From Halichondria panicea (Eukaryota; Porifera; Demospongiae; Suberitida; Halichondriidae): a DNA stretch of 64,000 nucleotides. Made by a program: the position numbers and the translations under genes. Numbering within the stretch: position 1 is the first letter of the stretch; each line of letters opens with the position of its first letter. The notes under the pieces are model-generated. The model was not told the origin of the DNA. It was given only the letters and a program-made list of their open reading frames with translations, and did not search any database. The DNA lies in assembly GCF_963675165.1 (NCBI RefSeq), contig NC_087389.1, positions 5,554,120 to 5,618,119 on the forward strand, in the 5' to 3' direction. Shown here in pieces: positions 1 to 64,000 of this stretch.

Positions 1-2310
1 AGACACCAGCGTAAGACACACATGGAACAGAGATAGGGGGATGATGGTAGGAGCAGTGAGTGCATTCATACATGTCTGTATACTGTAACTTACATGCTGT
101 TGTTCCAGTAATCATTAGCAGTAGTCACATTAACAAGCAGTAGGACACGGACATGTAGAGAAATGAACATGTTCAAATACACGAATGCATTCACACATGT
201 ATACATCAATTATTGCAAGTACACGTCTGTACAGCATGAAACTATCAAGAGCAGTACCAATCCTAAATAAAGCCACACAATTTCTGCCTTCATGCAGTAG
301 TACATGTACACAAGTCAGTCTAGTTTGCCATTAAATATACAATGCTCAGCTAGCGCACACTGACAATAATAAACTCACGCGCTGTTGTTGAGTAACAGTC
401 CACAGAGGGTACATGTGAGGAGAGAGGGATATGAACACACTGGTAGTAACTCAGTACACACACTGGCTAGTACACACACAGGTACTTAGTACTAGCAAGG
501 GCGTATACAGAGAAGAGGGCATGCAACTCACCCAATTCTCAGAATCATCCGACTTCGTATTGAGCTATTTTTAGAACTGCCCACAAAACGCCCACGCGTA
601 ATCTTTGACCGCATAAGGTAAATCAAAGTCTTTTTTATATCTGTGCTAGCTAGCTAGCTCGATGGCAGCATAGTAAAACTAGTTCTCAGCAGCAGTATGG
701 CTCGTACTAGCAGTGTCAAAGGCAAACCATCCAACAGTTGCAACTCTAAGAAGATGAAACCTAGGTACAATAAACCTGTCTTCCTGAGTCTCTGGTACTT
801 CTTAACAATGCGCCCAGCACTTAACTTCCCGCTCGAAGGGGTTGTCTTGGACCTGGCTGGACTAGGACTGGTCATGACACTTCTCTAAAATAATACTCCA
901 CTGTTAGCTAGCTAGCTAGCAAAGGCTAGGCAGCTCTGATGTACACGCCCATAATTATAACTCCGTAAACAACACCGCCCACTTGTTCACGTCCGTATAC
1001 TGGATTCTATTTTTAGCATATCCGGTCTCTGATACGAAGTCCGACGAGTACGTAGGGTACATAGTGAGTTGCATGCCCTCTTCTCTGTATACGCCCTTGG
1101 TACTAGCAATGGCAGATAATGGAAGGGTCAGTAGGTGGGTCAGTGGAAGTGACGGTAAACGGTACAACAAGCATCTTACATGTACAACTTTGATACGTAT
1201 GATTTTGTTTGTCGTACAATACAACACATGGACTCCATGAGACATACACACAATCACAACATACCTTAATGTCACGCTGAGACACATCAAATGGTACATG
1301 TGAGGGAGAGATTTAATCTTAACATACATACAAGACATCAGATCAGTTGAACGCTGTTGTGTATGGGACTGACTACACATAGCAACAAGTGGAATACATC
1401 TAGACCTAAGAAGCTCACCTCCTACAGTAGTCCAAATCAGTGTGAGGTCCAACATAGAAATGAGTGTGTGCATAGGAAGAGACAAACACGATAATGTACC
1501 AACTTAGATGCATATTCTATGAACCAACAAAAGTATTAAAAGTACAACCTAATAAGTTTTGTGGGCCTCGCCTAATACCAAGTTGGCAATATGCAAATTG
1601 AGAGATAAAGACATTTTACGATTTCCTACAATTAGTGTAGGAGTTCCTATAGTAACCATTAAAATAAGTGTACACGTGCAAACACAACTTACATGCTGTT
1701 GATCCAGAGAGGGAGAGTCCACAGGGCAAACACGTGGGAAGATAGTAAATGAATGATTACGAGGTTGAATGTGATCATACTAAATATTTCCCTATATAAC
1801 ACTATGGCACTGCACACACACAAGAGTAATAATGGGGAAGTAGAAACATCACAGAATATGCAACAGACACTAAATACTCTGACAACACACACCAACTTAC
1901 ACGCTGTTGTTTCAGAGGGTCAGTCAAAGGTGAGGTGGAGATGCATGAAATGGAAGGAAGAGAACATTAGTGCAGTGATAGAGTACACTAGTGATTGCAT
2001 GACACAGGGGAGGGGAAACAATTGTGGACAGCCAAACATGCAGACTGAAACACTTGATTAACCATGCATACTTTCAGGTACTACTACGAGTAGATCTACT
2101 GGTCTCAATTAAGGAATAGTATCACATTCAGTTATCCGTATGTGCTCTTCTTTACACTGTCTACCTCCTAACAACAAGTGCTCAGAGTACAAGCATGTCA
2201 GCTTGGTAGAATGTGATTGCACACAACGTACCTCAATGTTGCTCTGTTGTCCATCCAGAGAGAGTGGTACATGTGGAGAGAACAACAACATGAGATAAAA
2301 CACCTCACAC
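1..2310 (-). other. Short repeated exon-like segments (unit A)
   Basis: On the minus strand the motif CTGGA(A/T)CAACAG or a close relative recurs, each time followed at once by a good splice donor. Examples lie near 95-110, 385-400, 1,265-1,285, 1,690-1,715, 1,905-1,920 and 2,235-2,265. Each looks like the end of a short exon encoding a glutamine-rich peptide (for example SLDQQ or LKQQ). They lie upstream of the coiled-coil exons seen at 34,291-34,859 in the unit B neighbourhood. Acceptors and frames cannot be fixed for most, so this is a candidate array of small coiled-coil exons rather than a defined gene. Confidence 0.35.
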
Positions 2311-2775
2311 TGACAGGGTAGAGTGTAGGCACTATACTGTGATGAATGAATGATGCCAAGTGTGTTTATGGGTGGTCAACAAGTACATCTAGGCACTAAG
2401 AGAATGCACTGATCATTGAGTATCTATCTATCATGTGAATATCATACCCTTTCCCGACGAGTGAGTCCCTCCATCAACTGTGGGGAACTAGCAGCATTCA
2501 GTGTTGTAGATTCAGCCATTTTCACTCTCAAATTAGTTCTTTGTTTTTTTTCAAGGGCTGTTCAAAGAGGGGCGTTGCTTGTAGGTTAAATGAGGGAATT
2601 CCCCACAGCAGACAATTATGTAAGGGAATTTCCCAGCAATTAAATTTGATTTGCAAAAACATTTCATACAACATTAAAATTGTAGACCACAGTCAATAAT
2701 TGTATCAAATGATCACTTGAGGACAACACAATGAATGAGGTATAATTATACAAAAACAAAGTGTGTAAATTATGT

Positions 2776-2875
2776 TCAGTTCAAGTCCAGGAAGCAGCTG
2801 TCACAGACTCTGACCAACTTCTTTGAGGAGGGCAGCTGGGTGCTTTGTGAAGTGCACTGTTGGCAGAATACCATC
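2776..2875 (-). CDS. C-terminal half of a FYVE zinc finger (copy 1)
   Basis: The exon follows a (CA)n tract and CACAG acceptor and ends at an in-frame stop. It reads FCQQCTSQSTQLPSSKKLVR followed by VCDSCFLDLN. The CxxC, the basic stretch and the final VCDSC pair match the second half of FYVE fingers such as EEA1, which bind phosphatidylinositol 3-phosphate on endosomes (family knowledge). The first half (WxxD and R(K/R)HHCR) is not visible upstream, so the finger is incomplete here. Further copies lie at 7,070, 37,776 and 56,978. The host gene is not identified. Confidence 0.65.
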
Positions 2876-2887
2876 CTGTGTGTGTGT

Positions 2888-2932
<45 letters not shown>

Positions 2933-3787
2933 GATCCATTAATTAATGAACGTCTGAACATACGTAACAGTACATACATGACTGTACATGTAGACACGGC
3001 TTATAATAATCATCTGTTGGAATCTACAGGTAGGCAGTGGTATCCATTAGTATCTGTTACTGAGGTATGCACTAGAATAGCCTAGCGTATATAGACTAAC
3101 AGGGAGCCGGTGTGTGTGTGGGCGTGTACTACAGTACACTAGAATATTTGGGCCCAAAAGCAATCACTGATCTCTAAACACATCATTAGATGGTATTTCA
3201 AAGGACAGTTCATAGTACTACAGCTGTTTGCATAGCCTGTGTATACAAATCCTAAAATCTTATCATTACCACAAAATCACCATACAATGTTGCTATTCTA
3301 ACAACATCCTGAGCAATGATGGCTTCCAGAACTTGTATGGTACTTTTTAGGGCTAATATTTTCTGTGAGATAAAATTAGACCCTCGACAATTCCCCGCTA
3401 TAAGGTGGTATCAATGGTAGATGCTCTTATCTACTCTTGGTGGTATGGAAACTCACATACAAATTATGGTAAGGATTTGAAGTAGAGAATGGGCTGGGAC
3501 TAGCTTGCACATACCAGCAGATATACCTGTATAGCTACTAATCTGTCCACTGCATGTATGGAAAGCAGTGTGAAGGCTGAACAGCATGCAAGTCTCAGCA
3601 TAAAGCGTTAATTGGTAGATCCCCAGTGTTCTATGAGTTCCCATAGTCTAGTTCTAGAAGCCATCATTGCTCTTCTTATTTATAACTATACTACATACAT
3701 GTACATGTATTTATACTATTTGCATAGCAACATTGTATGGTGGTTTGTGGTAATGCAGTGAATGATTTAGCAAGGTCTGTGCAAACA

Positions 3788-4304
3788 CAGGGATTGGAAA
3801 CGGAAGTAGCGTCACGTGACATTTTAGATTGAATTTGCAGCATGGCACCAGAGAGCCTTTGATGTCAATCCGTGTTACGGTTGCTCAACACACGGGAAAC
3901 AATGTTTCATGAATTATGATCACTACAAGATATTCAGAGCCTCCCTAAAACGTCATTCTCATGCCCACTAATGATGAGCATCAGTTGGAAAAGAAAAATA
4001 CATTTTTGACTTTTGTGAAGATAGCTAGAGGTACAAAATGTTCTTTGTCACGCTATGAAATCTTTATGTACCTAGAATGCTTCTAAGACTGTGCAACTCA
4101 TCGGTGTACGTGTCCCACCCCATATGGTCTCAAGTGTCAGTTGGAAGTGCAAGTTTTAGTACAAATGTAGTAGCAGACAGTCGAAGGTACTATCTAGCTT
4201 AGATTTTACTAACGTTAGATACACAGCCTCGATTATACCCCGGCGTAATGCGGATATAATTCAAGGAACTTCCGTTTCCAATCCCTCTCCCTATTCAATC
4301 TATG
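3788..4304. mobile_element. Fold-back (MITE-like) element, unit A only
   Basis: The ends GGGATTGGAAACGGAAGT and ACTTCCGTTTCCAATCCC are inverted repeats, and CACGTGAC lies just inside the left arm. Unit B at 38,786-38,815 reads through without it, with a short unrelated stretch in its place. The ends resemble the element at 58,923-59,640. No coding frame is evident inside. Confidence 0.6.
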
Positions 4305-4632
4305 GTAGCACTCACTGTACCTGTAGTCCTGCCTGCAGCTGTTGGGTCTGTCCTGCCAGACAAGAGCTCTCTTGTATCAGCTCCGGTCCTCCTCACTATC
4401 CTGTGAGGGTGTGTGAGGTATGTGTTGAGTGTGAGGGTGTGTGGAGTGTGTGTGGGGGTGTAGGGTGTGTGGAGTGTGTGTGGGGGTGTAGGGTGTGTGG
4501 AGTGTGTGTGGGGTGTGTGAAGGTTACCAATTATATGACAGATTTTCATAAAAAATTCATGGACCAGTAAAAAATAAAAATTAAGAGGGAGGTTTTAGAT
4601 GGTATAGCTGGTTATTTTAGAGGCACGAAATT

Positions 4633-6060
4633 TTCTATAGGACCATCAAACACCACCCACTTACGGTCATCATTTTGTGCAGGTGCAAACTCCCTACACA
4701 CACAGATATAAGCACTGATCAACCACACAATGATACGTACGTAGCTATCAAAATGGCTGTAAAAAAAGCGCAAGGCTATTATATACTTTGCTTTTGCTAA
4801 AATTGCCGGATTTCTAAAAAACTTACATCTACATGTAAGCACACCATTGGAAAGGTTGTTCTGAGAGCTAGCAATTAGATTTGAAATTAGAACAAAAATT
4901 ACAGGCTACCAAAAACAGCTGAAAAGCTATAGCCTTGTGCTTTTGTTACAATAGAGCGCAACTATATATGCACAGGCTTAGGCTCACCTGAATGTGTTGG
5001 CTACCACACCGTCAGTCCACTCGTGTGACACAGGGTCAAACTGACCAAACAGTTGACCTTTAGTGACACCCTTGGGGTTGATGACTCTATAGCCTGTCTT
5101 GTTCTCTTCCATCTGTCCCCTCTCATTGATTAGTGTGAGTGTGTCAGCTAGTACATGTACCTCTAGGACCTTGGTCTTGCCTGGTGTGTGTGTGTGTGTG
5201 TGTGTGTGCGTGCGTGTGTGCGCGTGCGTGCGTGTGCGTGTGTGTGCGCGTGCGTGCGTGCGTGTGTGTGTGTAGGGGGGGGGGGGGTACTACGGTAGAT
5301 GAATAGCAATGGTATTGTATATAGGAGGGAGGTTGTTAAATTCCACTACAACATGACCTTAGAAAGTACAAGTGGTACTGGGGCTCTTTAAACGGCCTTA
5401 ACTTTAGTTGCAATTTCAAATTTTGGGGAATTTTCTGAAAGCTATGATTTGTTTAAATCCAAAATTTGGTAGGGGAATAGTTAGATCGCAAAGATTTTTT
5501 ACCGGCAAAACATTCTAGCCATACGGCAGGCCTCTCCTAGCTTATAGTACCATACCTTGGGTAGGTTGACGTCCATGATGGATCTGAGCAGTAACACGTC
5601 TTCATGTTCGTTAGGGTACTTCAGTTTCAGATGACCGGCTGCCACCAACACTGACTCGACTGCACGCATGCCTACAGTGTACAATAGTGAGTAGGTCGAG
5701 TATACAGTACAGTGGGTTGTACCCACCATAGTCAGAATGGAGTTGGCTGGAGAGTTGCTCTGAACACAGTCCATAGGTCATGACAATCTTGACGGCCAGA
5801 TTACGAGCATCCACAAAACCATAAGAGTAGAGAGAGATCTCTCCAATCATGGCATAGTCTGGCACCATTATGGCCACTGTACGAAACAACACCTACAGAG
5901 AGAAATATTGAAATGCATAGAGGCTAAATAGAAAGTACCGATAGTTACCTTTAGATTGTCTGGTAGTTCAGAGCAGCCAGCATAACCTGGGTTCATGGTT
6001 CATGGTGATGCAGACAAAGCACGATGGCCGCAGGTTCAGAGTAGTGCCCTCAAATACAAA
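4633..6060 (-). pseudogene. Axonemal dynein heavy chain fragment, copy 1
   Basis: Minus-strand exons match the AAA1-AAA2 part of a dynein heavy chain, the motor of cilia and flagella. In order: 6,060-5,949 (CFVCITMN, GYAGCSELPDNLK), 5,892-5,727 ([20 protein letters not shown]), 5,671-5,556 ([20 protein letters not shown]), 5,180-4,988 (GKTKVLEV..., [20 protein letters not shown]) and 4,687-4,633 ([11 protein letters not shown]). The sequence resembles the DNAH1/3/7/10/12 group more than DNAH5/8 or DNAH2. Three lesions suggest a dead fragment: a 7-nt duplication inside TMNPGYAG (5,991-6,004), no exon for the roughly 70 residues expected between DVNLPK and GKT, and truncation after FDGPI. The rest of the 4,000-residue protein is absent. 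Confidence 0.75.
5181..5290. repeat. (GT)n/(CG/TG)n microsatellite before a dynein exon
   Basis: On the minus strand this (CA)n-rich tract, ending in a G run at 5,275-5,287, sits immediately upstream of the ACCAG acceptor of dynein exon 5,180-4,988. The equivalent tracts at 10,333-10,397 and 39,994-40,036 differ in length and interruptions. Confidence 0.85.
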
Positions 6061-6180
6061 TGTCTTTAGATGAGTTTTCACTGCTCTCAAGATGGACAAA
6101 ATGTATAGAGTAATTATAGGGATTGTTAAACGGCCATAATAATAATAATTTTTTTTTATATAGATAATAAAATTATACTA

Positions 6181-6512
6181 CCGTAAGACCTCGATTTAAG
6201 GCGACCCTCCAAATATGCGACACCTGGGAGCTTCAGCAATTTTCTGACCTCTAAAAGTAGCGACAGCTACGTTGATAATTATTTTTTAATGTTGCGTTCT
6301 AAATAGAGGTAAATGTAGCCACTCCCTAGCCTCGATTGTAGCCCACTGGAAAATCAGTGTTTTTAAGTAGACTCTGTAAAGTTACCTCCAATTAGATGCG
6401 ACCCTCTAAATATGCGACACCAGGGCTTCAATATAATTTTTCAACCTCCAAAAGAAGCGACCTCTGGCTTTGTAATTATTAAAAAGTGTCGCTTTAAATC
6501 GAGATCTTACGG
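6181..6512. mobile_element. TA-flanked MITE, copy 1
   Basis: The inverted ends are CCGTAAGACCTCGATTTAA and TTTAAATCGAGATCTTACGG, with TA on both sides (6,179-6,180 and 6,513-6,514). It has internal repeats of the type GCGACACC and no transposase. The TA duplication suggests mobilisation by a Tc1/mariner-type enzyme (inference). Confidence 0.75.
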
Positions 6513-6797
6513 TATGAACCTACAGCATTCTCTAGGATGCTCCTCTCCTGGTCCTCCACTGACTTGTGATAGAGCTACTCACCACACAGCCTCATCTGAC
6601 AACACACCTGAAACAAGGGAAAACAATTTGTTATAATTATGTTGGAGAACAATAAATACTGTAATAGTGCTGCTCACAAGCATCACTTACAGGAAGATAG
6701 ACTCTTTAAGCCTGCACTCAGTATTGTATTCATTCTTGCTTTGAATCTCTTTAGTTTCTGATCCACGTGGCATCAAAGCAAAACTCAAAAGTAGGGA

Positions 6798-6878
6798 GGG
6801 AGGGGGCGGGGCTGGTGTTTTATTCATTTCCCTTTAGCCTAAGAGGGAAATGAATAAAACACCAGCCCCGCCCCCTCC
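6798..6878. repeat. Perfect hairpin palindrome, copy 1
   Basis: A 35-base arm starting GGAGGGGGCGGGGCTGGTG is followed after about 11 bases by its exact reverse complement. Copies lie at 11,933-12,012, 41,586-41,663 and 55,391-55,469. In the last copy GGGGGCGGGG has become GGGGGAGGGG and the change is matched on the other arm. Confidence 0.85.
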
Positions 6879-7069
6879 TACTAATTAATTGTCTCTCTCA
6901 AGAACTTATGACAATGACAATTTATAGCACCAATAGAACAACAGACAAATAGTTATAATTAATGTCCAAAATTGTAGACCACAGTCAATAATTGTATCAA
7001 ATGATCACTTGAGGACAACACAAAATGAATGAGGTATAATTATTCAAAAACAAAGTGTGTAAATTATGT

Positions 7070-7168
7070 TCAGTTCAAGTCCAGGAAGCAGCTGTCACAG
7101 ACTCTGACCAACTTCTTTGAGGAGGGCAGCTGGGTGCTTTGTAAAGTGCACTGTTGGCAGAATATTAT

Positions 7169-7169
<1 letters not shown>
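7070..7169 (-). CDS. C-terminal half of a FYVE zinc finger (copy 2)
   Basis: This has the same 100-base exon and stop as copy 1, again directly after a (CA)n tract; one residue changes (TSQ to TLQ). It belongs to the extra block present only in unit A. No N-terminal half of the finger is seen nearby. Confidence 0.6.
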
Positions 7170-7208
<39 letters not shown>

Positions 7209-7702
7209 GGTGTGGGTGTGTGTGTGTGTGTGGGTGTGTGTGTGGGGGTGTGGGTGTGTGTGTGGGTGTGGGGAGATCCATTAATTAATGAATGTCTGAA
7301 CATACGTAACAGTACATACATGTGTAGCTCTTAGTTCAATATTTCACAAACTTCCTTTATTTAGAATAATAGCGCATGCATTGCAGAATGCAGAGGCTGC
7401 AAAAACGCATTGATTTTATAATGACTTCAATGTAAAAGGGTGTGCCAGCTCAGCACAATTTTACTGTGGAGCTATACAGGAAGTAGTTAGTGGGTGTTCA
7501 AATAGCAATCAAAATTCCAGGCTCTTAACCGAATAGGACTATTTATAAGGCCTAGGAACAGGCCTGTATTGTCTGGGCCAGGTTTTGTGGTGGTAGTATC
7601 TGATAATGGGGATGGGTCTATGTGGTTCTTCTATAGGTGGCAAGCACAATTAACCTCTAATTTTGGTTCTTAGAAATTAGCACAAGGCATTAGTCAAGAT
7701 AG

Positions 7703-7774
<72 letters not shown>

Positions 7775-8589
7775 TGGGTGTCCTAAAATCCTTATCATTA
7801 CCACAAAACCACCATACAATGCAAACAACATGTAGCAATGATGGCTTCTAGAACTTGTATGATACTTTTTAGGGCTAATATTTTCTGGCTAATGTGAGAG
7901 ACAAAATTAGACCCTCAACAATTCCCTGCTATAAGGTGGTATCAATGGTAGATGCTCTTATCTACTCTTGGTGGTATGGAAACTCACATACAAATTATGG
8001 TGAGGATTTGAAGTGGAGAATGGGCTGGGACTAGCTTGCATACATGTATACCAGCAGATGTGGTGGGAGGGGGGGGGCGCAGTCATAGTGTGTGTGTGTG
8101 TGTGTGGTGTGTGTGTGTGGTGGGAAGGTGTGTGTGTGGTGTGTGTGTGTGGGGGTGCAGTCATAGTGTGTGTATAGGTACACTAGTTATAATTCAAGCA
8201 CGGACATGTTGCAGTAGTTGAACATCTTTCAGCAGCCATAACTTTAGTACCGTGACCCTAGTTTCAAAAATTTGATGATTTTCTGAAAGCTTAGAAATTA
8301 AGAGACCTTTCAAATGATGTATTTCAATCCAATATTTAGATGTGGCCATAATTCAACTTTGAACCCTGGGCTATTATTACATGGTATCGTGCTAAATCTG
8401 TCATCTCCCAAATATCTGGTACCATTAATTTTGAAAGGTCTTTTTCTAAGCTTTCGGAAAATCATAAAATTGGATCCACGGAATTCAAGTTATGGCGACT
8501 GAACGAGTCCACTAACCAATTGATTAAACGGGGGACATGTACATGTAGTACATACCTGCACATTAATTTATACTATTCACTCACTCTAA

Positions 8590-8790
8590 CACTTCTTGGT
8601 GGGTGGCTGTTCCATAGTCAATGGTATTATGGTCCTCTCCTTTATCTGCCGCCTCATGACCTCTGTCCTTTGACCCTCGTGACCTTTTCTTAGCAGCAGG
8701 ACCCGGGGTACAGGGAGACGATTGGAGGATCATTTAGGGGTAGTGGGTGGTTCAGGGGGCACCTTCCGCACAGGTACTTGACCCCTGCTG
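8590..8790 (-). pseudogene. Proline-rich exon of the ankyrin gene, extra copy with 1-nt deletion
   Basis: This is homologous to the proline-rich exons at 21,290, 47,702 and 58,151 (KAPPEPPTTPK...). Where the others read CCCCCGGATCC this copy has CCCCGGGTCC, losing one base and shifting the frame. It stands alone, with no neighbouring ankyrin exons, in the block found only in unit A. Confidence 0.65.
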
Positions 8791-9343
8791 GGGGGAGGGG
8801 GTTGATAATTAGCACAAGAATAATAAGAAGCACTAACAAGCTGCTACTTGTAGCTACGTACATGTAGCTAGCTGCTGGTAATAATTGTTTTTGGCTGCCA
8901 CGTGCAGAAATGCTAGAGTCAAAGTTCACTGTGGGGTTGTGAGGGTGCGAAGGTTACCAAGTATAACAAAATTAATTATGACAGATTTTCATCAACAATT
9001 CATGGACTAGTAAAAATAAAAATTAAGAGAGGGAGTTTTTAGATACCGTATAGTTGGTTATTTTAGAGGCACGAACTTATCGAGGTTTCGAGGATTGACC
9101 CAGAAACAGGCAGGCTGGTAAAAAATTAAATTAAAAGGGACATCGAGTTTTTAGATAGTTTCTGCACATAGAGAATGTGTTAGGCTTTCCCGAACATGTT
9201 GTGGTAACTAATAAGCCTTATAAGGAAGTAACAGTAGTTGTTGGGTTCACAAACGAACCCATGAAACCTGTAGCTTGTAAAACAGCTGCAGGTACAATAG
9301 TACAGCACTCACTGATCTAAGCACATCATTAGATAGACCAATC

Positions 9344-9622
9344 AATTCAAGCCCAAGCGGGGCCCAAGCGGGGCCCAAGCGCAAGCCAAGCACAATTCAA
9401 GCCCAAGCGGGGCCCAAGTCAGGCCAAGCGCAAGCCAAGCGCAATTCAAGCCCAAGTGGGCCCAAGCCAGGCCAAGCGCAAGCCAAGCATAATTCAAGCC
9501 CAAGCGGGGCCCAAGCCAGGCCAAGCGCAAACCAAGCACAATTCAAGCCCAAGCGGGGCCCAAGCCAGGCCAAGCGCAAGCCAAGCGCAATTCAAGCCCA
9601 AGCCAAACCAAGCGCAATTCAA
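9344..9622. repeat. 49-bp minisatellite
   Basis: There are about five and a half tandem units of roughly 49 bp, with core AATTCAAGCCCAAGCGGGGC and repeated CCAAGC sub-units. Units vary by short indels. It begins about 20 bp past the last dynein donor (9,644) and is absent from the other dynein copies, so it arose or inserted only here. Confidence 0.9.
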
Positions 9623-9644
9623 GAGTGGTGTTATGTAGACTCAC

Positions 9645-10331
9645 CGAGGCTTGTGACAGATCATCTGCTTCAAAGATGAGGTTCATACAGTTGCTCATTT
9701 GAATGATCTCCCCCGACATGAGACACAGCTTCTTGTTGTTATCCAGTACAGTGTTCATGGACTCCATCCACAGAGTGTCTATAGGACCATCAAACACCAC
9801 CCACTTACGGTCATCATTTTGTGCAGGTGCAAACTCCCTACACACACAGATATAAGCACTGATCAACCACGCAATGATACGTATGTAGCTATCAAAATGG
9901 CTGTAAAAAGCGCAAGGCTATTATATACTTTGCTTTTGCTAAAATTGCCGGATTTCTACTAATCACAAAACTTACATCTACATGTAAGCACACCATTGGA
10001 AAGGTTGTTCTCAGAGCTAGCAATTAGATTTGACAAAAATTACAGGCTACCAAAAACAGCTGAATTGTTGAAAAGCTATAGCCTTGTGCTTTTGTTACAA
10101 TAGAGCGCAACTATATATGCACAGGCTTAGGCTCACCTGAATGTGTTGGCTACCACACCGTCAGTCCACTCGTGTGACACAGGGTCAAACTGACCAAACA
10201 GTTGACCCTTAGTGACAGCCTTGGGGTTGATGACTCTATAGCCTGTCTTGTTCTCTTCCATATGTCCCCTCTCATTGATTAGTGTGAGTGTGTCAGCTAG
10301 TACATGTACCTCTAGGACCTTGGTCTTGCCT

Positions 10332-10372
<41 letters not shown>

Positions 10373-11160
10373 GTGTGTGTGTGTGTGGGGGGGGGGTTAC
10401 TATGGTAGATGAATAGCAATGGTATTGTATATAGGAGGGAGGTTGTTAAACACTTTAAATTCCACTACAACATGACCTTAGAAAGTACAAGTGGTACTGG
10501 GGCTCCTTAAACGGCCATAACTTTAGTTGCCATTTCAAATTTTGGGGGATTTTCTGAAAGCTATGAATCCAAAATTTGGTAGGGGAATAGTTAGATCGCA
10601 AAGATTTTTTACCGGCAAAATATTCTAGCCATACGGCAGGCCTCTCCTAGCTTATAGTACCATACCTTGGGTAGGTTGACGTCCATGATGGATCTGAGCA
10701 GTAACACGTCTTCATGTTCGTTAGGGTACTTCAGTTTCAGATGACCGGCTGCCACCAACACTGACTGGACTGCACGCATGCCTACAGTGTACAATAGTGA
10801 GTAGGTCGAGTATACAGTACAGTGGGTTGTACCCACCATAGTCAGAATGGAGTTGGCTGGAGAGTTGCTCTGAAAACAGTCCATAGGTCATGACAATCTT
10901 GACGGCCAGATTACGAGCATCCACAAAACCATAAGAGTAGAGAGAGATCTCTCCAATCATGGCATAGTCTGGCACCATCATGGCCACTGTACGAAACAAC
11001 ACCTACAGAGAGAAATATTGAAATGCATAGAGGCTAAATAGAAAGTACCAATAGTTACCTTTAGATTGTCTGGTAGTTCAGAGCAGCCAGCATAACCTGG
11101 GTTTATGGTTCATGGTGATGCAGACAAAGCACGATGGACGCAGGTTCAGAGTAGTGCCCT
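9645..11160 (-). pseudogene. Axonemal dynein heavy chain fragment, copy 2
   Basis: The exon series is the same as copy 1, but the last exon (9,837-9,645) is complete: [20 protein letters not shown], then [18 protein letters not shown] and DDLSQAS, ending at a GTGAGT donor. This is the conserved AAA2 stretch of dynein heavy chains. The 7-nt duplication in TMNPGYAG is present (11,101-11,114) and the segment before GKT is missing, as in copy 1. A 49-bp minisatellite begins about 20 bp past the last donor. It is most likely a pseudogene or a relic of a larger gene. Confidence 0.75.
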
Positions 11161-11279
11161 CAAATACAAATGTCTTTAGATGAGTTTTCACTGCTCTCAA
11201 GATGGACAAAATCTATAGAGTAATTATAGGGATTGTTGAACGGCCATAATAATTATATATAGATAATAAAATTATACTA

Positions 11280-11631
11280 CCGTAAGACCTTGATTTAAGG
11301 CGACCCTCCAAATATGTGACACCCAGGAGCTTCAGCAATTTTCTGACCTCTAAAAGTAGCGACAGCTACGTTGATAATTATTTTTTAGTGTCGCGTTCTA
11401 AATAGAGGTAAATGTAGCCACTCCCTAGCCTCGATTGTAGCCCACTGGAAAATCAGTGTTTTTAAGCGGCCTGAAATCGAGGCAAGTAGACTCTGTAAAG
11501 TTACCTCCAATTAGATGCGACCCTCTAAATATGCGACACCAGGGCTTCAATATAATTTTTCAACCTCCAAAAGATGCGACCTCTGGCTTCGTAATTATTA
11601 AAAAGTGTCGCTTTAAATCGAGATCTTACGG
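11280..11631. mobile_element. TA-flanked MITE, copy 2
   Basis: This is the same element as 6,181-6,512 at the same place relative to dynein copy 2. It keeps about 20 bp (GCGGCCTGAAATCGAGGCAA) that copy 1 has lost, so copy 1 carries a small deletion. Confidence 0.75.
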
Positions 11632-12862
11632 TATGAACCTACAGCATTCTCTAGGATGCTCCTCTCCTGGTCCTCCACTGACTTGTGATAGAGCTACTCA
11701 CCACACAGCCTCATCTGACAACACACCTGAAACAGGGGACAACAATTTGTTATAATTATGTTGGAGAACAATAAATACTGTAATAGTGCTGCTCACAAGC
11801 ATCACTTACAGGAAGATAGACTCTTTAAGCCTGCACTCAGTATTGTATTCATTCTTGCTTTGAATACTTTTCTCTTTCATTTCTGATCCAGGCACCAGCA
11901 AAACTCAAAAGTCAAAAGTCAGAAGTAGTGAGGGAGGGGGCGGGGCTGGTGTTTAATTCATTTCCCTTTAGCCTAAGAGGGAAATGAATAAAACACCAGC
12001 CCCGCCCCCTCCCACTAATTAATTGTCTCTCAAAAGTCAATGACAATGACAATAATTATAAGAGAGTTGCAACATGGATACTATAGGTGGTTGCAAGGCT
12101 CTGCTAATGCAGACTTGAACTTTTGGTATAGATCGTTTTTAACAACAATGATGGACATTTATTACCCACTCCTTGAGTTTTTGCATGCAGCAAAATTAAA
12201 TTGTTTATCATGTGTATAAAACTTTATGTTATTTAGCTTGGACATCTCAACCGAAGCATCAGCACCTTTTCATTTTTAATAACTTGTATTTGGGCTTTGT
12301 TCAACAAAGAAAGGCGTTGTTTGTTTTCTAAAGTAAGGGAATTCCCCAAACTGCACGGATAGGTGGGGCTCACCCATAATTATGCACACCCTATTTCTTA
12401 GCCCTTATTCTGGCTTATTCCTGTAGAGTGCTGATTAATCACCCACACCATCTTTTCTCTTTTCACAACAACAATTTTAGGTCACTAGGCAAAAGCAAAG
12501 AACTGATCAGCTCTAAATCTATGCAGTCTAAGTCCAGACATTATAGCAATGCCAGTGAGTGCATATAATTACAGGCTACTGCATAAATTATATACAAGCT
12601 ATAAAGTGGATGTGCATATGAGCATGACCTCCTATAAACTACTGCATAATTATTATAGTCTTCTTAAGTTACAGCTCTCCCTCCTCATGTACGTAGGGCA
12701 AGCGTCCGATAGCTCAGAGCAAGGTTGTCACTCCTAGTGGTGGACATGCTCAACACCATCCTGCAAGAGACCATCACACTCTCCAAGGGTGATCGAGTAG
12801 CAAGTGCCCGAGCTGCCATTATTGTCTTTGTTCTCTGTATGATTATATTATTTGGCCCGTTA

Positions 12863-13722
12863 CAGTGGCGGATCCAGAGGTAGTTCGTTGGGTTCGTACG
12901 AACTACCCTTCCACTAAGTTGATACTTTATATTTAATACACCCGGCTTGCTAGCTAGCTAGTAGCTTACTGTCATGACAATAGGGTACAAAGTTCTCTCT
13001 GCATAATGTGAGGGTGGGGCTGGTACTCTCTGCATAATATGAGGGTGGGGCTGGCTATATTGACTCATCCAGCCACGTGGTCGCAGTGATAAGCCTGGCC
13101 ATGAATCCTAACAAAAGGTCTAGATTGCAACCCTCCATTGACTCCTGGTTTAAGAAGAGTAAAGTTTCAGGTAAGGGAGAGTTCATGGCACTGCATACTG
13201 AATGATAGACACTGTATAGATTAATTATAATTGCTATAATAATTATATTGACTAATATAATAATCTAGATGATGCGTCAAGTCTACAGCCAGTCTCCTCT
13301 TCAAGAGAACCACCAGCCACCATCGTCTCTCCTCCAGTCATCAACGTCTCTCCTCCAGTCACAACCATCTCTCCTCCAGTCACAACTATCTCTCTACTGA
13401 AACCACCAGCCACCTCCATCACCCCTCCGTGTTCATCGAAGCAAGCAACGAGATCTTCCGCTGAGGATCAGCCAATGGACATTGGTGCTCTCCTGAAAGA
13501 GAAGAAAGTGCAATCACTATCCCAGAGCATGAGAATGGCTTTGCCTTGTGTTCTTTCAGATATTATAATAATTGTTTTTGTTGAAGGGGAATGTGGTTAA
13601 TTAATGGGCGTGGCATGTAAAAGGGGGCGTGGTCAGCCAAAAATTTCGGCGCTACGCGCCGAGTGACACTTCTGGTCCGTGGGAAAAGAACCCCCCTTCC
13701 CTAAATCCTGGATCCGCCCCTG
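12863..13722 (+). mobile_element. hAT-like DNA transposon, unit A only
   Basis: The ends are CAGTGGCGGATCCAG and CTGGATCCGCCCCTG, imperfect inverted repeats typical of many invertebrate hAT elements (family knowledge). CGTTA flanks both sides (12,858-12,862 and 13,723-13,727). Unit B at about 42,525-42,545 shows the uninterrupted site with a single CGTTA, so the insertion is directly visible. A 5-bp duplication is short for hAT (usually 8), so the superfamily is tentative. At 860 bp it is too short for a full transposase. Confidence 0.8.
13101..13600 (+). CDS. Truncated transposon protein inside the hAT-like element
   Basis: Exon 1 (13,101-13,170) encodes MNPNKRSRLQPSIDSWFKKS and ends at a GTAAGG donor. 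Exon 2 (13,269-13,600) joins in frame and continues with a Ser/Pro-rich stretch containing repeated SPPV, then stops. The KRSR...SIDSWFKK start resembles the N-termini of hAT/DUF4371-type transposases, ahead of where a zinc finger would lie. No catalytic or dimerisation domain follows, so the product would be about 133 residues and non-functional as a transposase. Confidence 0.5.
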
Positions 13723-15039
13723 CGTTAACGATTGGCCATTATGTCTATCTCTGCATAATAAGAAAAAATCTAGCCTCGAATCCACGCCGATTAAAATACG
13801 GCCTGCAGGGGTGTTAGTGCACATGCGCTGCACGATTACCCAGAATCTGGGTAATCGTGCATGCCAGTAAAACTTTTAGTAAATGCTACAGGGATTTGAG
13901 GAGTTCTTAGCAACTATAATGTCGAGAGCGGAAGTACCTGTCACGTGAACAGTTACGTAAATATGGTTCATTTCAAACCAATTTTTCTCCAATAAAGCCT
14001 TTAGGCCTGTTTATTTTGGGAAAAAATCGACCTATACAGGAGGCTTTGCTCATATAATTATCTGCAAGCCTTTGCACCACAGCTAAAGCTATCCTTGAGC
14101 CCAATCGTGAGCTACTACTATTAGTCTGTCACACAAACTGTGTATCCAGCTGGAGCTAGCCTAAGAGAGATTTTACTAAGACTAGTGAAAAAAAAAAAAA
14201 AAAAAAAAAACTAAGACTAGTGATACACTTTCAACAGCTTACGGGCAGGCTGGGGCAAGTAGTAGCTCACAAAACGATTAGAATCTCAAGGATAGCTTCA
14301 GCTGACAACCTGCTGTGGTGCAAAGCCTTTATATTTACCAAAGGCTGATGTAAGTCGATGTTTTCCCAGTTTAACAAAAATGAATAGGCTCTATTGGAGA
14401 AAAATTGGTTTGGAATGAGCCAAAATTCAATCTTGTTACCAAGGTTCACGTGACAGGTACTTCCGCTCTCGACATAGCCTCGACTCCAGCCCCTTGAATA
14501 GTAGGGCCTGGTATTTACTGTTGGCGCGTGGGTGGACAATTAATTTATTATTTACCGTATTTTATCTCATTGAACATTAAAACAGTATTAATTTTTATCT
14601 TGTGATAAAGAACAGAAAAAAGAAAAAGAAGAGGCTACCTCTCTCTGTATATACTGTAGACAGAGACAGCTAAGTAAAACATCAGCTCTGTAGATTTATT
14701 CATTAACTTGAGTCTCGGATCGGATACACACTCAGGCGACAGTTAATCTCATAAGAAATTAGTTAAACCTGTGGGTAAAAAATAAATGAATGTGGATAAG
14801 TACAGTGGCTGTGACGTAACATAATGTGAGGACTACTTATTGACTTACACAATAGATTTACCATTGAAAGCACTATCCATTAATACACACTCAAGCAACA
14901 AGTCCGGATACACACTCAAGCAACAAGTCCCTCGGATCGGATACACACAAGTCCCTCGGATTGTAAACACATTCAGGCCACACAGTTCTCGGATCAGATA
15001 CCACGTACTTACTCTGTGACCAATTTTCGGCAAATGTCA

Positions 15040-15385
15040 CAACAATACTTCCTTCCAGAGAGAATGGCACTGAACGTCGAACAGACACACCAACATATTG
15101 AAGATGGCTTCACTCAGAGAAATAAGAGGAGAAATCACCATCACAACACTTCTTTCAGAGAGAGGTGCACTGGTCCTGTCAAGCTTCACATCAATCAAGA
15201 AAGGGAGTGTCTGGAAAGCAGATGGACTTGCTCTGGGACTTGCCATAGCCGGTCGGTACGGTACCCACATAAACACCAGCGTACGGACACTTCAACGCCT
15301 CCAGCTGCTTGTCTTTCAAGACTAGACCTGGTTTTCCAACACAGGATAACGCGTACGCGAGAGCAGAAGAGAAGGTAGCAGCCAT
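15040..15385 (-). pseudogene. RecQ-like helicase fragment in element 2
   Basis: The minus strand reads MAATFSSALAYALSCVGKPG, then a Walker A motif PTGYGKS followed by SKSICF, and in another frame SERSVVMVISPLISLSEAIF. Order and spacing match the helicase fragment at 16,380 (MASTEFCEAVAYAL..., PTGYGKSLCF, RSVVLVLSPLVSLI), but the sequences are clearly diverged, so this is a different helicase lineage. It is frameshifted after motif I and has no motif II. It is non-functional as read. Confidence 0.65.
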
Positions 15386-15486
15386 TACACAACTTGGACT
15401 AGATTTCTTTTTTCAATGACATCATTATAAATGAAACGGATATCAATGTTTTACAAACTAATGCGGAATAAGAATACTGATAAATA

Positions 15487-16209
15487 TAGAGTAAGTAACC
15501 CATCTTCGCCAGGCACCTATAATCGGCGGCTATTGCACGAAGCACAAGACAATTTTGCACAAAACTAACTACATGGATCTACAGATGGGTAAGAAAGTAA
15601 CAGCTCCCCAAAATTTGGAAAGAATAACTTGCTTGCGGACGGAATGGTGGTCATGAGAAGTGAGCTGCCGAATGTATCGATAATCGTCAGTGAGACACTT
15701 ATCTCCGTCTTTGCACGCTTACCAAGCACTGAAACTACCAACACTAAACAATGCTTCTTGGCACAACTCTAACTAGTGAGCACTACTTGCAGGCAAAGCA
15801 GNNNNNNNNNNNNNNNNNNNNNNNNNNNNNNNNNNNNNNNNNNNNNNNNNNNNNNNNNNNNNNNNNNNNNNNNNNNNNNNNNNNNNNNNNNNNNNNNNNN
15901 NNNNNNNNNNNNNNNNNNNNNNNNNNNNNNNNNNNNNNNNNNNNNNNNNNNNNNNNNNNNNNNNNNNNNNNNNNNNNNNNNNNNNNNNNNNNNNNNNNNN
16001 NGTCACTGACGATTATCGATACATTCGGCAGCTCACTTCTCATGACCACCATTCCGTCCGCAAGCAAGTTATTCTTTCCAAATTTTGGGGAGCTGTTACT
16101 TTCTTACCCATCTGTAGATCCATGTAGTTAGTTTTGTGCAAAATTGTCTTGTGCTTCGTGCAATAGCCGCCGATTATAGGTGCCTGGCGAAGATGGGTTA
16201 CTTACTCTA
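15487..16209. repeat. Long inverted repeat flanking the assembly gap
   Basis: About 205 bp at 15,487-15,692 is repeated in reverse complement at 16,002-16,209 (for example GTAAGTAACCCATCTTCGCC against GGCGAAGATGGGTTACTTAC), on both sides of the N run. Either element 2 contains a large hairpin or the gap joins the same sequence read from both strands. Confidence 0.8.
15802..16001. other. Assembly gap (200 N)
   Basis: Exactly 200 undetermined bases, so probably a placeholder length. The surrounding long inverted repeat is a likely reason for the failed assembly. Confidence 1.
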
Positions 16210-16379
16210 CTGCAATTTACGATTACCCAGATTCTGGGTAATTCTGCATGCGTAAACAGTGTATACCAGGCCGTCTTTCTCAGCGGCTTGGAATCGAGGC
16301 TACTCTCGACATTACAGTTGCAAGAACTCCTCAAATCCCTGTAGCTGTAATACTTGGAATTTGTTCTGTGTTACTATCA

Positions 16380-16998
16380 ATGGCGTCGACTGAGTTTTGT
16401 GAAGCTGTGGCTTATGCTCTTCGTTGCGTTGGTCTAAAGGATCTCACACTGAAGCCAAAGCAAAAGGAGGCTCTCATCCACCTGTATGACGATCATGATG
16501 TCTTTGTTTGGTTCCCCACGGGCTATGGCAAGTCTTTGTGCTTCCAACTGCTCACTGAAGCAGACAAGCTCTAGCTCTACAAGAGTTGAGAGAAGTGTTG
16601 TGCTGGTGCTGTCACCACTAGTGTCTCTGATAATAGACCAGGTTTCAGGCCTCCGGAAGAAGGGTGTCTCTGCTGTTATAATTATTGTCTGGCAACAAAG
16701 GTATTAAAGATGTAGATCTAGATAGCTATATTAAAGAATCTAGGAACTGATGATATTAATGGCCTGAACTTAGTGCATTATTACAGTCAACACTGATCCT
16801 TCATTTCATAGATGTCGAGAAGGACCTCCTTGCTAGTGTGAGTGACGTGTCCGAGGGCGGTTCTCTCTCCTCTATAGTGCTCCCGAGGCACTCCTTGGTA
16901 GAGAAGCGTAGAAGCAGCTCTTGGTCCAACGTCCCCTCTGTGACTCTGTAGTGGCAGTCGCTGTTGACGAAGCACACTGTGCGTATAAGTGGTAAGCA
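16380..16998 (+). pseudogene. RecQ-like helicase fragment (unit A)
   Basis: From ATG 16,380 the frame reads MASTEFCEAVAYALRCVGLK, then a RecQ-type Walker A motif (FPTGYGKSLCFQ), and stops after EADKL. The next conserved block (RSVVLVLSPLVSLIIDQV) is one frame over. After a possible intron (donor about 16,701, acceptor about 16,811) comes the segment before motif II and the DEAH box (VDEAHC). Unit A has lost one base here (GAGGGCGG against GAGGGTCGG in B) and has an in-frame TAG. Helicase domain 2, RQC and HRDC are absent. It is a dead N-terminal half of a RecQ-family 3'-5' DNA helicase. Confidence 0.75.
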
Positions 16999-18993
16999 AG
17001 AGTGGTTACAGTGTTTATTCGATTTGAGGCTTTTAAATATTACGAATCCCCAGGGGTGGCTACTTTTTGAGGCAGAAACATTATTTTTAAAAGTCCTTGT
17101 ATGGAATCCACTAGCCTCTATTCCAGGCCACTTTAAAATACGAACTACATGTATTACAATAAGTGGCTACATCATTTTAGGACGCGGCATATAAAACAAC
17201 ACTGCTTGAGTAAGTGCTACTTTGATAATGTCCTAAGATGTAGTGTGTTGCATATTTGGAGGGTCTCCTTAAAAAATGTACACGAGATACAATATACATG
17301 AACAATTGTACGTTAAAACATAGTGCCTTTACATGTGCTCTACTGTCTACGCAGTTTTGTATAATGATTTTACAAATGCCCCCTCACTCAACCACTTGTC
17401 TAGCACTTTGGTATGGCCTTCACTGATCTTTTTGTTAATATCGCTTCATAGCTGAGGGTGACATTGATGTGGTTTAGCCTGGCCCAAGCCTTAATTAATA
17501 ATAATTGAATAATCACTTGTTTGTCAGTAGGAGTACTGGCACTCGTAGTCTGTAGTGTGCACTCAATTCCAGCTATATTTAATTATTGTTTTTTTTATAT
17601 AACACTCTGCAGGTACAGAGATCTACCGTTGGGTTGCTGAGTACTGGCAGTCTCAACAGAAGGTGCTTGAGTATAACGTTGCTCCGATCCCTCAGCGGCA
17701 CGGCACGTCTTGTTGATATGAAGCAGTGACTAACAAAATTAATTAACAGTAATTTTTACTCTCTTGTTTTTATATTACTCTTGTCCTGGACGGGGAAACA
17801 GAGTCGCCTTCCAGCGGCTCCAACGGTCTGACGCTTAGCTAATGGTGGTCTTGCTACGTGTACGTGTGTGTGTGGGTGGGAGAAACCCCTACCCCACTAG
17901 TGTCTTTGGATATCTTTCTCGGAGCCGATTACTCGTCGGCTGCCAGTGACACTTGTGAGAGGCCTGGGCAGCCATCTCTAGCTCTCTGTTGTTTTAATGT
18001 ATTTTTCCTACGAACCATGCGGTTTAACGTATTCTCATTTTGTTTATTTTCCGTTTTATTATCAACAATAAATTTAGCGCATGTGCACTAACACCCCTGC
18101 AATGAACACCAGGCCGTATTTTAATCGGCGTGGATTCGAGGCTAGAAAAAATCCAGTCAGTTTTATTACATCTCTCCTTGAAATTATAGGAGTGCTTTTC
18201 TTTTTCTATGGCAACAATAATTATCACAAGTATTATCAACAGCTGGAGAATTGAGTTAGGTTGTGACTCTCAATGCGTCCTCGATAATCAAATAGCAGCT
18301 GCTTTCTCTTTGGGAACGTCTCTAATCATTTTCAGATAGTTCCGTCAGTGCTGAAAAGTTGTTAAAGTTGCTGAAGAGAAAACAACAAAATGAGAAGAAA
18401 ACAAGATCACCTGATTGGTACACTGCGCTTGATTTGATCACGATGTTTATCAAGATCAACACCATCTACTCGGCTATTGTTGTGATGACACAATCCACTG
18501 ATTTCTGCAGCAGCACTGAAGTTGCTGCAAGCTCAGTTTTCCTGTCCATTTGTGTTCTACTGGGAATTGCTAGCGAGTTAATCAATTGCTTTGGACACGA
18601 ATTTAAATAGCAACAAAGAATACATCGACAAGTCATTCAATCAATTGGTAACTATCGGCATGATTCTTATTGTCACTATTTGCCTTCCCTTTTATTTACT
18701 GGCCGATAATTTCCAGCCTCTCGATTGTGCGTTCAGTTGTGACACTATTGTTGCTAATGCGACCATCAGCACAACCACATGCAACCGGACGGCCAACAGT
18801 GGAGTTAGACTGGGGTTTACCCTAACCACGCTTATTATCGTCCTCATCTTCTCCAGTGTTTATTTCTATCATGTTCGATTAGCTGAAATAAATCGAAAGA
18901 AGCTGAAGAGTAACATTGTTATAATTACTGGGAAAGAAACAGTGGTGTAGAATTTAAAATTTTTCATTATAATTATCAAGTTGTATTGTCATA

Positions 18994-19364
18994 ATGCACC
19001 TATCAATGTCAAGCCCCACCCCTGACATACGGGCAGTATATATAGGGGCATTAGTAGGGGGTTATACAGCTTTTAGCACTCACTTTCCCCCCAACACAGG
19101 GGCTTTTGTATCAACATTTTTCCCAGCAATTTTGAGGGCGGGGCCAATGTTTGCGCATGCGCATCATAAAGTTGCAATGTAGCTGACTAAATCCCCTGTT
19201 AATCCCCAGTGTACCCCCACCATATATACAAGGGATTGATAGGGGATTATACACATGAGGAGCCCCCACCCTATTGGGCATTCATTAAGTGAAAATGTAT
19301 AATCCCCACCCAATCCCCTATACTGCCCGTATGTCAGGGGTGGGGCTTGACATTGATAGGTGCA
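18994..19364. mobile_element. Inverted-repeat MITE (unit A)
   Basis: The ends ATGCACCTATCAATGTCAAG and its inverse at the right continue through CCCCACCCCTGACATACGGG, about 45 bp of near-perfect TIR. The inside is rich in short AATCCCC/GGGGATT repeats. It has no coding capacity. It lies just past the stop of the membrane-protein pseudogene and may have supplied its 3' end. Confidence 0.8.
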
Positions 19365-20813
19365 TAATTATATGCTTTTTCTCAGAATTAACTATAATCA
19401 GGAGTAGCTATACATAAAGCTAATTAAAATTAATGATTCAATAATTATGTATAGGTCTGCAGTACGTGCGAGTGATATAGGTCTGAAGTGGTGTGGTCCA
19501 TATTAATTGTGCCCATTATATCACTCCTAAAAGGGGTGGGGCTGGTCTTGCAGGTACACTGTTATAGGAATATAATTATGCTATGAACTTTACTTCCAAC
19601 TTTAAATTATTAGGTATTGAAGAGTCTCACACTAGGCCCTGATAAATTATTTTTACCCATTATTCTATTAATTCTCGGATTGAAAAATGTGCTTATTATT
19701 AAAAATGCAAAAATGCGACATAATAATTATAGAAAAAATTAATTAAGACGTATACATAAAAACACAGCACACATGCAAAGCTAATTATAACTGACACATG
19801 TACACGATATAATTAATATAATCATGATTCTCATAATATTGGTGATAATCCTTCACATGAAAATGTCGTTATGCAAAATTTAATGTAATGATCTTTACCA
19901 AAAATGGACATTGAGGATATTTATCTTCTAATTATGCTAAAAATTATTCCGAGCATAATTTATCAGGGCCTACATTACACACTGTGCATATGGCAAATGA
20001 TACTATCATTAGTAACATACAAATCTTGAGTATAAGCAATAAAAATAATGAACAGTTTGTATGCTAATAATAATTAATTTTTTTCTGATGTGTTCCGAGC
20101 TTTCACCTTTGACCCTCAGCGAGTCCCCATCCAACTTGCCAAGGTGACTATGGGACGGACTTTGACCTGGGATTGATGCTGATTTCATCTCTGTCGGGTT
20201 GTCATAGCGACTGTAGTATGGAAACTCGGTAATAGTTTTAGAGAACTTGACTTTTGGAGCCGATCTCCTAGCGTCTCTACAGTGTGTGGGCGTGTGTGGG
20301 TGGGGGGTAATTTATAAAGAACAGAAATAATGCTGCAACTAAAGTGACTGCTACAGTATACACACACGATTGGTAATACACAGTGACACTAGCAAGTGTA
20401 TGCAATGGCCGAGTGGTCTCCCAGTAAAGTGTAGGGATAACTCACTCTGTGTGTCTCTGGCTCCTGGAGGACCTCTCACTCTTGCTATCAGCCTGGGCAC
20501 AGAAATCAAACAATGTAGGTGGCTACTAAAGTCTATACTGTTGGCTACATTGAGACCTGTCTATAATACAGCCGGGCCCCAAACCTCTGCCCTATGCATG
20601 GCTACTACCAAACAGGTATGATACAGTGCGTACGTAACTCTACTGTATTGCACACAAGCTACACACATGTACAGTGTCTCTCACCTCATGTGACTTGCTG
20701 TAGAGGCGCTGTATGATAGGAGTGAGGGGGGAGAAGGTTCGGGTCATACCACCACCACGTTTATGAGCCTCTCCGTTAGCATTCATACGCTGAGCTACTG
20801 ACGTCATCTGCTT

Positions 20814-20858
<45 letters not shown>

Positions 20859-22506
20859 TGGGAGGGTGTGTGCAAGTGTGTGGTGGGAGGGTGTGTGCGT
20901 GTGTGTGTGTGTGGGTGGGTGGTGCAGTTATAGTGTGTGTATAGGTACACTAGTTATAATTCAAGCACGGACATGTTACAGTAGTTGAACATCTTTCAGC
21001 AGCCATAACTTTAGTACTGTGACCCAAAAATTTGAGAAAGATACCTTTCACCAATTCATAATTCAACTTTGAACCCTGGGCTATTATTACATGGTATCGT
21101 GCTAAAATTGTTATCTCCCAAATATCTGGTACGATTTGAAAGGTCTTTTTCTAAGCTTTCGGAAAATCATAAAATTGGATCCACGTAATTCAAGTTATGG
21201 CGACTGAACGAGTCCACTAACCAATTGATTAAACGGGGGACATGTACATGTAGTACATACTTGCACATTAATTTATACTATTCACTCACTCTAACACTTC
21301 TTGGGGGGTGGCTGTTCGATAGTCAATGGTATTATGGTCCTCCCCTTTATCTGCCGCCTCATGACCTCTGTCCTTTGACCCTCGTGACCTCTTCTTAGCA
21401 GCAGGATCCGGGGGTACAGGGGGACGATTGGAGGATCGTTTAGGGGTAGTGGGTGGTTCAGGGGGCGCCTTCCGCACAGGTACTTGACCCCTGCTGGGGG
21501 GAGGGGGTTGATAATTAGCACAAGAATAATAAGAAGCACTAACAAGCTGCTACTTGTAGCTACGTACATGTAGCTAGCTGCTGGTAATATTTGTTTTTGG
21601 CTGCTACGTGTAGAAATTAATGCTAGAGTCAAAGTTCACTGAGGCTACTATTTGAGACTGAATATTGCTCAACTACAAATATTTTACCACCCGAAAATTA
21701 CGGGCTATACGGTAGACACTAGCAATAGCAATTCTCCCAGTGACACACTCTCATACAGACTTGCACACACACCACCATACACACACACTACACAATCCCT
21801 AATTAAAGGCCCTCCACTTACATAGCGAGCTGCTCGGCCATGTGTGTCAGTTATCCGGAGAGTGCCCAACAAGTCTCGTACATCATGAGATAGCGCACAC
21901 AGATATTCTGACCCATAGCATCGGCCCAATCCACCGGCTTCTGGTTCTCCCTGTCCGTGTGGACCATGCTGTAGCCAAAGTCCATGAGCAGCTGTGTGTG
22001 TGTGGGTGGGTGGTGTGTGTGTGTGTGTGTGGGTGTGTGTGTGGGTAGGGGAGTGATACAGCTAGACTTGAAACTAAATATCTAAAAACCAAAATCATGA
22101 TTGCATTTTTTCAGTTATCGTTGCTACAGTAGCTATGCGATACACACGTTTCAGACTTGAGCAAGCACTTATTACACTAACAGCACACATCCACCCACCC
22201 ACTCACACATCTGCCCACTCACCTGTAGATAGTCGAGGCGTCCTCCCTGTGCTGCAAAGTGGGCGGGGGTCACACCAGACTCATCCAGTATATCCGTCAC
22301 TTCCGACTGTTCGTTCCTCTTCTTGACCGTCTTGAGAAGCCACTCAAGGCACTTGGCCTGTCATGTGACGAGTACGTATACCATATGAATATCATGTGAC
22401 AACTAGAATAAGTATTAAATGCTGTCAGTACAGTATACAGGAACAGTGGATTTTACTTAATATTAATTTTTGCATTCGAAAAATGGTCGAATAAGCACAC
22501 GCCCAC

Positions 22507-22590
22507 ACACTCACACGCCCACGCAGATGTTCTCCTCCATCCTGTAGCCACTCTTACACTCATCACAGCCCTCGCTCCACAGCAGCTCAG
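22507..22590 (-). CDS. Cysteine-rich EGF/furin-like exon (unit A)
   Basis: After a (CA)n tract and a GTCAG acceptor the minus strand reads ELLWSEGCDECKSGYRMEEN then ICV. The CxxCxxGY...C spacing is that of furin-like/CRELD-type cysteine repeats. It lies between two ankyrin exons that can join in phase without it. It is therefore either a relic of another gene or an optional exon. The same family appears at 54,410-54,500. Confidence 0.45.
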
Positions 22591-22602
22591 CTGACAAGAG
22601 AC

Positions 22603-22603
<1 letters not shown>

Positions 22604-22681
<78 letters not shown>
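22604..22681. repeat. (GT)n microsatellite (unit A)
   Basis: Uninterrupted TG repeat of about 78 bp; on the minus strand it is the (CA)n just upstream of the Cys-rich exon acceptor. Confidence 0.95.
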
Positions 22682-22683
<2 letters not shown>

Positions 22684-22933
22684 CACGGTACACCAGATTA
22701 TTTGGGCCTGAAAGCAATCACTGCATGATCTCTAAACACATCATTATTTCACTGATATCCATTAGATGTGTATTTCAAAGGGAAATGAAAATAATTCTAG
22801 TTCAAGTTATGCTGTACAGCTCGGGTACAGCTGTTTGCCAGAGGAACCGCTTGACCTTAGCTAATTAAGGTCACGATTTATCCAAACTTCTTTTGCAGAC
22901 TACTTAAGCTTAGATTTTAGTGACTGTCAGCTA

Positions 22934-23151
22934 GTTTAAAACATTTTTCAGGGGTGATCAAATTTTATTTTTGCCGATTTTGCTCAGAAGCAGAGATACA
23001 AGTATCAAAGCCAGCTGTGTGGTGACCTCGAGAACAAGCCGCTCATGATATCGAGGCTAGTACAAGAGCAAGACTTTTGATTGTATCTCTGCTTCTGAGC
23101 AAAATTGGCGAAAATAAAATTTGACCCCCCTGCAAAATAACGTTTTAAACT
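22934..23151. mobile_element. Inverted-repeat MITE (unit A)
   Basis: The arms GTTTAAAAC...CAGGGGTGATCAAATTTT and the inverse meet in a short centre containing ATCGAGGCTAG. The arm TTTGCTCAGAAGCAGAGATA is itself almost palindromic. The partner is at about 49,473-49,690 in unit B. It lies in an intron of the ankyrin gene. Confidence 0.75.
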
Positions 23152-23989
23152 TCTAGACACTAAAAACTAGGCTTGAAGTAGTCTGCAAGAGAAGTTTGGA
23201 CCCTGCTGGGGGGAGGGAGGTTGATAATCAATTGCGTCATAACAAGAGTACTCTGATCTACTCTTAGGTCATAATAATTAAAAGTCATAACTTGAGTTGG
23301 TGAAATCCATTTAATAAAACATGCGCTCTCTTTATGTCCTACATGTATCACATGGTGTAATAAATCTACCACCTTTTTATCTGGTGGAAGGGACCTGGCT
23401 CTAGCCTTGGTGAAATTACTCATTTGGGTACAAAACTATCTCTGAGATAATCATCTTATGTTAGATTTCTAGAGCTACAAAGCTAATAACGAGGCTGTAC
23501 CTGAATGAGATGTAGTCCTGGGTGGTTGAGGAAGGTGACGACTCTCTTACTGTCCTCCTTGGACACGCTACTTGATAATCTGTACCTATAGAGGAGGATA
23601 CAGGCACTGAGGCATAAATATAGAACCTTTTTGCAGTGCCTTACTGGGAAACCTATAGAACTACATTACATAAGCACAAATCATTAATAGTACAGTACGT
23701 GCACTTGCAACAGAGATTTGCCGATCAAAACCACAATTACATTGTTAGCTATGAACATTACATTATCTAAATAATTTCGGCCATTTCTATAAAAAAAATG
23801 ACAGAACCTAGTCTACCAAAAAGGGTAAGTTGGGTCGTCGCCCGTGAAACTTTGAACCAGGCGACGCCCCAACTTGTATGTACTTGACAGGAGTATGATG
23901 ATTTCAAAATTTAGGGAAATTACTAACTGTTTTGTAAAGAAAGTCACATCGAACCCACGCCTTATCTACATGTATCATCTAATCTACTA

Positions 23990-25702
23990 AGCCACCACCC
24001 TAACCTTCCAACAACTCCACCCCAGAGCTGATCTCCTCAGTGTTGATAAAGCTGAGGACCATTTCCAGTCCAACAAAACACGAGAGAATAGTGAAATCCT
24101 CGAGCTCTTTGAGAGGACAGGCATGTCTTCATTCCAGATCTGTACGATGTCTTGATCGAACCCTCTTATCCTCACACTCACACCTCACACACAGTCACCA
24201 CCGCCCACATACTCTGAGAACTGCTCACCCACAGCAGCCAACAACAGCTCCTGCCATACCTTGGTCTGAGGGGGCGGGGGATTATGACATGATTATGATT
24301 GTGATTTCAAATGTAAAACACTTTTTTCAGTGCTTGTATCTAAGCACACCATTGGAAAATTAACTCTTAGCTTGTATCAGGTTTCATACAGAGGGGGGGG
24401 CTGGGATTTCCCTCAGCCCCTAGAACTCTGAATGATGTCATAACAAAATGTACTAAGACGTATACTAGTAAAATGTCATGATTTGAAACACATGAAAAGC
24501 CCAAATTGCACCTCAGATGATCATTTCGTAAAATTTTACGATGATCATTTCGTAAAAAAAAAGGAACGACCTCCCTGAAATAAACGTTTCCCCCTCCCAG
24601 CTAAAAATCCTGTATGAAACCCTGGGCCTGTTGAATGGACAATATAAACACAATATTTAATTATGGGCCCTCAAAGATAGCTACCAAAACTACTGAAATT
24701 TGGAAAACAGTGTAAGGCTATCATAACATAGCCGTTGCTTATCACAGAACTTGTATACTATAATCATGGCGCCTCACTGTGTGCATCTTTCTGACTTTGA
24801 ATGACCACAATCCACCATGAGCATTATCAGAGTCCTCCCAAATAGGTCTCCTATTCTCATTCCTCATAAGATGGTAGCTCTCTCTCTCACCCAACTGCTC
24901 TATGGGACGAATATTGTTGACCACACCCCAAAATGCCTGTTGGTGGGTAGGGGGCAATGTATTGATATTATAATGAACGTGATGGACATCACCTTGATGG
25001 TCTTGACTGTACACAAAGGTTTTAGATTCTCAAAGAAATCTTTGGCAGTTGCTCCTCTTCGTGTACTGTATGAATAATGAGCACATTCACAATATAATTA
25101 TAATAACACGCACACACCATATTATAGTACAGGGGCACAGCACAAAATACACTATAGAGTACAACACTAGTAGTAGATACAGCATGGGACAGAGGGCCAG
25201 TTGCCTGTATGACTATTGCATAAAACACGAGGATTCTCACGCTACATCTGTTTTATATCACGATGACCCTTTACCAAATCATGCCTCGAGGCTATGCGTA
25301 ATATAACAGGGAAGGGAGTGTATGACTTGACTACACCTTGTTACCTGGACACAGCACAACGATACTTTACAAGGAGGGGGACAGCACAAACACAGAACTG
25401 GCATAACTAGCTACACACACACAATGGCCACCACCAGATATATAACTACACCATTTTGTCCCCCTCTCAACTATCCAATTTCTACACACACACACACACG
25501 TACGTACACACACTCACGCGTCATGCCAAAACGTCCACGATGAGTTAAGGAGATAATTATCAGGGTCCCCGCCACTAGGCTCATTCACAGCCACGGCATC
25601 TTCCCTTGCCTTCCTTGATAGCCTGGGAGAGCTGGTCCGCATCTCTTCACCACCTTGCCCTGTTCTTAGAGTACTGTCTTCTGCCACTGTACTGTCAGCC
25701 AT
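23990..25702 (-). pseudogene. eIF4E-like cap-binding protein, unit A, with nonsense codon
   Basis: Exon 1 (25,702-25,518) starts MADSTVAEDSTLRTGQGGEE and ends SWTFWHDA. Exon 2 (25,065-24,993) reads RRGATAKDFFENLKPLCTVK. Exon 3 (24,936-24,778) holds AFWGVVNNI and [16 protein letters not shown]. Exon 4 starts at 24,265 with VWQELLLAAVGEQF. All junctions keep phase. The WTFW, FW..NNI, P(M/I)WED...GG.W and W..LL...GE.F blocks identify eIF4E, which binds the mRNA 5' cap; VCGVSVRIR...IW also fits the 4EHP branch. In exon 4 TGA (24,185-24,187) replaces the TGT (Cys) of unit B. After IWNEDM the sequence matches the ankyrin-gene exon CPLKELEDF instead of the eIF4E C terminus, so the gene is also truncated. 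Confidence 0.8.
24385..24625. mobile_element. Short inverted-repeat element (unit A)
   Basis: The ends GTTTCATACAG and CTGTATGAAAC are inverted with G/C runs just inside; the partner is at about 51,509-51,742 in unit B. Similar ends (GGGTGTCATACAG/CTGTATGACACCC) define a related element at 26,800-26,975. Confidence 0.55.
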
Positions 25703-26038
25703 CTTGTAGGGAATAGAAACAAGTGGGCGAAACTAGCAAAACACAGATGTAGTTTATTTTAATGACAACCTTTTCCTAGTAACAAACAGTTTGTTCCTTG
25801 GACGACCTTTACCATTATTCTTGCACACTGGGCCACTTTATAATGAATTCACACAAAAAGCACAAATCGGAACTAAGACAGTACAATAATTATTATAAGA
25901 GAGTTAGGTTCTATTGCACATCACAGGTTTTCCTCTGCACAGGTTTTCTGTGTGTGTGCAGATATAAGTAATTATCATGAATAAGCATGATGACAGGTGC
26001 AGGTGTTCTGTGTCTGCATGATCAACATAATGGCAGAC

Positions 26039-26388
26039 TTACTTAGCTGCTGCTGACTGACAAACTTCAAATGCCAATGCTTCCTTTCCCTTTCTCAACA
26101 GCATCTCCACCAGAGCTCTGTAAGTAGCGGCCCCTGGATTATGCTGTCTCCACAGTCTCAAGGCCTTGTCCATCGCTATTTGTGTGCCATTAGCAAGCTG
26201 AGCAATTCTGACATCACTTTGCTCTGCAGGACTCAGTCCCAGTTGTACAGCGTAGGTGTCCACAGTGTCAAAGTGATCTGCCAGGTCCAACATGTCTCTC
26301 TTTTCAATTTCAGTGTCAAGTTGAGAGTCGGTCACTTTTGTATGCTCCTTCAATTCCTCAATGGTCACAGTCCTCGGTCCACCAGCTC
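26039..26388 (-). CDS. C-terminal death-like domain exon of the ROCO gene
   Basis: After a CTCCCAG acceptor the exon reads GPRTVTIEELKEHTKVTDSQ, LDLADHFDTVDTYAVQLGLS, LRLWRQHNPGAATYRALVEM and LAFEVCQSAAAK, then TAA. The LADHF...LGLSP.E..D...LW....P.ATYRALVEML pattern is that of death domains. The last bases GCTAAGTAAGT contain a good donor, so the protein might continue past the apparent stop; the unit B copy (GCTAGGTAAGT) allows the same. It lies about 340 bp from the eIF4E start on the same strand. Confidence 0.7.
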
Positions 26389-26799
26389 CTGGGAGAAGGA
26401 AAGGGGTGTCGTTAATGGGGTGGAACCTTTGAGAGTAAACGGACATTATTAACAGGGCTTCATAGAGGGGGGAGCACGCTCGCCCCCCTGGCAATTGTGA
26501 ATTTTTGTATTGAAAATAATAGGACATAACACACAGTGTTACGGCCTGTGACACACCAACCAAACAAAGAGCTCTGCCTTAATGTTCATAACAAGAATAG
26601 AGTTCTTTACGATAATTAAGCTGCTATTCTTCTACTCTGTGTGTTCCATACGTTCACAATTTCTTCTTCTAAGGCACTATCTGTAATTTGTAAGTACATG
26701 CAGAGGGAGATTCAAGTTGAAAAAGGCTTGTGTCGCTCAGGCTATGGCTTTGTCTAGTACTATAATTATGCAAATGAAATTTCTGCATTTTTCCACAAT

Positions 26800-26975
26800 C
26801 AGGGTGTCATACAGGATTTTGAAGTAGAGGGGGGAAATGAGAAAAGTAATCAGAAAGTGTTGCTAGAAAAAGGTCAACTGTTATTTCAATACCCAGCTAT
26901 GGACACTCAGTCATAATTGAAAGGGGGAGCTAGGGGAGGGATATCCCCCCTTTCCCCCCTGTATGACACCCTGAC
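26800..26975. mobile_element. Short inverted-repeat element in a ROCO-gene intron
   Basis: CAGGGTGTCATACAG at the left and CTGTATGACACCCTG at the right are perfect inverted ends of about 15 bp, with no coding capacity. It lies in the intron between 27,193 and 26,388. Confidence 0.6.
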
Positions 26976-27192
26976 AATAATAGCGATATACGACAGTCTA
27001 ACACAAACATTTCCTGGGGGGGGGGCACGGGTAATCACCTCGCCCTCCATTTTTCTGAAATGTTAATTTTGCCTGCCCCTGTCACGTATGAAGGCCTGAC
27101 ATACTCTCTCTAAAAGCAAACCCATATAGCAGAACACTACAAATTCACTGAACAAAAGCTCAGCACAGTATATTTATGTAATCCACACATAC

Positions 27193-27418
27193 CTGAGGGA
27201 ATGGTGTGTGGATATGAAGTGAGGACATCTTGTGAGGTCTCTCCTTCAGTGACATCAGCAGCTGTGTCTAATATTGAGATACAGTATTTTACAACAACTA
27301 CTGGCGTGTATATACCGATAATCTGTTACCAACGGCACTTCCTTACTGGTATATAGCTGTTGATCACTCATCACCGTCTTCTTAATACACACATGTTCCA
27401 TTGCAGGAGACAATTTGT
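27193..27418 (-). CDS. Two further small linker exons of the ROCO gene
   Basis: 27,418-27,347 repeats the ladder motif (DKLSPAMEHVCIKKTVMSDQ, then QLYTS) and is nearly the same as the exon at 28,980-28,924. 27,267-27,193 reads TAADVTEGETSQDVLTSYPH and TIPSG. Both are phase 1 at each end and lie between the two death-fold blocks. A unit B copy of the second lies at 53,871-53,776. Confidence 0.65.
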
Positions 27419-27989
27419 CTGAGGAGGGAATATTTATAATACAAAAGTGATTACAAAACAAAGCTTACCAGAAGTATTGTGCTGATCATGATCATGTACT
27501 TATGAGTAAAAAATATTAATAAGTGTATGTATGGCCATACAAAGTCATTTGTAGTTTCTCAGGCCCTCGCGCTTGGAAATTGGCAGCTTTACAAAAAAGA
27601 AATATCACGTGACCTCAAATTAAAGGCACTAAAAGAAAAGAAAATGATAAATTTACATGGTTTTTGGTCATGAATAATTATAATTATGACTAAAATTAAT
27701 TAGTAGAAATTATGCACTTCCACTTATTGAGGAAGTTAGGGGTGTGTTTCAATTAAAAATCTATGAATATCATTATCATTAAATATTTATCAAATGTCTC
27801 AATCCGCTTGCTATTTTAGGAATTATAGCCTGAGAAACACCAAATTGACTTTGCATGGCCTATACTGAATTTTGAAGTGTTAATTGATAGAAGAAAAGCC
27901 CAATGCATGTGTCTCACTGTCCAGTTACCTAGTTACTACTGATACGTGGTGAAGTGAACAAAATACACAAACACTGAAAATATAGTTAC

Positions 27990-28640
27990 CTGTGATGCTG
28001 TCAGCCAAATTGATGAGATCCACAGTGGGCCTTTTGAGAGCGTCTGACAGGAGACTCCATGTTACATGTTGTGTACTCAGGAGCTTGGCCAACATTTCAC
28101 GCAAGCACGATACATTATTTCCACGATACTCGCTATCAATGTTGGTGAGAACAAAATGACTGAGACCTAAAGCCAATCCCAGATTGAACCAGTGAGGGCT
28201 GGCACTTTTAAGTTTCTCGTAAACATGTTGTAGATCGATCATTGTCAAAGCCTGTACAAAAACAACAATTAACAGGGTTTCATTTGGTGAGGGTTGCCCC
28301 CTCGGATATACCTTCTAGAAGAAACTCAATGGGAATACAATTGAGGGGTTCTGGTGAACAATATTCTTAACAGGGCAGATATAGCAATGAATTCCTGGGG
28401 TCACGAACCCTCTAGATATATACATGTCATCAATACCCTAGTATCATGCACGTGCACCATTTGCTCCCCTTGCCAAAATGTCAGGAGGATAAGTAGATAC
28501 AAGATTTAGAGTACTGCCTACCTTGTGCACGTTCAGCAGGTGAGGAAATTTCTGCGCGATTAGAACGATGTCACTCTCAGGAATTTCTTGATTGAGTTGT
28601 TGGTCCCTCACTCCAGTCTTCTTACACACATCTTCCATTA
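27990..28640 (-). CDS. Death-fold exons of the ROCO gene
   Basis: Exon 28,640-28,522 begins with the ladder motif (MEDVCKKTGVRDQQL) and continues QEIPESDIVLIAQKFPHLLN, resembling the first helices of the gene's last death domain. Exon 28,251-27,990 is a nearly complete death domain: MIDLQHVYEKLKSASPHWFN, LGLALGLSHFVLTNIDSEYR, CLREMLAKLLSTQHVTWSLL and LKRPTVDLINLADSI. The W in the second helix, the LGL turn, CLREML and the TW-x-x-L block are hallmarks of invertebrate death domains, which assemble signalling complexes by homotypic contact (family knowledge). Junctions are phase 0 and phase 1 as needed. Confidence 0.75.
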
Positions 28641-28923
28641 CTGTAACAGAGGAAAATTCACCCGAAAAATATAACAAAGAAACAAGTAAAAATATTGGGC
28701 CAAAAGTAAAAGTATTCTTTATAAGCGACATAAACAAATTAATCACAGCAACCATTGGAGATATGTTAGGACACAATAAACTGTTAAGTCTGAGTTGGTG
28801 CTACAATTACATCAACTACACAGTATCAACTACACAGGCACTGAATTATACACGAGGATTAACATGATCAGGCACAAGACACATTAATGATCATAACCTG
28901 TCGACCAAACGGCACTTTCTTAC

Positions 28924-29840
28924 TAGTATGTTGATCACTCGTTGTATTGACCACATGTTCCATTGCAGGAGACAATTTGTCTGAGGAGGGAATATTTATA
29001 ATACAAAAGTGATTACAAAACAAAGCTTACCAGAAGTAATGTGCTGATCGTGATCATGTACTTCCGTCTTCAAGCACACATCTTCCATTACAGAATTACC
29101 TGAGGAAAAGCAGACACAGCTCATGTAGTACGTCTGTCAATTAACATGCTCACTCAAACAAGGCTGTTGATCACTCATTCCAGATCCAGTGCTACTAACA
29201 ACATTGGCCAGAGTCCCACATTGATTGACTGAAAACAACAAGATAAATTGACATCATGCGCATTGAACCCTGAACCCTCATACATATACAGGTATAATTA
29301 TTATACACGTACGCTGTATGTGCTTACTAGAGTATTGCTGCTGATCACTCTTTCTCTCAGTCTTCGTACAAGTACCTCCCGTAGCAGACGATGGTTTTCC
29401 TAATAGAAGAATTTGAGGAGAAACTAATTGGTAAAATAATACTTATCCACTGGAAACTTCCTTACTGGTATATTGATCACTCGTTCTACACACAGGTTCC
29501 ATTACAGGGGACGATGGACCTGAGGGGGATAATACAATGATACGAAAATACTTTGTTATACTAATATAGTACACAAATATAAAAGCTGCAAATATTTACG
29601 TACAGTGCTACATAACTACCGGAGTATTGCAGCTGATGTCTCTTTCTTTCAGTGTTCACATCTGAGGAGGCTTCACCTGTAACAAAGGAAACATGATAGT
29701 TAGGTAATTAACATATTCAGTATTAAGTAACCTAATAAGTGATAGTAAAGCAATGTATGTCATGTACTTACCAGATTGTTGCTGCTCATCACTCAATGTC
29801 ATCTTTGTACACATGTCTCCCGTAACAGAGGATGACTCAC
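28924..29840 (-). CDS. Ladder of small phase-1 exons linking ROCO to death domains
   Basis: Seven exons: 29,840-29,772 (GESSSVTGDMCTKMTLSDEQ), 29,676-29,620 (GEASSDVNTERKRHQLQYS), 29,519-29,466 (GPSSPVMEPVCRTSDQYT), 29,399-29,328 (KPSSATGGTCTKTERKSDQQ), 29,228-29,154 (NQCGTLANVVSSTGSGMSDQ), 29,099-29,031 (NSVMEDVCLKTEVHDHDQ) and 28,980-28,924 (DKLSPAMEHVVNTTSDQHT). Sizes are multiples of three (54-75 bp). Each begins and ends in phase 1, so any can be skipped without a frameshift. They share a decayed motif S..(V/A)ME.VC.KT...SDQQ..TS. Separate short introns of roughly 50-300 bp divide them. The peptide looks disordered. Confidence 0.65.
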
Positions 29841-30022
29841 CTAATTGAGGGGGAGAGATAATAAGCTACATGCATAATTATAGACAATACATGAAACTAT
29901 AAATACACTGTAATGCATGTACTGCTATCACAATGCCCTACACAGAATGTATACCATAGTTGCTATTCATCTACCCCCTCCCCGGAAGTTACAAGGAAAG
30001 GAAATATAAAGTAATAACTCAC

Positions 30023-32108
30023 CTTCCGCAGGAATAATTGCCGTACCTAACCAAACAGTATGACTCGTCTTGAGATCCCCATCTAGATCAAAATCTTCAG
30101 AACAGCACCACAGTTTTGTCGATAAGTGGATATCAGCAAAATGGCGTTTGCCTTGTTGTGTTGCTCCTTCGTGAGGGCAGAAGATGCTAATGACTGGCTT
30201 GTCGTTGTTGTAGTGAAGTGCATCAGAAGCAGCATCTACACCTTCAAGGACACTGGCTCTAACTAGAGGACAGACGGTCAGAAGCACATGTGGTCGGGCT
30301 TTGACATGGACCTCCATATAAGAGAAGGAATCAATCAGTGTAACGCTACCAGGAGAATCGGGTAACCGAAACTTGACACAGTTCCTAGCTAAAAGAACCG
30401 GCTTTCCAGAAGGAAGACACACTATCCACCCACACTTCTTCATGAGGAACACCACTAGACAACAGAAGACCCCACATCGAATACAGCCACTGACAAATCG
30501 GATGAGAAGAGGATCAGCTGAGGAAGTGAATACACGATGGTCCTCTAGCTCAGAGGGTGGAACAGATCTGAGGAGACTGGGCATGAGAAACTCCACTTGA
30601 GAGAAAGAGCAATCAACTCGACCAAGTAGTGGGATGGTGAGAGGGGCTATTATCAGAAGCTCCATCATGATTGCTATCATATCAGCAGGTGTGAAAAGGC
30701 CGTCTTCGTAATGCTTCTGGAACTCTTCCGATTCGAGCATATCAATAGTAAAAATACCTTGATCTCTGAACTTGAGCCATTTTGCAGCCTTGGCAGAAGG
30801 ACGTTTTCTTTGATCCCTCAGGGAGACAGCATGTTGTGTTAACTCACTAACTTTGTCTAGTGGGACTTGAGGATCCACAAACACAGTGTGGGGCAGGATG
30901 TGTGGGTAGTAGTGGACAATGCACATGTCATTGAAGTAGTCGAGAGCAGCATCCAACGCAGATGGATGGAATCCAAGCTGTTGAGCCAAAGCGATACACT
31001 CACTCTTACTAAGGATACCTCTTTTCATGATCTTGCAAAGCTTTTGTAGAGCTAACTCGAGGATGAACCACCACAGGGGAACTTTGAGGTCGAATGTAGG
31101 CGAATTTTCCACAGCTTTCCGAATTTCTTTGGCAACCTCTTGTGCATTTTCATCACGACTGCAAGCATTGACGGTGAATATCACCTGTTTCAATGGCAGA
31201 TTGCTGTAGATGACTTCTTCTTTCAGTTCAGGAGGCAAAGCATCAAGCAGGGCTTGGTTTTTCTTGTCGATAACTTTTTGATCTTTGATTTTATCGGAGA
31301 AAGTGCCCACAAAGATGGGGCGTGGCGTTTTCCCATCCCTTTTGCAGGAGAGAAAGGATCGCAGTAAACTCATATTGGTTTCCAGATAGGAAAGGTGAGA
31401 TGGAGATGAGGGACCGACTGGCTTTCCATCCTTGTACAAGTCGTCGTGGGGATAATCTGCAAAATCATCAGTGAGCCTGGAAACAAACAGCCCTGCTGAA
31501 GCATGTCGAATGAAGAGAGGGGCCACATCGTGAAACTGAGGCTGTCCTCCATTGTCGGTCACACGCATCGTTTTCGTACCAAACAGTTCTTTGCCTTCAG
31601 TTGAGGAGATTTCTTGTTGTGACGGTGTTGACACCATAGCTTCAACGACTAACGCAACAACATCTTCGATTGCTTGCTGCACAGGAGAAACACTCTCTTG
31701 AGAAGGTGGGATTGAAGTAGCTTCGGTTGCTGCACTGGTACTGGCTTCAGTGGACAATTCCTTGAGCCTGGTCTGAAGGTCACTAGGTAGCTTGTCACGA
31801 GAGCTCTGGGGTAGATGCTGAATGGCCTTTGCCAACATGTTGACCAAATCCTCTTCACTTACTTCCTCCCATTTGTTGTCAGAACCCTGGAAACGACCCT
31901 GAAAAAGGAGATTGGTGACTGGTCGAACGTGGGCTATTCTATCTCGACAAGGAGTACTGTTTCGTACTTCTGAAGGTGGATTGCCAAGCAAGAGATTCTT
32001 TGTGGCTGATTTACCGCTACCAGCTGCACCCATGAGTAGGAGGTTGATGTTGCGAAGAATAACGTATCCATCCTTCATGGCCTCATCAAAGAGATGCTGC
32101 GCAGACTC
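30023..32108 (-). CDS. ROCO-type GTPase core (Roc-COR like) of a death-domain protein
   Basis: One long exon of about 695 codons. An acceptor (AATCACAG) precedes SAQHLFDEAMKDGYVILRNI, so coding may begin upstream or at the ATG at 32,078. GTPase motifs in order: P-loop LLLMGAAGSGKSATKNLLLG, G3-like TDNGGQPQFHDVAPLF (DxxGQ type as in Roc) and a G4-like GTFSDK. A Ser/Thr/Pro-rich insert lies between P-loop and G3. After it comes a COR-like region with winged-helix features (SKSECIALAQQLGFHPSALD, VFVDPQVPLDKVSELTQHAV). Neither leucine-rich repeats nor a kinase are in this exon. The donor GAAGGTGAGT is phase 1 and leads into the short-exon ladder and death domains. Likely an intracellular signalling or immune switch (inference). 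Confidence 0.75.
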
Positions 32109-34290
32109 TGTGATTAAAATTGCACAACTAGCTATAATTATATTGAATATTTACGCCAGACAAAAAATTTGATTACTTTTTTAGAACCGATGCAGGTAGG
32201 AAAAATATGCGCTCATGCATGAGGTCAATAGCAGAGCTCTATATTCTTATATTCGAGACTGCGCCTATAATGCAGTCATATTCTAGCCCCACCCAGTAAC
32301 CGGATGTCTCTGTGACGAGTGATGTTTCGAGGCAAGCTAACTCGATCTATATCATAATTATGTTACAGTTCATTTTACAGTTCATTTTAAATTCATAATT
32401 ATTATAATTTATTATAAAAATATTCATAAATATTGAGCAAGAACTTGGAACAAAAAGACGTCTCACATTCTCTCAGCATGATCAGACAAGGTAACAGCAT
32501 GCCCAGAGAGTCCTTCCAGATGGATATCATCAGCTATAATTATAGCTACCATGCACTGTACAAGCTAGCTCATAGGAATCAATTCAAAATGTTCACCAAA
32601 TAATATATTATCTTTCGCATGCCATGTAAACGTAGCGGGTAATTTTCGTGGGGTAAAAATTCGTTCAACTCGAACACGGTGATGTTCGTGAGTCAAAATG
32701 TTCATTGCCTGCACTGCATTGCATGCGTTCCAGTAAACCACGCCTAGGTCAGCTTGCCCACAAAAATAATTTACCCCACAAAAATTATCCGCTATATGGT
32801 AGTCTGTCAATTGGCTTGGCATAATCAACCCTACAGGTTAGGTAGTCCATTGGTATATGATATATTGATGCAATGTCCGAAAAACAGTATCCATAATTAA
32901 TTATAACACATGTACCACAGTGTGTGGAATATAGTCAAAGGAACAATGCTCTAGCTTGATCAAACCAGGACCACATGGAAGGGAGTAAGCAACTAATACA
33001 CACCATATAAATACATGTCAGGTATGTCAAACACACTTGTAGTAATGTAATTTGTGTGTGTTGACCAAGGCTAGGCGGGCTAATCATAGATTAAGTCTAC
33101 GCATGTGCTTGTGCAATTAATCCATGATTTGAGTGGTTGCATACAAACCTTATTAAGGTAATGAAAGAGGTGAAGCTAACAGTTTAATAAGAGCGGGATT
33201 ACCAACATTGAAACATTGAGACAGCGAACAACAGCTGTACGTACACACTACATGTATACAGTAGAGGACAAATTAAAGTTTATGATGCGTTTGTTAACCC
33301 GAGGCACTCCACAGGCTATAGTAGTCAATCTGTGTGTCTGTGGATATGAGTCTATACTCACCCGGATGTGATAGCACTGTATTGGTACCATGGATAGCCT
33401 CAACACAACAAGATTTTATAATATTAAAGGTTAGAGCTTTGTTGTCGAGCAAAAGCTAAAAAGCATGAACTGCACTGCAAGTTGGCCTAGATGTACACGT
33501 GACTTTGACTCGAGGCTGTAAACGTATAGACCTCAAACTAACACCGAGGGTTTGCACTTCAGTTTGATTTTGTTGCACAAACAAAATAATTGTTTTTGTG
33601 CATGTGCGCTCAAGCTTGCAATATATAGGTACTGAGAGCAAAAACATTTTAACTTTCCTCGTAAATAATTGGAAAATGCAGAGCGGGATTACAAACATTG
33701 TACAATGGATTTTGTACGTACAGTCTACTAATAACTATAGTCACGGTAGAGGACAAATTAACATTTCTGTTCTGTTTGCATATAATTATAGTCTCTGCAT
33801 TTGTGCTGATTCTGTTGCACAAGCCAGTGGGAAATGCAGTAGCTAGGAAGGTACTGAGAGCGAGCGGAAAACATTTGAACGCCCAAGCACAGGAAGCCAC
33901 ACCCACTTTCCTGCGCATGACAGGTGTGGTCACTAAACGTACAAAAGCTCAATCTGAATACCTAGTGCTGCTCACTGCTTATGAATAGCTCCACTTTAGC
34001 TTATACTATACGGCCTAGAGGGGTGCTGATCTCATAGCTGGATAAGCAAAACAATTGTTTTTGTGCATGTGCAATCAAGCTTGCAATATCAAACCACTAA
34101 TCATATTCATAGTAATTAAGGCTGATAATGTAAACACAGTAATCACTAAACTATGCACAGGTGGTACAGTCAAATTCCTCAGTCACCAAATATTCCAGTT
34201 ATATGGTACTATATGCGAACGAAACAGAAACTTTAATTTGGCAAGTTGCTACAGGTACGAGTGATTGCAACTATGAGCATCAACACTCAC
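32109..34290. other. Region between ROCO gene and coiled-coil gene; no gene seen
   Basis: AT-rich, with no exon I can support. It holds dispersed direct repeats such as GAGCGGGATTAC(C/A)AACATTG (about 33,190 and 33,680), GTAGAGGACAAATTAA (about 33,262 and 33,747) and TTTTGTGCATGTGC...CAAGCTTGCAATAT (about 33,594 and 34,060). These suggest a degraded tandem structure. Promoter sequence for the ROCO gene would be expected here but no specific motif is recognised. Confidence 0.5.
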
Positions 34291-34518
34291 TGTACTATAA
34301 AGTTCCTTGCTCCCCTCACCTTCCTTTCTCTGCCTCTCTGGTCTTCCTCGTGTCTCAGCAATCTTATTCTTATTGTAATGTATGAACCACTCCCACTTCT
34401 GTATCTCTGAGACACACTTCTTGATCTTCCCCTCCACCTCCTCCAGCTCTCCCTGCAGTTGTCTCCGGTCCTGGTCAGTGATGTCACCAGACAGTCTCTG
34501 TTGGAGGGCAGCTCTTCT
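34291..34518 (-). CDS. Coiled-coil protein exon, unidentified gene
   Basis: A polypyrimidine tract and CCCCCAG acceptor precede an open exon beginning RRAALQQRLSGDITDQDRRQ and ending at a GTGAGT donor; a GTGAGG donor about 20 bases earlier is an alternative. About 75 residues are highly charged, with heptad-like spacing (LQGELEEVEGKIKKC), which points to a coiled coil. No catalytic motif or membrane segment is visible. I do not recognise the family. It lies between the ROCO/death gene and the unit B short-exon array, all on the same strand. Confidence 0.6.
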
Positions 34519-34817
34519 CTGGGGGAGTAAAGAATATATATACGACTGAATGAACATTCCACCAAATAGAACATGCAGCTGATACAAATCACTACTGCAC
34601 GTTATAAGGTTAACAAATTGCGTACAATTCACATAACAAAATATTAAGGTCAGCAACCACCAACCAGTAAAAGTGGGCTTATAAAACATACACAAAGGTA
34701 GACAAAAAGCAACCATTCATCATACAATGGACAGTACATGTACACACATTGTCGTTCTGCTAGACTACGTGTACCACTCTTACCACGAGAGTAGTAAGTG
34801 CAACTGTCAACACTCAC

Positions 34818-34859
34818 CGTCTCGTGACTCTTCAGTTCACTTTCCTCCTTAGCCTTCCA
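34818..34859 (-). CDS. Small exon of the same coiled-coil gene
   Basis: Forty-two bases between a TTGTCCAG acceptor and a GTGAGTGTTG donor encode WKAKEESELKSHET, charged and helical like the next exon. It is in phase with the exon at 34,291-34,518, so the two can join in frame. Upstream exons probably lie in the 35-37 kb array. Confidence 0.5.
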
Positions 34860-35212
34860 CTGGACAAGGTGAACAAGACAAGAGTGATTAGACTGTGTGT
34901 TTGTGGTCACACATTATGAGTTGTCTATAGGTGTAGCTACGAGGGTCAGGTAAGGATATGAGACTATTACAAACTGAATGCACATGAAGTGTACGGTATG
35001 TTTGCCAACATTGTTTGACTCACTTCCTATCGTTCCAGATATTCAGTAACCATGGAAATGTGTGGAGAGAGACAGTATATAATCACAAACTTGTACACTA
35101 TGAGTCACGACATGTCAATAATTTATATTACACATGTACACATACAACTCAAACATTACTGACACAAGTACAGTCACAAGTCAGTGCAGTGTCCCGCTCA
35201 CCTTCTGTTTAG

Positions 35213-37330
35213 TCCAATGAAACACCAGCGTAAGACACACATGGAAACAGAGAGAGGGGGATGATGGTAGGAGCAGTGAGTGCATTCATACATGTCTGTA
35301 TACTGTAACTTACCCTCTGTTGTTCCAGTAATCATTAGCAGTAGTCACATTAACAAGTAGTAGGACACGGATATGTAGAGAAATGAACATGTTCAAATAC
35401 ACGAATGCATTCACACATGTATACATCAATTATTGCAAGTACACGTCTGTACAGCATGAAACTATCAAGAGCAGTACCAATCCTAAATAAAGCCACACAA
35501 TTTCTGCCTTCATGCAGTAGTACATGTACACAAGTCAGTCTAGTTTGCCATTAAATATACAATGCTCAGCTAGCGCACACTGACAATAATAAACTCACGT
35601 TCTGTTGTTGAGTAACAGTCCACAGAGGGCACATGTGAGGAGAGAGGGATATGAACACACTGGTAGTAACTCAGTACACACTGGCTAGTACACACACAGG
35701 TACTTAGTACTAGCAATGGCAGATAATGGAAGGGTCAGTGGGTGGGTCAGTGGAAGGGATGGTAAACGGTACAACAAGCATCTTACATGTACAACTTTGA
35801 TACGTATGACTTTGTTTGTCGTACAATACAACACATGCACTTCATGAGACACACACACAATCTCAACATACCTCAATGCGAAACTGAGACACATCAAATG
35901 GTACATGTGAGGGAGAGATTTAATCTTAACACACATACAAGACATCAGATCAGTTGAACGCTGGTGTGTATGGGACTGACTACACATAGCAACAAGTGGA
36001 ATACATCTAGACCTGGCACATTAAAGCTCTTGGGAACAATCTTGAGAAACCAAGAACTTAATTAGTTGGGGAATTTACATGTACACAATGTACACAATGC
36101 ATGTACATGTGTGGTATTTCTAAATTGTGCGTAAAAATAATGGGACTACAAATAGTACAAGGTTACTGTTCGGAAATTTACGTACATGCAGATTTAGGAA
36201 AGTTAGTCAGTACAAACATTTTGGGCAAGTTTGGAGCATGTGTAATGTGCCCTGGCCTACACCTGGGGTAACCACAAACTGGGAGGCTGATATCGTCCTC
36301 ATAGCCGTGGTCTACCCTATATGAGGGAGTGGATCAACTCTAGAAGACAAGGGACACACTAGTGATGCTAGGTAACCAGTACATCCGTACACATTGCAGC
36401 TGAACCATTTTAGTGTGTGGACATTGAGTACCCATAAGAAGCTCACCTCCTACAGTAGTTCAAATCAGTGTGAGGTCCAACATAGGAATGAGTGTGTGCA
36501 TGGGAAGAGACAAACACGATAATGTACCAACTTAGATGCATATCCTATTAACCAACAAAAGTATTAAAAGTAGAACCTAATAATATTGTAGTTGGCAATA
36601 TGCAAATTAAGAGATAAATACATTTTACGATTTCCTACAATTAGTGTAGGAGTTCCTATAGTAACCATTAAAATAAGTGTACACGTGCAAACACAACTTA
36701 CATACTGTTGATCCAGAGAGGGAGAGTCCACAGGGCAAACACGTGGGAAGATAGTAAATGAATGATTACGAGGTTGAATGTGATCATACTAAATATTTCC
36801 CTATATAACACTATGGCACTGCACACACACAAGAGTAATAATGGGGAAGTAGAAACATCACAGAATATGCAACAGACACTAAATACTCTGACAACACACA
36901 CCAACTTACATTCTGTTGTTTCAGAGGGTCAGTCAAAGGTGAGGTGGAGATGCATGAAATGGAAGGAAGAGAACATTAGTACAGTGATACAGTACACTAG
37001 TGATTGCATGACACAGGGGAGGGGAAACAATTGTGGACAGCCAAACATGCAGACTGAAACACTTGATACCATGCATACTTTCAGGTACTACTATACGAGT
37101 AGATCTACAGGTCTCAATTAAGGAATAGTATCACATTCAGTTATTCGTATGTGCTCTTCTTTACACTGTCTACCTCCTAACAACACATGCTCAGAGCACA
37201 AGCATGTCAGCTTGGTAGAATGTGATTGCACACAACGTACCTCAATGGTGCTCTGTTGTCCATCCAGAGAGAGTGGTACATGTGGAGAGAACAACAACAT
37301 GAGATAAAACACCTCACACTGACAGGGTAG
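35213..37330 (-). other. Short repeated exon-like segments (unit B)
   Basis: This is the unit B counterpart of 1-2,310. The donor-proximal peptides differ slightly from unit A (LEQQR, LKQQN, SLDQQY; VPFDVSQFRIE near 35,880-35,910). Several changes affect only the last two bases before the donor (for example GCATG in A, GAGGG in B). It continues leftward into the coiled-coil exons at 34,818-34,859 and 34,291-34,518, suggesting one minus-strand gene. Frames remain uncertain. Confidence 0.35.
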
Positions 37331-37775
37331 AGTGTAGGCACTATACTGTGATGAATGAATGATGCCAAGTGTGTTTATGGGTGGTCAACAAGTACATCTA
37401 TAGGCACTAGGAGAATGCACTGATCATTGAGTATCTATCTATCATGTGAATATCATACCCTTTCCCAATCCTCAAGTCCATCATCCATCAACTGTGGGGA
37501 ACTAGCAGCATTCAGTGTTGTAGATTCAGCCATTATCAATCTCAAATTAGTTCTTTGTTGTTCAAGGGCTAGTTCAAAGAGGGGCGTAGCTTGTAGGTTA
37601 AATGAGGGAATTCCCCACAGTAGCCAATTATGTAAGGGAATTTCCCAGCAATTAAATTTGATTTGCAAAAACATTTCATACAACATTAAAATTGTAGACC
37701 ACAGTCAATAATTGTATCAAAACACAATGAATGAGGTATAATTATACAAAAACAAAGTGTGTAACTAAATTATGT

Positions 37776-37875
37776 TCAGTTTAAGTCCAGGAAGCGGCTG
37801 TCACAGACTCTGACCAACTTCTTTGAGGAGGGCAGCTGGGTGCTTTGTGAAGTGCACTGTTGGCAGAATATCATC
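37776..37875 (-). CDS. C-terminal half of a FYVE zinc finger (copy 3, unit B)
   Basis: This is the unit B partner of the exon at 2,776-2,875, with the same acceptor next to a (CA)n tract, the CQQC and CDSC pairs and the same stop codon. The (CA)n tract differs in length and interruptions from unit A. Confidence 0.6.
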
Positions 37876-37925
37876 CTGTGTGTGTGTGTGTACGTGTGTG
37901 TGTGTGTGTGTGTGAGGGTGTGTGT

Positions 37926-37969
<44 letters not shown>

Positions 37970-38165
37970 CTAAATCTGACCTTGAGGGAGGCTTAATTTA
38001 TAAGGCCTAGGTACAGACCTGTATTGTCTGGGCCAGGTTTTGTGGTGGTAGTATCTGATAATGGGGATGGGTCTATGTGGTTCTTCTATAGGTGGCAAGC
38101 ACAATTAACCTCTAATTTTGGTTCTTAGAAATTAGCACAAGGCATTAGTCAAAATAAATAGATAG

Positions 38166-38226
<61 letters not shown>

Positions 38227-39378
38227 TGTGGGGGTGTCCTAAAATCCTTATCATTACCACAAAATCACCATAGAATGTTGCTATTCTAACAGCAATGATG
38301 GCTTCCAGAACTTGTATGGTACTTTTTTAGGGCTAATATTTTCTGGCTAATCTGCGAGATAAAATTAGACCCTCAACAATTCCCCGCTATAAGGTGGTAT
38401 CAATGGTAGATGCTCTTATCTACTCTTGGTGGTATGGAAACTCACATATAAATTATGGTAAGGATTTGAAGTAGAGAATGGACTGGGACTAGCTTGCATA
38501 TACCAGCAGATATACCTGTATAGCTACTAATCTGTCCACTGCATGTATGGAAAGCAGTGTGAAGGCTGAACAGCATGCAAGTCTCAGCATAAAGCGTTAA
38601 TTGGTAGATCCCCAGTGTTCTATGAGTTCCCATAGTCTAGTTCTAGAAGCCATCATTGCTCTTCTTATTTATAACTATACTACATGCATGTACATGTATT
38701 TATACTATTTGCATAGCAACATTGTATGGTGGTTTGTGGTAGTGCAGTGAATGATTTAGTATTAAATTTTTTTTAGCAAGGTCTGTGCAAACAGCTGATA
38801 GTGAACACCTAGTAGCACTCACTGTACCTGTAGTCCTGCCTGCAGCTGTTGGGTCTGTCCTGCCAGACAAGAGCTCTCTCCGGTCGTCCTCACTATCCTG
38901 TGGGGGTGTGTGTGTGGGGGAGTGTGAAGGTTACCAATTATGTGACCATCAACGATTCATGGACTAGTACTGTATAGTTGGTTATTTTCGAAGCACAGAA
39001 ACAGGCAGGCTGGTAAGAAATTAAATGAAAAGGGAAATCGAGTTTTTAGATAGTTTCTGCACATAGAGAATTTGTTAGGCTTCCCCGAACTATGTTGTGG
39101 TAACTAATAAGCCTTATAAGGAAGTAACAGTAGTTGTTGGGTCACAAAAGGGACCCATGAAACTTGTAGCTTCCAAAACACTCATCAATACCATATAGCT
39201 ATTTCAAAGGGATACAAAATGAATCTTTTAATCGTGAAAATGCATAATTCAAGTTACGAGCACTCAAAGTTAGCTATCAAAACAGACCCAGTTTGGATAA
39301 TCACCAAGGTTGGATAACAACTATTTGAGCGACAATAACTTGCGTACCATTCGTCTAATCTCATAATTTTTTGTATTC

Positions 39379-39992
39379 TTGTTGTTATCCAGTACAGTGT
39401 TCATGGACTCCATCCACAGAGTGTCTATAGGACCATCAAACACCACCCACTTACGGTCATCATTTTGTGCAGGTGCAAACTCCCTACACACACAGATATA
39501 AGCACTGATCAACCACGCAATGATACGTACGTAGCTATCAAAATGGCTGTAAAAGCGCAAGGTTATTATATACTTTGCTTTTGCTAAAATTGCCAGATTT
39601 CTACTAATCACAAAACTTACATCTACATGTAAGCACACCATTGGAAAGGTTGTTCTCAGAGCTAGCAATTAGATTTGAAATTAGAGAATTTGAACAAAAA
39701 TTACAGGCTACCAAAAACAGCTGAATTGTTGAAAAGCTATAGCCTTGTGCTTTTGTTACAATAGAGCGCAACTATATATGCACAGGCTTAGGCTCACCTG
39801 AATGTGTTGGCTACCACACCATCAGTCCACTTGTGTGACACAGGGTCAAACTGACCAAACAGTTGACCCTTAGTGACAGCCTTGGGGTTGATGACTCTAT
39901 AGCCTGTCTTGTTCTCTTCCATCTGTCCCCTCTCATTGATTAGTGTGAGTGTGTCAGCTAGTACATGTACCTCTAGGACCTTGGTCTTGCCT

Positions 39993-40031
<39 letters not shown>

Positions 40032-40810
40032 GGGGGGTTACTACAGTAGATGAATAGCAATGGTATTGTATATAGGAGGGAGGTTGTTAAACACTTTAAA
40101 TTCCACTACAACATGACCTTAGAAAGTACAAGTGGTACTGGGACTCTTTAAACGGCCATAACTTTAGTTTCAAATTTTGGGGATTTTCTGAAAGCTAGGA
40201 ATGACAAATGATATGTTTAAATCTAAAATTTGGTAGGGGAATAGAACGGAATAGTTAGATCGCAAAGATTTTTTACCGGAAAAATATTCTAGTAATACGG
40301 TAGGCCTCTCCTAGCTTATAGTACCATACCTTGGGTAGGTTGAGGTCCATGATGGATCTGAGCAGTAACACGTCTTCATGTTCGTTAGGGTACTTCAGTT
40401 TCAGATGACTGGCTGCCACCAACACTGACTGGACTGCACGCATGCCTACAGTGTACAATAGTGAGTAGGTCGAGTATACAGTACAGTGGGTACCATAGTC
40501 AGAATGGAGTTGGCTGGAGAGTTGCTCTGAACACAGTCCATAGGTCATGACAATCTTGACGGACAGATTACGAGCATCCACAAAACCATAGGAGTAGAGA
40601 GAGATCTCTCCAATCATGGCATAGTCTGGCACCATCATGGCCACTGTACGAAACAACACCTACAGAGAGAAATATTGAAATGCATAGAGGCTAAATAGAA
40701 AGTACCGATAGTTACCTTTAGATTGTCTGGTAGTTCAGAGCAGCCAGCATAACCTGGGTTCATGGTTCAAGGTGATGCAGACAAAGCACGATGGACGCAG
40801 GTTCAGAGTA
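39379..40810 (-). pseudogene. Axonemal dynein heavy chain fragment, copy 3 (unit B)
   Basis: This is the unit B counterpart of copies 1 and 2, with the same exon order and the same 7-nt insertion (40,759-40,772). The intron between HSDYG and GMRAV keeps only CAGTACAGTGGGTAC around the donor, 6-7 bases shorter than in A. The last exon breaks off after NTVLDNNKN, where the sequence changes to unrelated DNA near 39,379, a different breakpoint from copy 1. The shared insertion implies that the lesion is older than the duplications. Confidence 0.75.
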
Positions 40811-40934
40811 GTGCCCAATGTCTTTTTCACTGCTCTCAAGATGGACAAAATCTATACATGTAGAGTAATTATAGGGATTGTTGAAGCCATAATAATTATA
40901 ATTTTTTTTTTATATAGATAATAAAATTATACTA

Positions 40935-41286
40935 CCGTAAGACTTCGATTTAAGGCGACCCTCCAAATATGCGACACCCAGGAGCTTCAGCAATTTTCTG
41001 ACCTCTAAAAGTAGCGACAGCTGCGTTGATAATTATTTTTTAATGTCGCGTTCTAAATAGAGGTAAATGTAGCCACTCCCTAGCCTCGATTGTAGCCCAC
41101 TGGAAAATCAGTGTTTTTAAGCGGCCTGAAATCGAGGCAAGTAGACTCTGTAAAGTTACCTCCAATTAGATGCGACCCTCTAAATATGCGACACCAGGGC
41201 TTCAATATAATTTTTCAACCTCCAAAAGATGCGACCTCTGGCTTCGTAATTATTAAAAAGTGTCGCTTTAAATCGAGATCTTACGG
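40935..41286. mobile_element. TA-flanked MITE, copy 3 (unit B)
   Basis: This is the unit B equivalent, full length like copy 2, again next to the dynein fragment. Its position shows that it moved with the host block rather than inserting independently. Confidence 0.75.
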
Positions 41287-42574
41287 TATGAACCTACAGC
41301 TCTCTAGGATGCTCCTCTCCAGGTCCTCCACTAACTTGTGATAGAGCTACTCACCACACAGCATCATCTGACAACACACCTGAAACAAGGGACAACAATT
41401 TGTTATAATTATGTTGGAGAACAATAAATACTGTAATAGTGCTGCTCACAAGCATCACTTACAGGAAGATAGACTCTTTAAGCCTGCACTCAGTATTGTA
41501 TTCATTCTTGCTTTGAATACTTTTCTCTTTCATTTCTGATCCAGGCACCAGCAAAACTGAAAAGTCAAAAGTCAGAAGTAGTGAGGGAGGGGGCGGGGCT
41601 GGTGTTTAATTCATTTCCTTTAGCCTAAGAGGGAAATGAATAAACCACCAGCCCCGCCCCCTCCCACTAATTAATTGTCTCTCAAAAGTCAATGGCAATG
41701 ACAATAATTATAAGAGAGTTGCAACATGGATACTATAGGTGGTTGCAAGGCTCTGCTAATGCAGACTTGAACTTTTGGTATAGATCGTTTTTAACAACAA
41801 TGATGGACATTCATTACCCACTCCTTGAGTTTTTGCATGCAGCAAAATTAAATTGTTTATCATGTGTATAAAACTTTATGTTATGTAGCTTGGACATCTC
41901 AACCGAAGCATCAGCACCTTTTCATTTTTAATAACTTGTATTTGGGCTTTGTTCAACAAAGAAAGGCGTTGTTTGTTTTCTAAAGTAAGGGAATTCCCCA
42001 AACTGCACGGATCACCCATAATTATGCACACCGTATTTCTTAGCCCTTATTCTGGCTTATTCCTGTAGAGTGCTGATTAATCACCCACACCATCTTTTCT
42101 CTTTTCACAACAACAATTTTAGGTCACTGTCACCAGGCAAAAGCAAAGAACTGATCAGCTCTAAATCTATGCAGTCTAAGTCCAGACATTATAGCAATGC
42201 CAGTGAGTGCATATAATTACAGGCTACTGCAAAGATTTGCATAAATTATATTATAATTATATACAAGCTATAAAGTGGATGTGCATATGAGCATGACCTC
42301 CTATAAACTACTGCATAATTATTATAGTCTTCTTAAGCTACAGCTCTCCCTCCTCATGTACGTAGGGCAAGCGTCCGATAGCTCAGAGCAAGGTTGTCAC
42401 TCCTATTGGTGGACATGCTCAACACCATCCTGCAAGAGACCATCACACTCTCCAAGGGTGATCGAGTAGCAAGTGCCCGAGCTGCCATTATTGTCTTTGT
42501 TCTCTGTATGATTATATTATTTGGCCCGTTAACAATTGGCCATTATGTCTATCTCTGCATAACAAGAAAAAATC

Positions 42575-44501
42575 TAGCCTCGAATCCACGCCGATTAAAA
42601 TACGGCCTGCAGGGTGTTAGTGCACATGCGCTGCACGATTACCCAGAATCTGGGTAATCGTGCATGCCAGTAAAACTTTTAGTAAATGCTAGCTGTAATA
42701 CTTGGAATTTGTTCCGTGTTACTATCAATGGCGTCGACTGAGTTTTGTGAAGCTGTGGCTTATGCTCTTCGTTTCGTTGGTCTAAAGGATCTCACACTGA
42801 AGCCAAAGCAAAAGGAGGCTCTCATCCACCTGTATGACGATCATGATGTCTTTGTTTGGTTCCCCACGGGCTATGGCAAGTCTTTGTGCTTCCAACTGCT
42901 CACTGAAGCAGACAAGCTCTAGCTCTACAAGAGTTGAGAGAAGTGTTGTGCTGGTGCTGTCACCACTAGTGTCTCTGATAATAGACCAGGTTTCAGGCCT
43001 CCGGAAGAAGGGTGTCTCTGCTGTTATAATTATTGTCTGGCAACAAAGGTATTAAAGATGTAGATCTAGATAGCTATATTAAAGAATCTAGGAACTGATG
43101 ATATTAATGGCCTGAACTTAGTGCATTATTACAGTCAACACTGATCCTTCATTTCATAGATGTCGAGAAGGACCTCCTTGCTAGTGTGAGTGACGTGTCC
43201 GAGGGTCGGTTCTCTCTCCTCTATAGTGCTCCCGAGGCACTCCTTGGCAGAGAAGCGTAGAAGCAGCTCTTGGTCCAACGTCCCCTCTGTGACTCTGTAG
43301 TGGCAGTCGCTGTTGACGAAGCACACTGTGCGTATAAGTGGTAAGCAAGAGTGGTTACAGTGTTTATTCGATTTGAGGCTTTTAAATATTACGAATCCCC
43401 AGGGGTGGCTACTTTTTGAGGCAGAAACATTATTTTTAAAAGTCCTTGTAGGGAATCCACTAGCCTTATTCCAGGCCACTTTAAAATACGAACTACATGT
43501 ATTACAATAAGTGGCTACATCATTTTAGGACGCGGCATATAAAACAACACTGCTTGAGTAAGTGCTACTTTGATAATGTCCTAAGATGTAGTGTGTTGCA
43601 TATTTGGAGGGTCTCCTTAAAAAATGTACACGAGATACAATATACATGAACAATTGTACGTTAAAACATAGTGCCTTTACATGTGCTCTACTGTCTACGC
43701 AGTTTTGTATAATGATTTTACAAATGCCCCCTCACTCAACCACTTGTCTAGCACTTTGGTATGGCCTTCACTGATCTTTTTGTTAATATCGCTTCATAGC
43801 TGAGGGTGACATTGATGTGGTTTAGCCTGGCCCAAGCCTTAATTAATAATAATTGAATAATCACTTGTTTGTCAGTAGGAGTACTGGCACTCGTAGTCTG
43901 TAGTGTGCACTCAATTCCAGCTATATTTAATTATTGTTTTTTTTTATATAACACTCTGCAGGTACAGAGATCTACCGTTGGGTTGCTGAGTACTGGCAGT
44001 CTCAACAGAAGGTGCTTGAGTATAACGTTGGTCCGATCCCTCAGCGGCACGGCACGTCTTGTTGATATGAAGCAGTGACTAACAAAATTAATTAACAGTA
44101 ATTTTTACTCTCTTGTTTTTATATTACTCTTGTCCTGGACGGGGAAACAGAGTCGCCTTCCAGCGGCTCCAACGGTCTGACGCTTAGCTAATGGTGGTCT
44201 TGCTACGTGTACGTGTACGTGTGTGTGTGTGTGTGGGAGAAACCCCTACCCCACTAGTGTCTTTGGATATCTTTCTCGGAGCCGATTACTCGTCGGCTGC
44301 CAGTGACACTTGTGAGAGGCCTGGGCAGCCATCTCTAGCTCTCTGTTGTTTTAATGTATTTTTCCTACGAACCATGCGGTTTAACGTATTCTCATTTTGT
44401 TTATTTTCCGTTTTATTATCAACAATAAATTTAGCGCATGTGCACTAACACCCCTGCAATGAACACCAGGCCGTATTTTAATCGGCGTGGATTCGAGGCT
44501 A
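42575..44501 (+). mobile_element. RecQ-carrying TIR element 1, unit B copy
   Basis: At 1,927 bp this is the cleanest copy. TIRs begin TAGCCTCGAATCC at both ends, and the 9-bp target GAAAAAATC is at 42,566-42,574 and 44,502-44,510. The palindrome is at 42,636-42,661 and the helicase fragment at 42,728-43,347. The host reading frame is exactly restored if element plus one target copy are ignored, which fixes both boundaries. About 1.1 kb right of the helicase holds no frame I recognise. Confidence 0.8.
42728..43347 (+). pseudogene. RecQ-like helicase fragment (unit B)
   Basis: The architecture matches unit A: motif I PTGYGKS, motif Ia region LVLSPLVSLI in a shifted frame, and motif II VDEAHC. 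In B the block GRFSLLYSAPEALLGREA is in one frame but is followed by TAG where the family usually has a lysine or tryptophan. It is therefore slightly better preserved than A but still broken, and truncated after DEAHCAYKW. The start codon lies about 37 bp right of the empty TA site used by the unit A insertion. Confidence 0.75.
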
Positions 44502-45350
44502 GAAAAAATCCAGTCAGTTTTATTACATCTCTCCTTGAAATTATAGGAGTGCTTTTCTTTTTCTATGGCAACAATAATTATCACAAGTATTATCAACAGC
44601 TGGAGAATTGAGTTAGGTTGTGACTCTCAATGCGTCCTGGATAATCAAATAGCAGCTGCTTTCTCTTTGGGAACGTCTCTAATCATTTTCAGATAGTTCC
44701 GTCAGTGCTGAAAAGTTGTTAAAGTTGCTGAAGAGAAAACAACAAAATGAGAAGAAAACAAGATCACCTGATTGGTACACTGCGCTTGATTTGATCACGA
44801 TGTTTATCAAGATCAACACCATCTACTCGGCTATTGTTGGGATGACACAATCCACTGATTTCTGCAGCAGCACTGAAGTTGCTGCAAGCTCAGTTTTCCT
44901 GTCCGTTTGTGTTCTACTGGGAATTGCTAGCGAGTTAATCAATTGCTTTGGACACGAATTTAAATAGCAACAAAGAATACATCGACAAGTCATTCAATCA
45001 ATTGGTAACTATTGGCATGATTCTTATTGTCACTATTTGCCTTCCCTTTTATTTACTGGCCGATAATTTCCAGCCTCTCGATTGTGCGTTCAGTTGTGAC
45101 ACCATTGTTGCTAATGCGACCATCAGCACAACCACATGCAACCGGACGGCCAACAGTGGAGTTAGACTGGGGTTTACCCTAACCACGCTTATTATCGTCC
45201 TCATCTTCTCCAGTGTTTATTTCTATCATGTTCGATTAGCTGAAATAAATCGAAAGAAGCTGAAGAGTAACATTGTTATAATTACTGGGAAAGAAACAGT
45301 GGTGTAGAATTTAAAATTTTTCATTATAATTATCAAGTTGTATTGTCATA

Positions 45351-45722
45351 ATGCACCTATCAATGTCAAGCCCCACCCCTGACATACGGGCAGTATATAT
45401 AGGGGCATTAGTAGGGGGTTATACAGCTTTTAGCACTCACTTTCCCCCCAACACAGGGGCTTTTGCATCAACATTTTTCCCAGCAATTTTGAGGGCGGGG
45501 CCAATGTTTGCGCATGCGCATCATAAAGTTGCAATGTAGCTGACTAAATCCCCTGTTAATCCCCAGTGTACCCCCACCATATATACAAGGGATTGATAGG
45601 GGATTATACACATGAGGAGCCCCCACCCTATTGGGCATTCATTAAGTGAAAATGTATAATCCCCACCCAATCCCCTATACTGCCCGTATGTCAGGGGTGG
45701 GGCTTGACATTGATAGGTGCAT
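45351..45722. mobile_element. Inverted-repeat MITE (unit B)
   Basis: This is the unit B partner of 18,994-19,364, nearly identical, at the same distance from the pseudogene stop. It was present before the duplication. Confidence 0.8.
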
Positions 45723-46359
45723 AATTATATGCTTTTTCTCAGAATTAACTATAATCAGGAGTAGCTATACATAAAGCTAATTAAAATTAATGATTCAATA
45801 ATTATGTATAGGTCTGCAGTGCGAGTGCAGCTAGTGATAGGTCTGAAGTGGTGTGGTCCATATTAATTGTGCCCATTATATCACTCCTAAAAGGGGTGGG
45901 GCTGGTCTTGCAGGTACACTGTTATAGGAATATAATTATGCTATGAACTTTACTTCCAACTTTAAATTATTAGGTATTGAAGAGTCTCACACTAGGCCCT
46001 GATAAATTATTTTTACCCATTATTCTATTAATTCTCGGATTGAAAAATGTGCTTATTATTAAAAATGCAAAAATGCGACATAATAATTATAGACAAAATT
46101 AATTAAGACGTATACATAAAAACACAGCACACATGCAAAGCTAATTATAACTGACACATGTACACGATATAATCATGATTCTCATAATATTGGTGATAAT
46201 CCTTCACATGAAAATGTCGTTATGCAAAATTTAATGTAATGATCTTTACCAAAAATGGACATTGAGGATATTTATCTTCTAATTATGCTAAAAATTATTC
46301 CGAGCATAATTTATCAGGGCCTACATTACACACTGTGCATATGGCAAATGACACTATCA

Positions 46360-50121
<3,762 letters not shown>

Positions 50122-50341
50122 CTATAGAGGAGGATACAGGCACTGAGGCATAAATATAGAACCTTTTTGCAGTGCCTTACTGGGAAACCTATAGAACTAC
50201 ATTACATAAGCACAAATCATTAATAGTACAGTACGTACACTTGCAACAGAGATTTGCAGAGCAAAACCACAATTACATTGTTAAATAATTTCGGCCATTT
50301 CTACAAAAAAAAAAGACAGAACCTAGTCTACCAAAAAGGGT

Positions 50342-50406
50342 AAGTTGGGTCGTCGCCCGGTTTCCGTGAAACTTTGTTTCACAGAAACCGGGCGACACCC
50401 CAACTT
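50342..50406. repeat. Hairpin, complete in unit B and reduced in unit A
   Basis: AAGTTGGGTCGTCGCCCGGT...GAAAC, a 4-base loop, then the inverse. In unit A (23,826-23,874) about 16 bp around the tip are missing, taking part of both arms. Confidence 0.75.
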
Positions 50407-50481
50407 GTATGTACTTGAGAAGGAGTATGATGACTTAAAAATTTAGGGATATTATTAACTGATTTGTAAAGAAAGTCCCCA

Positions 50482-50556
50482 AGAAGGAATCGAACCCACG
50501 CCTTATCTATCATCTAATCTACTAAGCCACCACCCTAACCACTAAGCCACACCTAT
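50482..50556 (-). repeat. tRNA-derived SINE or tRNA-like sequence (unit B)
   Basis: On the minus strand TGGCTTAGTGG (fits box A) and GGTTCGATTCC (fits box B) are about 42 bases apart, the spacing of a Pol III promoter in a tRNA. A duplicated GGTGGCTTAGTAG lies between them and no clean cloverleaf is seen, so a SINE head is more likely than a working tRNA. In unit A (about 23,950-24,010) box A and part of box B are lost. Confidence 0.45.
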
Positions 50557-51239
50557 TCTGTCCCTAGTTATTACACCTCTTAGTCATCACATGTTGTGCT
50601 CCTCAACACAGGAAATGGGTGTAGTCTGAAACCACCTCCCAGAGAGAGACTTGAGAATTATCTTTGCCCAGTGATGCTTCTTTATTGGAACTCTTATGTA
50701 CCTCATTCTCCCCTCCCCGGCCCCACCAGCACGGCTAGCAGGGGTCAAAGTGCACCACACACTCACACCTGTACAGCAGAAACAAAAGTACAGTACATCG
50801 ATCAGCTCTGAAACTAGAGCTCAGATCACGAATCTGAATTCTGAAAGCTCTCGTTCAGATGGTATGCTCAAAACACAAATTTGTAACAGGCTATTTTCAT
50901 AAAGACTATGGCCATGGCATAACAAGCCCACACAATTCTTCTGAAATAGACTCTTTGCTTTTAGAAATAATGTTATCTCACTCTTCAAACAACTCCACCA
51001 CACAGAGCTCATCTTAACATCCTTCATTTCTAGGGTACTATAATCTGCTCTGTAACTAGAGTTCTCATGGTCTAAATTGAAAGGGTTTTCTGTTAACACA
51101 TCATCAAAAGGCCTCTTCCTAAGCAGATACTGAAATTAACGTTATTGTACCAACGCAGCCTTCCAACAACTCCACCCCAGAGCTGATCTCCTCAGTGTTG
51201 ATAAAGTTGAGGACCATTTCCTGTCCAACAGAACAGTAG

Positions 51240-52813
51240 CTCTTTGAGAGGACAGGCATGTCTTCATTCCAGATCTGTACGATTTCTTGATCGAACCCTC
51301 TTATCCTCACACTCACACCACACACACAGTCACCACCGCCCACACACTCTGAGAACTGCTCACCCACAGCAGCCAACAACAGCTCCTGCCATACCTTGGT
51401 CTGAGGGGGCGGGGGATTATGACATGATTATGATTGTGATTTCAAATGTAAACATTTTTCAGTGCTTGTATCTAAGCACACCATTGGAAAGTAATTCTGA
51501 GCTATAAGGGTTTCATACAGAGGGGGGGGGGGGCTGGGATCGCCCCCAGCCAAAACCCCCCCTAGAACTTTGACTGATGTAATAGCAAAATGTAAAATAT
51601 CATGATTTGAAACACACGAAAAGCCCAAATTGCACCTCAGACGTAAAATCATTTTGTAAAATTTTATGATGATCATTTCGTAAAAAAAGGAACAACATCA
51701 ACGTTTCCCCCTCCCAGCTAACAATCCTGTATGAAACCCAGGGTCTATTGAATGCAGCAAATTGGACAATATGAACACAAATTACGGTCTCTCAAAGATA
51801 GCTACCAAAAGACTGAAATTTGGAAAACAGTGTAAGGCTATCATAACATAGCCGTTGCTTATCACAGAACTTGTGTACTATAATCATGGCGCCTCACTGT
51901 GTGCATCTTTCTGACTTTGAATGACCACAATCCACCATGAGCATTATCAGAGTCCTCCCAAATAGGTCTCCTATTCTCATTCCTCATAAGATGGTAGCTC
52001 TCTCTCTCTCGCCCAACTGATCTATGGGACGAATATTGTTGACCACACCCCAAAATGCCTGTTGGTGGGTAGGGGGCGATGTATTGATATTATAATGAAC
52101 GTGATGGACATCACCTTGATGGTCTTGACTGTACACAAAGGTTTTAGATTCTCAAAGAAATCTTTGGCAGTTGATCCTCTTCGTGTACTGTATGAATAAT
52201 GAGAACATTCACAATATAATTATAATAACACGCACACACCATATTATAGTACAGGGGCACAGCACAAAATACACTATAGAGTACAACACTAGTAGTAGAT
52301 ACAGCATGGGACAGAGGGCCAGTTGCCTGTATGACTATTACATAAAACACGAGGATTCTCATGCTACATCTGTTTTATATCCCGTACCAAATCATGCCTC
52401 GAGGCTATGCGTAATATAACAGGGAAGGGAGTGTATGACTTCCTTGTTACCTGGACACAGCACAACGATACTTTACAAGGAGGGGGACAGCACAAACACA
52501 GAACTGGCATAACTAGCTACACACACACAATGGCCACCACCAGATATATAACTACACCATTTTGTCCCCCTCTCAACTATCCAGTTTCTACACACACACA
52601 CACGTACGTACACACACTCACGCGTCACGCCAAAACGTCCACAGTGAGTTAAGGAGATAATTATCAGGGTCCCTCCCACTAGGCTCATTCACAGCCACGG
52701 CATCTTCCCTTGCCTTCCTTGATAGCCTGGGAGAGCTGGTCCGTATCTCTTCACCACCTTGCCCTGTTCTCAGAGTGTCTTCTGCCACTTGCACTGTACT
52801 GTCAGCCGGCCAT
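51240..52813 (-). pseudogene. eIF4E-like cap-binding protein, unit B, start frame lost
   Basis: Exons lie at 52,813-52,622, 52,187-52,115, 52,058-51,898 and 51,400 to about 51,240. The cap-pocket tryptophan blocks [17 protein letters not shown] and W-x-F are all readable. An insertion after the start (ATGGCCGGCTGA against ATGGCTGAC in A) puts the ATG out of frame. Exon 3 is 161 nt rather than 159 because of two extra bases in a CT run (51,991-52,012), a second frameshift. Exon 4 keeps Cys (TGT, 51,320-51,322) where A has a stop. Its 3' end shows the same switch into ankyrin-gene sequence. Confidence 0.8.
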
Positions 52814-53126
52814 CTTGAGCTTGTAGGGAAACAGGTGGGCGAAACTAGCAAAACACAGATGTAGTTTATTCTAATGACGACCTTCTCCTAGCTTAACAAC
52901 AGTTTATTCCTTGGACGACCTTTACCATTATTCTTGCACACTGGGCCACTTTATAATGACAAATATATAGCACAAATCAAGGAAATAAACTGACTAAGAC
53001 AGTACAAGTATGACATGCACAATAATGAGTTAGGTTCTATTGCACACCACATGCAGGTTCAGGTTTTCTGTGTGTGAAATAATTGCATAATGATACTGAA
53101 ACACGATGACAGCATGATTCACTTAC

Positions 53127-53459
53127 CTAGCTGCTGACTGACAAATGTAAGTGGCCAATTCTTCCATTCTCATATCCAGTACGATGTCCACTAGTGCTCG
53201 GTACGTGGCTGCACCTGGATTATGCTGTCTCCACACCTTTAGAGTATGAAACTTGCTGTTTGGAGATACCAATCAAGTTTAACGTCTTTCTGTTCAGCAG
53301 GGCTCAGCCCCAACATAGCAGGGTAGGTCTCCACATTGTCAAAGTGATCTGCCAGGTCCAACATGTCAGTCTCTTCAATTTCAGTGTCAAGTTGAGAGTC
53401 GGTCACTTTTGTACGTTCCTTCAATTCCTCAATGGTCACAGTCCTCGGTCCACCAGCTC
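53127..53459 (-). pseudogene. Death-like domain exon, unit B, frameshifted
   Basis: It begins like the unit A exon (GPRTVTIEELKERTKVTDSQ, LDLADHFDNVETYPAMLGLS). After EQKDVKL the frame is lost and KVWRQHNPGAATYRALVDIV continues in another frame, so one indel separates the halves. The 3' half is much more diverged from unit A than the flanking units are from each other (MRMEELATYICQSAAR). This suggests a patchwork with a third paralogue. No ROCO exon follows on its upstream side. Confidence 0.65.
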
Positions 53460-53775
53460 CTGGGAGAAGGAAAGGGATGTAGTTAAATGGGCGTACAAGT
53501 TTTACATATAGACATGAAATTCCTATAGCTGTACAGAACACTACCGTATTATAAACGGGTACTAATTTTAGCGAATTTGTAATTATTAAGTATTCGCTAA
53601 TAATAATAATTTCTTCTTTTTCTAATGTTTAAAACTCTTACTTATACATCTATAATTATTGTGCTAATGAATTTGCTATAAATCTGCAAAAATGAGTACC
53701 CTAAAAACGGTGAAAACGTTCAAATTACTACCCGTCTATAAATAAGGTATATACAACTGATATAATTATGTATAC

Positions 53776-53871
53776 CTGAGGGAATGGTGCGTGGATATGA
53801 AGTGAGGACATCTTGTGAGGTATCTCCTTCAGTGACATCAAATGGTACAGCATCAGTCAGTACAGTAGAGG
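53776..53871 (-). CDS. Small linker exon of the death-domain family (unit B relic)
   Basis: It encodes VPFDVTEGDTSQDVLTSYPR and TIPSG, the partner of 27,267-27,193 with about 21 extra bases at its 5' end. It has an acceptor (CACACAG) and a donor (GTATAC). Beyond it, homology to the ROCO gene ends. Confidence 0.5.
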
Positions 53872-54409
53872 CTGTGTGTATTCATTAATAATATGAAAGC
53901 ACCGCGGGTACTGATGCCTCGGTGGAGGTGCCAAAGCTACATAACTTAAAACTACTAGCTAGCTTTTAAATTATCAATATCATGATGAATTTTGCTGCAT
54001 TGCAATCACAGGGAAACTCAAATAGTGGGTAATGATCGACCGTTAATTAATGGCTGCAAGTCAGCAGAGCCTTACAGCACTCTTCTCACTCTTGCAGCTA
54101 CCAATAGCTAGCGTTTTAGTGCGGAGCTAACTACTAAGTAGAGTAGCAACACTCGGTGAACAAGTTTTGCTACGGACTCTTCTGAAAAGGCTGCAATGGC
54201 ATTCCAAGTAAGCACAACTAGGCATAACTCGAGAACGAAGCTTTATTTTGCAAATCCACAAATAGCATGCCAAGACTAGAAGCCTATAGAAACTCTTACT
54301 TGCACAGATGGAGTCGATCATCTTCTCTATATACACTCATCAATATCTGGTGGGCCAGAGTCACACTGTGTACTAGTGCAAGCCAGTCTCCTCACCTGTG
54401 CAAGATCCC

Positions 54410-54500
54410 TCCACCTCCTCATATCCCAGGGCACACTCCTTACAGCTGTCAGCCCCCGGACCACCACACTCTGTCAGGCATGCCCTATCACACACGGCAT
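54410..54500 (-). CDS. Cysteine-rich EGF/furin-like exon, separate copy
   Basis: The minus strand reads CLTECGGPGADSCKECALGY then EEVEGSC, ending at a GTGAGG donor. The CGGPGADSCKEC...GY...C pattern is that of CRELD/furin-like repeats. It also follows a GT-rich repeat (54,505-54,590). It has no adjoining partner exons. Confidence 0.5.
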
Positions 54501-54541
54501 GGATGCATGTGCGTGGTGTGTGGGTGGGTGGGTGTGTGTGG

Positions 54542-54572
<31 letters not shown>

Positions 54573-55097
54573 TGTGTGGGGGGTGGGGAGATGGTCATAT
54601 CACTAGCACTGTGGGTCACATGTAAATTATGACATGCATTCACATTATTATGTTGAAGAGCTTATGGTTGAGTCATGTGACCACCGCCTTAGGGTCCCGC
54701 CCACACGATAAGATCTGGTGTGTGTGAGTGAGAGTTTGAAATAAAGTATGCATCGCCGCAATGGCAGAGAAAGTTAAGGGTTAGCTAATTTAAGGGAAGT
54801 GCAGAAAATTACCGTTTGATTAGTTAATTAATGCTTAACAATCATTTTCTGGCGAGCATATACAGTCAGTCAAGATAGTCCGACCATAGGGAGAATACAC
54901 GGATAACTGCAAACATGTTATTAGCGGAAATTCTAGTGGAAATTTTAATACTTTAACTATGGAAAGTGAACTGTTTATTGTAGTGTGTCTGCTAATTTCA
55001 TGTGCTTCTATTGAGTTGGGACTTCCCCTGATTATAATGCCTGATTATAAGAGGTGTCTTTATTTCAAGGGTGGTCAGTGTAGCCACACCCCCTTAC

Positions 55098-55174
55098 CTG
55101 TAATGGCGTGCTGTATCTTCCTCTTCCTCTCTAGGATGCTCCTCTCCTGGTCCTCCACTGACTTGTGATAGAGC
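55098..55174 (-). CDS. Coiled-coil exon fragment, unidentified
   Basis: After a possible GAGTAG acceptor the minus strand reads LYHKSVEDQERSILERKRKI and ends at a GTAAGG donor. A 25-base candidate exon (GTGTGTTGTC...) lies just upstream. Partial copies of the first half lie near 6,520-6,610, 11,640-11,700 and 41,300-41,350. It is charged and helical; the parent gene is not recognised. It always accompanies the dynein/FYVE block. Confidence 0.4.
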
Positions 55175-55390
55175 TACTCACCACACAGCCTCATCTGACA
55201 ACACACCTGAAACAAGGGACAACAATTTGTTATAATTATGTTGGAGAACAATAAATACTGTAATAGTGCTGCTCACAAGCATCACTTACAGGAAGATAGA
55301 CTCTTTAAGCCTGCACTCAGTATTGTATTCATTCTTGCTTTGATAGTTTCTGATCCATCAAAGCAGAACTCAAAAGTAGGGAGGGAGCTG

Positions 55391-55469
55391 AGGGGGAGGG
55401 GCTGGTGTTTTATTCATTTCCCTTTAGCCTATGAAGGGAAATGAATAAAACACCAGCCCCTCCCCCTCC
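55391..55469. repeat. Hairpin palindrome, copy 4, with matched arm change
   Basis: This is the same hairpin as 6,798-6,878, but both arms carry the compensating change (GGGGGAGGGG and CCCCTCCCCC). The pairing is kept although the sequence differs, which may reflect gene conversion between arms. Confidence 0.7.
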
Positions 55470-55599
55470 CACTAATTAATTGTCTCTCAAGAACTTATGA
55501 CAATGACAATTTACATAGCACCAATAATTCTATTGATGATGAACAACAGACAATTAATGTCCAAAATTAACTATAATAAATAAACTACACTTAACTGCA

Positions 55600-56870
55600 C
55601 ACTCAGTTTGAGGTGGTAAATTCAAAAAAATAAGTGTAACAGTTTCCTTTGAGAGTGGTGCGGGGGCCATTGTTTACCTGTTACACTTAACTATACATGT
55701 ATCTCAAGTATTATTCTATCTCAAGTACTTTTTTGTCTAAGTATATACACAGTTGAGTTCAAGTAGATGTTCAAGTAGATGTGACGTTTGCTTGTTCATC
55801 ATTCGTTCGTGGTTAATTCTAAAGTATTATTATGTCTGGCTAAATTATGTGTGTTGTGCAAGGCGCTGACTATGGTATTCAATGACTATGGTATTCAATA
55901 GAGGAGATAGGGCATGCACATGCAGGCATGTGCATGCCCTATCTCCTCTATTTATAGCTTAGGTTTGCAGGGGTGGCAAAATAACAGCTGAAAATTTTTA
56001 CAAAAAAAAGGTCAACTGTTATTTCATATCCGTGATCTCGTATAATTATACAGTATATACCTCCTTTGAGTGCTCATGATTACATAATTTCTCCCACACA
56101 GAGAATGATGGAGACAAGAGTCAAGATAAAATTGACATTGATGTATTATTATCATGTGTCAGTACATGTATTAGTTATGTGCTCAGTGTACATACCTTTA
56201 CCGACACATCGTCTCTGGTCTCTGAAACATTAAATTATGGGTTGAGCAATTAATGAATGTTGGTTGACTCAAGATTGACAAAAAAAAGAGTAAATAACAA
56301 CAAAAAACACTGCATCTCTTATTAATTATTGAGCTTAGAAGATGACAGAAGCAAGCATCCAAATCTTTGTACCATATCACCGAGAGGAGCACACCCTCAC
56401 CTGTTATGTGTTGTATGTGCATACATCAGAAGGTAATCAGAGTACAAAAGTACGCTATATGCTCCCCTGCCATTATGATCATTTAGATGTACTGTGTATG
56501 TACTTCATATAAAGCTGCTGCTGACTAGATCTAAAAGGCAGCTAGCAGATTTTGCCAGATATAGACATTGATCTATTCATGCACTCCTGATCCATAATTT
56601 TAATATGATAATTTATAAGCATGAGAGCTTACATCAAACTCATTTCCTCTGCAGCAGTTCAGGTAGGGGTCCTTTGATCGTCTATAGCTATTAACGTTGC
56701 TTAATTCGCTTTCTCTGCTAAGAGAGCAAAGCTAAACTGAGAGTTCTGTGCAGCCGCCATGTAAATTTTCGGGAGGTTGTCATCCAAAAACTTTGTATGA
56801 CGTAATGCGATGACGTCGATGCAACCGCTCTATATAGCACCAATAGAACAACAGACAAATAGTAATAATT
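55600..56870. other. Gene-free stretch right of unit B
   Basis: Apart from the hairpin at 55,897-55,952 I see no supported exon, element or RNA gene. Confidence 0.5.
55897..55952. repeat. Perfect hairpin
   Basis: AATAGAGGAGATAGGGCATG and its inverse are separated by a few bases, giving about 26 paired bases. It is single copy in this window and lies in a gene-free stretch. Confidence 0.8.
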
Positions 56871-56977
56871 AATGTCCAAAATTGTAGACCACAGTCAATA
56901 ATTGTATCAAATTATCACTTGAGGACAACACAATGAATGAGGTATAATTATACAAAAACAAAGTGTGTAAATTATGT

Positions 56978-57077
56978 TCAGTTCAAGTCCAAGAAGCAGC
57001 TGTCACAGACTCTGACCAACTTCTTTGAGGAGGGCAGCTGGGTGCTTTGTGAAGTGCACTGTTGGCAGAATATCATC
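56978..57077 (-). CDS. C-terminal half of a FYVE zinc finger (copy 4)
   Basis: This fourth copy lies right of unit B, with the same 100 bases and stop. The adjoining (CA)n tract is much shorter (57,078-57,098). The surrounding 56,870-57,600 matches the flanks of the other copies. Confidence 0.6.
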
Positions 57078-57278
57078 CTGTGTGTGTGTGTGTGTGTGGC
57101 TAAATCTGACCTTGTAATTTATAAGGCCTAGGAACAGGCCTGTATTGTCTGGGCCAGGTTTTGTGGTGGTAGTATCTGATAATGGGGATGGGTCTATGTG
57201 GTTCTTCTATAGGTGGCAAGCACAATTAACCTCTAATTTTGGTTCTTAGAAATTAGCACAAGGCATTAGTCAAGATAG

Positions 57279-57327
<49 letters not shown>

Positions 57328-58150
57328 TGTGTGTGGGGTGTCCTAAAATCCTTATCATTACACAAAATCACCATAGAATGTTGCTATTCTAACAACATCC
57401 TGAGCAATGATGGCTTCCAGAACTTGTATGGTACTTTTTAGGGCCAATATTTTCTGGCTAATCTGCGAGATAAAATTAGACCCTCGACAATTCCCCGCTA
57501 TAAGGTGATATCAATGGTAGATGCTCTTATCTACTCTTGGTGGTATGGAAACTCACATACAAATTATGGTGAGGATTTGAAGTGGAGAATGGGCTGGGAC
57601 TATATAGCTTGGATATACCAGCAGATGTGGTGGGAGGGTGTGTGTGTGGAGGGGGGCGCAGTCATAGTGTGTGTGTGGTGTGTGGTGTGTGTGTGTGGGG
57701 GGGCGCAGTCATAGTGTGTGTGTGTGTGTGTGTGGTGTGGTGTGTGTGGGGGGGGTGCAGTCATAGTGTGTGTATAGGTACACTAGTTATAATTCAAGCA
57801 CGGACATGTTACAGTAGTTGAACATCTTTCAGCAGCCATAACTTTAGTACCGTGACCCAATTTCAAAAATTTTATGATTTTCTGAAAGCTTAGAAAGAGA
57901 CCTTTCAAATGATGTATTTCAATCCAATATTTAGATGTGGCCATAATTCAATTTTGAACACTGGGCTATTGCTAAAATTGTCATCTCCCAAATATCTGGT
58001 ACTATTTTAAAGGTCTTTTTCTAAGCTTTCGGAAAATCGATCCACGGAATTCAAGTTATGGCGACTGAACGAGTCCACTAACCAATTGATTAAACGGGGG
58101 ACATGTACATGTAGTACATACCTGCACATTAATTTATACTATTCACTCAC

Positions 58151-61085
58151 TCTAACACTTCTTGGGGGGTGGCTGTTCGATAGTCAATGGTATTATGGTC
58201 CTCCCCTTTATCTGCCGCCTCATGACCTCTGTCCTTTGACCCTCGTGACCTCTTCGTAGCAGCAGGATCCGGGGGTACAGAGGGACGATTGGAGGATCGT
58301 TTAGGGGTAGTGGGTGGTTCAGGGGGCGCCTTCCGCACAGGTACTTGACCCCTGCTGGGGGGAGGGGGTTGATAATTAGCACAAGAATAATAAGAAGCAC
58401 TAACAAGCTGCTACTTGTAGCTACGTACATGTAGCTAGCTGCTGGTAATAATTGTTTTTGGCTGACACGTGCAGATATGCTAGAGTCAAAGTTCACTGAA
58501 GCTACTATTTGAGACTGAATATTGCTCAACCACGAATATTTTGCCCCCTGAAAATTACGGGCTATACGGTAGACACTAGCAGTAGCAATTCTCCCAGTGA
58601 CACACTCTCATACAGACTTGCACACACACCACCATACACACACACTACACAATCACTAATTAAAGGCCCTCCACTTACATAGCGAGCTGCTCGGCCATGT
58701 GTGTCAGTTCTCCAGAGAGTGCCCAACAAGTCTCGTACATCATGAGATAGCGGACACAGAATATTCTGACCCATAGCATCGGCCCAATCCACCGGCTTCT
58801 GGTTCTCCCTGTCCGTGTGGACCATGCTGTAGCCAAAGTCCATGAGCAGCTGTGTGTGGGTGGTGTGTGGGTGGTGTGTGTGTGTGTGTGAGCGGTGTGT
58901 GTGTGTGGTGTGTGTGGGCATAGATTGAAAAGGAAGGGGATTGGAAACGAAAATGTTTGCGTGAAACACTCCGCGTTATAGGGTGTGGCTAAAACTACAA
59001 AGGATTAAATTTATAGTCAGCATGCTCATTACCTGTCTTGCTGCCATACAATGTGTTGTACATAGAAATGGTGACTTTTAATGTTGATTATTCTAAAAAG
59101 TAAAGAGAATATAGCTCTAAAAGGTCGAATAAGCAACGCAGCCACTATCACTAAAATGCTATACAAGAAGGAATAGCTCTTACTATGAAGTCGTGGGAGG
59201 TCAAGGGCTCTAAAAGTATACTAAAGCAGTTTGAAGGACTATACTGCAAACGTTTATGAACAGTACAGCTTATCCATAGCATGAAGCCATTCTATATAGC
59301 ACTTAGATACATAATAACCAAGTCAAGCAATGTCCTTTGCTGTTTCGGCTTCACAGCAGGGAAAGAGAAAAGTTGACATGGAGTATTTCAAGCTAAACTC
59401 AACAAAAAGTAAAAACAAAGTAAAGACAAGGGACTTAGAGCTTGTCAGTGGTGTAAACTTACTTCTCTAGAGTACCTCCCAGCCCCTGAGTGATTGCTAG
59501 TGGATAGGAGAGCTAGAAACAGTTGAAATACAATTAACCTGAGTACGGTAAATATTCGCGAGCGTGAAATCATAACGCGGAGTGTTTCACCAGTTTACAC
59601 AGGGTGGCCTGGTCGTTTCCAATCCCCTTCCTTTTCAATCTATGGTGTGGGGTAGGGGAGTGATACAGCTAGACTTAGAAACTAAATATCTAAAAACCAA
59701 AAATATGACAGCATTATTTTCAGTTATCGTTGCTACAGTAGCTATGCGATACACATGTTTCAGACTTGAGCAAGCACTTATTACACTAACAGCACACATC
59801 CACCCACCCACTGACACATCCGCCCACCCCTATAACGCAGGCATTAATTTTTCACAGATTTCCCAAACTAAACATTTCGAGATTTTCGACGATATACAGA
59901 AATGTCAGTGTCAAACGGACAACCAGTAACTGCCTATTAGTAAGTGTGTTCCCTGTACCTGTATAGCGAGCATGGCGGGTGTGGTGAATGAGTCATCTGG
60001 TATCTGCAGTGCGGAGGAGGGCAGTCCACTCTCCACTAGGAACTGTATGATGGGCAGGCGGCCATGGAGGGCAGTCTTGTGGGACAGACTGAAGTGGTGC
60101 TCGTTACTACCGTACGTGTCCACCTCGTGACTGCTCAACATGTGATGCTATGTGGGGGGTAGCACCATTTCCAGTCCAACAAAACACTAGAGAATAGTGA
60201 AATCCTCAAGCTCTTTGAGAGGACAGGCATCCAGTTTAGCCCTCATACCTGCAGTGGGAAAACAAGAGTCTCAATTAAAGTGGATTAATCAATACATGTA
60301 TAGGTACAGTGTAGGCAGGCCTTCATACTTGTGTACTAAGCAAAGCAATTAGTGAAGGAGCTTGTACATTAAAGAGCCCTAACGCATGGAACCATTGTCT
60401 AGTGTAGCATCTTCAGACGCCCATAACTTGTTACAATGATCTAATTTCAACCACTTTTGGAAAGCTATATAAAAGGAGCATTGTTTAACGTTACACACAC
60501 ATGTACATTAATAAAGAGCCCTAAACTGAGCTACTACAATTAAGATAACTATCATCACCTGACAGCAACTCCCTGGCGGTGTAGAGGGAGCGAAATGGTT
60601 CCTCTGGTGGATCTTTCTTACTCTCCTCCATCCTGAGATGAGTGACAGTCGTCCAATTGGCTGCTAGATGATCCTATATCCACTCCCAGAGATCTCTATG
60701 GAGGTCACTCTCGAGTAGTGGTTCTCTCCACGTCTCCTCAATCTGACGGACGCTCAGGTTGTCTTGGTGAAGTTTCTTCTCACCCACCACAGGGAAAATA
60801 TTTAAATTTCCTGCTACAGTGCTGCTACATTGCAGCCCATAAAATCTGCACATTTCCTGAAAAATGGCAGGTGTCCTGCAACCTACTTACAAAGGATAGT
60901 GCAACGTTTCCTGTATAGTTTCCTTTACTATTCCTGAAGAAGTTCAGGACATGTGTAAGATTCATAAAGGAAAGTCTACAGGAAATTTTGTACTATCCTG
61001 AAAGTATACATATTTTTCCTGTGCACACCCTCTGGTAATGGCAGCTCGTATGTAGGTACCTCAATTTCCACCACTGGAAGCCTGC
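58151..61085 (-). pseudogene. Ankyrin-repeat protein gene, copy C, with its 5' exons
   Basis: This copy keeps 5' exons absent from A and B. About 60,780-60,560 reads KKLHQDNLSVRQIEETWREP, an in-frame TAG after LWEWI, then MEESKKDPPEEPFRSLYTAR. At 60,245-60,165 is CPLKELEDFTIL with TAG where unit A has TCG. At 60,147-59,959 is an ankyrin repeat (SHKTALHGRLPIIQFLVESG). Then come 58,849-58,679 (LLMDFGYSMV..., with one extra base, AATATTCTG against AATATCTG) and the proline-rich exon 58,351-58,151. A short segment at 61,085-61,010 (LPVVEIEVPTYELPLP) may be a further 5' exon. The exon carrying TPAHFAAQGG is missing and a 718-bp element sits in its place. Confidence 0.6.
58923..59640. mobile_element. 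TA-flanked inverted-repeat element in ankyrin copy C
   Basis: The ends GATTGAAAAGGAAGGGGATT and its inverse are flanked by TA (58,921-58,922 and 59,641-59,642). GGATTGGAAACG inside the ends is shared with the element at 3,788-4,304. A further inner inverted repeat (GTGAAACACTCCGCGTTAT) lies near each end. It splits the (GT)n tract that units A and B have intact between their ankyrin exons. A short plus-strand frame from 59,330 (MSFAVSASQQGKRKVDMEYF) is lysine-rich and of unknown meaning. Confidence 0.7.
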
Positions 61086-61507
61086 ACACAAGGATCACAT
61101 GATCATTACTATACATATGTACATACTGACATTGAACAAACGTACACACAACATAGAAAGTTTAGGGTAGGTGTGATTGTGCTATAATGAAGGAGCTGCT
61201 TTCACTTGTCTTTTCTCCAGGCCTTGTCCACAACCCTCTCTCCAGGAGCCCAGATTAAGGTGTGCGTAAAAGACAACTTGCTGGCAATGTGTTTCAGTCC
61301 TATTTCACTAAAAAGTAATATTGAAACAAGTATGAGAGCTGATTGTGTGGGTGTTGCTAAGTACGTGTTCATACTGCGCATGCTCAGTTCAACTTTTCAC
61401 ATTCTACCACAATGTGTTGTAAAAAGCACAGCATCAATAATAAGCTCACACATTATAATTACAGAGACACAAACAACATCAAAGTAAAGAACAGTTATTT
61501 ATCAGTT

Positions 61508-62512
61508 TCAGTTTCGGTCCGTATTGTCTACAATGAATCTACAAATGTCTGTAGCAGTGTCTCCTCTTCTCAGTCCTATGGCAATTTCCACCAAGGCCCT
61601 GAAGGTAGCTCTGGAAGGATTCACTCTTTGCCACACTCTCAATGCATGAGCCACTCCAGCTTGATTGCCATAACGACGTGTGGCATCAGTTACACCATCA
61701 CGGTCGGCTGGGGTGAGGTTGAGTCCATCGAGCAGGTTGGATTGATTGACTGCATGAAGAAATAAAGACATCACTAAAATGACAATTTAATGTAAGTACA
61801 ACTTTCGTGATAGTCTATATCAATCACTAAAAATGGCAAATAAAAATGCAAAAACAGTTACCTGTGATGCTGTCAGCCAAATTGATGAGCTCCACTGTGG
61901 GCTTTTTGAGACCATCTGACAGGAGACTCCATGTTACATGTTGTGTACTCAGGAGCTTGGCCAACATTTCACGCAAGGACGACACAATATCGCCACGATG
62001 CTTGCTATCGATGTTGGTGAGAACAAAATGACTGAGACCTAGAGCCAATCCCAGATCGAACCAGTGAGGGCTGGCACTTTTAAGTTTCTCGTAAACATTT
62101 TGTAGATCATTGATTGTCAAAGCCTGTACAAAAACAATAATCAACAGGGTTTCATTTGGTGAGGGTACCCCCTCGGAAATACCTTCTAGAGGAAACTCAA
62201 TGGGAATACAATTGAGGGGTTCTGGTGAACAATATTCTTAACAGGGCAGATATAGTAATGAATTCCTGGGGTCACGAACCCTCTAGATATATACATGTCA
62301 TCAACACCCTAATATCATACACGTGCACCATTTGCTCCCCTTGCCAAAATGTCAGGAGGATAAGTAGATACAAGATTTAGAGTACTGCCTTACCTTGTGC
62401 ACGTTCAGTAGGTGAGGAAATTTCTGCGTGATTAGAATGATGTCACTCTCAGGAATTTCTTGATGGAGTTGTTGGTCCCTCACTCCAGTCTTCTTACACA
62501 CATCTTCCATTA
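61508..62512 (-). CDS. Death-domain exons of an LRR/death paralogue
   Basis: 62,512-62,394 (MEDVCKKTGVRDQQLHQEIP) and 62,123-61,862 (LQNVYEKLKSASPHWFDLGL, LREMLAKLLSTQHVTWSLLS) match the ROCO-gene exons at 28,640 and 28,251 with identical lengths (119 and 262 nt). The last exon, 61,749-61,508, differs: NQSNLLDGLNLTPADRDGVT, HALRVWQRVNPSRATFRALV, ICRFIVDNTDRN, stop. It is a half-length, diverged death-like domain. The gene therefore shares the front death domain but ends differently from the ROCO protein. Confidence 0.7.
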
Positions 62513-62623
62513 CTGTAACGGAGGATAATTTACCGGAAGTGAAGAAAGAAAAATATAACAGTAAAAGCATTAAGGCATAAGAATCATAACCTCTTGACCA
62601 AACGGTATTTTCTTACTGGTATG

Positions 62624-63560
62624 TTGATGTGGATCACTCGCTGTATTGACAACATGTTCCATTGCAGGAGACAATTTGTCAGAGGAGGGAATATTTATAA
62701 TACAAAAGTGATTACAAAACAAAGATTACCAGAAGTAATGTGCTGATCATGATCATGTACTTCCGTCTTCAAGCACACATCTTCTATTACAGAATTACCT
62801 GAGACACAGCTCATGTAGTACGTTTGTCAATTAACATGCTCACTCAAACAAGGCTGTTGATCACTCATTCCAGATCCAGTGCTACTAACAACATTGGCCA
62901 GAGTCCCACATTGATTGACTGAAAACAACAAGAATTACTATAAATTGCCATCATGCAAAATTGTCTAGAAGGATTTGAGGAGAAAGTAATTTTTTTTTTT
63001 TTAACTTATCCACCGGAAACTTCCTTACTGATATATTGATCACTCATTCTCAGTATAGTCCACAAATAAAAGCTGCGTATAGTGCTACATAACTACCGGA
63101 GTATTGCAGCTGATCTCTCTTTCTTCCAGTGTTCACATCTGAGGAGGCTTCACCTGTAACAAAGGAGTTAGGTAATTAACAGTATGATTATTCAGTAAAG
63201 TAATCTAATAAGTGATAATAAAGCAATGTATTATTATGTGCATTGATATGCCGTGAATTATACAGTATACAGACACACTAGGATCTACAGAATCCGATAG
63301 CAACACTCACTTGTTGTATGTTGGTCTGTTCTGTGTGTAGACTGCAGGGCTGTAGTACAAGTAGCCTCGTCACTAGCTGTGGGGTGGTGCTCTACTGGTG
63401 ATGCTTGAGAGAAGCTCTGTTCATTGATGAGAGTGTCTGGATCAGTGACATCACTAGGAGTGTCCACTGTATCCACAACCTCATAAACTATTTGGTTGTA
63501 TTCCGCTGGTTCGTTAGCAGTTGGCCATGAAAGGATGCTGTCGAAAACAGCTGAAGATAT
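62624..63560 (-). CDS. Small-exon ladder of the LRR/death paralogue
   Basis: 63,560-63,311 is a long acidic linker (ISSAVFDSILSWPTANEPAE, ending in TDQHTTS). It is followed by ladder exons 63,153-63,097 (GEASSDVNTGRKRDQLQYS), 62,918-62,844 (NQCGTLANVVSSTGSGMSDQ), 62,798-62,730 (NSVIEDVCLKTEVHDHDQ) and about 62,679-62,624 (DKLSPAMEHVVNTASD). It lacks the GESSS, GPSSP and KPSSA exons of the ROCO gene. The last exon's acceptor has changed from CCTCAG to CCTCTG, so it is probably skipped. Phase 1 borders mean that skipping keeps the frame. Confidence 0.6.
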
Positions 63561-63614
63561 CTATAATGGATAATACCGCAATATTAACAAATAATGATGC
63601 ATTGCAACACTCAC

Positions 63615-64000
63615 CTCTTCAGCCTTGTCAATCATATTCGACAGTAGCGTATCCCAAAGAGAATGAAATGTACAATTCATCTAGGAAATTATAAGATAAT
63701 TTTTATGCGTGAATCAAGAATTTAATTAATCACCTCTTCATTTTGTGGAGGTAAACATGTTCTCTCCCACTCAGTCAGCACTGCAGAATTCCTTGATTCC
63801 CGTATGGTCTGTGTATTAAGATAAATACAACATAATCATGAACTATAGAATGAGTACCTTTAAGTGTTCATTGCACATGAGCATCAACTCCTCGCTCACA
63901 GGATTGCCATCCAGGTTACTGACATTGAACTCCTTCAGTCTAGGAAACAGCTCTGGTAGACACTCAGTGAGAGCTATCAATCCCTCATCATCAATGGAGT
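63615..64000 (-). CDS. LRR-containing 5' exons of the paralogue (partial)
   Basis: The exon entering from the right edge (64,000-63,858) reads DDEGLIALTECLPELFPRLK, EFNVSNLDGNPVSEELM, a leucine-rich repeat of the ribonuclease-inhibitor type followed by a capping stretch. 63,808-63,734 encodes TIRESRNSAVLTEWERTCLP and 63,680-63,615 MNCTFHSLWDTLLSNMIDKA; all three have good splice sites. This suggests an intracellular protein with LRRs ahead of death domains. Whether a Roc or NACHT module lies further right cannot be seen. Confidence 0.6.

Follow-up and report, generated by a model that had tools for sequence, protein, structure and literature searches.

The TAGCCTCGA-ended elements in the window, the whole 64,000-nucleotide stretch of Halichondria panicea DNA analyzed here (C13:5554120-5618119), are very probably non-autonomous deletion derivatives of AcademH-type DNA transposons, and this reading includes the mechanism proposed below. 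In the excerpted text of PMC10045372, AcademH elements make 9- or 10-bp target duplications and AcademX elements 3 or 4 bp, and the length is related to the helicase or nuclease encoded. The excerpts of PMC10799480 name fungal AcademH elements as a source of DEAD and Helicase_C domains, and both papers cite Kojima 2020 (Mob DNA 11:15) for the lineage. Our assignment to AcademH follows these second-hand descriptions. The window elements are at most new families and no new group. The features are as follows.

42566..42574, no strand: left 9-bp target site duplication GAAAAAATC
42575..44501, + strand: probable non-autonomous AcademH-type element, 1927 bp, derived by deletion from an L009-like element of 5 kb
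42575..42609, + strand: left TIR, 35 bp, perfect
42637..42658, no strand: subterminal palindrome GATTACCCAGAATCTGGGTAAT
42719..43341, + strand: N-terminal remnant of a RecQ-like helicase with PTGYGKS, interrupted by stops (Pfam DEAD for 42,719-42,919)
44108..44245, - strand: remnant matching a profile of the DUF6589 gene's first exon, which is zf-AD-like in L010 and L060
44467..44501, - strand: right TIR
44502..44510, no strand: right 9-bp target site duplication GAAAAAATC
13771..18144, + strand: segmental-duplicate copy of the 42,575 insertion, broken by nested elements
13889..16341, no strand: nested TA-flanked CAGGG...CCCTG element including its contents, presumably a mariner-like MITE as judged from its TA flank and ends (empty site in the intact copy, 42,681-42,705)
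14475..16302, + strand: second, diverged non-autonomous element, probably AcademH-type, with 9-bp duplication CTCTCGACA, nested in the presumed MITE
15115..15385, - strand: N-terminal RecQ-like helicase remnant of the second element
15487..16209, no strand: palindromic insertion within the second element, with an N run at 15,802-16,001

Three TIR pairs in the window start with TAGCCTCGA, and exact 9-bp direct repeats flank all three; a full match was obtained at 9 bp and at none of 8, 10 or 11 bp. The element at 42,575-44,501 has TIRs that are perfect over 35 bp and is flanked by GAAAAAATC on both sides, and the TIRs and GAAAAAATC repeats of 13,771-18,144 are identical to these. Both ends of the element at 14,475-16,302 are TAGCCTCGA, perfect over 9 bp, and CTCTCGACA flanks it on either side. 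The positions, letters, common TIR starts and exact repeats reported in the initial annotation were confirmed in the window. The palindrome sits near one end in both elements, and as a guess it may be a binding site.

The 42,575 and 13,771 elements are one insertion copied by segmental duplication, because the flanks and the 9-bp duplication are common to both. The initial annotation had likewise read the second as a copy of the first. More copies with the GAAAAAATC repeat were found on the same contig. The extra length of 13,771-18,144 is the CAGGG...CCCTG element at 13,889-16,341, which houses the 14,475 element. Since 13,771 is a duplicate of 42,575 and the 14,475 element is nested separately, the window contains two independent insertions, from two related families. 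The initial 1014 bp of this nested 14,475 element were found again, whole or largely, at 39 or more other places with 92-99% identity (a lower bound, 40 candidates having been scored), and its native length would be about 1.1 kb. The insertion at 15,487-16,209 consists of inverted arms around a 200-bp N run.

In both window elements, the helicase is present only as broken RecQ N-terminal fragments. The RecQ-like fragments described in the initial annotation are real. The fragments of the 42,575 element lie at 42,719-43,031 and 43,162-43,341, both on the + strand, with one stop within the second piece and one between the pieces; the Pfam DEAD score of 42,719-42,919 was 26.0 bits against a cut-off of 26. 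This element also retains a remnant of the first exon of the DUF6589 gene. The fragment of the 14,475 element (15,385-15,115, - strand) consists of two overlapping pieces with 46-60% identity to the RecQ pieces of L010 and L060, and is closer to the L060 helicase (60% and 50% for the two pieces) than to that of L010 (54% and 46%). A profile search of the genome gave no DUF6589 match in the window.

Elsewhere in the 131-Mb genome there are elements of 5-6 kb in which a gene for a RecQ-like helicase and a DUF6589 gene, the latter for the likely transposase, face each other. TIRs and the two convergent genes were found in each of L009 (5066 bp), L010 (5821 bp), L059 (5349 bp), L060 (5643 bp) and L061 (5417 bp). 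The 42,575 element is 81% identical to L009 across its first 805 bp and 86% across its last 162 bp. Exact 9-bp duplications flank L010 (TGCCGGCCT), L060 (GTGTTTACC) and L061 (GGTATAGCC), pairs that were picked partly by their duplication; the flanks of L009 agree at 8 of the 9 positions. The view of the initial annotation that these are transposons of one family, having RecQ and making 9-bp duplications, is supported.

The gene content was analyzed by profile searches. Above the Pfam cut-off, DEAD and Helicase_C were detected in the L010 and L059 pieces, DEAD in L060 and Helicase_C in L061, and DUF6589 was detected in L010, L059, L060 and L061. The best PDB matches of the L010 helicase piece were WRN (2e-27) and RECQ1 (1e-25), and the L059 helicase piece matched TIGR00614 recQ_fam at 3e-61, under the curated cut-off of that model. 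The first exons of the DUF6589 gene are mutually related in L009, L010, L011 and L060. Those of L010 and L060 matched zf-AD with 24.1 and 21.1 bits, both under the Pfam cut-off of 28, and the Pfam scan gave no zf-AD match in those of L059 and L061. No relative of the DUF6589 profile was detected in PDB (best E, 0.67). The aligned DUF6589 proteins have invariant acidic residues. DUF6589 is very probably a DDE-type transposase, which would have the catalytic role.

Two elements with other TIRs share the 9-bp duplication. The TIRs of L061 and L084 start with TAG[CT]TGGGCGGAGCCC; L061 has both the RecQ and DUF6589 genes despite these different TIRs, and L084, with GGGTATCAG on both sides, retains the helicase. 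The repeat surrounding L084 recurs elsewhere, and, judged by coordinates, the matches to its paralogues overlap as for an empty site.

When compared with the published descriptions, the elements agree with AcademH in two traits, the duplication length and the helicase. The duplication is exactly 9 bp in both window insertions, and DEAD and Helicase_C are present in the full-length relatives of the broken window copies. The candidate for the third trait, an Academ-type DDE transposase, is the product of the DUF6589 gene, which is convergent with RecQ in these relatives. In element class, helicase gene and length of the target duplication, no difference from AcademH was found. AcademX belongs by name to the same superfamily, and one DUF6589 element of this genome has a 4-bp repeat and no helicase (see below); duplications of 3 or 4 bp were found at neither window insertion. 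The AcademX nuclease is of XPG type; nine XPG_I matches were detected genome-wide, none of them close to the window or to any DUF6589 place listed. AcademX differs from AcademH, in the excerpts, by its 3-4 bp duplications and by a nuclease in place of the helicase. The initial annotation had given 3-4 bp for Academ as a whole; this fits AcademX but not the AcademH helicase lineage with its 9 or 10 bp (PMC10045372, excerpts).

The initial annotation had also suggested that the group may be new or little described. A novel superfamily, or a so far undescribed set of transposons that carry RecQ and make 9-bp duplications, would agree with the absence of the word DUF6589 from the literature searched (the founding paper of AcademH apart), where PF20231 appears only in one unrelated paper. 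However, both the class of accessory gene and the duplication length coincide with those of AcademH as PMC10045372 describes it in the excerpted text, where 9 or 10 bp are reported. Thus, the claim of a new group is not supported, and we regard it as very unlikely. A Kolobok element carrying RecQ (KolobokH) was also considered. The excerpts of PMC9587614 place a RecQ helicase beside a DDD/E transposase in KolobokH, and one rhodophyte Kolobok has RecQ on the complementary strand. However, KolobokH is another superfamily, is stated there to be fungi-only and has another gene order, RecQ being downstream of the transposase domain, whereas RecQ is convergent here. In the Pfam scans, DUF6589 was the sole transposase candidate. 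Kolobok elements duplicate TTAA, whereas the duplications here are 9 bp. We therefore consider KolobokH extremely improbable and retain the AcademH assignment.

To characterize the association of the two genes, the 92 DUF6589 matches were grouped into 61 clusters. RecQ was convergent within 6 kb in 32 of the 61, was otherwise arranged in 2 and was not found within 6 kb in 27; random placement gave 0.7 convergent clusters on average and 4 at most, against the 32 observed. The test used approximate lengths for three contigs, and one C3 cluster counts two genes as one. The RecQ matches formed 96 clusters: 32 beside a convergent DUF6589, 30 in the 2.07-kb L084 family and 34 elsewhere. Among these 34, C14:4023176 falls within the L009 element and C10:4196625 is part of a member of the L059 family; the remaining ones may include the cell's own RecQ genes. 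The initial annotation had held that the link would be coincidental if RecQ fragments occurred mostly without the TIRs. Of the 96 clusters, 62 lie beside a convergent DUF6589 gene or in the 2.07-kb derivative family, and at least 2 of the other 34 are in further element copies.

The identities of RecQ and DUF6589 were then compared for 24 loci having both pieces, reduced to nine families distinct at 90% identity. The two were correlated with a Mantel r of 0.90, a value attained in none of 2000 permutations. The two genes have co-diverged across the nine families; therefore, RecQ is a long-term resident component and not a captured gene. The initial annotation had also argued against an accidental capture. 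That view stands by the 32 of 61 clusters against 0.7 and by r = 0.90, but its argument from the opposite orientation of the two helicase fragments does not, as the orientation reflects merely the insertion direction of each element. MULEs make duplications of about 9 bp and frequently capture host genes, which would suit a Mutator-like element with a captured RecQ gene. However, among 30 reading-frame pieces scanned with Pfam, a selection that covers the main frames of L059, L060 and L061, no MULE transposase family was detected up to E 0.1, while DUF6589 was found; furthermore, the co-divergence over nine families misfits a single capture. We thus give a MULE next to no weight, and the AcademH assignment is kept.

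The L084 family (L084:243-2312) retains most of RecQ and has no transposase core, and at least 22 places, itself included, span positions 286-2312 of the query. A helicase-only parasite under selection was considered for this 2.07-kb family and rejected. Instead, it looks like a passenger remnant, because the main match contains TAA in 27 of the 30 RecQ clusters (counted by hand, without regard to whether the TAA is the same one) and a stop at about 1541-1543 interrupts the helicase of L084; this judgment uses the stops.

The abundance of the ends was analyzed in the whole genome. With up to 3 mismatches, the 35-bp TIR gave 256 + 229 matches (485), and a reversed control pattern gave 0. With up to 2 mismatches, the palindrome gave 230 + 218 strand matches (448), many places being counted on both strands, and the control gave 0. 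These numbers, obtained by the genome search that the initial annotation had proposed, exceed chance and suggest a large swarm of non-autonomous copies. Copies with these TIRs and without helicase, which the initial annotation had named as possible evidence against the link, do exist: the 93-bp and 58-bp TIR pairs in L008 have exact 9-bp repeats and no helicase. Such copies are ordinary for non-autonomous derivatives. Of four small TIR pairs, one had a 9-bp repeat and three had none, two of the three being one duplicated locus.

Some of the pairs described above had been picked up partly by their repeats. To estimate the duplication length free of this selection, pairs were chosen by their TIRs, without use of the duplication, which gave 9 distinct flank pairs. 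One of them, L003, duplicates the GAAAAAATC insertion. The other 8 agreed at 9/9 positions in four cases, at 8/9 in two, at 7/9 in one and at 3/9 in one (L011). Thus 7 of the 8 agree at 7/9 or better, and 4 of the 8 are exact. The 72 mismatched flank pairings gave a mean of 2.2/9 and a maximum of 9; this maximum fits the left flank of L003 being paired with its own duplicate locus. In the same sample, L026 and L027 are left ends without a right end. At L019/L020 and L024, only 7/9 positions agree.

The L059 family has six copies, five near-identical ones of about 5.35 kb (~5349 bp) and one interrupted. Because of the five near-identical copies, this family was apparently active recently. With the ends set by alignment, exact 9-bp duplications were found in four of the six copies and were absent in two. 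The L059 copy (C10:1593011-1598359) and the L064/L065 copy (C10:1620706-1626054) are near-identical and lie in opposite orientation with starts about 28 kb apart. Their right flanks are reverse complements over the first 9 bases, and both copies are without an exact duplication. Since the right flanks are reverse complements, an inversion between the two copies, or an assembly effect, is suggested.

The anatomy, the duplication length, the co-occurrence and co-divergence of both genes, and the near-identical copies of one family were observed directly, and the following mechanism may be drawn from them. Full-length elements of 5.1-5.8 kb carry two convergent genes, for the DUF6589 protein and the RecQ-like helicase. 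The putative DUF6589 transposase would bind the TIRs, perhaps also the subterminal palindrome, would excise the element and would insert it into target DNA at cuts staggered by 9 bp. The RecQ-like helicase probably acts on the ends, by opening or remodeling them, or assists in the processing of the joined DNA. Short copies, the window elements among them, have lost the transposase core while keeping the ends and scraps of RecQ, and were probably mobilized in trans.

A DUF6589 element without helicase was also found. L012 (C3) is an L010-type copy interrupted by a further element of about 6.2 kb (~1969-8168). At the interrupted site, ATTA is present on both sides and occurs once in L010, which gives a 4-bp repeat for this one insertion. 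The nested element has one reading frame only, over 1600 aa long (1617), and no helicase. This frame is related to one on C9 (L063, C9:1649000-1654500), the DNA being 99% identical over 5.4 kb, and DUF6589 is the only Pfam match of the C9 frame. The C-terminal part of the L012 nested protein recurs in the genome as 49 matching stretches. By eye, its C-terminal motifs look XPG/FEN-like to us. Searches of Pfam, NCBIfam and PDB gave nothing significant for an XPG identity, and the XPG_I matches of the genome do not coincide with this protein. Six XPG_I matches lie in open frames of 588-601 aa within about 114 kb at C13:3752339-3866203. With its 4-bp repeat at one insertion, the helicase-free element looks AcademX-like.

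If RecQ-bearing DUF6589 elements make 9-bp duplications and the helicase-free kind, with a long and possibly XPG-like C-terminal domain, makes 4-bp duplications, the accessory enzyme might set or strongly shape the stagger, and not the transposase alone. The 4-bp side of this comparison is one insertion, and we put the idea forward as a speculation that is unlikely to be right.

Taken as a whole, the link between helicase and transposon is real and old, but it has already been described as AcademH. The host possesses nine distinguishable AcademH-type families, one of them apparently recently active, and a further useful addition is the DUF6589 element that has no helicase and lies, with its 4-bp repeat, within an AcademH-type copy. 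The presence of both kinds of element side by side could serve to test the suggestion, made in the excerpted text of PMC10045372, that duplication length goes with the accessory enzyme. If the difference were true over many insertions, this genome would be a place to test the control of the stagger by the accessory enzyme.
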